A stretch of 64,000 bases of DNA from Alternaria dauci. Lineage: Eukaryota; Ascomycota; Dothideomycetes; Pleosporales; Pleosporaceae. The notes under the pieces were generated by a model. That model was not told where the DNA came from and ran no database searches. It saw only the letters and a list, made by a program, of their open reading frames with translations. The position numbers and the translations under genes are program-made. Shown piece by piece: positions 1 to 64,000 of the stretch. How positions within the stretch are numbered: the first letter of the stretch is position 1; every line of letters starts with the position of its first letter. The stretch lies in NCBI RefSeq assembly GCF_042100115.1, contig NC_091273.1, positions 2,852,001 through 2,916,000 of the forward strand, given 5' to 3'.

Positions 1-2299
1 GTGTTGGTTCGTGGCGTGGCTTGTACAGGGCTGCTAGGCCAACTCGAAAGTCTAGCGCTAGGCATCTCACCCAGTTTCGGTGCCGAAGGTCGCAACATGC
101 TATCCAAGATCTGGGCTTCATGTTGAGCTGCGCTGGCTACCGATTGATTTGCCTGATTCAGTGCAAGTGGTCCTTGGAAAGCAAATGGGCTGCTGTGGAA
201 CTGTCCATTCCGCACAGCCAAGCTAGCCCGCTCGAGGGCCAACTCGCGTTCCCGCGCTGCCCTCGCTTTGGCAAGAAGTTTTCGTAGTGGTTTCCAAAGA
301 TTTCGTTGTTGGCCTTTACGTTGCGACGAAGCGTCGTTGAGCGGGAACCACCAACGGCCAGCAGTTGCTTCCAGAGCTCTCCACGCGCGCTCTACCGCCT
401 CGCCTTTGGTACGGACGCATAATTCGGAAAGCAGAAAGGCAATGGCGTGCCATTGGACATATGTGCGGAAAAGCCAGCCCCACTTCATAGTACGCGCTTC
501 GGTCTCGAGCAGGATAGAGTACTCGACATTCTCAAGCGAAGTGATGAAGAGTTTGTCTTTGGTCTCTTGCGGCAGTGTTGCGCCTCCGTCCTTTCGCTGG
601 TGTGGGTGGTAGACAACCAGCCACATCTTGCTCATGATGAGCCTTGAGACAGTCGCCGTGACCCAGCAGATTGGTATAGTCATGTCGCAGTTCTTGAGAT
701 ATTTGTCTTCCATGGCTTGGTGAGCATCGCTAATCCATTTCTCCTTCTGCTCAATCGTCAGGTTGGCGAAGTATTCGGTGCATCTGTTAGGGCCCGGGGG
801 GATGTACATGATGCGGCGGAAGATGTTTGTGATTTCGAAGCGAAGAAGGCAGAAGGTCATGTCTGTGAAACCCTGGCGGTCTTGGGGAAACTCGGTCATG
901 TCGGGGTGTAGGTCGGTATCGTTGACGTTTAGTGGCTGTAGGATAATTATTAGTATGTGGCTGTAGACATGAAGCGAAACGACATACCATCTTGGTGTCA
1001 AACTGAGCTTCGACAATAGTTGGGTCGCAGCCGTGATCCTCTGAAGATCGCGCATCGAGGATGCAGACCTGCCACCAAAGCCGCCTGCGCATCTCAACCT
1101 CGAACGGCGGCAGACCAAAGTGACTGCCATCTCGGTGTATACCAAGCGTCTGCGCGATGCGCACGGCCAGACCAGTCAGGGTCCAAATCTTGCGCGCGTC
1201 ATCGTTGCGCCGCAGCAAGACGAGGAAGATGATGAAGGCCTGGAGGACGATGACTTCGTCGCAGTAGAGGAAATTTGCTCGTGCGAGCGCCTGCTCCAGC
1301 CCAAAGCGATATCGGTTGAGGAGTGTGACGCGGTCTTCCCCCCATCTTTCCAGACAGTCTTCCGGGGTTGTGCTTGTTACTGCGCCGTAGTATATGGCGA
1401 AGATGACGGCTTCCATTCCCTTGGTCACTTTGTCGATATGCGCAAAGGCATCCAAGAGGGTAGGTTCGAAAGTGGGAATGTGTAGCACTTTGACCAGAGA
1501 CTCGACATGGTCCTTGTAGACGTCCCAGAACTCGCGCGCTTGCCGCTCGGGAGGGTGCAGCGCGTGCATGTCGACACTGGAGGAGCTGTAACCAAAGACG
1601 AAGCTCTGGTGGGAGGACATGTTGGAGGAGTCGGGCGAAGGCGCATCGTCGTCGTCGTCGTCGGATGGCTCGATGAGTATCGACTTGAGATCTTCGACCT
1701 AGGACATGTCAGTTGTATTCCCACACGATACTTCTTTTGCCCATGCATGCCTCGTTGTTCAGAGAGGCCCAGAAGCTGTTGTTGATGTAGCGGCTCCGGC
1801 CTTTTTCAACCACCAGCCGGCCAAAACGATTCTCAAGGCCCTCTACCGTGTTGTCGGCCTCGACTCTTGCGCCATCCTGTCTGGCCTGCCATGAGGCCGC
1901 GGACTGCCCATTCGGACAGCCTCCCTCTGCAGCTGTGCTGTTCTTGCGCTCCCTCTCGCGGTCGGCGGCCTCCTGCTCGTGGCCTTCGACCTGGGCGTTC
2001 AGGCTGGTGACGACGCCCTCCAAGCGACGCAGTCGCTCAAGCAACTCGGCATCGGGCGGCTTTCTGCTCTTTCGCGGCGCGCGGCCAGGCCCAGGGAAAA
2101 TGCAGTCGATTTTTGCGCGCACGCAGTTGGAGCACGGGTTCTTTTTATCGCATTTGACCTTGCGTCTGCGGCAGGTAACGCACGACCGAGGGTTTGGCGT
2201 CGGCCCAGCACCTCCACCGGGTGAGGGGCCGTTGATGCTGCCGTTCGGCCTCTGGGTGCCATTGGGCGACGTATGGTTAGCCTGTATGTCGTCGGACAT
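1..2299 (-). CDS. Zn2Cys6 fungal-specific transcription factor (3' end cut off by window)
   Basis: Nuclear DNA-binding regulator. Exons by eye: 2299-1751, 1698-988 and 935 to beyond position 1. Exon 1 carries the binuclear zinc cluster, CVTCRRRKVKCDKKNPCSNC (about residues 39-58), followed by a basic linker and a short leucine-rich dimerisation segment (LLERLRRLEGVVTSLNAQV). Exons 2 and 3 encode the fungal_trans middle homology region (ALHPPERQAREFWDVYKDHV, then RRRLWWQVCILDARSSEDHG). The first intron (1699-1750) uses a GC donor (GCATGC) and ends CTGAC..TAG. The alternative GT donor would leave only 33 nt and lose the expected NNEVEDLKSILI junction. The second intron (936-987) is canonical with an ACTAAT branch site. 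The family is certain; the target genes are not known. Confidence 0.9.
1699..1750 (-). other. GC-AG intron in the Zn2Cys6 regulator
   Basis: On the minus strand the 52-nt intron starts GCATGC and ends CTGACATGTCCTAG. Splicing here joins ..NNE to VEDLKSILI.. in frame. No GT donor nearby gives both the frame and a normal intron length. GC donors are a minor but genuine splice class. Confidence 0.7.
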
Positions 2300-3187
2300 T
2301 TTCGATTAAGAGATGAGTGATCAGAAAGATGCCTCTTGCCTCTGCCGGATTCTCTCTTCTCGCTCCTGACACTCGCTGTTCCGCCTGGCTCTACTTTTGC
2401 AGCCAGACCCTGGTCGATTGTCGGGGCTGACCCAACTTCAGGCCCCGACTACTGTACCGTATACGAGACGAGTGCGAGACCGAATGTTCCTGGTGGGGAC
2501 TGGCGAATCAATGCTTGTCATCCTGCTCTCCTCTACAAAACAGACCAGCTAATACCGCGACCTTGCGGAAACAAGTCGTGAATCCACGCCGCTTGATATG
2601 CACATGTGCGGAGGAACCACCGCTCACCGCATCCTATCCCCGCTTAAGCCCGGCCCAACGTCACCTCCGATACCTAATGCACCTCTCGTAAGAAGGGGAC
2701 GTCTGAGTCATCCTTGTACGCCTAGGTACAATCCATACAACATCCTCATCTCGAGACCTTCGAGCTCCAATCGATAAGCCTACGCCACAACTGTCTGTAC
2801 TGCGGCCAGACAAAGTCTACGAGCCGAAGCATTCTTCCTTAGCCTCGACGATCTACACTACACAATAACTGCAGACACGATCGAGGTCCATCAAGTGCTA
2901 CCCATTTAAGCCCGTCGCAACCCGTGGACTGCGAGCTATCGGCGAGAAACTCGGCGCTTGCCAGGTCACCTCCGCCTGTCCGCCTCAATCTGATAAGCGT
3001 ACGCCCTAAAATCTCACCACTGCATTCATTGTAGCATGTGCATCCAAACAAGTCGTTGCCTAGTCTAGATCGTCTAGTTGCTCGTAGCATTGGGTATCGC
3101 CAAAAGCGCATCCTCCCGTGACTCCAATGTTCTTTCCTAAACGCCGTCAAGTTGAGCCGTTGCTTGCATCATGTTCCCAGGTTCAGT
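2300..3187. other. intergenic
   Basis: Holds the promoter of the Zn2Cys6 regulator (transcribed leftward) and the 3' flank of the deacetylase gene. I see no convincing ORF, RNA gene or repeat. Confidence 0.6.
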
Positions 3188-5361
3188 CTACCTCCGCTCA
3201 CCTCGACCACCGATGTTCTTCTCTTTTCTGCGTCGGTTATTCTCAACCGACAGACGGGCTCTGTCCTCCGCCTCTTCCTCCAACTCTCGATCAATCGCCT
3301 CCCTCACTCTCATGAGCTCTTCCAACGGAATGCCCTTTGTGTCCACGACCACACTAGGTGCGCCCTCCAAGTACCTCAAATTCTCCAGCGCCTGCTCGAC
3401 CAGCTTGTGCAGTTTAGCCTGCGAGTTCAGGTTGTCGTGACGCTTCGTGTTGTGTAAATCAGGATACAAAACGCCGTCACCGTTTTCTGCTCCTTGGAAG
3501 GCTTGGAGGTAGGGAACGTGGGCAGGTAGCTCATTGTGAAGCGTTGCACCTACACAGACGGACGTTTCGTGACACCACGTCCGTGCAACGTTGCGCGGTG
3601 TATAGCCACCACCGCCTATAATGAGCAGAGGACGACCATAAGCTTTTACCGTCTCTACGCAATAGCCGTGCGCTTTGATGTTGAGGTTAAAGCGACCGAG
3701 GCGGTCACCCCCGAGAGAGTCGGCACCCGATTGCAAAACAATAGCTTGCGGGTTGTATTTGTCAATCACCGCGCCGGTGACCGTCTTGAAGAGCCACTTG
3801 TACTGGTCGTCGTCAATGCCGTCATCGATGGGAATGTTTAGGCTGTGCGCCTTGCCGGGATTTCTGGGATCCGTGGGCCCCGTCTCGTCGATAGCTCCTG
3901 TACCTGGGAAGAATGGGTAGCCGTGCTTGTCGATACCGTACTTGTGGTACGAGAGCGTAAACACACGATCTGTGGACTCAAATGCCTGTTCGACACCGTC
4001 GCCGTGATGGACGTCGATATCAATGTACAGGACGCGCTGGTTCCGCGACAGCAGAGTCTGGATCGCTATCACAATGTCGTTGACATAGCAGAATCCAGAA
4101 GCAAGATTCTTTTTCGCGTGATGTAGGCCTCCAGACCAGTTGATGGCAATGTTGGACTGGTTGTTGATGAGATTGTAGGCGGCGCTCATTGTAGCACCGG
4201 TGTAGAGTGATACGTAGTTCCACAGCCCATCGAACACAGGGCAGTCGTTCGACTCGCCTCCAAAACCATATGCTATGTACTGAGGGTCTTCGGGCTGTGC
4301 ATTTTGAGGTGTGATTTTGCTGAGATAGGCTAGATATTCGCGGTCGTGGAACACAGCAAGGTCCTGGAAGCTGGCTGGTCTTGGCTCAAAGAGATCCATG
4401 GTATACTCCAACCCATACGCGAGGACGAGCTGTTTCGTCAGCGTCAGACGCCATGGTTTCATTGGATGTGAGCTGCCAAAGTGATGATACTCCACGTGCG
4501 GGTTGTAATGGAAAGATACATTCCAGCCTTTTGGTCGCTCGAGACCATGTTCTTCGGCCTCACGAGCAATCACGTCCTTTTTCTCGGCATCGGTGAGTAC
4601 CTTGAAATCCTGGTAATTGGCTACCCAAGGTTCTTCTGGAGAGAGGTACTCTTGCACGATATCGCTGGGTCCGCTGGGCGGAGCGTAACCGGCAACTCGC
4701 ATATCTCGAAAGATCTGTAACGTGTTGTCGTGGAAATCTTCGTACGGGTTAATAATACGCGGCTTCGGAGCACCCTCGTAGATCCAGCGCTGTAGGTCGT
4801 CTTTGTTGCTGACGAAAGTTTCGACAAAAGAATGGGGCCTCAGCTCTTCTTCCCGACGTTTGTCCCAGCGTGCTAGAGTCTCAGGCTCTGTTATAGGAGG
4901 CGGAACCCAATTATTGTCTGCTGCACGGTACTGCGGCAGTTAGCGAGTGTCGAGGAATACCAGAGCTTTCGACACCACCGGAAATTAGCAGACACGGTGT
5001 TTTGCGTCTTCGTTATTCTAAGAGGTATTTGAAGCAGAGAATGTATGTCTACCTTTGCTTCGCGAGGAGGTTTTCTCGCGGCAGTTTGCGGCGGCTTCTT
5101 GTAGCTGTAATCTACTCTGGCCGCGCGACGTGTGTCCGGGTATGGTTTCTGCCGCTGTGGTCCGTTCAGGAGAGTAGCGAGCCGAGGGTCGACATGTGCG
5201 CCAGAAGGACCGTGACTGTTTGCGGATAGTTCCTGGTCTCCGCTCTGGTTATCTTCTCTGTTGTACTTGTCGTCGTCGTCGTCGTGACTTGGTTCGTTCG
5301 CGGTGAATAAGCCGGCCTCGTCTCCGGCGCCATCATCTGATTGGGTATCACAGCGCTGCAT
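3188..5361 (-). CDS. HOS2: class I histone deacetylase, HOS2/HDC1 type, with long N-terminal extension
   Basis: Zinc-dependent lysine deacetylase; HOS2 orthologues act in the Set3-type complex. Exons 5361-5053 and 4930-3188, intron 5052-4931 (122 nt, GTAGAC..GCTAACTGCCGCAG), 683 aa. The deacetylase domain runs from about residue 240 (NVSFHYNPHVEYHHFGSSHP) with HDREYL, the active-site pair in INWSGGLHHAKKN, the zinc ligands in DIDVHHGDGVEQAF, GADSLGGDRLG and the catalytic Tyr segment IGGGGYTPRNVARTW. About 240 residues precede the domain, including a poly-Asp acidic stretch; typical class I enzymes have almost none. The C-terminus is a charged helix (EAIDRELEEEAEDRARLS). It is divergent from the ING gene across 400 bp. 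Family assignment is sure; the start (ATG at 5361) and the 5' intron are by-eye calls. Confidence 0.92.
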
Positions 5362-5761
5362 CTTGCCGAACACGTAATCGAGATTCCTGCATGTTCGACG
5401 CGTTACAACACGACTCCAATAGTCTATCGCGAGAGCGAAACTTGCGAATAATTCTACTCGGAATACAAACAGAACTTGAGTACTAAAGCCAAGTGGAGAC
5501 GACGCGAGAGTCGAACAGAAAGGTTTTGCGCTGCGTCGTTTCTTTCTCCATCGCGACACGGCTCCCTCACGTGCAAAGGCATCGACGTCTCATCGGATTC
5601 CATCAGGATTACAGGTGCAACTGTCACACAAACTTTTTGCCTGCCCCTTTCGTTTTCCAGAGGGTGCTATCGACCGCGTCCTGGCTGCGCGAGGCACATC
5701 TTGACAAGAACAGCGCCACACGCGTCGATACGCCCAACGACATAGGACATAACATCTCAAC
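5362..5761. promoter_or_regulatory. shared divergent promoter of deacetylase and ING/PHD genes
   Basis: The 400 bp between two start codons on opposite strands must contain both promoters unless these lie inside the transcribed units. A CACGTG palindrome sits at 5568-5573. No clear TATA box was seen on either side. Confidence 0.5.
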
Positions 5762-7090
5762 ATGGCCATCGCAGAAGATGCAGCGACAGTGCTGGAACAG
5801 TTCATACATGATGGTATTTTCATTTGTGATCTTCCGCACGACCATCGCAGCTGACGAGATTGGCAGTCGCGAACCTTCCCGCAGAGATTACGCACCTCTA
5901 CGAAGAAGTGCAGGCCAAGGACAACCAGATTCAGGAACTGCGCTCTGCAATACAGCAGCGAGACAGCAGCATTCAAAAGTTCATCAAGCTCAATGGCAGC
6001 CTAGTTGAGAATCCAAAAGAGGCCGGATATTCGAAAACTATCATGGCAAATTACGAGAAAGCGCAGATATTGCAAGAAGAGAAGATTGGGCTTGTCGACA
6101 AAGCTGCCGCACTTGTATGTTGTTGATGTGCAATATTCGTCCTATCTACTTACAGCGATACAGCTCGACCGGCATGTGAAGCGACTCGACATCAAGCTGC
6201 GCGACCTGCAGAATGACGGCTCGATACCCACTGATCCACAGATGCCCTCGCTGCTCAGAGAGTCTCCAGGGAACTTGGTACCGCCAGCATCGCAGTCGAA
6301 TACGGGGTCCAGCACACCGCTGCTCCCTGTGTCTGGTAATGGCGGTGGCGCTCCAAATCTCGCCCAGGCAGCTGCCATTGCGCGACTGACGAATGCGACG
6401 AATGTGGGCATCAACTCGAGGATGAACCCGTCACTGCAGAACATGCAGACACAAGCGCTCATGAACCAACAGCGACTAACTAACGCGCAGAGTGCCATAC
6501 AAGCAAACGCACGACAGGAGCGAGAGCTCTCGGTGGGAAGCGACAGCAAGCGTCGCCGACCGACAGGAAGCATTGGGCCTCTCCCTGCAGCATCTTCAAA
6601 CCTGGGTCGGCAAGGGTCCATAGGGCCCGGGACTCCGAAACCCTCAACACCAGGCTCTCGCGCAGGCAGCGTAGGACCCCGACCGCAAAAGAACGCACTC
6701 ACGGTCAAAAAGGCGAAACCACAGCAACCGCTGCGTAAGGCAGCCCTTACAGCCAAGTCTGGAATCAACAAGAAACGCCGCAAGGGCGGATCCCGAGCAT
6801 CGCCGTCGACAACGGCAGACGACGAGAGCGTGGCAAGTGAGGCAGGCACGGAAGACGAGGACATGTCAGGCATGGGAGGCGGCGATGCAGAAGAGGACGA
6901 GTCGGATGACACCAAGTACTGCACATGCCAGCGCGTCAGTTTCGGCGACATGGTGGCGTGCGACAACGACAATTGTCAGTATCAGTGGTTCCACTGGGAG
7001 TGTGTAGGCATCAAGGAGGAGCCCTTGGGAGACTGGCTCTGTCCCGAGTGCAGGAACCAAGCGCCTTCGAAGATTAAGAGAGCACGTTAG
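5762..7090 (+). CDS. YNG2: ING-family PHD-finger protein, YNG2-like (NuA4 acetyltransferase subunit)
   Basis: Chromatin reader of the ING family; YNG2 orthologues serve the NuA4 histone acetyltransferase complex. Exons 5762-5813, 5867-6114 and 6164-7090; introns of 53 and 49 nt; 408 aa. The N-terminal ING helical domain starts [20 protein letters not shown] and continues through [20 protein letters not shown]. The middle is Ser/Pro/Gly-rich and disordered, with Lys/Arg patches and an acidic run. The C-terminal PHD finger has the Cys4-His-Cys3 order (YCTC, ACDNDNC, WFHWEC, WLCPEC), the type that binds methylated H3K4. YNG2 is preferred over PHO23 because of the N-terminal signature. It faces a deacetylase gene across a short shared promoter. 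Confidence 0.9.
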
Positions 7091-8050
7091 GAGCGGGCTT
7101 GAGGCAAATCTATCGAGGCAGTGAGGGTTCATGGGTTGGCACGTGACAGACCAGCCACGTGCTGTGGCTTGGCAGAGTCGCACTTGGCCCAGGGCGCGCG
7201 GGAGAGGCGCTGCGTGGGAGAAGCCACCAGCGAGTCGCCCGGGCATGGCATGGCACTTTTGTACGCGGTAGTTTCTATACGATAGACTGTTCTATACCCC
7301 GTCAAATTGCGTACTCGCTGCACCAAATTAGCACCATCTCCACAATGGCTGGCCATGATCGCCGGCCCAGACCCGAGGCCCGGGATGGCCATGTCAATCT
7401 CGTCGTAAACACGCTGCTGCTGACTACGGACAGCCATGCAAGCTGGGGAAAAAAGTAAGCGTGGCCGGTGACAAGACATGCAACGCAGCAAAACAAAGCC
7501 ATCGAGACATGAACGCCCCAAGGTTCGAGGGCGATATGGAAACGTCGAGCGGCCGCTCGAGCGCCCTTGCCAGGCATATCGTCGTCGCCCGCGCGGCGGA
7601 CAGCTAGCGCCTAGATGCCCCCAGCCAAGGCGCAGGCGAAAGGGGCAGCATCACCGACATTGGACAACAGCAGCGGAAAGCCTCATAAGTCTTGTTGGCC
7701 CCAGCGGATGGTTCCTGCATTGCTCGCAGCACCGTCGCTCTCTTCGCACCACGGCCTCTTTGACTAGATCGCTGGCGTGCATTCACACTCCCTTGGCTAG
7801 CCGACGCACTGCTTTGTTTGCATTCGCTCCTTCACCGCATCGCACTTTCAGATTCGGAACAGAGCCGGGCGCCCGTCGACTCCTACCACGCCTACCGTTT
7901 CACCAGCAGTCTCCCTCCGCCGCCACTCTGCCAGTTGCACACTGCTTTTGCAAACCTCTGCTCCAGCCTGAAGCCCACTAACACGCTCCGATACGGATAC
8001 GGTCCTAGCTGACAGCGGCAACCCGCGGGGTGAAACGCGACGCAGCCACC
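7091..8050. other. intergenic, SPA2 promoter and leader
   Basis: 960 bp between the ING stop and the SPA2 start. The last 250 bp are pyrimidine-rich and read like a long 5' leader. A CACGTG lies at 7156-7161. The short ORFs show no recognisable family. Confidence 0.5.
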
Positions 8051-10987
8051 ATGAATGCCATGAACACGCGCAATGGCGCCCTGTCGCCCCTCTCTACCGA
8101 CAGCCACGAGTGGTCGCCCATCACAGGCTACCGGAACATTGCCGGCGACAACCCGTACTCGCCCACGATCCCTCCCAACACATATGGGCCCAGCAACCCC
8201 GATGGCGGCATGCTCAATGGTATGCGCCCCGGCACCAGCAATGGAAACCCCTCGCCGCCCAGTTCAGTAGGCCGATCGAGCGACGGCACGGGGCTGTATG
8301 CCTCGAGCATAAGTGATAGTACACGCCCCGTCATGGATGGAAGGAAGATGCAGGCTCTAGAGGAGACCATGTCGGAACATTTCAGAGTACTCAAGGCATA
8401 CCTCGGGCCCTACCTCAATGACGAGAAGGGCAATCCGCGCCCGAGCAGGGCCAAGGACAAGCTGACCAGGCTGTCGGCTGTCCAGTTCCAGGAGCTCAGC
8501 ACCGACGTATATGATGAGTCGATACGCAGAGAGACGGACCGCAAGCGGGGAGGACCAGGTGCGCCTGGCAACGACACTCCCAAGTACCTTTTACCCAAGA
8601 ATAACTTCCATCCCAAGCGCAACCAGGCGAGGCAAAAGCTCTCCACGCTGCCTCTCGAGCGCTTCCGTCAGCTCGCAACCGATGTCTTCTACGAACTCGA
8701 ACGGAGATTTCCGCGCTTTACCGGTGGTGACATGCCCCCACGCCCGTCGAGCCCCAATGGCAGCATCGCGAGTCGCATAAGTAATAGAGGACCTCCGAGC
8801 AGAGGCGGCACACCGAACAGCATGGGCGGACGACCTCCGCCGGGACCAGGCTACAGAGGGCCACCCCCAATGGGCGGGCCCATGGGGCCTATGGGTGGAC
8901 CCCCAGGAGGACCCCCAGGTCCACCAGGACTGCGGCCCGGTTCAGGAAACGAGCCAGGTTCTTTTGGGCGGCCCCTTCCGAAGACGTTCCAATCCAACAC
9001 GATTGTGCCAAACAAGGGAACACTAGTCGAAGACGACGATGACAGCGGAGCAGACGATGACGATGCATTCAATCTAGAAGGCGCTGCGGCGAGACGGCAG
9101 ACAAACAAGAGCGCAAAGAGCATGAGCATGGCGCACGAGAAGATAACCGCGGATTTGCAAAACCAAGTGTCAGAGTTGCAGGGCAAGGTTGACTCGTTAG
9201 AAGCTACCCTACGCAACAAGGACGACGAGCTGCAGCGATTACAAGATGACGATAGGACGCGCGACGGCGCTACGGCCTCTGAGCGTGCCGAGTGGGACCA
9301 ACTCCGGCATGCGCTCGAGGAGAAGGTGGAGAAGGCGGAGAACCTGAATTCCTCACTTCGTTCCGAGATAGACAAGATACGCAGCGAGAACGAAAGCGTC
9401 GAGAACAGCCTCCGTGCCCAGATCGCAGATCTCGAGTCCCGCCCGCCTCAGCAAGCGTACGACGACGGAGACAGTCAGTGGAGGCAACGGTGTGAGGAGC
9501 TTGAACGCGAATTGAACGAACAACAACAGGTCGCTGAGGAAGTACGGAGAGACGCCTCCATGTTCTTGCAAGAAATGAAGCAACTGTCAGCCCGCAGCGA
9601 TGCCGCAGCCGAAAAGGAAGAGCAGATGGCGAACCAAGTGTCATCATTGGAGGCTGAGCTCAAAGACTGGAAATCGAGATACGCTAAGGCAAAAACGCAA
9701 CTTCGAAATCTGAAGGCATCCTCAATGGGCTTATCGCAGCTTGCGTCGCCGGATTTGCTCAACTACTCCCGCGATGCTGCGTTTACAACGCCCGACGGAC
9801 TGGTCAAGGACGTCCATGTTACCAAGTTCCAGCTTAGTATTGATGAGCTGCTTCAAAACGCGCGGAGAGCAAATTCAGAGCAAACTCTCGACAGTATGCG
9901 CCATGTCGTCAAATGCGTACGCGCTATCACGGGCGATATCGATAGCACGTCTCTTTCACAGATCCAGTCCCCTACTAGTAGTGTGAGCGGCGACATGTTC
10001 GCGAGTCCCGAGAAGCAACAAGCAAAACTCAAGTCTCGCGTTAGTGCTACGGCCAACAATCTTATCACGGCTACCAAGAACCATACTGCATCCGGAGGAT
10101 TGTCGCCAGTCAGTCTGTTGGACGCCGCAGCTAGTCACTTGTCAACAGCCGTTGTGGAGCTAGTCAAGCACGTCAAAGTGCGACCCACACCAGAAGATGA
10201 ACTCGAAGCAGATGATGAGGATGCCGATAGGCCTATGCCGTTGAACTCGGCCGTATACAACAGCAACAACAACTACAACGCTTCTTCGCCAGGCAACACC
10301 AACGACCACACAAATAGCAGCGGTGTCACTTCGACGTACGGTCATCACCGCAGTCGCAGCAGCAAAGGCGGCAGCAGTGACACTACTAGGTACAGCGCCT
10401 ACAGTTCTCCATACAGCGGATACGATGCCCCAAGCGGCGGCATGAACGGTGCCAATGGCACATGTGATAGCGGCATGCTTGAGTTCAAGGTATGTTTCCA
10501 ACAAGTTTAGAAGTTACGGTCTGCTAACGCGTACAGAACTATCTTGAGGACCAAACGGCAACGCTTGTTCAGAGCATACAACCACTAGTTAACCTCATCC
10601 GTGCGAACCCTGAATCTGCCCCTGGAGACGAGCAGCAAATCTATGATTTCGTCCAAGACATCGCGCAAGCAGTCGACGATACTGGCAATAAAACCTACGA
10701 TGCTGTCAACCAGCTTTCTAACCCTGCGTTGAAGAAGCATGCGCTTCCCGTTGTAGCGGTGCTTGACGAATGCAGACAAAGCATGCTTGCTGTCGACATC
10801 AGGGGTGATGGACGCGAGAAGATCCCGCCACTTGCGTTCAAGACCGCTAGAGCTCTCAAGGTAAGCTACACAAAAGCGACAGCAACCTGTACACATGCTG
10901 ATCATGATACAGGAGCTCGTACTTCGCGTAGACCGCATCGAATCTGGCGAGCTCACTGTCGACCAAACGCTCGACACAGAACTTTAG
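8051..10987 (+). CDS. SPA2: SPA2-like polarisome scaffold
   Basis: Cell-polarity scaffold at hyphal tips and septa that links formins and MAP-kinase components. Exons 8051-10489, 10537-10860 and 10913-10987; introns of 47 and 52 nt; 945 aa. The ATG at 8051 has a near-perfect context (GCCACCATGA); a GTG 21 nt upstream in the same frame is not a start. Two Spa2-homology repeats occur at about residues 135-160 (KLTRLSAVQFQELSTDVYDE) and 193-217 (KLSTLPLERFRQLATDVFYE). Next come a Pro/Gly-rich segment with PPMGGPMGPMGGPPGG, an acidic patch (DDDDSGADDDDAF), a long coiled coil (about 355-560) and a conserved C-terminal helical domain completed by the two small exons (ending VDQTLDTEL). Confidence 0.92.
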
Positions 10988-11871
10988 TGCGAAAACCCAC
11001 ACACGCACCAATTCAACGTACAATTTAACTACATCCTATACGTCAAGCGCAACTTTCCCCTTGGATTGTATTTCGCCCTTCTTCAGCACGTCAGATTTGG
11101 CATGGCGTTTGCGGCTTTCATCTCTTACGGCCTCATGGCATTTACCGATTTGTGTTTTTTTGGCTACTACCATGGGCAATGCTGGATACCACCTCTTCGA
11201 TTCGACGTCAGGATACGAGGGCATGTGAGGATGGGAATTCATTACAGGAAATATTATTATTGTTTATTATGGCAGTGGCCGGCTTACGATCTTCTGCCAA
11301 GCTTTATCTGGGCATAGGGCAAGCTGTCTTGAATAATCGGCCTATTTAAGCTGAACTATGAGGTACCACGAACATGGACGGGTTGTTATACGGCAATATA
11401 GCTGCATCAGGAAGAATTTTTAATTCGTAGTGAAATGGTATCACGACTCAGGATGGTCAGTCGCCAGTACAATGAATCAAGTGGCTTGCAGTTTCCCCAC
11501 ACCACTGCTCCGTTGGTCCCTGTTTTCGCCTCGGCACTTGTTGCCAATCTTTTCGCATCATGCGTTCCCACCCTTTCGGACCGTTCCTAGGCCTCCTGCT
11601 CAAGGTGAAGCCGTCCAAACGTTGTGCTACCAAGGAAATGAATGTAAACGATGACGTCATTATACAGCTGTTACGCGCGTGCGCCTGACGGGGCTGAGAC
11701 CACATGCCATGCAGCCGCCGCTATGGGGATAGTTCTAGACTGTTGAACCGCATACACTTGCGCTTCTTCTGAGAGCAGACTTTGACTACCCCTCCAGGAG
11801 TCCAAGTTTGTTTCGAGCCAACCGTCCAACCAGCACTGGAAATTGGAGCAAAGCAAAGAGCAGTGGACAAA
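10988..11871. other. intergenic
   Basis: 884 bp between two plus-strand genes. Some AT-rich stretches (11245-11275, 11395-11425). An in-frame TTG at 11782 upstream of the GH43 ATG is not used as a start. No gene seen. Confidence 0.5.
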
Positions 11872-13074
11872 ATGGCGCAACAACTGCAGCCGACATGGCC
11901 TCAGCAGAGACCCGCATACAACGATACAATCCTTACCATCACACACAGCAGTTGTGCGGATCCGTACGTACTCTGGGACAAGGGCACATACTACATGACC
12001 TTCACCTGCGGCGGTCATATCGAGATCTGGTCTGCAGACTCGTTGTTCGACTTTGAAAAGAAGTGCAAAAAGAACGTAATCTGGCGTCCTCCGCCAGACC
12101 AGCCCTACTCCGCCGACCTATGGGCGCCCGAACTGCACTCCATCCACGGCCGGTGGTATGTCTACTTCGCGGCTGACGACCCCAAGCATGGCAACAAGTC
12201 GCACCGCATGTACGTCCTTGCGGGCCCACCATCCGAGGAAGACCCTCTCGAACCGAGTAAATGGAACTTTTTCGGCCGTCTAGGCGGTCTCCCCGAACAC
12301 CAATGGGCAATCGACGGCACAGTCATTACGCTCAGCGGCTCTATGCTCTTCGTCTACTCCGGCTGGCCCCTGGGTACACACGCCGACGAATCTCGCCAGG
12401 AAATCTTCATCATCGAGATGGTGTCGCCAACAGAATGTACAGGCCATCCTATCCGCATCAGCACGCCAGACCTGCAGTTTGAATTCTCGGGCAGCAGCGG
12501 CATCAACGAGGGTCCGCAGTTCCTCTGCTCGCCTGATGGCCGTTGGATGGGCATCGTGTATAGCTGCGCGGGCAGCTGGACTCACGAGTACAAGATGAAT
12601 ATCTTGTACTACACCGGCGGGCACCCTCTCGATCCGCATTCTTGGGCTAAATCCAATAGACCGCTTCTGAAGGCTGCTCGCGACGATTCTCCGCCGTATG
12701 GTCCGGGTCACGGAAACTTTGTCCTAGTTAATGGCCCCGGTGGTCCAGAAGTCTGGGGCGTTTTCCATGCTACAGATGCGAAAACGGGGTGGGAAGGACG
12801 TAAAGCGCGCATCATGCGCGTGGGGTGGGGCCAGGGAGGGCCGTTTATGGGTTCTGGTGAGTGTGGAAGGTGTTGTGGTGAGATTGAGCATTTTATCCAA
12901 GGTTGTCCTGGAGGCGCTTGTGGGGGGAAAGGGCATTGTGGTGGTGCTGGGGGTGCGGGTGGAGGGTTCCTGGAGCCGGGGCATCAGGGCGGGAACTCGA
13001 CGGATGATATTAAGAGGGAGGTTAAGAATCTGATTAAAGGTGGGAAAGGTCTTGTTAGTAAGTTCCTCAAGTAG
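11872..13074 (+). CDS. GH43-type glycoside hydrolase, no signal peptide, Cys/Gly-rich tail
   Basis: Five-bladed beta-propeller glycosidase of the arabinosidase/xylosidase family GH43, single exon, 400 aa from an ATG in good context (ACAAAATGG). The three acidic positions are visible: D30 in CADPYVLW (base), D148 in WAIDGTV (pKa modulator) and E213 in GINEGPQF (acid). WAPELHSIHGRWYVYFAADD is the usual WAPE block. There is no signal peptide, so an intracellular role on imported oligosaccharides is more likely than secretion. The last 70 residues are unusual: six Cys within a Gly-rich run (ECGRCC.., QGCPGGACGGKGHCGGAGGA), followed by a Lys-rich helix. Substrate specificity cannot be read from sequence. 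Confidence 0.85.
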   Translation: MAQQLQPTWPQQRPAYNDTILTITHSSCADPYVLWDKGTYYMTFTCGGHIEIWSADSLFDFEKKCKKNVIWRPPPDQPYSADLWAPELHSIHGRWYVYFAADDPKHGNKSHRMYVLAGPPSEEDPLEPSKWNFFGRLGGLPEHQWAIDGTVITLSGSMLFVYSGWPLGTHADESRQEIFIIEMVSPTECTGHPIRISTPDLQFEFSGSSGINEGPQFLCSPDGRWMGIVYSCAGSWTHEYKMNILYYTGGHPLDPHSWAKSNRPLLKAARDDSPPYGPGHGNFVLVNGPGGPEVWGVFHATDAKTGWEGRKARIMRVGWGQGGPFMGSGECGRCCGEIEHFIQGCPGGACGGKGHCGGAGGAGGGFLEPGHQGGNSTDDIKREVKNLIKGGKGLVSKFLK

Positions 13075-13974
13075 GATTTACGGGGTGTCAGGTATTTGCA
13101 GACTCGGGAGTAGAGGCCGCTGTAATTGTTTGCGTTTCAGCAAAAGGTGATATTTTGCAGAAGAGAAAATAGTGCGCAAGTCGTGGATGCGAGTATTCCA
13201 ATTCTCTTCCAACCATCTCCCCACCAATTCGTCTCTTAGCGACCGAAACGCCAAATACCGTGCTTCTCCGTACTCGGTAGGTTCGCCCCCGCTTCGTGGA
13301 GTTGCGGGAAACCGCCGGAATGCCGCCGACCCTGCACGCGAGTACATCGAAAGGGGACTGGCACCACGCTAACATCTTGAACCACTGTAGTCTAGAGCAC
13401 TGCTATTGCCGCCATTTGTATCCGGACGCTGTCAAGTTGTATTGTTGGGTCAATAGGAGAGGTTGTACGGTTACGCGCTGTCAATACAGCCCTGAGGATG
13501 AGGAGGGCGCAAGGACCCTGACCAAGGCACGTAGCCAGGTTGTTTCAGCAGTCTCCGTGGGTTTATTAGCTTCTAAGGTCATTACTAAACAGGTACTTTG
13601 ACCTCGGTCGTTTACGTTCTGCGGCGGCAAAACATACACACGGTACGAGACGAACCCCGCAGGTAGAATCCACTACCGTCTTTCACGTTACGGATTCGGA
13701 ACACCACGATTCCGCAGCCAATACGCGAAACGCAAGACTCCGGGGCATGTAGTAACTCGATGCGCTAATTTGCCATGTTTACCATGCCAGCAACGCAGGA
13801 ATTCGGGTTCTCGTTAAACCGGTCCCTTGACCCGCTACGTTTGCCATGTCTGCTTGAAGCAGTGAATATATAGACGAGCTGGTCCTTCATATATCTCACA
13901 ATCACGAACACGGCACAGACACAGTACGAGGACTTTCGGAGCTACTAGTAACTTTAGCAGAAACTATTACTACC
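13075..13974. other. intergenic
   Basis: 900 bp between the GH43 and serine hydrolase genes. The final part holds the hydrolase promoter (TATA-like element listed separately). No convincing ORF. Confidence 0.5.
13867..13872 (+). promoter_or_regulatory. TATA-like element of the EstB-type gene
   Basis: TATATA about 103 bp upstream of the start codon at 13975. The spacing suits a core promoter with a leader of about 70 nt. Sequence match only. Confidence 0.4.
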
Positions 13975-15156
13975 ATGGCCAAAGTCCAAGGAACCTGCGA
14001 TCCCCGCTTCGCCAAACTCAAAGACCTCTTTCAGTCCTATCTCGACTCTGGAGAAGAGCTCGGCGCCTCTGTCTGCGTCAACCTCGACGGCAAAGATGTC
14101 GTCGATCTCTGGGGCGGCCACGCAGATGCAGCTCAAACCCGCCCGTGGGAGAAAGACACTGTAACGTGTATCTGGTCCTCTACCAAGACTGTCACCGCCT
14201 TGGCAGCCCTGGTATGCATTGACCGCGGGCTGCTCGATCCAAACGAAAAGGTGTCAAAATACTGGCCTGAATTCGCTGCAAATGGCAAGGAAGGTGTGGA
14301 AGTCCGACATTTTCTCTCGCACGCGGCTGGACTGGGTGGATGGGAGGAGACCATCACCATAGAGGATATGTGCAACATTGAAAAGAGCACGAAGCTCCTC
14401 GAGCAGCAAGCGCCCTGGTGGGAGCCCGGTACAGCAACTGGTTACCATGCCTTCACAATGGGCCACCTCATCGGCGAATTGATTCGTCGCGTAACAGGAA
14501 AGCGACTCCAAGACTTCATCGCTGAAGAGCTTGTTCGCCCCCTCGGTGCGGACTTCCAACTTGGCATTCCCGAGAAGGAGTGGAACAGGGCTGCTGATAT
14601 CATTCCTCCGCCAGCGGTCCCAATAGAGGAGATTCAGGCTATGCTGCCCAACCCAAGCAGCCTCATGTTCAAGACTTTCGCCAAAAACCCTGGTATTGAC
14701 GCCAATTGGGCCAACCAAGCCGTCTGGAGAAACTCTGCTATCGGCGCAGCAAATGGGTTCAGCAACGCCCGCGGTCTTGTTCGCCTCCTCTCTGTCGTCT
14801 CTCTGCAAAACAGTTCCTTCCTCTCCTCCAAAACTATTGACCAAATCTTCTCAACACAGCAAGAGGGCCTCGATCTCATTATGCCATCAAAGCTCCATTT
14901 TGGACTCGGCCTCGCGTTGCCTGGTGAAGGAACCATCATGGCGAATTTACCTCAGGGACGCGTGGGGAGTTGGGGTGGATGGGGTGGAAGTCAGATCGTC
15001 GCTGATGCAGATAGGAAGTTGACGATTGGCTATGTGATGAATAAGATGGCGGCGGCTGGGCTGGGGCAGGAGGACGGTGGCAAGGGCGGTATGGGCAGTG
15101 CCAGGGCTAAAGCGTTTATCGCGGCGGCCTATGAAGCACTTGGGGTTGAGACTTGA
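13975..15156 (+). CDS. serine beta-lactamase-fold esterase (EstB/class C-like)
   Basis: Penicillin-binding-fold serine hydrolase; fungal members are usually esterases or transesterases rather than drug-resistance enzymes. Single exon, 393 aa. The nucleophile motif S-x-x-K is S68-S-T-K71 (TCIWSSTKTV). The second motif tyrosine is Y157 in GYHAFTMGHLIGELI, the YHA variant common in EstB-like enzymes. The third motif is the Trp/Gly type, GSWGGWGGSQIV. No signal peptide, so probably cytosolic. Such genes also occur in polyketide clusters, but nothing else here suggests one. Confidence 0.88.
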   Translation: MAKVQGTCDPRFAKLKDLFQSYLDSGEELGASVCVNLDGKDVVDLWGGHADAAQTRPWEKDTVTCIWSSTKTVTALAALVCIDRGLLDPNEKVSKYWPEFAANGKEGVEVRHFLSHAAGLGGWEETITIEDMCNIEKSTKLLEQQAPWWEPGTATGYHAFTMGHLIGELIRRVTGKRLQDFIAEELVRPLGADFQLGIPEKEWNRAADIIPPPAVPIEEIQAMLPNPSSLMFKTFAKNPGIDANWANQAVWRNSAIGAANGFSNARGLVRLLSVVSLQNSSFLSSKTIDQIFSTQQEGLDLIMPSKLHFGLGLALPGEGTIMANLPQGRVGSWGGWGGSQIVADADRKLTIGYVMNKMAAAGLGQEDGGKGGMGSARAKAFIAAAYEALGVET

Positions 15157-15233
15157 GATATGACTCCTTGCTTTGAATCGTGGAAAATCCAAGCCCTATA
15201 GCTTTCAGCGTTCTCCTGCTGATGTTGTTGTTG

Positions 15234-16627
15234 CTACTGCTGTTGCTGCTGGTTAACAACCTCTTTTGGCCATGCCATCCATTCGGCCCAGTACGGCCCT
15301 AGACAGTCATCGACCACACCGACGATACTCCTTCCGCAACTGTCTGTCCACCAATCTTTGCAAATCTGTTCTAGTAATGCACCAAAGTATGCAAAGATGA
15401 GCAAGGCCAAAGGCTGTCTTTGCCGCTGTAGCCTGAAGTACTCCTTGGGCACTACTGATAACCAGACAAACGGCTGTACCGATGGAAAAAGATATCGTAA
15501 ATTAGCCAAAGTGTCTGTTTGAGACGTAGAAAGAGATCTTGAGTAACTTACAGCGGACCAGCCACCATTGTATCCCCATTCTTCTTGTTGCTCTTCCCAA
15601 GTGTTCTGGAAATGTACCTCCCACGTACTCACCTTTCTCAGCAAGTACAAGGTCTCGTCGTAAATTGCCTTGTTGTCGTCGTCTGCCCATGTTTGTTGGA
15701 TGCGCAGCAGGTGTTCGTCATTCGGTCCAGGGTTCACGTCAGGATCCATAGTTTCCCAGTCCTTCACATGAAGTGTTGACCGCAAAGGTCCCTCTCTGAG
15801 ATAATTATACACAGGATGTATCACGGCCGCTACACCGTGGACGAGGGGTATCCATTCTGCACCTAGGATACGCGACGTACGAGCTGAAGTGCTGCTATTG
15901 GCATTGTCATCATCATGCTGTAGGTCGACCATCTCGTCTGAAAGTTTAGAAAATGTACAAAAGGCGTACAAAAACATAAGTGACGAAGTGGCGAATATTG
16001 CATCAGCGTTGTCTGCCCGGATGGAGTAGGTGTCCGCCCTGAACCCGCTAAGAGCAAGCGTGTGGTGGTGCGCTGCAATGTGTAGGTTTGCGCGCCTATT
16101 GCTTGGGTAAAGATAGGCAATATGTAAAGCCGAGAGGCTGACGATACCATGCATCATGTACGCGTGGTTATATGCGAGTTCTGGAAAGACATCCCGCCAA
16201 AGGTGGTTGACTGCTGGCACACCGGGTAGTAAGGAATAGCTCGTGGCGATCGTCCAATGATGCAACAAAGACATGTCTTTGAGCGAAAAGGAAGGGATAA
16301 TCTTCGTTTCTGAACATGGTGTGCTCGCTGCGAAAGGGTCGTTTTGGGGTGTAGTTATGTGTAGTAATGCATCCGGTGTTGTTGATGGTGGTCTGGGAGA
16401 CGCCGCGGCTCCGTTTGAGCTTTTGGCCCGCCGTGGCACCGACTCTGGATACACACATGCAACTTCATGCCGGACGCAGTGCGAACATCGCGGCTTTCCT
16501 TCGTCGCACTACGTGGTCTGTCAGAACAGATGTTCGCATGTAAGATGAGCCATACCTTGATTCGGCGACGTTTACAAGTGCCACAGCCGGTCCGCGATTT
16601 CGTATGAGCTTTTCTTTTCAAAGCCAT
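15234..16627 (-). CDS. Zn2Cys6 transcription factor, UPC2/sterol-uptake-control-like architecture
   Basis: Exons 16627-16556, 16508-15552 and 15473-15234, 422 aa. The zinc cluster is split by intron 1 (16555-16509, 47 nt): exon 1 ends RTGCGTCKRRRIK and exon 2 resumes CDEGKPRCSHCVRHEVAC. The body matches the fungal_trans_2-like helical domain (LLHHWTIATSYSLL, YMMHGIVSLSALHIAYL, LALLIFAYFGALLEQICKDW). Intron 2 (15551-15474) is 78 nt, a multiple of three without a stop, so it can be overlooked; GTAAGT, GCTAAT and TACAG mark it and its removal joins GGWSA to PFVWLS. The C-terminus is a Gln run. Specific targets unknown. Confidence 0.85.
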
Positions 16628-17111
16628 CGAATCTGGCCAATTGCAGTCCTCGCTTGGCTTGTTGCTTAAGAAAAGGAGTGGAAGAGTTACACCGGCGAGG
16701 GGGAGGTAAACGAGAAACGAAGAACGAAATACGCAGCCGGGGAGCCCGCATTAGAACTATTGGCGAAACCACGACGAGTCTAACCCGTTATGGCTTGGCC
16801 GACAGGGTTATGGCTGGTTGTACTAACGGACAAGTCCGTTCCTTCCAAACAAGATCAATTTGCAACACCCGCAGACTACAGTCGGCTATGCGACCCACTG
16901 GAGACCTCTTTATGTATCCATAATTCATTCGAACTTAGCAAGTACGAGACCGAAAAGCGACGCTACACTCTCGTGGAACCTAGCAAGTATGCCTCCTAAT
17001 AGTGTCTAAAACCCCAAATCCATGCCAGAACAATTGAACGCCTTGTAAATGCTGAGCATCTCTTCCACCGCCAAAAATGGTACTGCAAAGAGTCCCGTCA
17101 AATCGAGAGCA
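16628..17111. other. intergenic
   Basis: Promoter side of the regulator and 3' flank of the RTA1-like gene. I see nothing else. Confidence 0.5.
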
Positions 17112-18097
17112 TCAAGCTCTCTCATACAGCCCAATGATCTCGCTATCCAACTTTTTCGCTGCCCCATAGTTCGTCCCAAACACGTCGTCCGCGCGTACAA
17201 AATGGAACAAGACCTGCACCACGAACATGGGCAGAGTGTCGAATATGTACATGTAAGCCTCGTGAGAAGCCAGGTAACCGCTGTGACCCTGCGCAAACTC
17301 GATGACGCGAAAGATGCAACGGAGGATGATGACGACGGCCGCGATGGCGAGAAGTTTGTACTATCATATTATTAGTGTATGTTCCTCTTAAGAGGAGAGA
17401 AAGAGTGAGACTTACCAAAGCCGGCCACCCATACTTTCCATACTGCGGGACAGTATGTCTCTGTGGCGAACTCCTCATCCTCATATAAAAGATGACACTA
17501 ATCACCACAAAGAACCCAAAAAAGAGCAACTGCACAAACAGTCCGAGCAACATGATCTTCTGACCCGTGTCTGCCATACTAACCTGCGCCATCATGCCTC
17601 CTCCACCGGCCTGCATGAAGAAGGCGATGACATCACCGCAGACAAAGATCTTGGTTACGCGTGTGGGGCGGATGATGGATGCGTGCTCGGCGTTTACAAA
17701 GACGACGAGGCGTCCGTAGATCATGTAGATTGTTGCGGCGTAGAGCGAGGGAGGTAGGATGATGAAGAGCGATTGCATGATGTAGGGCCCTAGTTCGGAG
17801 GGGGACTTGCTAGAGAGGTAGCGGGATATGTAACCGGCTGCCATCACTGGTAGAGCGTTAGTTCGTTACGGGTCCTTGAAGGGAGGAAATGGTGAATGTA
17901 GGTAAGGGAAAAGTGAACATACTTATTGCTCCGACGACGAATGCAGTATAAAACCATGCTCGCCCCCTGATCATCTGGAAAAGATGATACAGTGCGCTTA
18001 GACCGAAGAGGCCGGAAAAGAGAATGGCACCGATTTCGCTGGGGGTGTATGGATAGATTCCATTGTTTACGGCTTCGGAATGTGTGTCGCCTGCCAT
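17112..18097 (-). CDS. RTA1/RTM1-family seven-transmembrane protein
   Basis: Fungal RTA1-like membrane protein; relatives are lipid-translocating exporters or 7-aminocholesterol/azole resistance proteins in yeast. Exons 18097-17923, 17846-17416 and 17360-17112; introns of 76 and 55 nt; 284 aa. Seven hydrophobic segments are visible, e.g. GAILFSGLFGLSALYHLF, SLFIILPPSLYAATIYMIYG, GLFVQLLFFGFFVVISVIFY and LAIAAVVIILRCIFRVIEFA. Family hallmarks are the ILPPSLYAATIYM loop and the RCIFRVIEFAQG..GYLASHE block. The start at 18097 (ACGATGG) precedes YPYTPSEIGA, typical of the family N-terminus. Confidence 0.9.
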
Positions 18098-18686
18098 CGT
18101 GGCGTTCTCGAGAGGACTCCCAACTGAGGACGACTGAGAGTACAATGAAACGGGGCTGAGAAGAAGCAAGCACCTCGTGTAGAAGAAGGGTAACCGTTAC
18201 AGACGAGCGTAGAGAAAGAAGAAAAATCGTGTGTAACAAAAGGAGCAGATAGAAGCAGATGAAGTGAATGTGTGGTTTGCAAGACTCATCAGCATGCAGT
18301 ACCATTCCTCCTTATACAACTGAAATCCTGCTCGCAAGTGGCACCCAAAGCGCACAAGCCTGTGTAACGATCCACCGCGAGACGAATACGCGGATAGCCC
18401 TACGGCGGCATGAGCCCGTGCGCTCAGGAACAAGATGCGGGATCCACTTTCCCGTACTCTGAAACCCCTGCATCGCCCGTTACCTGGGCTCCGGCGCTAA
18501 CGGAATACGCAATACGGTGCAGAATCTAGAAGATTGGATGTTTCGAGCATTTGATGCCATACCTCTAAGCCTTCTTACATGACGTTGCTATTACTGCGCC
18601 ACTGCTCGAAAGTACGGATTGGAGAATTCCGCGACTCCTTACATTATCCCCCTCCATTATTCCTCCAAATGTTCTATGTCACGCCT
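18098..18686. other. intergenic
   Basis: 589 bp: promoter of the RTA1-like gene and 3' flank of the next minus-strand gene. I see nothing else. Confidence 0.5.
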
Positions 18687-21005
18687 CTAAACGGTGAAGC
18701 GATCCATACCCACAGTGACGCTCGACTGCTCAGGTCGCCAGCGCGCATTCTCTATTTCCGCTTGTGTGAGCCCGTCAAAAGCGGACGCATATTTGCTCAT
18801 GAGCCATTGTTCTACATGTGACATGTCGGTGTCTCGCACAGCAAACGAATCGACCGACACATCGTCATCTTCTGGCAGCGCGGTTGTGCTGTGGGCCGCA
18901 GGACCTTTTGGCACCTCTTCATTCGTTGGAGTTTCTGATTGCGCGGGTGGTAAAGAACCAAGAGGTGGAAAGCTCTCCTCAAAAGATCGCTGGCTCTCCA
19001 TGCCAGATGTTTCAAGCGATAGTGCGTCCGCAGTATTTGTGGATACATTGGGGTGTTGTGGGGAGGGGCGACTCTCTTCGTCCCTAGAACCGCTGAACAG
19101 CGCTGACCACGACGTAGGTTGATCCACAGTAACATTGCTGCTGTCTTTCCTCGGCTTGGAGGTGGCCTCATGTGGCGCTGAGACTTCCACCTTCGTTGAT
19201 CGTGGTTCTGTGTCGTGCTTTGATGACTTGGCTGATGATACCGGAGCCTTTGCTTTAGCTGGCAGTGGTTTCGAATCGGAGGGCACGCGGCTTGTCGTGT
19301 TGGGTACGATGTTGCGATTATTCTTGCGCTGTTTCTGCTTCTGCGGCAAGTTCTTGCGCACTCCAACCTTTTCCCAACTACTCAGGAACCTTACATGATC
19401 CTCCTCCTCAGGGTACGCAGAGTTGCCGCCACTGCCATGAAGTGTGCGCTTCTCAGCTAAGATTCCGGCGTACACGTTTGCTACCGGAGCCTTGCAGTTC
19501 TGCGCTGCAGGCTCTTCGTCGCTTGAATCTTCTCGAGCGGGATCCTCATTGACTGATGTACTGTCGACGGGATCCTCGTTGATTGATTTACTGTCGACGA
19601 GATCTTCAGCTGGCTTCTCGCCAATGCCATCATCTTCATCAATACTATCACGATTGTCGTCCTTTGGTAGTTCGTCTATCGGGGTCCTTGTGCCAGTGGC
19701 ATCACCGCCATCATTGTCGTCGTTGCCTATGACCGGTGGCTGGCCCTCCTCCGCAACAGATGACTCCAACCACTGAGCAGCCTCGAGTTTCTTTAGCTTC
19801 TTCCTCATGTTCTTCCTGTCCTTCTTCGACAGCTTCTGCTCACTCTTCTCATGCGGCTCTGGGACTGCAGGTAAGGACGGGTGTGTCTCGACGGTGGCTG
19901 CAGGAGACTGCTGCGGAGATGCCGGTTGCTTCTCAGGTACTGATTGATACGGAGGCGGTTGCTCCTCAGGTAATGCTTGATACTCAGGCGGTTTCTCCTC
20001 AGGTACTGGTTGATCCTGAGGCGGGTGCTCCTTTGACACAGCTGGGTCTTCCACCGGCGCGACATTGCTACCACTCTTTGATTTGCTCTTCCTCTTCCTC
20101 TTCGATTTCTTCTGTTCGCCCTCTTCAACCAGGCCTTGCGATTTCGGAAGATTGTCCTTCTGCTTCACGACTGATGGCTTTGCCTGTGGGTACTGCAAGG
20201 GCACATCCTCTCGAATGTGCCTGAAGAATAACTCCCATAACCCATGACTTCGCGTTGACATTGGCTGAGTACCGTACCCAGGAAAATTGGTCACGTCGTA
20301 AGTGCTGTACATCTGAACAAGGCTGTGCCACAGCGTCTCCACCCCAGGATGCCTGCGTTGTACGTACTCGAATAGAGTTTTGCGGGCTTTCGCACCATCC
20401 AAACTCAGCTCGTGTATGTCGTGTAGGCCGCCTAGAAGTTTAGCATCGATCCAGGTGAATGATGAAGAGCCAGTGGTCAGAGGTCGAACGTAGACTTCAA
20501 GTGCTTTGAGCGCATGACCAAGCAAGGGACCGACATAATTGAACTGCGGATTGTGCAGTATACCTCGAGCTTGTGCTACCGCATCTCGCTTGACTCTCTC
20601 GCGAATCGTTGTAGGTATCCTTTTGATCCTCTCATACGCTCCAATGTTTATCTCTACAGTGGCGTGTATTGCACACCATAGAAGTTCGAAAGGCTTGAGA
20701 TTGGGTCGTCTGCGGGTCAGAAAAAGGATAATATTTTCCATGTCCTTAGCGTACCAAGGAGCCATGACTGTCCTGGCATCTCGATACTCTTCATTGAGAG
20801 CGAAGGCTACCTGCAATGGGATGCCAACAAGTAGGTTGCGTTCCAGTAGGAGCGGTAGAACATTGTCGGTCATATGGTCTGCAGGAAAGAGGAAGTTGAA
20901 AAAGATGGTGGCAGGGTGGATGCTGGCCGTCCACACAACTTTGTCATCAATGATCTCAAAAGAGCCGTCCCAAAGGTCGGAACAGTCCTTGTTGAACAGT
21001 GACAT
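18687..21005 (-). CDS. unknown protein with tandem PPxY repeats and disordered C-terminal half
   Basis: Single exon, 772 aa, not recognised. Residues 1 to about 290 look folded and helical (HPATIFFNFLFPADHM, LKPFELLWCAIHATVEINIG, KALEVYVRPL). The rest is low complexity: a Lys/Arg block (KSKRKRKSKSKSG), then about three 11-residue repeats (QPVPEEKPPEY, QALPEEQPPPY, QSVPEKQPASP) encoded by 33-nt DNA repeats at about 19929-20027. Two units contain PPxY motifs (PPEY, PPPY), ligands of WW domains such as those of Rsp5-type ubiquitin ligases. A second 10-residue repeat (DLVDSKSINE / DPVDSTSVNE) is encoded near 19540-19612. Nuclear or cytoplasmic by composition; no TM segment. Confidence 0.75.
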   Translation of the reverse strand: MSLFNKDCSDLWDGSFEIIDDKVVWTASIHPATIFFNFLFPADHMTDNVLPLLLERNLLVGIPLQVAFALNEEYRDARTVMAPWYAKDMENIILFLTRRRPNLKPFELLWCAIHATVEINIGAYERIKRIPTTIRERVKRDAVAQARGILHNPQFNYVGPLLGHALKALEVYVRPLTTGSSSFTWIDAKLLGGLHDIHELSLDGAKARKTLFEYVQRRHPGVETLWHSLVQMYSTYDVTNFPGYGTQPMSTRSHGLWELFFRHIREDVPLQYPQAKPSVVKQKDNLPKSQGLVEEGEQKKSKRKRKSKSKSGSNVAPVEDPAVSKEHPPQDQPVPEEKPPEYQALPEEQPPPYQSVPEKQPASPQQSPAATVETHPSLPAVPEPHEKSEQKLSKKDRKNMRKKLKKLEAAQWLESSVAEEGQPPVIGNDDNDGGDATGTRTPIDELPKDDNRDSIDEDDGIGEKPAEDLVDSKSINEDPVDSTSVNEDPAREDSSDEEPAAQNCKAPVANVYAGILAEKRTLHGSGGNSAYPEEEDHVRFLSSWEKVGVRKNLPQKQKQRKNNRNIVPNTTSRVPSDSKPLPAKAKAPVSSAKSSKHDTEPRSTKVEVSAPHEATSKPRKDSSNVTVDQPTSWSALFSGSRDEESRPSPQHPNVSTNTADALSLETSGMESQRSFEESFPPLGSLPPAQSETPTNEEVPKGPAAHSTTALPEDDDVSVDSFAVRDTDMSHVEQWLMSKYASAFDGLTQAEIENARWRPEQSSVTVGMDRFTV

Positions 21006-21089
21006 GCTCAGAACACAGTCCCTAGCCCGCGATCGGGGATTCCGTAGCTCCAGAGGTAGTTTGTCCAGAAATGGGAGTATTAAATTGTA

Positions 21090-22100
21090 CTATCTCTTCA
21101 AATCCTTCTCTTCTGTATTTGAAGGGACGTCTGGCCTTTGGGCGGCAGTGTTCAGACACAATGTGTCTTGTCCAAACATGGGTCCAGAAGTTGTTGCTGA
21201 GCCAACTGAGGACGAGTTCACAGGCGGTGCATCCTGATCTGCTGCAACCTCCGGTGCTGGATTCCCAGATGATCCGTAATCAGGCGATGCTTGGTGGAGC
21301 TGCGACAGTTCGACGAGTGCCGCACGAAACGCGCGTTGGGCTTTTTTGTAGCGCGCATTGCGGTATATCTCCTGAACTTTAAGATAGGTATAATTCTCCA
21401 CAGGCAACGGCCAGTATCCGTCGGCGATATAGCGGCATGTCCGCAACTCCAAGGAACCTCGATCGGCCTCTGGAACCCCGTCTAGGTAGTTTGTGATGAA
21501 CTCGCCTATTGGCAGCAGCTTCTCCTTAAGAGCCTGAGCGTGCGACCTGGTATCAGAACTTGGGTTCTGGAGCGGCAAATTCTCGGGCGTCAGCGCTTTC
21601 AGCTCCTGCAGGTCCTTGAGGATGGGTGCTAGTATGTCGCTTGGTGAGGTGTGCGCGCCTTCGCGAGCTTGCGACGCCATCTGCGCTCTGCGGCGATCAG
21701 CGTCTGTGGGCGGCAGGAATCGATTGATGCTGCGGAATAAGCTGCTGAGTCTGAGTGACTGGAGGACAGACTGCATAGGGTCTGGATTGGGTATGACTGC
21801 CGGAAGCGATGGGCTATGAATAACTGGTGACTCTGCGATAGCGGGAGAGTCGGTGTGGTCCATGTTCGAGGTCAGCGAAGAGTTGCCTCCCCCTCCGTCA
21901 TCGTGGAAGCAGCTCCCGGACTGGAGCAGTGGCTGGGTATACAAGGCTGCTTCCTCATCGGGAATTTCAACACGCGGGCCAAACGCCCACCTTATTCCAT
22001 TCATCTGCGCATCTGCCATTGTTTTCCAACTCCAGGTAAGCGAAAGGAGGACGATGGAAAGGATGGTAGATAACTTGCGGGCCAAGCGGTAGGATGGCAT
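21090..22100 (-). CDS. stand-alone CHD1-C-terminal-like (DUF4208-like) protein
   Basis: Single exon, 336 aa from the ATG at 22100. The ATG at 22019 (309 aa, MADAQMNGIRWAFGP) has a much better context (AACAATGG) and avoids a misleading hydrophobic N-terminus, so I prefer it as the true start. The conserved part is at the C-terminal side: a helix with LKDLQELKALTPENL, then ALKEKLLPIGEFITNYLDG and RTCRYIADGYWPLPVENYTY followed by LKVQEIYRNAR. This order resembles the C-terminal helical domain of CHD1 remodellers, found alone in some fungal proteins. Inference from pattern only. The tail is disordered. Confidence 0.65.
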   Translation of the reverse strand: MPSYRLARKLSTILSIVLLSLTWSWKTMADAQMNGIRWAFGPRVEIPDEEAALYTQPLLQSGSCFHDDGGGGNSSLTSNMDHTDSPAIAESPVIHSPSLPAVIPNPDPMQSVLQSLRLSSLFRSINRFLPPTDADRRRAQMASQAREGAHTSPSDILAPILKDLQELKALTPENLPLQNPSSDTRSHAQALKEKLLPIGEFITNYLDGVPEADRGSLELRTCRYIADGYWPLPVENYTYLKVQEIYRNARYKKAQRAFRAALVELSQLHQASPDYGSSGNPAPEVAADQDAPPVNSSSVGSATTSGPMFGQDTLCLNTAAQRPDVPSNTEEKDLKR

Positions 22101-22638
22101 TGGCTTGTTAGAGGTGAGTTGTTATCGGGCCACGTGCTTAGTCGGGAAGGCGTGATTGTAGCAAGCGGTTTGGGTGAGGTCGCAACTGTGGACCAGATCA
22201 GCGTTCGTTTGCTCGGGTGCGCGTGGGCAAGCGACCAAACGCGAGAGATCTCGTAGCGGTGTAAACGAAGAAAACAACAACAATGACAGTGAAAGTAAGA
22301 GTAAAAGCTTGGTTACAAAGGTTAATTCAAGGGCTTCCCAAGAACAAAGATGTCTGCATACAATATGATACAATGAATGTGTTCGTCTTGGTGAGCATAT
22401 CTCGTAAGATGACCGACTCACCCGCTCGTGTCTGCATACAGTGACGAGTCGCTGGACGTCTCCATTGCCTCCTCTGCAAAGACAAGAGCAGTCTTTGGGT
22501 ATTCGGTGGCGTCCATGCGGGCTAAGCATCTTCGCAGTAGGGCTGTGCGCTGTCATGTAGATTATCATCCAGGATACTTGTAAGCCATCAAGGCATGGTA
22601 TCCCTGAGAAGGCGTAACGAGGTAATTGCGTACTACCG
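22101..22638. other. intergenic
   Basis: 538 bp between two minus-strand genes. No supported feature. Confidence 0.5.
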
Positions 22639-23420
22639 TCAGCCCGAGATCCCCCGGCCTTCTCTCCAGCCGATAGGTATGAGTGCCGCTGCGACCTGTC
22701 CCACACCCCTCTCGGTTGCGAGTAGGTTGAACTGCGCCGCCGCATTCCTCGTATCCTGAACCTCTAGTCGTATGCCCAAACCGTTGAGGTACGTGCGAAC
22801 CGCAGGCGCGAGAGGGATAGTATTGGGACCGGTGCCGATGATGAGTAGATCTGCCGCGTTGCCGTCAGTCCCCATTGTTACCAGATGCTTGTGGGGGAGA
22901 CTGTAAGCATACCAGGCTTTGGATACAGCAACTCCAGCACTCCCCACGCCTGCTCGGGCACTTCCCATTGACCCTTTGCATTCAGCAGTCTGCCCGTCAT
23001 CATGTCATCTCCTGTGCCGCCTTGGCCAACAGTACCCTCTTTCCTTACTTCGCGTAGCCATGGCCGCCATCGATATGCTTCACCGCCTATTAGCAGAATT
23101 CCGCACCCACTGATGCGCATCTGGTTGTTGAGTGCGAAGCCATCGCCGGTGCAGGCATCGATTGACGTAGCAGGCGCGACTGTGTTTCGGAGGACGTCGA
23201 GGGCGCTGAAGTCGGTCTGTGTGTCTTCGTTGCTCTTGGGGCCACGATCGCGTGTTTTCGGGGGTTTGGATTGGAGGAGGGCGGGGCGTGTCGAGTGTAG
23301 GGAGCGTGCTTGTCGTGCTGATGCGACGGCCGAGAGCTTATGCTTTGGCAAATTGCGACATGATGCTTGGGCTGTACATCTTGAAAAGACACGCGTGCAT
23401 TGCAGTAGACTTCGCTCCAT
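22639..23420 (-). CDS. NDUFAF3-like mitochondrial complex I assembly factor (DUF498 fold)
   Basis: Exons 23420-22913 and 22850-22639; intron 22912-22851 (62 nt, GTATGC..ACTGAC..GGCAG) joins LYPKP to DLLIIGTGPNT; 239 aa. The N-terminus is Arg/Ser-rich without acids (MERSLLQCTRVFSRCTAQAS, then RQARSLHSTRPALLQ), a good mitochondrial presequence. The DUF498/MTH938-like domain follows, with ISGCGILLIGGEAYRWRPWL, DLLIIGTGPNTIPLAPAVR, DTRNAAAQFNLLATERGVGQ and AALIPIGW. Family members assist assembly of the complex I Q module. An in-frame upstream ATG at 23633 would add an implausible leader, so 23420 is preferred. Confidence 0.88.
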
Positions 23421-23779
23421 GGTTGTTGTATGCAATTGATTGTGATGGCGTATTGCTATGTGCATGCCGAAAGTTATGCTAAAGGCCGTGATCGATGCTG
23501 TCATCGATGCACGGAGAGCTTGGACCAGCCACCACGCGAGGCATCTCCATACAGCATGCCTCGCCTTGCACTCCTTCGCCCCTCGCATGTTTCTAACCAT
23601 ATGTACACCCGTACGCTCATGTGACTGTTCCATACAATGAGCCTTGCGATGGCATGAGTCTCCAAACGATGAGCGTGTGGGCCCTCATTCCTTTGCCCAC
23701 TGTTCCACCCTTAGCCACCCCTTGCGAGAGCTGATGATCTTAAAATAGGCAGTAGTACTTAGCAGCCTCTATCGATCCA
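23421..23779. other. intergenic
   Basis: 359 bp between minus-strand genes; promoter of the NDUFAF3-like gene. Nothing else seen. Confidence 0.5.
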
Positions 23780-24687
23780 TCAACGGCCATGCCAGGTATC
23801 TTGACATTCCTCCTTATCATCTGAGTCGAATGCCGAAGAAAGTTCGTTACAGTCCAATCCCTCGGACGCGAATTTCTTCGCCAACGTCGTTCTTTTCTCC
23901 TCGTGCGATCTCTCAAATGACGCCATAAGCTCTGAACTAGTGTTCACTCGCCTCGGTACTTGCCTGCGAAACTGGATAGGCGCTGTGGTCGGCTTCGGTC
24001 TGGCATCTCCATCTTGCTCGCTCGCTGTTGCACGGCGCATGTCTGTTCCTCGCTTTCGCTTGCGATGGTCCTCGACACGAAACACCATGCGATGCAAGAT
24101 GAGCTCTGGCTGATCCGCGCCCAAGTAGCACCGTTCGTCTGCCGGCGGGTTGTACGTGGGCGTCATGCCGCGATCTCTCAAGAGGTTTGAAACCTTTAGC
24201 TCCTCGGCCGGTGTGGTTTGTTTTGGTGCCGTGCTGAAGCCACTCCAATTAGGTGAGCCGATAGTACTGCAGCTGGGAGGCATTGCTGAGAAGCTTATCG
24301 TAGAGTCGAGCAGCTCGCGTAAATATGCATTGCTGGAAGAGAAGTGCGTGCTATCGTGCTGGTGGGTAGACGACCCAAATTCTGGCTCGTATAGGAGGAA
24401 GTTTTGGGAGAACATGCTGGGTTGTTTCGCTAAATCTGAAGGATTTCGTGGTAATCTGGATGTCTTGGAGATTCAGCTCACAGCTCACGGTACAAATCTG
24501 CGACGACGACACGGGCTTGGTGTTTGGAGCAGTTGGAAGCTGAGGTTGGTGAGTCTGGAGCAGGATCATGGAAGTTTCTGCTGCCATGAGCTTTAGAATT
24601 TTCTGGTGAAGGAGAAACAATGCGTGTGGCTGATAGCGATTCTCTATTGTCCTGGTCCATTGTCCGCATCCTCACCACCCACGGCAT
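23780..24687 (-). CDS. unknown protein
   Basis: Exons 24687-24489 and 24435-23780, 284 aa. The intron (24488-24436, 53 nt) has a GTGAGC donor and CCTTCAG acceptor and keeps the frame across VVVADLYHLAKQPSMFSQ. A TTG 30 nt upstream of the ATG is not a start. No signal peptide or TM segment. The most ordered part is LKVSNLLRDRGMTPTYNPPA, then ADQPELILHRMVFRVEDHRK; a basic patch (HRKRKRGTDMRRA) could be a nuclear signal. No family recognised. The exon 1 call is weaker than exon 2. Confidence 0.6.
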
Positions 24688-25352
24688 GCGGTCGCGTTCA
24701 CCTGTCAAGCTGTCCAATAGGACAAGGCCAAAATCAAAGCCATACCGCCACGTTCACTTTTCGGTGACAGAGTCAACGGTTACGGCGAGGTATTTATGAT
24801 CTCGTGGGGAGTCTTGGGAAGAGTAGAGGGTGAGTTGTGTGGTAGCTGTTCGTTGTATGGAGTGGAAGCAAACTGCGATAGGCACTCACTGGCGCCCACT
24901 GTTTGTACGCGCTTCTAGAAACACCCCCACGAGGCCCAAAATCATTCAACCAGAATGGGCAACTCACAGTGCAGCAACCACGCACTACTGTCACCGGATC
25001 CGCCACGTTGGAGTCCTCGCATCGCCAGCGATGAATGGCCTTTACTCCATACCGAACCCCGGCGAGAGGATTCGTTGCAGCAGCCTCAGCCTATCTCGTC
25101 TTGCTCGGGCATGTACACGATGGTGCTCTAGACCCCAGAAATGGCTTGTTGGTTTCGCGGCTTCTACGACTGGCAAGAGCTTTTGACTTGTTGCGTCATG
25201 TATCACAGGAGATCACGTTACCCCCGTGCGCTCTTTCCTCATCAACACACAGCACCCAGCTTCTCACTTTTCTGCTCGCCGTGTCTGCCTAATCAACCCC
25301 ACTCAGCCCAGCAGTCAACGACTTGACTTGCTCTCCTCCAACGTGATACCCC
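24688..25352. promoter_or_regulatory. divergent intergenic region
   Basis: 665 bp between two outward-facing genes, so it should hold both promoters. The plus-strand side is CT-rich close to the start codon. No TATA box identified. Confidence 0.4.
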
Positions 25353-26605
25353 ATGGCAGACATGCCTTCCAACGGGTATGTGTTGTCCTAGATCACTTGG
25401 TTGTCGTAGTGTCTTTACTGACCGGCCAACAGACGCAGAGGCCACGTCTTTTCAACGGTGAAGAGCCGGAAGAGCAGTGGTGGCAAGAAGGGCAATAGAT
25501 CACCTAGCGAAAAGAGTACGACCAAGTCCGGGATCATTCATTGCTACTTCCTCGAGTTGCCTGCCGGTACGTCCCTCTTTCTTTTGCCTGCCATCCAAAC
25601 CGCTAACGAGCCGCAGAGATCCGCAATCGCATATACCACTTCGCCAGGGGAAAGGTGTATGATGAGTGTCTGACACCACCACTGCTGCGCAAGGGCTGTA
25701 GGACTTCAATTGGAGGCATCGCCAGCCCAAGTCAACTAGGCACTCTGAGCTATCGTGCTCTCACCCAGGTCTGCAAGCAGATTCGATCCGAGTTCCGGCC
25801 TATCTGGCTTCGCCAATCGTGCTTCCGCATGAAACTCCCAGCAGTTGCTCAATTCATTACGGCGTACTACCCCAAGGTCGCGGATTACCAGAACGCCCCG
25901 AAGCTTCTACTGATTTCTTGGGATCACGGAATGACCGAAGACGAGTTTGGAGAAATTTATGAGGACTATGACGGCCTTGACGAGGGTTCCATGGAGCATG
26001 TTCTGACAGACATCACGCTCCTGGTCCGCCTGCGCGCGCATTGCCCCACTTTTACAGCCAAATTCATCTCCCGTCGGATACTCGAGGACGATGTGCCGAA
26101 TGCGATGTGCTATTACTGCGGACACAGCATTTATTGCACATGTGATAATGGTTGCAACCATGCAGACGCATTCGACCAAGCACGCTGGGAGATGGTGGAA
26201 AGCTATCAGTACTTGAAGGGTCTAAACGCATTCCTCACTAACAGCAACGATTTCTGGCTTCAGATGCTCCGCGATAACGTTCGTGTGCGCACTCTCGTCG
26301 AGTTCACTTTCGATGTAAACACTGGACGGCCCACGATCTTCGTTCGTTTCTCTCAAAATTACGCTCCCAAGAGCTTCCATCCACACACCATGTATAACGA
26401 CTCCCTGATCCTTCTCAACCGCCTGGGAATGTTGGATCTCAAGCATGACGAGCTACTTGACTATGTTGTCGGCGAAGCAAATGGCAAACATACGCGTCAC
26501 TTGGGTGGAATCAATCTGCAGGTGCAATACAACCAAATTCTTCTTGATGGGCCTACCATCGCCAGCTGGAAGAAGGAGAATGAGGCCAATGCATCTATTC
26601 CTTGA
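25353..26605 (+). CDS. unknown protein with F-box-like N-terminal motif (2EXR type)
   Basis: Exons 25353-25375, 25433-25566 and 25617-26605; introns of 57 and 50 nt; 381 aa. After a basic Ser-rich leader comes CYFLELPAEIRNRIYHFARG, the pattern of the F-box-like segment that opens many fungal proteins with this architecture, then LTQVCKQIRSEFRPIWLRQS. A cysteine/histidine cluster (CYYCGHSIYCTCDNGCNHAD, around residue 215) may bind zinc. Typical of large lineage-expanded fungal families; substrate and partners unknown. Confidence 0.75.
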
Positions 26606-28092
26606 TGGCCTCATTATGAGGTAAAGCGGCGTGCGTCCTGTCATGGGCCAAAGCTCCGCTCTACTCAGCTGTATCCATCACTAAGAACTTACGCAGAAGG
26701 TACATGCGTCGATACAGCTTCACATACAAGTAGTGGTGTATACTTTCATCTCAGGCCTAGCCATCTGGGGTATGCTTCAATCAGAACAAGCTTCCTTGTT
26801 TAGACGTTGGTTCTTATTTCAGGCGTCGAAAAATGTGCTGATGCACTTGCCGGGATTCAATCAACAGATTTTCCAACGGCATCCAACTCGAGACCAATGC
26901 GTGATGTCCGCTTGCAGCTGCGAGTGAACTTGCAACATGTAATCAGTGAAGTGTATGAACTTGGTCAATGCTCCCTCTGAAGAGCATGGTGCCGAACACC
27001 CCTCGCCCGGCTCGAGCCGGCCGAACTAAAGCGCATCCTGAACACCCCCACCGCCATCAACCTTGCCACACATCTACAGAGTTTACACCTCCAATAATCA
27101 CCAAACCCGATAGTGCCAGCGCCGCTACATAATCAGTGAAGATGCAATGAAACGACGCGTCTGAGCTTAATTATGCGCTCAGTCATGCTGAGCTGCTACG
27201 ATCGGCTTGTTGACTACCCGAATGAAGGATAACGCACAGAGAACCGCTCTGTCGGAGCCTGCCTTTTCAAGACGCTTGTTTAAGGCGGTCTGACGTTTTC
27301 AACGGTAGGCGTTGCGCGTGTTACGATGTGGCGCAGATCTTGCGGACTAAGGTGGACGGACGGGTCGTGTTGCCCTGCCTCGGCCCGTCCGGTGAAGAGC
27401 CTCTGAACAGGCAAAGGAGGATGCGCACCCTGGTCCAGCTAGGCTCTATCAAGGAGCTCGGCCGACAGTTCGCACGAGGCGCAGAATCGGTATGCCACTG
27501 TGTTATCATGCACCAAAAGTCGGTAGCCTATCATATCGCTAACACAGCCGAGCTGAACGCAGTCTTGCTGACTACGGACAGCGTGACGCCTGATCAGACG
27601 TCATTGGCTGCAGTTGTGTCCCGTATGGCTTCTGTATCCATGTGCAGTCAGCAACTAGGCAGCATCAGATGGCAAGGTTTCGATGAAGCGCTGCTATGGA
27701 GGCCGACATATCAAGGCTGACAAGTTCTGGGCAGACTTGTCAACAATCAAGCCAAGCCTGCAATCAAGCTGAATGTGGTCCCTGCTCATTAGCCTTGTCG
27801 ATCACCCACAGGCCTATTAGAAAGACGTGCCATCCCTCTATTTAGGTATAGCTATACCTATATATTCTAGGCCGCTAGTGAGCAGGGGCCACATCCAGCT
27901 TGATTGCAGCTTGGCTTGATTGTTGACAAGTCTGGTTCTGGGATGTGTTGCTACCCGGGGTATATGTAGCCCAGCTCCTCTCTCCAGACATGCGCAGCTG
28001 AACCAAAAATCTCTCGTCGCATCTACCCTCTGCATCACCTGGACTTGTTGATTACCCTACCCAATTCACATACTACCTGGCAAGCTTTAAAG
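26606..28092. other. intergenic with foldback element
   Basis: About 1.5 kb. An ORF at 27328-27720 has no recognisable family and I do not call it. The only clear structure is the foldback at 27732-27934, whose right end is about 160 bp upstream of the P450 start. Confidence 0.6.
27732..27934. repeat. foldback (inverted-repeat) element, MITE-like
   Basis: Left arm 27732-27793 (62 nt) is the near-perfect reverse complement of right arm 27874-27934 (61 nt): three mismatches, all transitions, and one single-base gap by hand alignment. Both arms begin CAGACTTGTCAACAATCAAG from the outside. The 80-nt loop contains an 18-nt perfect palindrome (27843-27860, TAGGTATAGCTATACCTA). No coding capacity. 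No target-site duplication was established, so the element class is open. Confidence 0.75.
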
Positions 28093-31000
28093 ATGGCGTC
28101 TGAATCATCGGATTCTCTCCCTATTCCCCAACCTCCCCCACACTTGTTCATTGGTAACCTCGCTGAGATTGACCCCGACAACGCGCCAGCATCTTTGCAG
28201 CGGCTTGCGGACATCTATGGCGAGATCTACCAGCTCGACCTTCCAAGACACGATGGCAAACTCATCGTTGTCTCTTCCTATGATACGATCAACGACTGCT
28301 TTGATAGCGAAAGGTTTCAAAAGCCCATTAATGCGACCCTGGAGGAGGTACGCGCTTTGACTGGAGACGGTCTGTTCACAGCATACCCCGGTGAAAAGGT
28401 AAGTAACAAACACTCCTTCTTGTCGTATATACTAAAAGAGGACCCAGGCCTGGGGTATTGCTCATCGGCTGCTCATGCCGGTGTTTGGACCCATGGGAAT
28501 CAGGAAAATGTTTGACGGCATGATGGATATTTCAACACAAATGCTGCTTCGATGGGATCGTTTCGGCCCGGAGCGCGAGATAGAATGCAGTGATGACTTC
28601 ACGAGGTAACCATGACCCCATTCTCGCACGACTTGCCTTTTGGTACTAACAGCTTCGAGGTTGACATTTGACATGATCGGTCTATGTGCATTCGGCTACA
28701 GATTCAACAATTTCTATACCGACCGTGCACATCCCTTCGTAGAGGAGATGGTCGAAGTTTTGACCGAGTCCGGAAGAAGAGCCAACCGCACATCTGTTGA
28801 AAATAAGCTTCGTGTCTTTGCTGAAACCCAGCGGCAGGAGAACGTGAAGAAGATGCACCAACTGTGCGACCAGATCATTGCAGATCGAATTGCTCATCCG
28901 CAGCCAGATGCCAAGGATCTACTGAACCCTATGCTCGAAGGTGTGGATAAGGAGACAGGCGAAAAGATGACAAAAGAATCTGTAAGGTACAACATGGTGA
29001 CCTTTTTGGTCGCCGGCCACGAGACCACAAGTGGAACCTTGGGTTTCTTGTTCTATCATCTACTCAGGAACCCAGAAAAGTATCTGAGAGCCCAGCAAGA
29101 AGTCGACGAAGTACTTGGAGACGGACCGCTTGAACTCAAGCATCTCCCGAAGCTCACCTACATAAAGTTCGCAATCTACGAGGCATTGCGTTTCCTCGGC
29201 CCCATTGCAATCAACGGAAAGCAAGCGTTGAAGCCTACCAAGATTGCAGTACGTCCAATTTCCCGCTGATATAGTCTCTATGCTAATGGAAATAAGGGGA
29301 AATATCAGGTGCAGCCAGAGGATCAGATCCTGATGAACCTAAGAGGACTCCATCACGACCCCAAGGTCTATGGCGACGATGCTGACGTATTTCGACCCGA
29401 GCGTTTTCTGGACGGCGGTTGGGAGAAACTTCCTCCAAATGCATGGAAGGCTTTCGGCGATGGAATGCGCGCTTGCATCGGCAGGACATTTGCTGAGCAA
29501 GAGATGATCATGGTTGTCGCACTCATTTTGCAGAAGTTCCAGGTTGAGCTTGCAGATCCCGGTTACCAGCTCCGTATGTGTATCATTTCCCTGATGTACA
29601 GGAACATTGCTGATCCAGTTATCCAGATGTATCAGTAACCATTACGCAGAAACCGAAGGACCTGAAGATCAAAGTGCGCAGACGACCTGGACGTACAATG
29701 GCTAGTCTGGGTGGCGTTGGGACCAGTACCACTGCTGCTAAGAAGGACGGTGGTGATGAGTCAAGCAAGACTGGAGAATCAAATCCACCTGCCACAGACT
29801 TGAAGCCTATTACAGTACTATATGGTTCAAACTCCGGTACATGCAAGTCCTATGCCGAAGACCTGGAGACCAACGCCACACGATACGGATTCAAGGCGAA
29901 CATAGCCAGTTTAGACTCGGCCACCGAGCATGTTCCTAAAGATCAGCCTGTCGTCATCATTGAACCCTCATACGAGGGTAAGCCAGCCGACAATGCAAAG
30001 AAGTTCACTGCATGGCTTGAGAGCAACACGGACCCCAAGCTGCTTGAGGGGGTTCAGTATGCCGTCTTTGGGGTGGGAAATAGCGACTGGACTCATTCGT
30101 ATCACCGGATTCCTAAACTCACTGATGAGTTGTTTGCGAAGATGGGTGCGAAACAGTTCACTGAGACCGGTCTCGTCAACGTGAAAGAAGATGTCATGGG
30201 ACCTTGGGAGAAGTGGTCCGAACAGATGTGGAGTGATCTTCGCAAGTCCAGTGGTACTACTACTGAAGTACTCAGAGGACAGCTCCAGGCCGCCATCACA
30301 CCTCCGAAGTTCGCCACGTACCTTGGAGGTAAGGATATCGGCTACGGTGAAGTCAAGGTCAACAAAGATCTGGGTGGCGGCGAGGTTGGCCTTAGCAAGA
30401 AACACATGGAGATTGAACTTCCAGCAGGGACATCGTATCGTTCAGGCGACTACATGGTCATCCTGCCGCTCAACAGCATCTCCAATGTCAGACGGGTCAT
30501 GAAGCGCTTCGACCTGTCACCTGATGACAACATCCACATCACCGGCACCAACAAGACATTCATCACAACCGAAGCACCAATCTCGATCTTCGACCTGCTA
30601 ATGACACGTGTGGAACTGGGTACGCCGATCTCGCAAAAGCAACTACAAACTCTTGCAGAAGCGACACCGGAGAACGAAAGGGCCAGGCTACTGGACTTGG
30701 CAAGCGACAAGACGTACAAGGAGCAAGTCATACCCAAGCGCTACAGTATCCTTGATATTCTTGAAGACCATCCAGCCTGTCAGCTCCCTTTCGCGGTTTA
30801 CCTTGACTCACTCAAACCTCTGTCTCCTCGTCAATACAGCATTTCGTCATCGCCGCTCGCCAATGTTGAGTTTATCCAGACAGCTGATGGAAAGACTGGC
30901 CAGCGTCTGACTGCATCCTTGACTTACGATGTCCACGACGAGGCCGCATGGAGTGGGGATAATCGCCGCTTCCACGGTGTCGCGTCCACATACCTAGCGG

Positions 31001-31548
31001 GTCAAGAGCCGGGCGAGAAGATCCGTTGCTTCCCGCGTCAGACAAACATCAACTTTCACCTACCTTCCGACCCGACCGTACCAATCATCATGGTATGCGC
31101 GGGCTCAGGTCTCGCTCCTATGCGCGGCTTCATCCAGGAACGCGCAACCATTAAGAAGGCTCGGAACGCGACAGTCGGTCCAGCGATCTTATATTTTGGT
31201 TGCCGTCATTACGAGAAGGACTTCATCTACTCTGACGAGTTGAAGCAGTGGGAGGCCGATGGTGTCGTCAGTGTGCGCGGCTGTTTCTCGAAAGTTGCTC
31301 CTGAGGGCGAGAAGGCGCAACGGGTGCCGGATCGGATGTGGGACGAGCGGAAGGAGTTGGCCGAGCTATTTGGGAATGGAGGCGCGAAGGTCTTTATCTG
31401 TGGTAGTGCGAGCAAGTTGGCAAAGAGCACAGCGGAAGTGTGCATGAAGATTTTCCGGGATACTTTCCCGGGCAAGACGGAACAAGATGCTTTAGAATGG
31501 CTGGAGAAGGTCAGGGAGGATAGGTACGTGAGCGATGTGTTCGAGTAG
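28093..31548 (+). CDS. self-sufficient cytochrome P450 : NADPH-P450 reductase fusion (CYP505 / P450foxy type)
   Basis: Subterminal fatty-acid hydroxylase family, catalytically complete in one chain. Exons 28093-28398, 28448-28605, 28660-29248, 29297-29573 and 29636-31548; introns 49, 54, 48 and 62 nt; 1080 aa. P450 half: I-helix FLVAGHETTSGTLG, ExxR as EALRFLGP, heme loop AFGDGMRACIGRTFAEQE with C411 as ligand. Reductase half: FMN-binding TVLYGSNSGTCKSYAEDLET, FAD-binding LSPRQYSISSSP, NADPH-binding MVCAGSGLAPMRGFIQER and CGSASKLAKS. No membrane anchor, as expected for CYP505. The last intron (29574-29635) sits just before the linker; its acceptor was chosen because it restores LTITQKPKDLKIKV in frame. 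The substrate is inferred from family only. Confidence 0.93.
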
Positions 31549-32006
31549 ACGAGTTTCACAGTTGAAACTGTTTTCTGGAGACCAGAGACTAGAATTTCGG
31601 TACTGTATCTACATAGGACTTGTTGTGTTGCGCCTTGAATTTTAGTGTCGTCCGATTGATTGCGTCTGCAGCGGCCATGATTCGACGGTTCCTAAGAACA
31701 ACATGCGAAACACCTTACCCGTCCCGCTGTCAAGGCAATGAAACAGAATGGCTGATCTTGGTAACCTTGGCAGCGGAACAATATGCACAATACAATCGCG
31801 GCGGAGAAATAACGAATATGCAGCCAAGAGACGCCTAGCGGGGTGAATCGACCCGAGTAGGCTGCGTGTTCACGTGGAGCCACGTCGTCGCGTGATGCGC
31901 GAAAACGGGGGTTTTGCGGGGGATATACAGTCCGATTCCCAGTCGAGATGCGTAGCGTCCCATTTAATCCCATTTAGGCTGACAGTAGAGGCGTAGGAAC
32001 CGTTTT

Positions 32007-32110
32007 AAATAAGAGTTTATTTTTCTCGTTTTCTCTCCTTTAGAAGGTATACACGCTCTAAATAAGGGCTTTTCTTCTATTTTTCTTTCTTTAGAAGGTA
32101 TACACGCTGC
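32007..32110. repeat. two-copy tandem repeat, about 51-53 bp
   Basis: Two units, each opening AAATAAG, passing through a T/C-rich run, and closing with CTTTAGAAGGTATACACGCT (at 32038 and 32089). A third start (AAGAAAGGGG) follows. The T-rich middle differs between units. Confidence 0.7.
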
Positions 32111-32794
32111 TAAGAAAGGGGTAAGACCGTAAGAGATTACGTGTGTAGTCTAGCAAGGGTACGGAGCAAAGAGGAGAACCTTGAGAAGAGACGCCACGCA
32201 TCTCAATTAGGAATAGGACTGTACGCACCCCGGACTGTCACTTGAACTCGAATAATGGGGTACAGGATGGAGATGCACCGAAGTGGTCGTCGACAACGCA
32301 CAACATTCGTGTAAGCACCTGCAGTAACGCGCGAGGCTAACGACATGGAGACGGGTACCGGATACAACCGTGGTCCGTAATATGGAAATGTGTGTCGGGG
32401 GTTAGTCCAGTGGTGGAGATTTCTCTCAAACATGCCGGGATTGCTAAGTATTCTGCCGAGCTTGGAAATATCTGGGGTTACCAATCTGATGAAATTAGCG
32501 TCGTGTGGGCGCCACCAGTCTTGGGACGACAAGGTAGCGTTTGAGAAGCCTGGTATGATAGGTGGTATATCCGGATGCTGGTGTTCTGCAATTGATCGGC
32601 AGGACTACGGACAAGGGCTGGTCTGGGAGGAGTTGTCTGCCTGCGACGAATAAGCCGCTTACTGGCAAACTCCGCCGTTTTGCATCTGACTCCGAAAGGG
32701 TGAAGGTGGCCCGACGGAGGTCATATCGGCGTCTTGGTGTGATTTGAATAGAAGAAGGGCAGAATTGAGGGATCGTCGTCGTACTTTTCGATCC

Positions 32795-32801
32795 TATAAA
32801 A
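32795..32801 (+). promoter_or_regulatory. TATA box of the beta-helix protein gene
   Basis: TATAAAA, 87 bp upstream of the ATG at 32882; a good match in sequence and distance for a strong, regulated core promoter. Confidence 0.6.
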
Positions 32802-32881
32802 GATGTACTCCTGCTGATCTGTCAATCGTATTAGCATCAGCACATCTTCCCTGTTCCTTTTTCTTCGTTCAAGCAACGAAT

Positions 32882-34073
32882 ATGGTTCAATTCACTGGTC
32901 TCACGGCGGTGCTGGCACTTGCCTCCACTGTTTATGCCCAATGCGGTTCCGGCAGTCCTGCCGCCCGAGTTACTGGGTCCGGTAGCTCTTTCACAGCAAC
33001 GAGGGGCACGACAAACCTCTACACTGGCTCCGACTACCGTCTAGGTAAGTTTCAGCTGTACAGATTCCATGTAACATATGCACTGACTTTGTATCTTCAC
33101 CTTTGCAGCCATCCAACGCGCTCTCGATGGAATCACCAGCGGACAGCGTGTTTCCGTCATGGCATCCGGCAACATTGGCGCCGGAACCATCACCATCACA
33201 AGCGGAAAGACGTTTGAAGGCTGTGGGACTATAACCGCTGCTCCCAAGAGCGGAGGAGGAAACATTGAAGTGACTGACCAGACTGGTGTCAGCATTCCTT
33301 ACCTCACCATGGCCGGGTCCACCTACTTTGGCATGCGCTTCTCTGGCACCAAAGACCTGACCCTAGGCACTATCAACTTCAACCTCCAGCAAGGAATGGG
33401 TATTCGGTTCGACCGCGACCGAGCGGCCAACACAAATGTCAAGATGGGCACCATCACCTGCACCGGCGGCTCGTCGCACTGCGTCGAGACATGGAACATT
33501 GACAGGCTCGAGATTGGTTCCGTCATCGGCAGGAATGTCGGAGAGTGTGGTCTGCTTATCCAGAAGGTCACAAACGCAAACATCGGCACGGTAGACTGCG
33601 ACAACTGCGCTACAGGCACCGGATATGGCGCCCTCCGTTTTGCCAACGAGGCTGGAAAGCTCAACGGCGGATACGCAACTAACATCAAGGTCAACCGTGT
33701 CAAGGCTCGTGGTGGTGGTCGCGGAGTCTTCTGTGTCTCTGCCTCTGGTGGTGTGGAGATTGGTACCATTGACGTCGCCAACACTGGCAACAACGCCGTC
33801 TTGCTCGAGAACTGCTACAATTTCAACATCAAAGCCGGTACTGTCAACGGCGGTGGTGAAGTTCGTCTTGCCGCTAGGACCGAGTTTGAGAACAGCAGGG
33901 ACATTGCGATTGCGCTCAGGGTTGATGGAACTACTGTGAGGGAAAGCCGTGAGTATCCCCATACCAACTGCATGTGAAACACGTACTGACTTGGCATCCC
34001 AAATATAGCTTGCACAGCTAATAAGACCAAGTGGAACCTTACGGGCAATGGTGCAAGGACCATCTGCACCTAA
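32882..34073 (+). CDS. secreted right-handed beta-helix (pectin-lyase-fold) protein
   Basis: Exons 32882-33044, 33109-33948 and 34009-34073; introns of 64 and 60 nt; 355 aa. Clear signal peptide MVQFTGLTAVLALASTVYA with cleavage before QCGSG. The mature protein is a repeating turn-and-strand pattern (e.g. GNIGAGTITITSGKTFEGCG, YLTMAGSTYFGMRFSGTKDL, NTGNNAVLLENCYNFNIKAG) typical of parallel beta-helix proteins, with many Cys (CTGGSSHC, GECGLL, CDNCATG). The acidic catalytic sets of GH28 or the pectate lyase basic sites are not evident, so I do not assign an enzyme activity. Both introns share an internal sequence with introns of the permease gene 3-4 kb downstream. Confidence 0.82.
33045..33108 (+). 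repeat. intron with introner-like sequence (copy A)
   Basis: 64-nt intron. Its last 28 nt match the last 28 nt of the 64-nt permease intron at 36935-36998 at 24 positions (ACTGACTTTGTATCTTCACC.. versus CCTGACTTTCTACCTTCACC..), and both share CATGT(G)A.ACATA upstream. Confidence 0.6.
33949..34008 (+). repeat. intron with introner-like sequence (copy B)
   Basis: 60-nt intron carrying TGCATGTGAAACACGTACTG; TGCATGTGAAACA is identical to the segment in the permease intron at 37849-37909. Confidence 0.5.
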
Positions 34074-34608
34074 GGCTTCTCCAAGCTGGTCCTGAGGAGC
34101 ATACCATAGTGCTGTTCCGGAAAGGCCGCATTGAGCCATGGTCTTGACTTCATTGTATATATTGACAACATCAAGTACATATGTACATTTATCGCAAACG
34201 TTAGTGGCCTTCGTTGGTGATGTTGGTGATATATTCTTCCGTCTATGACAGCAAACAACCCCTGCAGATGTGGCGGAAGGCTGAAGTATAAGCTGGTGTC
34301 ACTTGAGGTTAACCACCGCAGACCTAACGACGCTCCAAGCACGACTTGGGCTATGTGGTTGTTATCGTTGGAGGGCTTTGTCCAGTGTGCTACAGGGCAC
34401 TGGACACTGCCAAAATTGATGGATGTCGGCCCCAAGCGCTTTGCGGGCGGTGGTAAGCCAATGCTTCAAAAGGGGTCCATTACTTGGTAACAAAACCAAG
34501 TCGAGTTTTGTATACTCAGCTTGCGTCACATCAGTCATTTCAACCTCTTGTAGTGTTGCGCAGCGAAGTCGCTTCGTTCTTACTGATATCATCTTTCTGC
34601 AACAAGCG
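34074..34608. other. intergenic or leader of the next gene
   Basis: 535 bp. The reading frame of the next protein stays open upstream to an ATG at 34423, so part of this stretch could be coding or contain an undetected signal-peptide exon. No other feature. Confidence 0.4.
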
Positions 34609-35420
34609 ATGGCAGCCTGTTATTGGCGCAACGGAACAGAACAAACGCATCCTGCCTATGAGCCGCAGATCAACGATACCTCGAACCCACTCAGTACCAT
34701 CTGTTGCGCTTCATGGGATAACCTGCTGCCCAATGGGTTGTGCCAGAACAAAGAAGAAACGGTCATCTGGCGAGAATCGTGTACGCTGAGTGATTGGGAA
34801 GGAGGAGGATGCCAGGATCTTTGCTCAGCCGAGGTAGACAAGGCGCGGCGGCTGTAGAGACCAACAAAGCTGACTTTGACCAGAGCCCTTTGCAGAGAGA
34901 GACCGACATACAGGTTACACCCTGTACTGGTGCCGCTAATTCGACAACATGGTGTTGCGGACTTTTGAATTTGTGCTGCGCGGATGGGAGCCCTATCCCG
35001 CGACACACGATCGCGGCGCGTTTCGGGGACCCGATACCTACCGCGACTTCATCGTCTTCTCTGTCGACGCATTCAGCAGCGAGCACAGCGGTAGCGAGCA
35101 GCAACAGTGAACTCTCTGGAGGTGCGAAAGCTGGCATTGGTGTCGGGGCAACATTCGGAGCTATCGCTTTGTTGGGGCTGGGTGTTTTTGTCGCTCAGGC
35201 ATTGCGATGGCGCAAGAGAGCGCGAAACGCGACCTTGTCGTCTCACGTACCTGAAGAGTACCCGCCAAAGGACGTTTATCGATACGAGCAAGAGGGCAAC
35301 CCTGCGCAGCTAGCCGGCACGGAAAGTGAACTGCACGAAATGCCGGGATCTGTAAGGGTGTCCGAGTTGGGTCACATTGCATGCAGTCGTCCTGTAGGCG
35401 AAATTGCTACCCAAGCTTGA
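34609..35420 (+). CDS. Cys-rich single-pass membrane protein, unknown function
   Basis: Exons 34609-34833 and 34884-35420, 253 aa. The intron (34834-34883, 50 nt, GTAGAC..GCTGAC..CAG) joins DLCSAE to SPLQRETDIQV. A Cys-rich outer domain (ACYWRNGTEQTHP, TICCASWDN, NGLCQ, GGGCQDLCS, PCTG, WCCGLLNLCCAD) is followed by a Ser/Thr-rich stem and one TM segment (GVGATFGAIALLGLGVFVAQ) with a basic RWRKRAR stop-transfer sequence and a cytoplasmic tail. This layout is common in fungal cell-surface proteins. No clear signal peptide lies at this ATG; the upstream ATG at 34423 or a missed exon may supply it. Start uncertain. Confidence 0.65.
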
Positions 35421-36280
35421 TGTATAGCAGATGCGTGTCGATTGGCGGGGGCGAGGGCGCCCAATCAGGAGGCATGGATGTCGAGTGCAATTTAAAGTTG
35501 GGAAGGCGACGGGAGGGCTGACGCTAAACGCCGGCTTGCGTGCCAAGAGGAGGGAGAATCTACCCTGGGCATCGCCGTCCAGCCACCTCTTCACCCACTT
35601 GCATCATCACCCTCATTCAGGGTCTGGCGATGGTCTCTCTTGCTGTCGATCGTGTGCTTCATATCTTTACCTACCTTACTCTTTAGACAGCGACTACCGG
35701 GTCGTCAGAGTCCCGACCACTACAGTACGTCATTTAACGCCGCTATTCAGCCTGCTTCGCGGAAGCCGTCATCATGCGAAATTCACTTCTTCGTGAGCCG
35801 CCCCAGGGGCTGCATACCTCGGAGAAATGGTGTTCAGTGTCACTTTTGATCCCCATGCCAAGCCATTCGCATGTCGAACGTCCGTCGCTGTATGCCGCCT
35901 AAACAAGGCAAGGCCGATATGTTCAGGGCGTAAACCGTGAGCAGCAGACCTATCACGGCTCGGACGATAAGCGCCTCAACAGGGTACTTGCGATGCACGA
36001 TGATATATTCCTCTTTGACCTCGAATGGTCGTTGGATAAAAGTAGTAGCTTATGCTGCACAGCTCCTGGATACCGTGCCTGCCACCATGCTGTACAACGT
36101 ACGATTATCAGTCATGCATGCAGCCCAGGATTTAAGACTACTAGATGTGCAAAACTTGCGCCGATAAGAAAAGACGTTGGCCTGGTGTTTGTGAGATGAC
36201 TTTCCCAGACGACCAGACAATTGCCTCGGTCGATGATGAAGAGAACAGAAAAGACGCCGGCCGGGCCAACATACAATGCG
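35421..36280. other. intergenic
   Basis: 860 bp ahead of the permease gene. No supported gene; the last few bases contain a two-codon upstream ORF. Confidence 0.5.
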
Positions 36281-36284
36281 ATGA
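36276..36284 (+). promoter_or_regulatory. two-codon upstream ORF overlapping the permease start
   Basis: ATG CGA TGA: the stop codon overlaps the permease ATG (36281) as ATGA. Such minimal upstream ORFs can tune translation by reinitiation. Whether the mRNA begins upstream of it is unknown. Confidence 0.35.
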
Positions 36285-38005
36285 GCACCGACAAGGAGAC
36301 TGCGCAAGAAGTTATCGAGGACCATACGGCCAATGGCGCCGGAGGCCCTGAAGGAGGGGCACTACACGTACGCTTGTAGCCCAAGTATGCGACTTCTCTA
36401 ATGCTCTACAGCGATACATCAATACCCCCTCTTCGGTCAACTTTAATTTTCTCATGCAATGCTCATGGGAAGCATCTGCGGTTACTTTCCAGTTTGCGTT
36501 GAGCAATGGGGGTCCCGCGTCTATCGTCTACGGCAGCATCTTCGCGTGGGCGGGAACAACCTTGGTGGCCCTGTCGCTTGCCGAAATGTCATCCATGGAC
36601 CCCACGGTTGGTGCTCAGTATCGGTGGTCTGCTACTTTTGCACCAAAGTGGAACCGCTTCTTCGGGCTGATGCAAGGGTGGATCACGGTCTTCGCCTGGA
36701 TCTGTAGCTGCGCTTCCAACCCAGCATTGATAGCGAACATCGTCGTCGGCTTGGCTTCGTTTAACAACCAGGGGTACGTTTCTGAGAGATGGCACACTAC
36801 GCTCATCATGTGCGCTGCGACGGCAATTCCTTTCATTGGCAATCTTTGGCTGCCCAGATTTATCAACGTACTCGAAACTGTCGGAGCGATATGCCACGTT
36901 GGATTCTTTCTTGCGGGTATCATTACGCTAGCAGGTATGTTATGACTACGCGAAATGCATGTGAGACATACCCTGACTTTCTACCTTCACCTCTGCAGCC
37001 ATGGCACAGAAAAGTTCCACTGAATACGTCTTCCGGACATTGACCACGGACGTCAGTGGGTGGGACAACCCAGCAGTGGCTTGGGGTATAGGACTTATCA
37101 CTGTTACGTATCCTTTGTGTGGTAAGCGATGCCGAAATAATGTCCAACTCGAACATGCTGATGATCCCTAGGATTCGACAGTATCATTCACATGTCTGAC
37201 GAAGTCAAGCAAGCACGTACCCGGGTTCCACGGTCCATCATTTTCTCTGTCGTGGTCAACGGCCTCATGCAACTCATCTACATGATCACCGTCTTGTTCA
37301 CCATTGGTGACGCAGAGCGTGTCTCTGCTTCGCCTCTACCGATCATCGAGGTCTACTACCAAGCCACGGGATCCAAAGCAGCCACGAACTTGTTCATCTT
37401 TATGCTAATCTATATCATCTTTGTATCTTTCTTCAACGTCTTCGCCTCAGTATCGCGCCTCATCTGGGCGTTCTCAAGAGACGGAGGGTTACCTTTCTCG
37501 TCTACGTTCGCAAAAGTTCATCCGACGTTTGGAGTGCCGGTCAACGCGCTATATCTGAGTGCTCTTTGTGTCTGCATACTCGCCCTCATCAACGTTGGTT
37601 CAAGCACGGCATTCAACGCCATAATCTCACTTACGGCATTGGGTTTATACCTTTCTTACTTCCTTCCTGTCTTGTTCCTCTTGTGGCGTCGGACGTCGAG
37701 GACGAAGCCATCGCCAATTCCATGGGGACCGTTCAGGCTGGGCAAAGCAGGAGCATTCGTCAACACTGGTGCTTTGTGCTACACTCTGTTTACCTTCATT
37801 TGGATGCCGCTTCCGACGATCCTCCCTCTGGACAGGTTTAATATGAACGTAAGTGTCCTTGTACGGAGTGCATGTGAAACATACGTTGAGCTCATACGTC
37901 CATATCTAGTACGCCGGGCCAATTCTTGGTGCCATTATCCTAGGTGCTGCGCTAGACTGGTCTTGGAACGGGAAAAGGAGATTCAGTGTGCCAATAGCAA
38001 GTTAG
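36281..38005 (+). CDS. APC-family amino acid/choline-type permease
   Basis: Plasma-membrane transporter of the amino acid-polyamine-choline superfamily, closest in pattern to fungal GABA/choline permeases. Exons 36281-36367, 36412-36934, 36999-37121, 37172-37848 and 37910-38005; introns 44, 64, 50 and 61 nt; 501 aa. Visible blocks: QFALSNGGPASIVYG, LVALSLAEMSSMDPTVGAQY, GWITVFAWICSCASNPALIA, GFDSIIHMSDEVKQARTRVP, LIWAFSRDGGLPFSS and PILGAIILGAALDWSW. About 11-12 hydrophobic segments. Exon 1 encodes a short hydrophilic N-terminus and is the least certain part. Introns 2 and 4 carry introner-like sequence. Substrate not deducible. Confidence 0.87.
36935..36998 (+). repeat. intron with introner-like sequence (copy C)
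   Basis: 64-nt permease intron with TGCATGTGAGACATACCCTG followed by a 3' half nearly the same as intron 33045-33108 in another gene. Confidence 0.6.
37849..37909 (+). repeat. intron with introner-like sequence (copy D)
   Basis: 61-nt permease intron with TGCATGTGAAACATACGTTG; it matches copy C at 15 of 16 positions over the core and copy B over 13 identical bases. Confidence 0.5.
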
Positions 38006-38966
38006 GGTTTTGGGTGAATGTACCGATAGAGCTGGAATGGATATGACAGCGCGCTAGTCGATACATACGTAGTCGGCGTTGCGGGACTGCTAGGGCCATC
38101 GCCCACTCGCCTGGCTATGTAGATCTGCTAAACCTTATGACGTTGGAGATTCTAAGGTCCCTAACAATGCGCGGTCGGTATGACGTAGTCTATTGTGTCA
38201 ATCCAGTGCTCTTGGGCTGCTTTGATATCGCAAAAACACCTAGGACATTCAGTTACAATGTGATTGATGGATGCAGGGACCGAAGGGCCGAGTCGAGAGT
38301 AGGCTAGCCTGTATTTGGTGTTTGACGTTCACCGCTCCCCGTGACCGTGGTCAAGGTCAGGATATCAGTGACGAGGTAACGCGACACGGTCAGCAAGTGC
38401 AGCGATTGGGTGAGGCGGTGGTCCCTGACGTCTTTGTGGGCGTGTGAGGAGATCACCATGAGTCGACCACCGTCTGAAGACCACGTAGCATTCTCCATAG
38501 AAACCGTGAAGGATATTCTCCGCGAGACCCTGATCTGCCTGTATCCCGCGCGACTGTGCGGGGAACGACCGGTCCTTTTTCCAGCGCGTGTAGGCCGGCC
38601 AGTCGCCCATGGGCGGTCGGCTATGGCTTGCAGAAGCGGAGCCAGGCAGAGGTGCTACCCATGCACGATGATCGCAGCCTACATACACAGCCCACTCGAC
38701 CTGTGCCACGCCGTCGCGAAGCTTCGAAAAGCGTCGGCGGCCCCGCTAATATCCAATTCTGCGCTATGGGCTGAGGCAATAGGGCAGATGACGACATGGG
38801 GTCTTGTGAGACTGAGCTGAGCGCTGCAGCCCTGCCGAGAGCCGCGCTTTAAGTGTCAGATGCTCGCCGCCTGCCATTAGACGGCACTTCCTTGTCCGCA
38901 TCCAAACCCTACCACTACCACCATCTTTTACCATATTCACCACACAAACACACCCCGCCCGCGAGT
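38006..38966. other. intergenic
   Basis: 961 bp between two plus-strand genes. Short ORFs on both strands show no family resemblance. Nothing supported. Confidence 0.5.
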
Positions 38967-40073
38967 ATGGGACGTCGTGATAGACACAGAGAGCCGTCCA
39001 TCTCGCCGCCGCCTCCTCCGCCCATGGGCAATCCACCGCCTCGTAAGATGCCACGGCGCACTCGCTTGGTACACGGCTAACAAGAGACAGCAGATTCCAC
39101 ATACCACTTTGACAACTACGAGAACGGCAAGCCAAAATGGGCGCCTGGAAAGGACAACCGCAAAGACTACCGCGATTATCGCAACAGCCGCAGAGGCGAT
39201 CATCGCCGTCCCCGAAAAGAGCGGCCTGAAGACGATGCCCCGCCGCCATACCCAATGAATCCGCCTCCTCCACCCGGCGCTGCTCACCATCCACCGCCCC
39301 CGCCCCCACCAGGAGCTTCAGAATACCCTCCTCCTCCTCCGCCTGGCGCAGCAGGCTACCCTCCGCCTCCGCCTGGCGCATCAGATTATCCGCCTCCCCC
39401 TCCACCAGGTATGCTGGCGTGTCAAGACAGTTTCGTAACACCAGCTAACTGAAAGCAAGATCCTCGCGACCACCGAGACCGCGGCGCTCGACATCGTCAC
39501 CACCGCAGACAGCCCTCGTACTCGTCCAGCGACTCGGAATCAGACTCCCCGCCCCCTCCACGACGCAGCCACCGCGACGACCGCCCCCGTCGATCCAGGC
39601 GCGAGGATACCTACGACTCATACGACGAGCACTATCCGCCCCGCAGGCCCAAGGACGACGGCCGCCGTGACCGCGATGGCTACAAGTCTGAAGGCTACAA
39701 GTCGGACCGCCGCCGCAGAGACCGAGACTCCTACCACGACGATCGCGACCGCCGAGACAGGCCACGTGACGATCGCAGACACCGCGACGACCGCTACGAC
39801 GACCGTTACGACGACATGTTCAACGCCAAGCCGCGTCGCGACTCTCGCTACGATGACAGGGATCGCGACAGGCGTGGTCGGTACGACGATGATGATCGCT
39901 ACGATGACCGCCGTAGGAGTGGTAGAGATGCGCACAAGCCAGGAAAGCCCGGACAGCCTGAGTGGCAGAGGCAGGCTATGGGCATGTTCAAGGACTATGC
40001 GCTGCCCATCATCAAGAAAGAGGGTGCCAAGTATGTACAGAAACAGATGGCTAATGGCTTCGGAAGGCGTTAG
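38967..40073 (+). CDS. Pro-rich / Arg-Asp-rich low-complexity protein
   Basis: Exons 38967-39042, 39091-39408 and 39460-40073; introns of 48 and 51 nt; 335 aa. N-terminal third: STYHFDNYENGKPKWAPGKD, then repeated polyproline blocks (PPPPPPPGASEYPPPPPPGA and variants), profilin/SH3/WW-type ligands. Middle: RD/RS-like mixed-charge repeats (DDRDRRDRPRDDRRHRDDRY), typical of RNA-binding or condensate-forming proteins. C-terminus: a conserved-looking amphipathic segment, EWQRQAMGMFKDYALPIIKK. The overlapping +1 frame is also long (39667-40092) because of codon composition, not because it is a gene. Function unknown. Confidence 0.75.
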
Positions 40074-40485
40074 TAGGCTTTGCTCGACATGATATGATAA
40101 TGATTTGATGGGGGCTTCTGCACGGCGTAATGGTTTGAGAGCGGGATTGTCCTTTATTCTTGACGACCTTTTGGTGGGGACATGATTTTCGGTTCTGGCG
40201 TTGTGGGTATGTACTGAACATGATATCCAATCTACACGTTATCTGCTCTTTCATAACTAAATATCAGGTTTCGGGACTTTTGCATGCAAGTGCGGCGAAC
40301 AGACTAGGCTGACTCGATTCTGACTGATCCTTATTGTGTACAGGGGTAACGAATGGCTGGCCAGTCTATTGGCCTTGTATGAAAGCATGTGTATCCATCA
40401 TCTTACCAGCCCTACTCCAACAGTGGAACAGAATCCTTTCCATTTAACATCGGCGCACTGCGCTTCAATCGCCCGATGTAGTGCC
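40074..40485. other. intergenic
   Basis: 412 bp between convergent genes; 3' flanks only. Confidence 0.5.
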
Positions 40486-40778
40486 TTAGGAACAGTAGGC
40501 AATGAGGCAGTTGACTTGGCAGGCAAAGGCCGGAGCGAGCGGGCTGCAGTTTGAACGGCAGGTGTCATATGAGTCCTGGTGGGCACAAGCGTCCGCTCGA
40601 GCGTCTAATGTGACGACCAGTTGTTAGCCAGGGCTTTCCTTATCCTACAATCACGGACATGGAGACGTTGATAACGGAAACGTTACATACCAAGAACGGC
40701 AGCCGTCTGCTCTAGCGAGACTGCGGGGAGGGCCGTGGCTGTGACGGCGAGGGCAGCGATGATGGCAGCGAAACGCAT
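40486..40778 (-). CDS. small secreted six-cysteine protein (effector-like candidate)
   Basis: Two exons, 40778-40691 and 40604-40486, intron 40690-40605 (86 nt, GTATGT..GGCTAAC..CATTAG), 68 aa. Exon 1 encodes a textbook signal peptide, MRFAAIIAALAVTATA, cleavable near ALP. Exon 2 encodes the mature core with six Cys spaced C-8-C-3-C-8-C-3-C-4-C (CAHQDSYDTCRSNC ... CQVNCLIAYCS) and the stop. The paired CX3C motifs suggest a disulfide-stapled helical hairpin. Both exons are too short to stand out as ORFs. A TATA box lies 122-127 bp upstream. Size, secretion and Cys content match fungal apoplastic effectors or small antimicrobial proteins, but function is inference only. Confidence 0.72.
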
Positions 40779-41728
40779 GGTAATTGCTAGAAGATGACTG
40801 GTGGCTTCTTGAGAGAAGGGTGTTGGCTCGGGTAGTGGAGTGTGAAGAGAGGATGCGAGTTGTGCTGATGAGGAGGAATTCAAGACGACATAGGACGACT
40901 TTATACACTTTTCGAGACCTCTACGAAACGCATTCCTCAAAGGGCTCTGAACATCCATTACCGAATGGAGAACAGGAACCGGGAAGAACGGCTACGCGAC
41001 GGATCGCGACCTGCATGGAACTAAACCTCATTTCTCTACACGTCCGAAACCTGGGGGTGGGTAAGGCGTTCCGTTCGCCCCGTGGGGTCTGGATATAACA
41101 CCACACGAGGACGATCAGGTACGATTGAGGAAAACTGAATGGCTTCGTGCTCCACTATAGATGAAGTGTGTTCGTATGCTGAGGGTGGCCTTGCATTGAA
41201 TCATCCTTCGAGGACCGCAATCCCCAGACTTCTCCACGGAAGAATGTAACCTTGGGCAAGTCTATACTAAGATTGTCATTTGATGGCATTGTCATTACTA
41301 ACATCCGTCTGAAGGATCGAGTGGCTGCCTGGGCCTCCCTAGCTCTCACCAACTGACGTAGTCGATGTCGTATCGGCTGCAACGAAGCGGGTGTATCAAG
41401 CTTTGCTTGCCAAATAAGCCTCGTGCCGAGAAGCTTAGCTATGCCCTGCAACCCGAGGCATTCGACTTGGAGGATTCAGCGTAACGGTTTGATGACACCG
41501 AGGCAGGGCTTTCCATCACATGGAGGATGATGGATGCTCAGAATGGTATAGCGTTCCTTCTGTTTCAAAATTTAAATAAGGGCTCTAGTGGTTAGATCGA
41601 AGGTAAAAATCTGCACCTGAATACGAGCGTACCAATTAAGGTATAGGTGCGATTACACCACGTACTAATGCTAACAGAGACTGTACCAGATTCCCATTCC
41701 CCTGGAGCAACATGCTCATCCCGCCTAC
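40779..41728. other. intergenic
   Basis: 950 bp between minus-strand genes: promoter of the small secreted protein and 3' flank of the methyltransferase gene. AT-rich patch near 41565-41640. No other gene seen. Confidence 0.5.
40900..40905 (-). promoter_or_regulatory. TATA box of the small secreted protein gene
   Basis: TATAAA on the minus strand, about 122 bp upstream of the ATG at 40778. Confidence 0.5.
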
Positions 41729-42679
41729 TCAGACAAAACTAGCCACCCAAACATCCATTGCCCGAACTCCCTTCCGCCCTCCTGACAGACCCTTCAAACT
41801 CGCTTCACACGCATCTCTCAACGCAAGAACCACGCCTCGTTCCCGTTCATCACTCACATTATCCTCTACCTCCTTTTCAAAAGCAGGAGAAAGACAAGCC
41901 GAAACTTCCCACTGTCCGTCCAACAGCCCCTCTCCACTCTGCACATACGTCTCACTCTCCAATTGCCACCCAGCAGCCAGAGCCAGCTCAGTGAGCCGCT
42001 TTGACCCAAGCACTGTGCGGATATTTGAGATACTCTTTGATTTCCGGCACTCGAGCGCTGCCTGTGTGAGCGCAGCTAGTACGTGAGGCTGAGAAGACAA
42101 GTCTGTCGCTACTAGAGACCACTCGGCAAGGAGGAGACGTTTGCTGTGCTGCTTGATGGCGCGGAGCGTGGAGAGAACGAGCGAGGTGGAGGAGAAGTAC
42201 CATAGGCTGTGGGCTAGTACTGTTGCATCGAAGGCTTTGCTGCTGCTGCTGCTGGCTGGCAGTGATGAGAGATAGTCTAGAGGGGATTGCTGGATCCAGG
42301 TAATCTGGCTGCCTAACGGGCCTTGCGAGATGTGTTTCTGTGCTTGACTGAGAGTATATGGGGAGCCTACAGGAGCATGAGTTTGCTGGTCTCTACCCGA
42401 CCGTTGAGACACTATGTTACGGATGGAAAAAAACATACCATAGTCCAATTCCGCTGGGTCAACGGCGACTATCTTTCCCCGCCCGCCCACAGCGGACGCA
42501 AGGACAGTCGTACAGTCTCCTTGTCCACATCCTAATTCCAGCACTTTTGATCCAGCAGCAATACTCCAGTGCTGCAGAATCGCTAAGCGATGAAGAGTTT
42601 GGGAATACTGGATACTAAAGTTTATAGGATCATGTAGGGAAAGACGAGCGATATTTTCTGCATCGAGTTCGGCAGACAT
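41729..42679 (-). CDS. class I SAM-dependent methyltransferase
   Basis: Exons 42679-42439 and 42366-41729, 292 aa. The intron (42438-42367) is 72 nt, a multiple of three with no stop, but GTATGT and CCTGTAG mark it, and its removal joins AELDYG to SPYTLSQAQ as in related fungal proteins. SAM-binding motif I is VLELGCGQGDCTTVLA, followed by GKIVAVDPAELDYG (acidic ribose-binding position). Later blocks: FDATVLAHSLWYFSS and RLLLAEWSL. Probably a small-molecule methyltransferase; substrate unknown. Confidence 0.85.
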   Translation of the reverse strand: MSAELDAENIARLSLHDPINFSIQYSQTLHRLAILQHWSIAAGSKVLELGCGQGDCTTVLASAVGGRGKIVAVDPAELDYGMFFSIRNIVSQRSGRDQQTHAPVGSPYTLSQAQKHISQGPLGSQITWIQQSPLDYLSSLPASSSSSKAFDATVLAHSLWYFSSTSLVLSTLRAIKQHSKRLLLAEWSLVATDLSSQPHVLAALTQAALECRKSKSISNIRTVLGSKRLTELALAAGWQLESETYVQSGEGLLDGQWEVSACLSPAFEKEVEDNVSDERERGVVLALRDACEASLKGLSGGRKGVRAMDVWVASFV

Positions 42680-43046
42680 GGTTTTTGAAATGCTGTGGTT
42701 GGATACAATACAAACGATGAGAGTCTTTGTAGCTAAATAATAGTACGTGAGGAAGAGGAGCAAGCTATTCGTGAGTCAGTCCGTTATCTTTCGAGTCATC
42801 CTCCTACATCCCTTCTTCAGCCTAGTGTGGCCTCCTGAACGGGGTTAGTGTTCACGGCGTAGCGTCCTCTTACCCATGCCATCTCAACAATAACGGCGAT
42901 TGCGCCTAAATATGCGCTCAAAACTGTGGAGCATTGGCATGTCGTCTTTACTGGCGGCCCCGAATCATGTACGACACCGAATTAAGCAGATGACTTCAGA
43001 ATCACACTCGAATTGCTGTGACTATATAAGTTCTAGCAAACAACAC
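42680..43046. other. intergenic
   Basis: 367 bp: methyltransferase promoter and 3' flank of the GH28 gene. Nothing else. Confidence 0.5.
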
Positions 43047-44497
43047 CTACGATTCTCCTCCCTTGGTTCCGTTGGTGGTGCAGTTGACCTGGCTGTCAAT
43101 GCCGTTAATGTTGGCGCAAGTGTACTGGTTGGTGCCGCTTGGGCTGGTAACATTGATGTTCTCAATGTTAATGTTGGAGCACACTGTTGGGCTAGAGCAG
43201 ACCAAGTATCCAACAAGCGGATCGTACTTCTTGCTGGTGGTGCCGCGGAAGTTCTTGACAGTGATGTCGGAGATGGTAAGGTTGGATGGAAACTATCATG
43301 TTGCGTTAGGATTATAGTACAATCAAGTCGCCGTGCTGTGGCTTACCTGGTTGCAAAGAGTCAGGTTCTTTTGACCGTAGCATTGAGTAATCTCAATAGC
43401 GTAGTCGACGTTGGAGATGGTCATGCCGTCGTACGTAATGTTCTTGACGGCACCACCACCGCCACCGCCCTGTAGATCGCCAGAGAGCGCAGAGGAAGCA
43501 CCAGGCCAGACCTTGATACGCGCACCGTCTGAAGCGTTGGACATGCTGATGTTGTACACATAGATGTTCTCAACATAGTCGACCTCGCCAGGGTACTGTC
43601 CCAAAGAGCCCACACTGATGCCGTGACTACCGTTGCAGATGAGGTTCTGAACAACAATGTTCGTGCTGTTTGGCTTGAACGAGACACAGTCGTCGCCATT
43701 GTCAATGTGTGAGTTTTGGATGACAATGTTGTCGGAGCGGTACGTGTCCCAACCGTCAGTGTTCTTGGCGGGGTTCTTGCTGACACTGCCGCCGAAGATG
43801 TCGATGTTGTCAAAGACAACGTCGCTCGAGTTGGCAACAAACGTGTACCACTGCGGGCTGTATCTGAACTTCAGATCCGAGATGGTAGCACCTTCAGCAC
43901 CAATAAGACCGAAGAGAATGGGCCGTAGGATGTAGATATCCTTGGCGTAGAGATCATACCACGCCTGACCATTACCATCGAGAGTACCACCTCCGTAGAC
44001 GTTGATGTCCTTGCCACCAATCTGGAAGAAGGTGGTGGCATTCTGAAACACTTGCTTGAAAGAGTTTGCTTGCCAATAATCCGTGTCGTTGGTGAACTGA
44101 ATAGACCCTTGGATGTCTGTGTGGTGGTAAGCGCTGAACGACCATCAAGTCCAGGGTCCTACATACCAAGATCGATGCCGTTAAGGAAAGTCAAATCCAA
44201 CGCGGTTCCGATAGTGAACTTCTGATCCTTGGGGAAAACAACGTGCCCGCCGTGGTTGCACTTCTTGATAGCTGCCAGGATGTTGGCAGAATCATCTTTA
44301 CCGTTGCCGAGAGCCTTGACGCTGCAGGTCTTGGTTCGTGGTGGCGAGGCTGGACACGCCTTTTTTGGGTGATATGGATACGCGGGATGGTGTGGCCTCT
44401 TGGAGGCAGCAACGCTCACGCTTCGCGCATCGAGAGGTGTCGATACTGCTGCTGATGCTTGCAGCAAAGCGTATGTAAGAAGTTCGCTGACGCGCAT
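43047..44497 (-). CDS. GH28 exopolygalacturonase, secreted
   Basis: Pectin-degrading enzyme releasing galacturonate from homogalacturonan ends. Exons 44497-44167, 44116-43347 and 43292-43047; introns of 50 and 54 nt; 448 aa. Signal peptide [21 protein letters not shown]28 motifs in order: [38 protein letters not shown] and [10 protein letters not shown]. The SHG form and overall length favour the exo-acting subgroup. Many N-glycosylation sequons (NAT, NSS, NIS, NLT, NVT). A plausible cell-wall enzyme for plant colonisation. Confidence 0.93.
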
Positions 44498-45946
44498 TTT
44501 GGCAGACGTTCAGGAGCCGGCGGCAATGATTGACAAGATTGTGGTCAACGTCTGTATCTCCAAAACCACCTCAGCGGCGACGACGGCCAGTCTAATATAC
44601 CCCCATGGTAGCATTACCAGCCGTCCGAGCCGCGGCCTTGGCCCTGGTTCCTGACCATGATGTGCGCTTCCGTAAGATTGGAGGCGCGGAGGAACTCTGA
44701 ACATCTTGCTGGGTTCTCCTGGGGTCCCCTCACGGCCACAGTGGCTAAATGGAGCAAGACTGTGGCGCTAAGCCAAGACGAGTGAAGCTTTCCCCACACG
44801 CCTGGGCGCTTGGCTTCTTGGATTGGTGGAGTTTCTACTACCCCAGATTCCGGACGTGTCGCCCCACGGCAGCCTCCAAAAGACGGTCTACGCGTCAACG
44901 GCTGCAATCCCTGGAGCACAGGCATTGTTGTGGCGGTTGAATGTGTTGCCGCGGAATGATCGGCCAAAACAAGCTCGGCAGGCTTTGCTTGAAACTTCTA
45001 GGCTTTGTCCAGCTTGCAGCGCAACCGCCTTCATCATGAAGACAATCTCGGCCGCAATGATGGTATGCGGGCGTGTTTCGGTCATTCGATGTTGTCTGCA
45101 TTCCAGCACTATCCTGATATCGAACCGAAATTACGCCAAAAGGTACAATAGTAATCCTGCTCACATCATCAAGCTTTCATGACGGGCGCCAGAGCCCAAG
45201 AAGCGACGAGAGCCAAGAGCGCCCTCTTCGTTCCGACCCGAAAGCTTAGCAATTATCTGCGTCGCCAATATCACGAAAATTGGAAGCTGGTAGGACATCA
45301 CAACCGTCTGCAAAAGTTATCACTTCAACTGTCAATCAAGCACTTTGTGCAATTCCAGAGGTGGGCAGCTCGTGTAGCCCGCCTGTGTGTATATCGGTTG
45401 GCGTCTATCCTGCATGCTCCGGTAATCCGCAGTTACCTCATTTGGGTATAACATCTTGACTCTGCTCGACCTTTGAAATTTCCGCTTGAGCACCGGCGTC
45501 ATTGAGGCGAGACTTCCTGACTGTAACTCGGACGGCGGCCCGATCTTGTTTCCTGACAGTGGTACGGGGAGCTTACTGCGCTGACATCAGACTACGAGAC
45601 CTTCCGTCTGGGGTGACTTGTTTTACGAATTTTTCAAGGAAATTAGGGTCTATATTTGTTATTGATAGAAATTTCCGGAGGGAGTGACCCTTGTTGATAC
45701 GACGCTACTAACAAACTCCGATGTTGTTCAAAAGATCAAGGATAGTTTACAGAGATAACTCCCCAAGATCGCTATGCATCATGACGTTACTGCAGTAAAT
45801 ACTATGCACCCAACACCAGTTCGCCCAAGGAAGTACTGATGCCCCATTTCAAAAGGCCAAAATACATTACAAAAGACGATAGGTAGAACATCAGCCAAGT
45901 TCGATCAACCGACCGACACGCCAACATCCCTTGATCAGCGAGCAAC
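44498..45946. other. intergenic
   Basis: 1.45 kb between minus-strand genes. A TATA-like TATATT (minus strand, 44593-44598) lies about 100 bp upstream of the exopolygalacturonase ATG. No further gene or repeat recognised. Confidence 0.5.
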
Positions 45947-47558
45947 TCAACCGGCATACGCACGGTAACCATGTTGATCATCGAATACACACGGCGGGCC
46001 CATTGCAACATCTTCCTGCCAACCCTGGTCCACGGGTGTCCGCGGCTCGTCGGTGCTGGGACTAGGACTATTCGTAAACAGGCTCTCAGTTGGGCTCTGA
46101 TCAAGCACATAACCCGAGTCCGACCTTGGCGGCGCAAAGAGATCAAGATGAGCATGACCAAGTACAGGAACGCTACCAAAGTCGTCGTTCCTGGAGGCGT
46201 AGCCAAAGTCCACTTCGCTGCCGTAGTATGGGGAAGGCGGGTAGGACAGTGACGAGTCTGGACCGTGGTAGGAAGGATCGAAAGCTGCGGGCACGGAGCG
46301 TGAGATGTATTGGTCGTTGCGATATGTGTCCTGCATGCGGCTTGAGCGCTTCATCCTTGCTGAACGACGAGCGGCTTGGCCACCCTTCGCTCCAGAGGCC
46401 TGGCGCTGGGGCTGTGGTTGCTGAGTACGGTGACCGCGTTTGTTGGGCTGCTTACTGCGGTAGCGTGTCGTCGACTTGACGCCTTCGCGGATCGCCTCGT
46501 CGGTAAGACGCCACATGAAACCTTTGCGGGATTCTTCACCTGGCTGGTCAACTTTCTCAAAGGCCTAGTATCTTGTTAGATCGTATTGAGTTGTAGGTGA
46601 GAGATGGACATACCCCATTCATCGAAAGATTGTGCCTGATGCTGTTCTGCCATCCTTTTGTTTCCGAGGCACTAGCTTTGTCGGTGTTGTTCTTGAACCA
46701 TTCGTAGATATCGCGCAGTATCATCGTCTTATTCGGCGCATTCAGGAGCGCCTGGTAGATCAGCTGGGCATATGGCTGCTCTTTGTCGATAACGCCACCT
46801 TCACCTCCAACATAGTCGTGCTGATGTAGAGAAGAATCATTGTGGGGAGTCGAAACTCGAGTCAGGTCAGAGTACGGGCTCTGGTAGCCATGAGGATCGT
46901 TGACCTTTATGTGAGAGCCGTACTGGTGATGGTCGTAGTCGGTGCTCAGCTGCATGAGCTGACCGCTGATTTCGTGATCTGACAAATCCATGGCATCGTG
47001 GTGCTTTGGCGGCTCAATATGGTATGCAGTGGGTGGGTATGAGTCTGTCATATCCATGTCGCAAGGAAGGCCGGTAAGGTCGATGTCGTTGGGAAGGCCA
47101 GTGAGTTCGATGCCGGTGTACGATCGTGGGCGGCTTGAGCTAGGATATTGTGGTGGGTATGAAATGTTGAAGTTGTCGTTATATGACATGCCATTCTCGG
47201 CGTAGTGGTAAAGGTCTCCAGTGCCATGTGGGAACGGGTTATGCGCATGGTAACCAGCCGCATTCTGGGTCATGGAGCCAAGTAGAAAATTGGTTGGGGC
47301 AGTCCACGGCATTGACTCTTGTTCGTCGAGGCTCATGCTGAAGTTGGCGATTGTGTGTTCGTTGGGAGATTCAAGTTCCTGGACGGTAGGCGTGGTGGAC
47401 GGGACCTCAATAGGTAGTCTGGGAGTGAGCGACAACAGCGGATTTGGAACGTGAAATGGAAGCGGGGTACGAAAGGCGTCTTTGGATAATTGGACAGTCT
47501 CATATTCACCACAGGTGTCCGCGGAAGAGGGTCGATGAGGTGATTGTGCATGCGGCAT
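45947..47558 (-). CDS. forkhead (winged-helix) transcription factor
   Basis: Exons 47558-46614 and 46564-45947, intron 46613-46565 (49 nt), 520 aa. The forkhead domain spans the intron at about residues 258-345: QPYAQLIYQALLNAPNKTMI, LRDIYEWFKNNTDKAS, then the recognition helix GWQNSIRHNLSMNG and, after the intron, AFEKVDQPGEESRKGFMWRL. Flanks are disordered and Ser/Pro/His-rich. A short repeat (IELTGLPNDIDLTGLPCDMD) precedes the domain, and a basic tract (RSARMKRSSRMQ) follows. Nuclear regulator, possibly cell-cycle or developmental, as for other fungal FKH proteins; orthology not resolved. Confidence 0.9.
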
Positions 47559-48871
47559 GGCTGCTGTGCTGGTGGCCCCTTACGGGTATGGATAACAGAG
47601 ACGATGAGCGTATCGATATGGGATACGCGAAAGCGAGTGCCAACGTGCTGTGTGAAACCAAAAGACTGGCAGAAAATGAGAGTAGTGAAAGGCTATGCTC
47701 ACAAATGAAGCGGCCGTTGAGACATTAAAATGCTCCGCTATGCCCCGGCGAATGGGATTGCTTGGAAACCAGGTCATTGTCACCTAGATACTTCTTTGCC
47801 GGGTTCCTGCTGCCAGCACACCTGCAGGCTTGATACTGCGCCAGGGCTTGGGTGGGCAAACAAAGCATGAGATCTCATCGCAAAGACTGAGAATCCGACA
47901 AGATCCCTAGGCGCAGCTGCAGGGCTGCTGTCACGGGTCCAGAAGTGCCGACATTGCATCATTGCCTCGCGAGCCGAGACGTAGCCTACAGACCCTTATT
48001 GCACTACTCCATCAGGCATTCGGAATGATTTTCTGTACGACCATTGCAGCCAACGATTGCCTGCTTGACACAGGGCGGGCGGCAAGTTGCATACTGCTGG
48101 GCCATTTGCAACATCGAAACGTCCATCGGCCTGCGCGGTAATGTCCCGATGTTCGATGCTCAGATCCGGCTTCTGTCCATGCAACGGAAATGGTCCGAAT
48201 GTAGGTCTTGTCCTCGTTGAAGTCAGGAAGTAGTTGTCCATTGTGAGATTTCATTATCTATGCTCAGGCTCCTCTCGCGAAGTACAACAATCGTCCCACT
48301 AGAGGAAAGTCTCTTCATGGACAGACAATGAGTTTTTCACGTGCAAACTCTTTCCGAAAAAAGGACATTAGGGGCTAGTGTTCTGCATGCGCAGGGGTGT
48401 GACATGATGTGCTGCGCATGCAAAGAGGCAACAGGCGAGCAGCCGCTTGGGAGCAGACCCCACAGAAGCATGTAGCACAGCTTTTACGACCCTGGTTCCG
48501 GTGAAGTTCATTCATAGTCCTTGCTCGAGTTCACATAAAGCAACGATCGTCTGTGGTTGGCTGATGGCGTGGGGCCTGTCACCGCTCGAAGAGGAGTGTA
48601 CACCGCCAACGATTCCGGGGATGGAGATGCTCCATCGTGGGGATGGAGGAGGGTTGGTTGAGTCGTCACCGCCAATGTAGTGATGGCGGGTGATGGCCCA
48701 TCGAGGAAAACCTGGCATTGATGGAGTAGCTCGCCTGATGGTGTGCCTATCGATGTGCAGGGACTCGTGTAACGTCCGCCCTACTCTTGGTCCTATCATG
48801 ACTGCTGAATCCAGGAGGGCCGGATGTAGCGGGGTAGACTGTGGATCAGCCGTGTGATTGACAGGACCCAG
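47559..48871. other. intergenic
   Basis: 1.3 kb: forkhead promoter side and 3' flank of the cactin gene. No supported ORF or repeat. Confidence 0.5.
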
Positions 48872-50618
48872 CTACTTTCGATAGTATATCTGCCACGCGT
48901 TAGTCGTGGTACGGTTTCGGTCATGCGATCTTGACATACCTTCTTGAATTGGAAGTGGAGTTGCAGGATGCCCTGCATTGCGTTAGCCACGTAGCTAGTG
49001 ATGGAAAAGAGGGTTGGGACATACCTTGTCAAAGCTGCTCTTGAAGCCGCGTTCACGTTTAGCGCTGTAGTCCCACTCCTTGTCGATGATCCTGAAAGCG
49101 ATGTCTTCATACGGCGGGCCGGCGATGAAGCGGATGAGGCACGTGTCGTCTTCACCGGCGGGAGCAAAGGACTGGCCCTTCTTGCGGCCATTCTCCCGCT
49201 CGATCTTGTAGGTGGGCGCCTTTGACTTGTCGATGAGGTCAGGGTAGAAGATGTTGAACTTGTAGCCCTGCACAACCTTGGGTGGGGGGTTGTCGTGATC
49301 GTAGTGCGTCTGGTTGTACTTGTTCCATTCATAGCCCATCTGGACGCGGTTGAAGTAGCGGGGCTTCCTGGGCTTGTAGCTACCGGCCCACTGGGGCCGG
49401 GCGGTTGTGACTTCCTCTTCGGCGGTAAATATCTCCTCGCCTTCCTCGACACCGCGCGCGACTTCCCTCTCGTACAGCGCCATGGTTGCTTTGGAGTAGT
49501 CCTCCTTCTCGACAGGCGCAAATCGTGAGGCGCTCGTGGTCACAGTCTGGCTCGTGGTGGGCTGACTGCTGCTGACGGTGGCATCGCTTGATTTGGCCTG
49601 GGAGGGCACGTAGCCAATCTTTTGGATCTTCCTCCTCTCAGCTGCCAGGTGCTCCAGGAAAGCCTGCTCGTCGGTCTGTGGCAGCGCTTTGTCTTCGGCG
49701 CGTAGCTTGAGCAGCGGCTGTGGATCGAAGGCTGCATCGTACGCGACAGTCGTCGGCTGCACGTCGCCCGCCTCGTCGGAGCCCTTGAGCATAGTGTAGA
49801 CGCTGTTTTGCACGGACGCAGCAGCCTCAGCCTGCTGCTTGCGCAACGTCTGCAGTCGCTCCCTGACAATCTCCTGCGAGACACGGCGCAGCCTCGCCTT
49901 TGCCTTCCACACGCGCAAGCTCCGCAGCAGTTGCTCCCAGTAGTCGTAGTCGATTGGCTCGTCCGAGTCGAGCTTCTTCTTGACCTGCACCTCGAGTGTC
50001 TCGAGCTGTTCGAACGTCTTGGGGGCGAGGAGCTGGTCGATGTCAGCGGCCACGGAGCTGGTGCCGCGTGCTTCGGAGTTGGACGACTTGGATTTGCGGC
50101 GCATGTCTTTGCAGATTGCCTTGAGGGACTACGGGGGGGTTAGCTGTGCAGAGCACCGGTATAGATGTAACACTCACATTCCAGTAGTCGCGGTTGCTCC
50201 TGCTGGTCTCAAGGGTGAGGTAGTTCTCAATCTCCTTTTCCAGCTCCACGACATCTTCGTTACTGAGGCCTTCCAAGACGCCCTCGGGGTCCACAATGTC
50301 CAGCTCGTGGTCCTCCACCTCCTCGTCGAGAATCGACTTCTCGGCAGGGTCGATGAAGCGCAGCGTGACGGCCAGCCAGTCAATGGGTCTCGCGCGCCCG
50401 CCCTTGACGCGCAGTGCCGCCTTCTTCTTCGCCTGCTGCAGCACGAAGCGGTCCTCATCTGCCACCCACGCCTCCTCGGCCGCGTTGGTCGACCGCTTCG
50501 CAGGGTTGTCGTGTGCGCGTGAGTCGGCTGACCGCTTTGCTGGGACAGACGAAGACGGCGCGTCGCGCTGGGGCAGGCGGCTGCGCTCGTTGCGCCATGG
50601 AGGCTCACGTGACGACAT
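48872..50618 (-). CDS. Cactin, spliceosome-associated protein
   Basis: Nuclear protein linked to pre-mRNA splicing and, in yeasts, telomere function. Exons 50618-50178, 50128-49025, 48972-48940 and 48889-48872; introns 49, 52 and 50 nt; 531 aa. Mid domain: DEDRFVLQQAKKKAALRVKG, then GRARPIDWLAVTLRF. C-terminal cactin domain: RPQWAGSYKPRKPRYFNRVQ, GYEWNKYNQTHYDHDNPPPK, YKFNIFYPDLIDKSKAPTYK, IRFIAGPPYEDIAFRIIDKE, ending GILQLHFQFKKIYYRK. The conserved end is built from a 33-nt micro-exon and an 18-nt terminal exon. It shares a 266-bp divergent promoter with the XLF/Nej1 gene. Confidence 0.92.
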
Positions 50619-50884
50619 GTTGTTGAGACGTACGAGATGTGACTTTGCTGGTGATGTCTGGATGCATCAATGCCCAGGCCGGCGCAGATCGCGAAATCTT
50701 TGGCCGAGGCTGGTGACGTACGGCGCGCCTGCAGGCATCTCCTCCTTGGCGCGGCTGCCTTTCACTTGCGCCTCGCCCTGAGCTTCACGTGTCACATCAG
50801 GCCCCCACAGCAGGCTGCGTGGAGTCGCGCGTCTTCCTCTCTTCGCAAACATGCGTGCCAATCTATCCCTCTCTCCAGGTTGAA
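50619..50884. promoter_or_regulatory. shared divergent promoter of cactin and XLF/Nej1
   Basis: 266 bp between opposing start codons. GC-rich, no TATA box. Contains repeated GGCGCG/GGCGCC-like runs (50720-50760). Confidence 0.45.
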
Positions 50885-52554
50885 ATGTCTTGTTGGCGCG
50901 TGCTAGAGCTCTCCGAGCAGCCTGACGGCAAGCACATCCCCCAGCTACTCATCAAACCCGACTTCAATCTGGACTCGTACACAGTGCACCTTACCGACCT
51001 CAGCAACATATGGTGTGAAGAGCTAGACGTCTATGGTATAGTCAAGCGGGCGGCACAGGAGCAATCACCTATCGAAGTTAGCAAACATGATACTGCGCAG
51101 CTTGCCATCCTCGTCGAAAATGTCAAGAAATCCTTGTCGAGTGCAGAGCATGCCATATGCCGTGTGACTCGCAACGACACGGACGGCATCACTCTACACA
51201 CTAGCATCTGCCTTCCAGAGCCGCTCGACCGCTTGACATGGAAATTCAATCTGGAAAGGCGAGCATCTGCAACTCTAAAGAATGAACTGATCCTTCCGCT
51301 ACTTGTATCGTCTCATATCCAGAATGAACGAATCGCCGCACTCATATCTGCTGTTACCGACAAAGACAGGGCAATATCTCGACTCATAGATCAGTTTGAT
51401 TCCAATAACGTGGACCTGGCTGCAGCCTTCCCCAGCATCGGCGGGACCAAGACAGGGAGGAGAGTGGTCAAACGTGAACAAGCGGCGAAGCACGTTCCCG
51501 CCTTACGGCCGTTCCACGAAGAAGCATGGAGGCAGGAGACAGAACAACTGGGAGACGCAAACCCGACTACGCTCGACTTGTTCCAAGAAGCATTGGCGCA
51601 GAGTACCGCGAGAGTACCACGGCAACTGATGTCCAAAGATCGAGAGTCTACGTGGTGGACTCAAGTCCCTACCCAGTTGGGACCGCTGACCGCCCCGGCT
51701 AAAACTACAGCCAACAAGCCAGCTCCGGCTGAAAAGCCAGTAGGGGTTACTGGGGACTCGGATGAGGGAGAGACGGAGGATGAGTTTGAAACCCATGAAA
51801 ACTTCAACGTAAGCACATGATGGCACACTACATTCTGAAGCTGCTAACAGTCTCATAGACACGCAATATCATCGGACGGCCCGTAAAAACCCCAGCAGCA
51901 CCCGTACCATCATCGCCACACACGAGAACCAGCGAGACGGGAGACGATAGTACTGAGGACGAAGAGGATCTAGATGCACTTGCCAAGGGCCAAGTCAAAA
52001 GCAAGGGTCAGACGATACACCAGACGAGTCGCACCAGGACGCCCACACCTGAACATCACTCTTCACCCAAGGCGGCTTCACCTCCAGCCCAAAACGCCAA
52101 GGTCAGCAGTTTCCGAATAGGTGGTAAGTCGAGAGGAAGGGCGATTTCTCCTCCACCATTGCCAGGGAATACAGATGCAGAACCGGAGGCGGACATCCTA
52201 CCGACCAGGGAGTCTGTGCCTCCTTCGCAACCGACCCAATCGGTCATGACCCCAAAGAAAGCCCGAAAGCCTTTCAGAATCGGAGGCAAAGGAAAAGCTG
52301 TCGATGGAGATGCTTCACAACGCGCCATAACAACCTCACCAAGCACCAACCGCCTCAGAAACACGCAATCGCCTACTATAGAACCGCCGTCCTCCCCGCC
52401 GCCATCTAGGGTGGCGAAAGCAATGTGCCCCGTCAAGGAGGTACACGAGGAAACTCCAGAGAAGAAAGCAGAGCGAAAGCGGGCCGAACTAAAGCGGAAG
52501 AACGAAGAAGCCGCGAAGAAACAGGCCCAGGCGAAAAAGAAGAAGAGATTTTGA
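50885..52554 (+). CDS. NEJ1: XLF/Nej1-type non-homologous end-joining factor
   Basis: DNA double-strand-break repair factor that works with Ku and ligase IV/XRCC4. Exons 50885-51808 and 51859-52554, intron 50 nt, 539 aa. An in-frame GTG at 50789 is not a start. The N-terminal head domain (WRVLELSEQPDGKHIPQLLI, YTVHLTDLSNIWCEELD, LTWKFNLERRASATLKNEL) is followed by a coiled-coil stalk (HIQNERIAALISAVTDKDRA). The long tail is disordered, with a duplicated FRIGGK motif (about residues 393 and 447) and the C-terminal basic-aromatic KKKKRF, matching the X-type Ku-binding motif of XLF proteins. Confidence 0.88.
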
Positions 52555-53066
52555 GTTCTAAAAAATTGAACGTGCTGTCCCACAATGGCCGTCAAGAAGA
52601 AGCCCATCCGCCGCTAGCGCTCAGTTTACCTGCCTGGAGGACTATATGCGATGAGACGTGAAACCGTTGGTTCTGGATTCATCGCGGTGTTCCCATTTTC
52701 GACTCTGTTCTTAACGTTTGTTCGAATCCTTCGATGTTTTTATTGCTTTATCTCACGTGAACGTGGAAACGCATATGTCCGATTTCGATCCGTATCTATA
52801 ACATGACGCCTGGCAAGCGCTGTACACAATGTCTAACAATGTGATGAAAGTTTGGCTATTCATATCTCCCGACAGATTCCACCTTCACCTGCTATTGTGC
52901 ATTCCTTCCGCGTCCGTTTGTTTACCTAGTGCCCTACTACCCATACGCCGCATCCAGCACCGCGCTTTCTCTTGCGTCGCCTCCACCTCCTCCCACCTAC
53001 ATCGCTTTTGGATAATTGGCGTCGGCCTTTCCTGCTGGTTACGGTCGACAACCGCTACACGTCATC
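52555..53066. other. intergenic
   Basis: 512 bp between tandem plus-strand genes; CT-rich toward the next start. Nothing else. Confidence 0.5.
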
Positions 53067-56000
53067 ATGTGTGTTTATCATTACTCTTATGTCTCGACCT
53101 GTGGCCATGCCGAGTTCACCAGAATATCCTACTGTAATAACGCGATAGCACTCGGTCTGCTCAGAAGGTAAGCACTATTCCTCTGGTACATTCGGCTCAT
53201 CACTAATAGTTACAGCCATTCGCCAGACGACAAGAGTGCAGACGATAAGCCAGACCGAGCGTCGGGCTCATCTGCTCCTCCACCCGCATCATCCGCCAAC
53301 AACGGTAGCTCATCGCAGTCGCAGTCCCCATCGCATACTCAGCAGCAGTACCAGTCGCAACATAATAACAACATGTCAACTATCACGCCGTCTGAAGCCG
53401 GACACGCTCCAACTTGGGACGCCATCGTGCAGGAGCAAGATGCACGATCTCATCATCAGGCTGCTTTCATTCCACGCTCTGCCCTTGTTGACAGCCCTCG
53501 GGCACAACAGAATAGTCTCAACGACGCCAGCCCAGTATTGAATAGGCAGAGCTACAGCAACGTCGACATTGGTGTTCCCTTGAATACGCAGTCTTCACTG
53601 CATATGGAGGCTACTCATGACGGTAAGGTCCTTGTACCAGTTGCTCGATTTGAGTCATATGGCAGCCACTCTGACTCCCGACCAGGATGCCATGATGAAC
53701 CTGTCGATTCGACTACTGATCTTGATACGATCGCTGTGCATCATCCACAGCAGGCTGACTATCGGTACGCCGCGCACACAGTCGGTGCAGCAGGTCATAG
53801 TCCTCGCAAGCCCATACCGACCCAGTGGCTGCCGAAGAGCACTGGTCCCAACCTCGCCACAGCACAACGTGCAAAGGCGCGAACAGCGAAGAACAGCTGG
53901 GACGGTGATTCTCCAGACGAGGCTAAGACACTACGGGGAACACGTAGTTCAACCGATTTGAGAAGAACACATGGCAAAGAAAGTGCAACGTACCTCACAA
54001 AGGAGGCTCTGGCTGCTGTTAGCACCATAGCACCGCTCACGTCTCCGCTTAGCCCGAGTAGAGTACAAAGTTCTCCAACAAAGCGACCATGGAACAGCCC
54101 AATCCGCCCCTCACGTAGCAGTGTGCGTCCGCAGAATCTCTCCTTGAGGACATCACCCACCAGGTCGACGCATCTCAATACCGATTCAATCCCAGCAGCG
54201 CACTCGCGAGCACCTAGTAATGCTGCTACGTCTACTGGCCGGACGTCGTTTCATACGGCAGAAGGATCGCCAGTAAGGAGTCCTGCAAGCACGGAACATA
54301 GCTTCCAGTCTGCTGCAGAGAATCCCGAAGACCTCGATGTTCCCAATCATGACCTCAAGGCTGACAGTGATGATGAGCAGATACATCATGACTCGAGCAG
54401 TCCGCGTTCGGGGACAGTGAAAGAGGCCACGGAAGGAAAGCGGAGTTCATTGACACCAAAGCTCTCATCTAGGAATCTCCCATTCGGCTCACGTGATGAT
54501 CTTCATGGGGAATCTTCATCAGCACCGGCAATAGCGACGGGCGGCTCGCATATGTTTGAAGGTCCCTCAAGTCCGCTATCACCCACGCAAGTGTCTCGCA
54601 TTCCACGTGTTGGTGCCACCAGCAAGATCGCGGTTCCCCTTCGGAGCTCCACCATCCAGCGAGCCGAGTCGGTAAAGTCTTTGCAATACAGACTCAAGAC
54701 TCTCCAAGCTATGCAGTCAGAGGCGACAAAAGTGCCTCTACCCGAAACGCCAGAGCTTTTGCCGGCCTCTCTGCGTCACGTACGTACCGTCGACAGTACT
54801 GGTTCAACCCCGATTCTCTCGCGAACTTTTGAATTACATGGTAGTGATCAGACATTTGACATTGCTTCTGGGGTCGAGCAGAAGCAGCCAGCTCACGTTA
54901 ACAGCTCTATGTCTGCTCCAGACATCGAGGTTCCAGACCAGCCAAAGAACATTCTACGACGCGATGATGGGTCTAGCCACGTTAAAAAATTCATGGTCGA
55001 CCATGAGGCTTCATTCCAGACTTTGAAGCTGGAGACCGTGCCATGGGATGCCGCACCGGCTTCTACTCATGGTACGACGCTTGGATCTTCTACAAGCATA
55101 CCCGCAATCATCGTCATGATGGCTCACAATTTGGATACAGGGAACACAAACGTCAAGGCCAGACAAGAAGAGCCCGTCTCTGCCTCTGCGCACCATGTCG
55201 ATGACGCTGTTGGCAACGTGACTTCCATCCGGGGCAGAAGTGAATGGTATGTCCCTAATGATCGTAAACAAGGAGATAGCGGTTGCTCAACGCAATCTAG
55301 TACGGGCTCTCTTCGCGCAACTGCTGCGGAATTCGTACCCCAGGCTCCGTTCATAGCTAGCCCTGTTAAAGCTACCACGGAAATCGCACCACCGGTCTCG
55401 TCTTATGATCTCGCTGGTCTGCCAGAGGCAACGGTACTCGATAGAAACGGCATACCGTTCCTGTGGTACATGTACGGTGTACAATTTGCTTACGAGCAGG
55501 GCTATCGCAACGGTCGTCCTAAGTCGCCCAAGAAGTTCAAGCAATCCAGAAAGGAGCGCACGTCTCTGTCTTCTCCGGTCGCTTCTCCGCACCCTTCTTC
55601 GAAGGTGGTTCCCATCATCAATCCCAGACCAGCAACTCCTCGTTCTCCTGCAGCGAGCCGGCGCTTGACTCCCGCGGAGCTGATGCCTCCACCGCCTTTA
55701 CCTACAAATCGACGTCGTGAAGATATCCGCCAAGAGAACTATCATCCTGGTTTCAACCAAGAGAGGTCCCTCTCGCATATTGCCGACGCTGGAGGAAATC
55801 ATCCTTTCTCGAATCAGCTTAATATGATATCTGAGCAGACTGCCCTCAGCAATCGCTCAAACACCAACGCTCCACGCCACTTCAACGTCGATCTCAACAC
55901 GGTGCGCAACGTTGGCTTCCCGACTGGTCCTCGCAACATGTACCCTCCCAGCTACTACACGGTTCCTCGCCACGGTCACCGCAACAACCGTGGCAATGGC

Positions 56001-56228
56001 TTGTATGGCGGTCGCGGCAACGCCGGTGTTCCCATCGACGCCACGGCACCGTTCCCGAACCCTATCCCGCCGCAAGGCCGACCAGACCAAAGCCTAGCCT
56101 ACGGCGCTCCCCCATTCGACTACTCTGGATATACGATTGGAAAAGAGTCTTGTGGTTTGGTTAACATCACCGTCGCGACTGAGCGGGGTGGTGGCGAGCC
56201 ATGTAATGCATGCGCTCCTGATCATTGA
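53067..56228 (+). CDS. large disordered protein with PAM2-like motif
   Basis: Exons 53067-53167 and 53216-56228, intron 53168-53215 (48 nt), 1037 aa. Exon 1 encodes a Cys/His/aromatic N-terminus, MCVYHYSYVSTCGHAEFTRI, continuing into the open frame upstream of the ATG at 53373, which is residue 87. Most of the chain is Ser/Pro/Thr-rich and disordered. Residues about 732-746 (SLRATAAEFVPQAPF) fit the PAM2 consensus bound by the MLLE domain of poly(A)-binding protein. A short folded-looking block follows (GIPFLWYMYGVQFAYEQGYR). The C-terminal part is Gly/Asn/Arg/Pro-rich (RHGHRNNRGNGLYGGRGNAG). Role in mRNA metabolism is inference. The last 30 residues may be altered by an undetected intron. 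Confidence 0.75.
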
Positions 56229-56934
56229 CCTGGTCACGGTGTCTTCAAGGAATTGAATAAAGAAGACCATAGGAACGGAGCATCTTGGAAAGAGAAGTCT
56301 ATTGGTATCATGATGAATACATGCCTTATTTGCGTATGAATACGGGCATCAGGCTGGGAAGAAATGGATACGATTAGTGGGTAGGATACTTCAGTAGTAG
56401 CTGATAATGAAGAATGGACTTACACGAATCTGTTCTTCGCTTCTCTTGTCCCAACAGTAAGCCTTACTTCAAGGATATATATTGTTATGATGGAGTGGCT
56501 ATGCAACATCGTTGTGCAAGGTAGGAGAGTGGAGCCTGGGCCTGTCGGCGGGTCGGCGAAGGTGGACCTCGGCTGGCGGCTGACTAATGCACTAGTCGGG
56601 CCTTGGACAAAACCCTCCGCGTCGCCGCCACTCTCTCTTCTTTTTCCATATAGAAAGTTGCACCCACAGAATTTGACCTCTCTCTTTGTTCCTCTACAAG
56701 ATTGAAGTTGACATAAGCTGGGGAGATCGAACCTCTTTGCCCCCAAGAACTGCCTGCCCCTACCGAATGGGCTGACGGTCCCGTGGCTCCGAGACATCCT
56801 CTTAAGAATTTTCACTATTGCTACGTCTCCTCGCCTCGATCGATACCGATACGTATACGCCCGAGTGACGCGATGGATGCTTAAAGACGACCAAAGCGAT
56901 AAAAGTGATCGCTTTGGAGGTGCTGTACAATAGC
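56229..56934. other. intergenic
   Basis: 706 bp between tandem genes. No supported feature; the frame of the next gene is open for about 10 codons upstream of its ATG. Confidence 0.5.
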
Positions 56935-57756
56935 ATGGCGCGTAAATCGAAGGCGATTGACCACATGGTCAATCGCATGAGCAAAGTACGGCTGGTGGAT
57001 GAGCGGGCTGCCGCACCCCCGCAATCTGAAAGTGATTCGGTGGAAGGTGGCAAGGAAGCCGCTCAGGGCCAGCCTTTCCGCTTCTTCGATCTCCCCTACG
57101 AGCTGCGATTGCGCGTATACGAAGAGCTCCTCATCTTTCCCAAGACCATCGACCTCGACGAAACGAACTACCGCACCGTCGCGCCCGCCCTCCGCCTCTT
57201 CCTCGTAGACCGCCGCATGCACGAAGAAGCATCGCGTGTCTTCTACGGCGGCAACACCTTCCGCGTGTTTCCTATCGGACGTTACATCAACCGCAAGCAC
57301 CCGCTACTTGCATGGTTCCCTCGCAAATACAGAGCACAGCTCACGCGCCTGGAGCTGAGACTAGGCCCAGGCTTCAACAAGCCGCCGAAGTGTTGGGTTG
57401 TGGATAGCCGCCTTGGCCTGGCGGCTATGAAGAAGGTGTATAAACTCAAGGTCTTTGTAGAGCTCGACCCTGCATCCAACGATGTGTTTGAAGGGTTTCG
57501 TGCCGGCAAGAACTTTTACACGGAGTACTGCGTCGGGCTGCTGAGAGGCTTGCTCGCGCAGGTGCCGTCGATCGACGACGTGGAGTTTGACGCATACCCG
57601 AGTGTGTCTAAGTCTAGCCCACTTTTGGTGGGCTTGCTGGAAGAGACAAAACTCAACCAGAAGCGCGTTGCCTGGGGCCCTGAGAGGGGCTGGGACGAGA
57701 TTGTGGAAGTCGAACTGGCAGGCGTCCTGCAGAAGATGGGGCTGGATACTTTCTGA
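56935..57756 (+). CDS. unknown protein with F-box-like segment (2EXR type)
   Basis: Single exon, 273 aa from the ATG at 56935 (an in-frame GTG 30 nt upstream is not a start). After a charged leader comes FRFFDLPYELRLRVYEELLI, the L-P-x-E-[LI]-R-x-x-[IV]-Y pattern of fungal F-box-like/2EXR proteins, then LRLFLVDRRMHEEASRVFYG and NTFRVFPIGR, all common in this large fungal family. Probable partners and substrate unknown. Second member of this type in the window, after 25353-26605, but with little detailed similarity. Confidence 0.75.
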   Translation: MARKSKAIDHMVNRMSKVRLVDERAAAPPQSESDSVEGGKEAAQGQPFRFFDLPYELRLRVYEELLIFPKTIDLDETNYRTVAPALRLFLVDRRMHEEASRVFYGGNTFRVFPIGRYINRKHPLLAWFPRKYRAQLTRLELRLGPGFNKPPKCWVVDSRLGLAAMKKVYKLKVFVELDPASNDVFEGFRAGKNFYTEYCVGLLRGLLAQVPSIDDVEFDAYPSVSKSSPLLVGLLEETKLNQKRVAWGPERGWDEIVEVELAGVLQKMGLDTF

Positions 57757-58093
57757 GCCATCACGCTGTACGCTGCATTCTTTACATAACTTTTGTGTAT
57801 TTTGCTTTTGCAAGAAATGACTAATGAATACCATTTACTCAAAACTTTTCGTTCAGTCTGCCTTTCTCCTTCCATGCCGATAAGCGCAATTCCATATGTA
57901 CCAAGCATCTGCCCCGCCTCGCATTTGGTTCAGTTGTTTCATACCTTACATCCACGCCACACAAATGAAAGATCGAACGCCCTGCCAGGCGACTACAAGG
58001 AGAGCAATCGATCTGTTTTGAATGTCGATACTCCACCTGGGCAACTACAGGAGTCCGTGGGCCGCGATACCCGAGGCACCTCTCAAGGGGGAA
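57757..58093. other. intergenic with one array of the 52-bp repeat
   Basis: 337 bp between convergent genes. Holds the 57990-58053 copy of the 52-bp repeat; otherwise nothing. Confidence 0.5.
57990..58053. repeat. 52-bp repeat, GC-richer copy
   Basis: Unit starts CGACTACAAGGAGAGCAATC and restarts at 58042 (CAACTACAGGAG), exactly 52 bp later. Same period and core words (ACTAC..GAGAGCAAT..GATACTC.ACCT) as the array at 59767-59882. Confidence 0.7.
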
Positions 58094-58861
58094 CTACGAG
58101 CTCCTACGTAATGTTTCGAGCTCCTGCTTGGTGCTCTCGAGCTCCTGCTTAGTGCTTTCTAGCTCTTGCTGCATGTCGGAGAGCTTTTGCTGAGTATCTC
58201 TCTTCTCTTCTTCTCGATCGTTGAGCGTAGCGCGTGTATGCTCCAGTTCCTCGGTGAGCCTTGCGCGTTTCAATTTCAGTTCTCTGATGTTCTGTCTTAT
58301 CTTTTCATGTGCCTATTCTGTCAGCGTCTTGTAATGCACGAGTTGACGAATCACTCACGTCGTCCCAGCTGTGAAAGTCTGCTTTCTCCGCACTACGTTT
58401 TATGAACGCGCGTGCGCTGGTCCCGTCAGTCTGAAAGAGTTAGCACTTTGAGGCGATATCACAATCAGTTTTCATTTTACCACTAGCATGTCCAGGTCAT
58501 AATCCTCTTCCCTACTTGGAATGCTGTGCGTAGAGTCGCTGGGTGGCCTCCGATCACGTAGCTGCTCTTCTGTGGGTTCGTCTTCTTCTTTGCCTCGGTC
58601 TTGCTCCTGGGTCTTTGCCGGGACGAAGTCGTTATGGCTGCCCGTTACGGAACTGACATTCGCCTGTGGCTGTTCACTTCTCGACGCCTTCTCAAGATCC
58701 TGCTGTCGTTCCATACTCGGGTGTATCTGATGCTCTGGGCCGACGCCAGTGACACCGTCATATATTTCATCGTGTTTGGTCTGGCTATGGTGTTCCATCG
58801 CGTTCGGGTGTTCCCGAATAGGCAGCGATCCCTTAAAAGCATGGTCGGGAGTCGATGACAT
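58094..58861 (-). CDS. small coiled-coil protein, unknown function
   Basis: Three exons, 58861-58484, 58430-58359 and 58312-58094; introns of 53 and 46 nt, all phase 0; 222 aa. Exon 1 is acidic and disordered (MSSTPDHAFKGSLPIREHPN ... DRRPPSDSTHSIPSREEDYD). Exon 2 (24 codons) adds GTSARAFIKRSAEKADFHSW. Exon 3 is a strong coiled coil (HEKIRQNIRELKLKRARLTE) ending in tandem heptad-like QELESTKQELESTKQELETL units encoded by a 21-nt DNA repeat. The stop codon at 58096-58094 abuts the 52-bp repeat, so the C-terminus may have been reshaped by repeat sequence. No family recognised. Confidence 0.68.
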
Positions 58862-59766
58862 CTTTTCCTCAGATTCTTTGAAATCGTCTTTGTCGAGACG
58901 CGTGGAGATGTTAACGGCTGGGGTACTGTGAGAGCTTCGGCCGTCGGGCTAAGCGGGGTGTAATGGCGTGAGTTTCTGGGACTACAAAGTCAGCTAATGA
59001 GATAGGTCGCGAACAAAACGTAAACAACGAGATCAAACAAGGTCGAACGGATATACGCTACCTAAGTATCTTTCGACGAAGACAGTAATGGGATTCCAAT
59101 ATCGAACGGAAATCTTGAAGCAACTAAGTGAAGTTAGTTGGGTACAACGTTCAGTTCAGTCTGTGCTACGCCAGAGGTGGATTTTGGGGTCCAAAGGTTT
59201 GGGAAGGGGGAGAAGGTATTTAAGTGGATATCTTTGGTGGTTGCTCAGGCATACCGTGTGGGGCAGGTGATAGAGATAGTGTCAGTTGCGGTCTCGATGC
59301 TTTTGAGCTTGGATGGACTCTGCGTCGACCAACAATTGTATCTTAGGCACGCTCGAATGTCGTGAGAGGTGGGTTTTCGGTAGTAGAAGTTCTCCGAGGG
59401 TGGTAAAAGTAGTGTGAAGCCAAGCAACGTGCTACAGAAAGCTTCAGCGTGGTTGGAGGTGAAGATTGGTACCTAAATACACTGTGGTAGTGAGATGCAG
59501 GACTTTGGTGTTGCGAAAGTAAAGGCGAAGAGAGGTATCTGGCAGAGTTTTGAGTCTGCTCATACCTAGTCCATGAGCCAACCAAAAGCTTCCAGAATTC
59601 TAAACGACCTGAACGAGTAGATACTAGGTATCACCTATTCAAGGTTGCTTGTGTGAGCCCTACGTACCTAGCTATTTAGGCGCTACGTCATCCTTGCTGC
59701 CTTCGTGAACTTTACCAGAATTTAGAATGCACGCTATATAAGGGAAGAGTTGAACACCCTACTACG

Positions 59767-59882
59767 CAACTACATGGAGAGCAATTAGTATTTTTTGTAT
59801 AGTGATACTCTACCTAGACGACTACAGAGAGAGCAATTGATCTTTATTATATCGCGATACTCTACATAGGTGACTACTGGAG
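59767..59882. repeat. 52-bp tandem repeat, AT-rich copies
   Basis: Units begin at 59767 (CAACTACATGG), 59819 (CGACTACAGAG) and, truncated, 59871 (TGACTACTGGAG); the period is exactly 52. Compared with the 57990 copy, many C/G positions are T/A (CTCCACCTGGG versus CTCTACCTAGA). Confidence 0.7.
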
Positions 59883-60057
59883 TAGCGTTTGATTTTCCCT
59901 TGTATGGCGTGAATGTGCCTTTGGGTCTGCTACCTAGTAGGTATGATATCATGTCATAGCACGATAACAGGATAACGCGGTAGCACGTGATACGTAGCGC
60001 TGTAGGGTTCGTCTCTATATATAAAGCCACCTCCCATACACTAATAGGTCATAAAAT

Positions 60058-60160
60058 CCACCTCTCCCGAATCACACGCCTCCATAAACCCACCTCTCTC
60101 AAGCTTCACTCCTCCAAAAATCCACCTCTCCATGCTTCAGACTCTATCACTCACCTCTCC
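60058..60160. repeat. degenerate CT-rich tandem repeat, about 32 bp
   Basis: CCACCTCTC-type words recur at 60058, 60090, 60122 and (TCACCTCTC) 60151, spacing 32, 32 and 29, just upstream of the decayed ORF. Confidence 0.5.
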
Positions 60161-60172
60161 TTCCCCACTATC

Positions 60173-61129
60173 ATGGAAGGACCTACAGCAAACCCGTCAG
60201 AGAAGAAGAGGCAAGCACCTGAGAAGGCGGACACAAGATCAACGAAACAACGAGATGAAGCGTCGGTCAGGAAGTAGGCAGATTGGAAGACGTCACTCGA
60301 TATTCACAATGTGGCACGGCATGACGCCCTCTTGACCAAAGATGGACCCGGATTCGGGCTGTACATGGGTCAACTGGGGGACAGTCAGAACAAGGATAAA
60401 CTATATCTCAGCATGTCCGACCCTGCGAGTCGCATATCCTTTCATTTCTACGGGTACGATGGCAAGAAATTCCCTGGCAACGTCCTGGCCGGAGGAAATA
60501 TCTCCAGGATAAGATGGGAATATCTATGGGGATACACTACCACGAACGAGACCGACCAACGGAAAGCTATCCGGCTACTGGGCAAATGGCTGTTCTTGGA
60601 GAAGAAGCCGGACCTGCTCATCATCTGTCCATTCGATGAAGAAGACGAAGCAGCCATTGACAAACTCATTGGAAGGATCCGAAAGCAACATGGACAGAAT
60701 CTGAGCTTCGATGAAGTCGAGCGGCCGTACACCTCAGAGGCTCTAGAAAGGACGATGATGGAAACGCCACCGTTCCACACACAAGAAAAGGCTAACGAAC
60801 TGGTCAAGAAACCCGTTTATCTTTGAATGAAGCACAACGAGTACTTGAAATCTATCTGGGCAACGTACAAAGAGCCTGGAGATTATTCCATCACCCAAGA
60901 GATAAAGGACGACGTGACAACGATCACGGCGTTTTATCTACTCGTCACCACAACAATTGACCTTCGAGAAGCCAAACAAACGAGCTACAATGCTGACAAA
61001 TGGCTCGACTTTCTCGGGGATACGCATATCCCTGTATTCCCTTGGGAATTCGCAAGGTATCGGTGGATCGACAAAGCATCAAGATCAACCTATTCCATTA
61101 AAAAATATCTGGACATGGTTCTACCGTAA
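60173..61129 (+). pseudogene. decayed protein-coding gene with in-frame stops
   Basis: One reading frame from the ATG at 60173 (MEGPTANPSEKKRQAPEKAD) stays protein-like for 318 codons but is interrupted by TAG at 60275-60277 and TGA at 60824-60826, both in the same frame. Between them lies a soluble-looking domain (NKDKLYLSMSDPASRISFHF, LGKWLFLEKKPDLLIICPFD); after the second stop it continues MKHNEYLKSIWATYKEP. No GT..AG intron removes either stop cleanly. The two stops could derive from CAG and CGA by C-to-T change. A different frame is open at about 61268-61465 (QAESMLYEEIFSNLRLRKSN), hinting at a longer gene with a frameshift. Family not recognised. Confidence 0.5.
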
Positions 61130-61665
61130 TGAAGTTGGGCCAGTCACAAATCAGAGCCGCAGGCAGCTCATAAATGGCCGATTCTCGACTCCATTCTTGT
61201 CAGAACTCAAACAACATCAAACTTCGCTTGTGTAAGGTTCTGGACTTTGGAAGTTGATCGAAAGACATAAAAGGGTCGCAGTCAAGACTGTCACAGGCCG
61301 AAAGCATGTTATATGAAGAGATCTTCTCTAATCTGAGACTTCGCAAGTCGAATGCACTCACAGAAGAATCGACTCGACAACCTGAACCAGCGGGAAAGAC
61401 CCAAAGGATGGTGGTGGAGATTACAGATCGCTGGAAGGCTTTTGAAAAACTGCGTTTATTTCGATGAAAAGATCACCAAAGTTTCAGATTTCGCTCGTCT
61501 GGAGCATCTACCACACCCCTAACAGAGCGCCTAAGAAGAGACAGTCACGTTGGCGTGATCAGGTCACAGGCACCAAGAATTATCATGAGAGACCAACCGA
61601 TTTATCATGCAGATGTTGTATTTGTAACAGTTCGTCAATATGACTTCTTCATATCTTCATTGTCC
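61130..61665. other. possible 3' remains of the decayed gene
   Basis: About 540 bp. A frame open over roughly 61268-61465 encodes Lys/Glu/Arg-rich sequence ending RWKAFEKLRLFR; it is out of frame with the upstream remnant. Nothing else. Confidence 0.35.
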
Positions 61666-62640
61666 TTACTGGTCTTGTATATACGAGTCCAGGTTCATCC
61701 AAAGAAATATGATGAGTACACACGTTATCAACACTGTCAAGACACAGAATACCACTCGGCTTTCCACCTTGCACCACCTAACCTCTTCATCTCGCCAAAG
61801 AAGTAATCCAATGACTTCCTCAATGCACTCCTTCCAAAACCTCGTGACCGCGCCCGGAGAGCCAGAGTGGGCCTTGGTTATAGAAATGGGACCTCTGTCT
61901 TCTAATACACGATCGCAGGTTCCATCATCGCAATACGCCTCCACCCACTCAGCGAGCAGCGTCCAGAGATATACGTTCAGTTCAAACTGGAGCTGTTGGA
62001 TAGTTATTGACCGATAGTCCTGGCTCCGTAGTGTGCGATGGAAGTACAAGCGCATGATCCTGAAGATCTGATCGACTGCTGTACGAATGGCCTTTTGTCC
62101 ATTGCCAGGGTAGTCACAGTGCATAGCATATACCAAATACTCGCTTTGCGGCGCTAGAGAGTGGGCACGGTCTTGGAGGTGTGCGAGTATCTTGAGAACT
62201 TCGTCGTGCTGAATTTCAATCTCATCAAGCGGGTCAGCGTTCGCAATGGAGTCTCTGATGGAGCTCATGACTAAGGAGTTGAGATCCATTTCTGGTCGGC
62301 CCCAAGACGTGACCGTCTTTTCGTCCTCGGGCTCACGGTCTTCGGGTTCACACTGGCATGCTATAGAATCCAGTCCGTTCCTAACCAAGTGCATGCAGAC
62401 TCCGTGGCCGCAATGTAGTGTACAGTGTGGCACTAAGGCCGGTATGCCCTGGCATGTATCGATTGCGTCCTCGAAGGCGGGAAATGGAACTGTTTCAATG
62501 TCCTCGTCGATCCCATGAAACAGGGGAGATGGTGGTGCGATGGGATGATGAAGATTTGAGTATGAGCTATCGATGCGGCATGGCGGCTTAGGAAGAACAG
62601 TTGTTGAAGTTATTGCGAAGCCGAAGTCAGCGTCCGTCAT
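61666..62640 (-). CDS. unknown protein with C-terminal TM segment
   Basis: ORF from the ATG at 62640 (MTDADFGFAITSTT), 324 aa. The frame stays open to 62766 with no further ATG, and an upstream exon is likely: a donor GTGAGT at 62843 and an acceptor at 62708 would join an exon ending TRTLFVI to SYLLFTLEIS in frame, adding MFVGRNTYELVTSDETIAPE from 63055. Visible features: a Cys/His cluster (HCTLHCGHGVCMHL ... ACQCE), a helical region (HDEVLKILAHLQDRAHSLAP) and one hydrophobic C-terminal segment (VFCVLTVLITCVLIIFLWMN), suggesting a tail-anchored protein. No family recognised; 5' structure unresolved. Confidence 0.55.
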   Translation of the reverse strand: MTDADFGFAITSTTVLPKPPCRIDSSYSNLHHPIAPPSPLFHGIDEDIETVPFPAFEDAIDTCQGIPALVPHCTLHCGHGVCMHLVRNGLDSIACQCEPEDREPEDEKTVTSWGRPEMDLNSLVMSSIRDSIANADPLDEIEIQHDEVLKILAHLQDRAHSLAPQSEYLVYAMHCDYPGNGQKAIRTAVDQIFRIMRLYFHRTLRSQDYRSITIQQLQFELNVYLWTLLAEWVEAYCDDGTCDRVLEDRGPISITKAHSGSPGAVTRFWKECIEEVIGLLLWRDEEVRWCKVESRVVFCVLTVLITCVLIIFLWMNLDSYIQDQ

Positions 62641-63707
62641 TGTCGCGCCTGATAGTAGCTGCGTATCAGATTGCTCAGCTGATATTTCGAGGGTGAAAAG
62701 AAGATAACTATCTAGATCCGAGGGCTTTGTTCTTGAAAATGAGACATTGTGCAGACATGCAGCCACAGCCTAAGCGCTGTATGCAGGTTCATTCCAATAT
62801 GCCTTGATAACAACAGTGACTGTACGATGGATTTGATACTCACCTAATCACGAACAAGGTTCTTGTAAGTTCATCCGAGACACCTAGACAATTCAGAAAT
62901 ATCTGAGAAGCGTGCTGGCATATTCGAAGACATATTTTGAGATTCAGACATCCGATGTCTCGCATGTTCTCCCCCAAAGCGGGGATGGATCGCAATTCTG
63001 GAGCTATTGTCTCGTCGCTGGTGACCAGCTCGTACGTGTTTCGTCCAACGAACATGTCCTTGATTGAAGGCGGCTTCCGGTATAGGGAGCTAGTGGCAGG
63101 TGTATTCTCTCTGCTTGACTCTGTTATCGTCGTCTTTGAGTTACTATAAAAGCACAGAATAGGTTCGCAGTGTCAGATGCAATGCTCGATAACATGCTGA
63201 CAGACTGCGAAGACGTAGTTGCTCTGATTCCACTTGTCCAATCTATCATCTTTATCCGTGTATAGAGGAAGTTGCTCAACCTGCTCTGCTCGCGGCTGGT
63301 GTATAAACGGGCATAGCTATCGACTTCTGGCTCGAGAGACGCTTGAGCGGGTGGATTATGAGGTCGGTCGGGTTGTGTAGGCTACACCAGTTGTATAGTG
63401 CGCGTATTCACTTCGCCGACGAGGGAACAGTGAGTGTGGTCCGACTTCTTTGCTGATACCAACGAGAGAATCAAAGGCGCGATGATTGTGAAACGACATG
63501 TCGAGCTCGGGACGCGTCGGCTAGACAGTTCGACGCTCATGAGACTAGGCTTATTTAGGAAAGGCTCGTTGCCGGCAATGACGCAACGCGTTTTCGTCCC
63601 ATCCCACTTTGGAAAGTACCGACTTGCATCGACAACGACGTTGGACCCCTCCTCGCGATGCGACCACTCTGAATCGACACACAGAACCATTGGTCGCATA
63701 GTTCGAT
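62641..63707. other. probable 5' exon(s) of the upstream gene plus intergenic
   Basis: 62844-63055 on the minus strand is open and likely belongs to the gene ending at 61666 (see there). The rest, to 63707, shows no supported gene. Confidence 0.4.
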
Positions 63708-64000
63708 ATGGCGCTTCCTCTGGGCATCTTCCTTGGCGGCTGCGTGGTCGCCATTCCTGTCGTTACCGGTGTCGCGCAAGGTGTCGAGCACCAAAAGAAG
63801 CAGAACGAAGAAGCCGCCAACGAGTCGCGCATGTGGAAATTCAACTGCCTCGTAGCCTGCGACGATCCCGATCCGATAGCGAAAGAAGAAGTCAACAATG
63901 GCATCCTCGTTGTGCGCCATGATAAAGTCTGGGTTGTGCCGAGGGACGCGGATAACAAGCCACTGTGGCCGGATGGGGTAGACGGGGAAGGGCGAGAGCC
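63708..64000 (+). CDS. unknown protein, 5' part only (runs off the window)
   Basis: ATG at 63708 opens MALPLGIFLGGCVVAIPVVT, a Gly-containing hydrophobic start (signal-anchor-like), then GVAQGVEHQKKQNEEAANES, RMWKFNCLVACDDPDPIAKE and GILVVRHDKVWVVPRDADNK. The frame stays open to the window edge (97 codons). The hydrophobic N-terminus plus charged helix suggests a small membrane-associated fungal protein; I do not recognise a named family. Confidence 0.65.
   Translation, partial: MALPLGIFLGGCVVAIPVVTGVAQGVEHQKKQNEEAANESRMWKFNCLVACDDPDPIAKEEVNNGILVVRHDKVWVVPRDADNKPLWPDGVDGEGRE

What the first reader, a model, noticed from the sequence alone, without database searches (positions are those of the whole stretch)
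40486..40778. Hidden small secreted six-cysteine protein split by an intron
Seen directly: a 29-codon signal-peptide exon and a 39-codon exon with six Cys (spacing 8-3-8-3-4) join in frame across a good 86-nt intron with a GCTAAC branch site, preceded by a TATA box. Neither exon is long enough to be noticed alone. Paired CX3C motifs in a short helical core are a compact disulfide-hairpin design. Inference: a candidate apoplastic effector or antimicrobial-type protein next to cell-wall enzymes.
Basis: partly seen in the sequence, partly recalled or inferred. Interest (0 to 1): 0.75.

Follow-up and report, generated by a model that had tools for sequence, protein, structure and literature searches.

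The report
Conserved fungal six-cysteine secreted peptide gene
A tiny fungal gene, easily missed because an intron cuts it in two, encodes a small probably secreted protein whose six cysteines keep the same spacing in relatives from distant fungi; it looks real and largely unstudied, but its job is not known.

Summary
On the minus strand, exon 40778-40691, an 86-nt GT-AG intron (40690-40605) and exon 40604-40486 encode a 68-residue protein with a signal-peptide-like start and spacing C-x8-C-x3-C-x8-C-x3-C-x4-C. It is not a chance reading: three protein searches returned 22 proteins, 11 of which hold the cysteine domain, from Alternaria, Corynespora, Melanomma, Clohesyomyces, Plectosphaerella, Colletotrichum and Pestalotiopsis. 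With the window, 12 of 12 domain rows (10 distinct cores) keep the exact spacing and end one residue after Cys6. The other 11 rows carry exon 1 only and break off at the same codon. No second intact copy was found in the 34.9-Mb genome. No Pfam family or solved fold matches significantly. Two moderate AlphaFold models are all-helical. A disulfide-braced helical hairpin is likely; its disulfides were not seen. The conserved core, its lack of strong positive charge and probable saprobe carriers speak against a host-specific effector or a cationic antimicrobial. Best reading: a conserved extracellular hairpin peptide of filamentous ascomycetes, role unproven. New unnamed family of a known kind.

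The parts
40900..40905 (-). TATAAA, probable TATA box, 127 nt before the ATG
   Evidence: Upstream frames of P0007, P0009 and P0010 (3 of the 5 rows that carry upstream sequence) have codons compatible with TATAAA at 129, 132 and 105 nt before the ATG; P0008 and P0020 do not show it. Indirect: only proteins were seen.
40691..40778 (-). exon 1: start codon, signal-peptide-like residues 1-16, start of the region before the cysteines; ends one base into codon 30
   Evidence: 11 exon-1-only rows plus P0015 break at the same codon
40605..40690 (-). intron, 86 nt, phase 1, GTATGT...TTAG
   Evidence: joined protein matches gene models of other fungi without a gap in 9 of 11 foreign domain rows
40623..40628 (-). 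GCTAAC, branch-site-like, A 19 nt before the acceptor
   Evidence: consensus recalled
40486..40604 (-). exon 2: six-Cys domain, C-x8-C-x3-C-x8-C-x3-C-x4-C, one residue after Cys6, stop TAA

Best explanation
A real single-copy gene for a small secreted protein. Shown: the two-exon anatomy and the conserved six-Cys domain. Inferred: it is transcribed from the TATA promoter, spliced, enters the secretory pathway, is cleaved after Ala16 and is oxidised to a compact peptide of about 52 residues. Two helices (about 39-47 and 55-66) pack as an antiparallel hairpin braced by C45-C62 and C49-C58, with C36-C67 closing the ends; this pairing is my inference by analogy with alpha-hairpinins. A further helix (about 20-34) precedes it. 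It works outside the cell as a stable peptide, most likely in a general role at the hyphal surface or in the surroundings that pathogens and non-pathogens share, rather than as a host-specific effector. The invariant last helix (CLI..C) is the probable working or packing face.
For: Anatomy. Homologs with E as low as 3e-29 by single sequence and 6e-38 by profile. Spacing kept in 12 of 12 rows; 13 of 33 core positions invariant in 10 rows. Common exon-1 break. Helices at 19-34, 39-47, 55-66 and 20-34, 39-47, 55-67 in two models, block pLDDT 74-87 over residues 31-68. No second intact copy found. Core net charge -4 to +2. Carriers include Melanomma and Clohesyomyces, which I recall as saprobes.
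Against: No transcript, proteome or phenotype. The relatives are gene predictions and do not all agree: P0003 has four extra residues at the junction, P0015 keeps 28, P0006 lacks exon 2. Models are moderate (mean pLDDT 71 and 68, pTM 0.51 and 0.50), coordinates and disulfides were not seen, and no solved fold matched. Secretion rests on inspection and a simple rule, not on a trained predictor. A conserved role does not exclude use during infection; several carriers are plant pathogens. Within Alternaria the domain is less conserved (A. rosae 64-70% to the other Alternaria rows and the window) than between Alternaria and Plectosphaerella (82-88%), which a simple 'slow housekeeping' picture does not predict.
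Confidence: 0.6

Rival explanations
1. An apoplastic effector: secreted during plant infection to act on plant proteins or immunity, stabilised by its disulfides.
For: Small, signal-peptide-like start, six Cys; carriers include genera that I recall as plant pathogens (Alternaria, Colletotrichum, Plectosphaerella, Corynespora); A. rosae exon 2 has diverged more than its exon 1.
Against: Core nearly unchanged across distant fungi, present in presumed saprobes, no sign of family expansion in this genome. No expression data.
Confidence: 0.22
2. An antimicrobial peptide of the alpha-hairpinin type against competing microbes.
For: Contains CX3C-x8-CX3C, inside the published 4C motif CX3CX4-20CX3C with one extra Cys on each side (PMC11591084 passages); helical models.
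Against: Core net charge at most 0 in 9 of 10 rows, +2 in Colletotrichum; mature net charge -5 to 0 in 10 of 10. That such peptides are usually cationic is recalled. Not all known hairpinins kill microbes; some inhibit trypsin.
Confidence: 0.13
3. A chance pairing of two frames, or a decayed gene, not a protein-coding gene.
For: No transcript seen; 23 looser Cys-rich frames in the window.
Against: Exact protein-level conservation over both exons in other genera.
Confidence: 0.02

Closest known systems
Unnamed hypothetical proteins IG631_03594 (Alternaria alternata), GT037_002325 (A. burnsii), BKA58DRAFT_373361 (A. rosae), F5X68DRAFT_237102 and B0T11DRAFT_331319 (Plectosphaerella), QIS74_01358 and CH35J_007710 (Colletotrichum), K505DRAFT_356667 (Melanomma), BCR34DRAFT_607851 (Clohesyomyces), BS50DRAFT_636338 (Corynespora), LQW54_011593 (Pestalotiopsis)
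   Same: True homologs; same cysteine spacing, same C-terminal end, similar signal-peptide-like start.
   Different: Identity over the core to the window 48-88%; two models differ at the exon junction (P0003, P0015). None has a function or Pfam domain in the search table.
Plant alpha-hairpinins (definition seen in passages of PMC11591084)
   Same: Helix-loop-helix idea, CX3C-xn-CX3C core, n = 8, extra cysteines allowed.
   Different: Fungal; no detectable sequence kinship; not the published 6C motif (outer spacing here x8 and x4, not x3 and x3); disulfides unknown; little positive charge.
Ole e 6, olive pollen allergen (PDB 1ss3; description seen in passages of PMC8198727)
   Same: Acidic, about 50 residues, six Cys, two antiparallel helices; best profile match in the PDB over positions 38-62.
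   Different: Match not significant (E 0.64; 2.1 with P0012); the printed stretch has Cys spacing 3-3-9-3, here 8-3-8-3-4; no Pfam Ole_e_6 match.
Hydrophobins and hyphosphere proteins (HFS) of fungi (passages of PMC8596622)
   Same: Small secreted cysteine-rich proteins acting at the hyphal surface.
   Different: Eight cysteines in other patterns (C-CC-C-C-CC-C and C-CXXXC-C-C-C-C-C) and larger; here six.

Membership tests
alpha-hairpinin | CX3CX4-20CX3C core, optionally one or two extra Cys | tested here: met
   C45-x3-C49-x8-C58-x3-C62, extra C36 and C67; criterion. The listing I saw of its variants puts extra Cys on one side; one on each side is my reading of 'before or after'.
alpha-hairpinin | 6C motif CX3CX3CX4-20CX3CX3C | tested here: not met
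   outer spacings are x8 and x4
alpha-hairpinin | two antiparallel helices joined by a loop | tested here: inconclusive
   models show helices 39-47 and 55-66, but relative packing was not read and no solved fold matched
alpha-hairpinin | disulfides linking the two CX3C motifs | not testable with these tools
   no coordinates or mass spectra
alpha-hairpinin | kinship with the plant family | tested here: not met
   no plant hairpinin among the hits (capped candidate list) or of the PDB sequence searches; the family is so diverse that this is weak
Ole e 6 (PF09253) | match to the Pfam model | tested here: not met
   absent for the window protein at E up to 10, for 9 members at E up to 1 and for 5 proteins at E up to 10. 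The genome search gave none, but its control rang in 0 of 14 genomes, so that call shows nothing.
Ole e 6 (PF09253) | cysteine spacing | tested here: not met
   printed stretch 3-3-9-3 against 8-3-8-3-4
hydrophobin / HFS | eight cysteines in the family pattern | tested here: not met
   six cysteines; patterns
fungal small secreted cysteine-rich protein (broad class) | short, signal peptide, at least 5% Cys (threshold quoted) | tested here: met
   68 residues, hydrophobic start residues 3-16 with mean Kyte-Doolittle 2.2, 6 of 68 Cys; no trained signal-peptide predictor was run
plant-pathogen effector | acts on the host or is needed for infection | not testable with these tools
   no expression or infection data

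The most novel reading that the evidence does not exclude
The gene founds an undescribed family of acidic-to-neutral, disulfide-braced helical-hairpin peptides that filamentous ascomycetes of two classes inherited and keep as a single copy for their own extracellular biology (surface, signalling or microbe-microbe contact); it is widely missed in annotation, and it is a fungal counterpart, by convergence or mimicry, of plant six-Cys hairpins such as Ole e 6.
Probability: 0.2. Interest if true: 0.65.

Novelty: new member of a known kind. Interest (0 to 1): 0.4.

Why it matters
Small genes split by introns are easy to miss, and here the available models differ at the junction or omit exon 2 in 3 of the 12 database gene models that name a fungus (P0003, P0006, P0015). 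A cysteine pattern kept across distant fungi, without a Pfam family, gives a tractable orphan family: one gene, one deletion, one 5.4-kDa peptide. If it is a conserved non-effector, it also cautions against calling every small cysteine-rich secreted protein an effector.

Tried and rejected
Paralogs: the search of the genome with exon 2 gave two weak extra matches on contig C5 (E 0.0099 and 0.025). Read out, they are two copies of one GC-rich stretch that keeps only the first two of the six cysteines and has no signal-peptide exon that I could see; rejected as paralogs. Exon 2 of A. rosae, Melanomma and Pestalotiopsis each found only the window gene.

Horizontal transfer: Alternaria-Plectosphaerella core identity (82-88%) exceeds that within Alternaria for A. 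rosae (64-70%), but the tree has 0 of 7 inner branches well supported and does not resolve the question. Not claimed.

Ole e 6: with the Cys fixed, shuffles of its printed stretch reached the observed score in 0 of 2000 for the window, and in 0, 0, 0, 2, 0, 0, 0, 1 and 34 of 2000 for the nine others; for the family mean 0 of 1000. But the stretch had been picked as the best of 177,635 sequences, so this overstates; the E-value of 0.64 is the fair number. Other weak matches (cytochrome c555 trimer E 0.039 with no single stretch below E 610, odorant-binding protein, Vanabin2 E 7.4, conotoxin and mating-factor Pfam models at E about 0.03 for P0012) were taken as chance.

Other collections: genome contigs gave 10 pattern stretches and viral contigs 153, none encoding a relative. 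Viral structure library: no match at E 0.001 or below. NCBIfam: nothing for the window protein. Bacterial promoter and terminator scan: nothing, and not suited to a fungus. Papers: no hit for six locus tags or four peptide words. The second structure job used alignment A2, which includes two rows with odd junctions, rather than a mature-only alignment; it is a near-repeat of the first, not an independent test.

Full report
What is there. The gene lies on the minus strand. Exon 1 runs 40778-40691, the intron 40690-40605 (86 nt, GTATGT...TTAG, phase 1), exon 2 40604-40486 with the stop. TATAAA lies 127 nt before the ATG and GCTAAC has its A 19 nt before the acceptor. The joined frame gives 68 residues.

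Is it more than chance? The exact spacing occurs once in the six frames of the window and in 0 of 60 Markov sequences. Looser Cys-rich stretches are commoner in the window than in the Markov sequences (23 against a mean of 7.3), so cysteine richness alone would prove little. Conservation does. The single-sequence search gave 9 proteins with E up to 1, the profile searches with E up to 10 (in one search only the 7,988 candidates sharing most words were scored). Together they are 22 proteins, P0002 to P0023. Eleven hold the cysteine domain; with the window, 12 of 12 keep 8-3-8-3-4 and exactly one residue after Cys6. Two pairs of rows have the same core, so there are 10 distinct cores. In the 10 rows, 13 of 33 core positions never vary: the six Cys and Y, N, S, P, A, L, I.

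The intron. Nine of the 11 foreign domain rows align across the junction without an insert; P0003 has four extra residues there and P0015 twenty-eight. The other 11 rows carry exon 1 and then unrelated residues, as expected if a bacterial-style caller or a wrong model reads into the intron. In these 11 and in P0015 the residue after the junction Leu is Gly, as a G|GT donor requires, followed by T, R, M, G or K, all codable with the purine that fungal donors prefer at position 3 (preference recalled). The script shows this for 11 of 12; for P0022 its rule stopped at an earlier V-G and I read the junction by eye. Several rows are probably from one genus, so they are not 12 independent events, and no nucleotides of relatives were seen.

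Secretion. Residues 3-16 have a mean Kyte-Doolittle value of 2.2, and a small-residue cleavage context (A-T-A before L-P) recurs in the relatives; the predicted mature form has 52-55 residues. No trained predictor was available.

Copy number and spread. In its own genome (34.9 Mb, 10 contigs) exon 1 and exon 2 find only this locus, apart from two weak C5 matches that keep two of six cysteines; exon 2 of three divergent relatives finds only this locus. The search scores best candidates only and does not see introns. The closest relative is from A. alternata, 87% identical, so the genome is probably Alternaria or near it (inference). Plectosphaerella is in Sordariomycetes and Alternaria in Dothideomycetes; the classes of the other genera are recalled. 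Absence elsewhere cannot be read from these searches, because small genes are often not annotated. No relative was confirmed in the prokaryote genome collection or in viral contigs.

What it probably does. The core is 82-88% identical between Plectosphaerella and the window or A. alternata and 73-79% between these and Colletotrichum, and occurs in Melanomma and Clohesyomyces, which I recall as saprobes. That favours a general extracellular role over a host-specific effector. Against this, A. rosae differs more from its own genus (64-70%) than Plectosphaerella does, while its exon 1 is close to the other Alternaria rows; faster evolution of its exon 2, old differential loss or transfer could each explain this, and the tree cannot decide (0 of 7 inner branches well supported). 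The core carries K+R minus D+E of -4 to 0 in 9 of 10 rows and +2 in Colletotrichum; the mature form -5 to 0 in 10 of 10, which speaks against a strongly cationic antimicrobial.

Relation to known things. It meets the 4C motif used for plant alpha-hairpinins and fails their 6C motif (passages of PMC11591084). The best PDB profile match is Ole e 6, an acidic six-Cys peptide with two antiparallel helices (passages of PMC8198727), at a non-significant E of 0.64. Pfam gives nothing for the window protein, and for 9 family members only scattered matches with best E 0.025-0.031. So it may work like these, but it is not filed under them. Literature: eight searches of one open-access library; I saw listings, and passages of four papers. 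None of the six locus tags and none of the four peptide words appears there. That is not proof that the family is undescribed.

Neighbours. Pfam supports a GH28 exon (43323-44144, minus), a methyltransferase-like frame (41729-42775, minus), an amino-acid permease exon (37165-38046, plus), a flavodoxin/FAD/NAD reductase (29614-31548, plus), a forkhead protein (46557-47579, minus), cactin (48995-50128, minus) and XLF (50717-51820, plus). This is an ordinary gene-dense stretch, with no sign of an effector cluster.

Verdict. A secreted helical-hairpin peptide is likely, the general extracellular role is the best guess (0.6), and the function remains to be tested.

Noticed in passing
L005:3829-3906 and L005:5425-5505 (own genome, contig C5): Two inverted copies of a GC-rich stretch, 1.6 kb apart, near a long NTPase-like frame at L005:872-2590, with partial resemblance to the first 26-27 residues of the exon 2 query; probably a repeat, not a paralog.
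   Followed up: partly
window 33087-33977 (+): Long frame that by eye looks like a parallel beta-helix (pectinase-like) protein, but it matches no Pfam family or PDB sequence.
   Followed up: partly
window 34794-35420 (+): Frame with a Cys-rich outer part, a Ser/Thr stretch and one hydrophobic segment followed by basic residues, like a single-pass surface protein; no Pfam match.
   Followed up: no
window 39081-40073 (+): Proline-rich then Arg/Asp/Tyr-rich repetitive protein ending about 410 bp from the small gene's 3' end, convergent with it; no Pfam match for 39453-40073.
   Followed up: no
proteins P0006, P0003, P0015: Database gene models of this same gene differ: A. tenuissima lacks exon 2, A. 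burnsii has four extra residues and C. higginsianum twenty-eight at the junction.
   Followed up: yes
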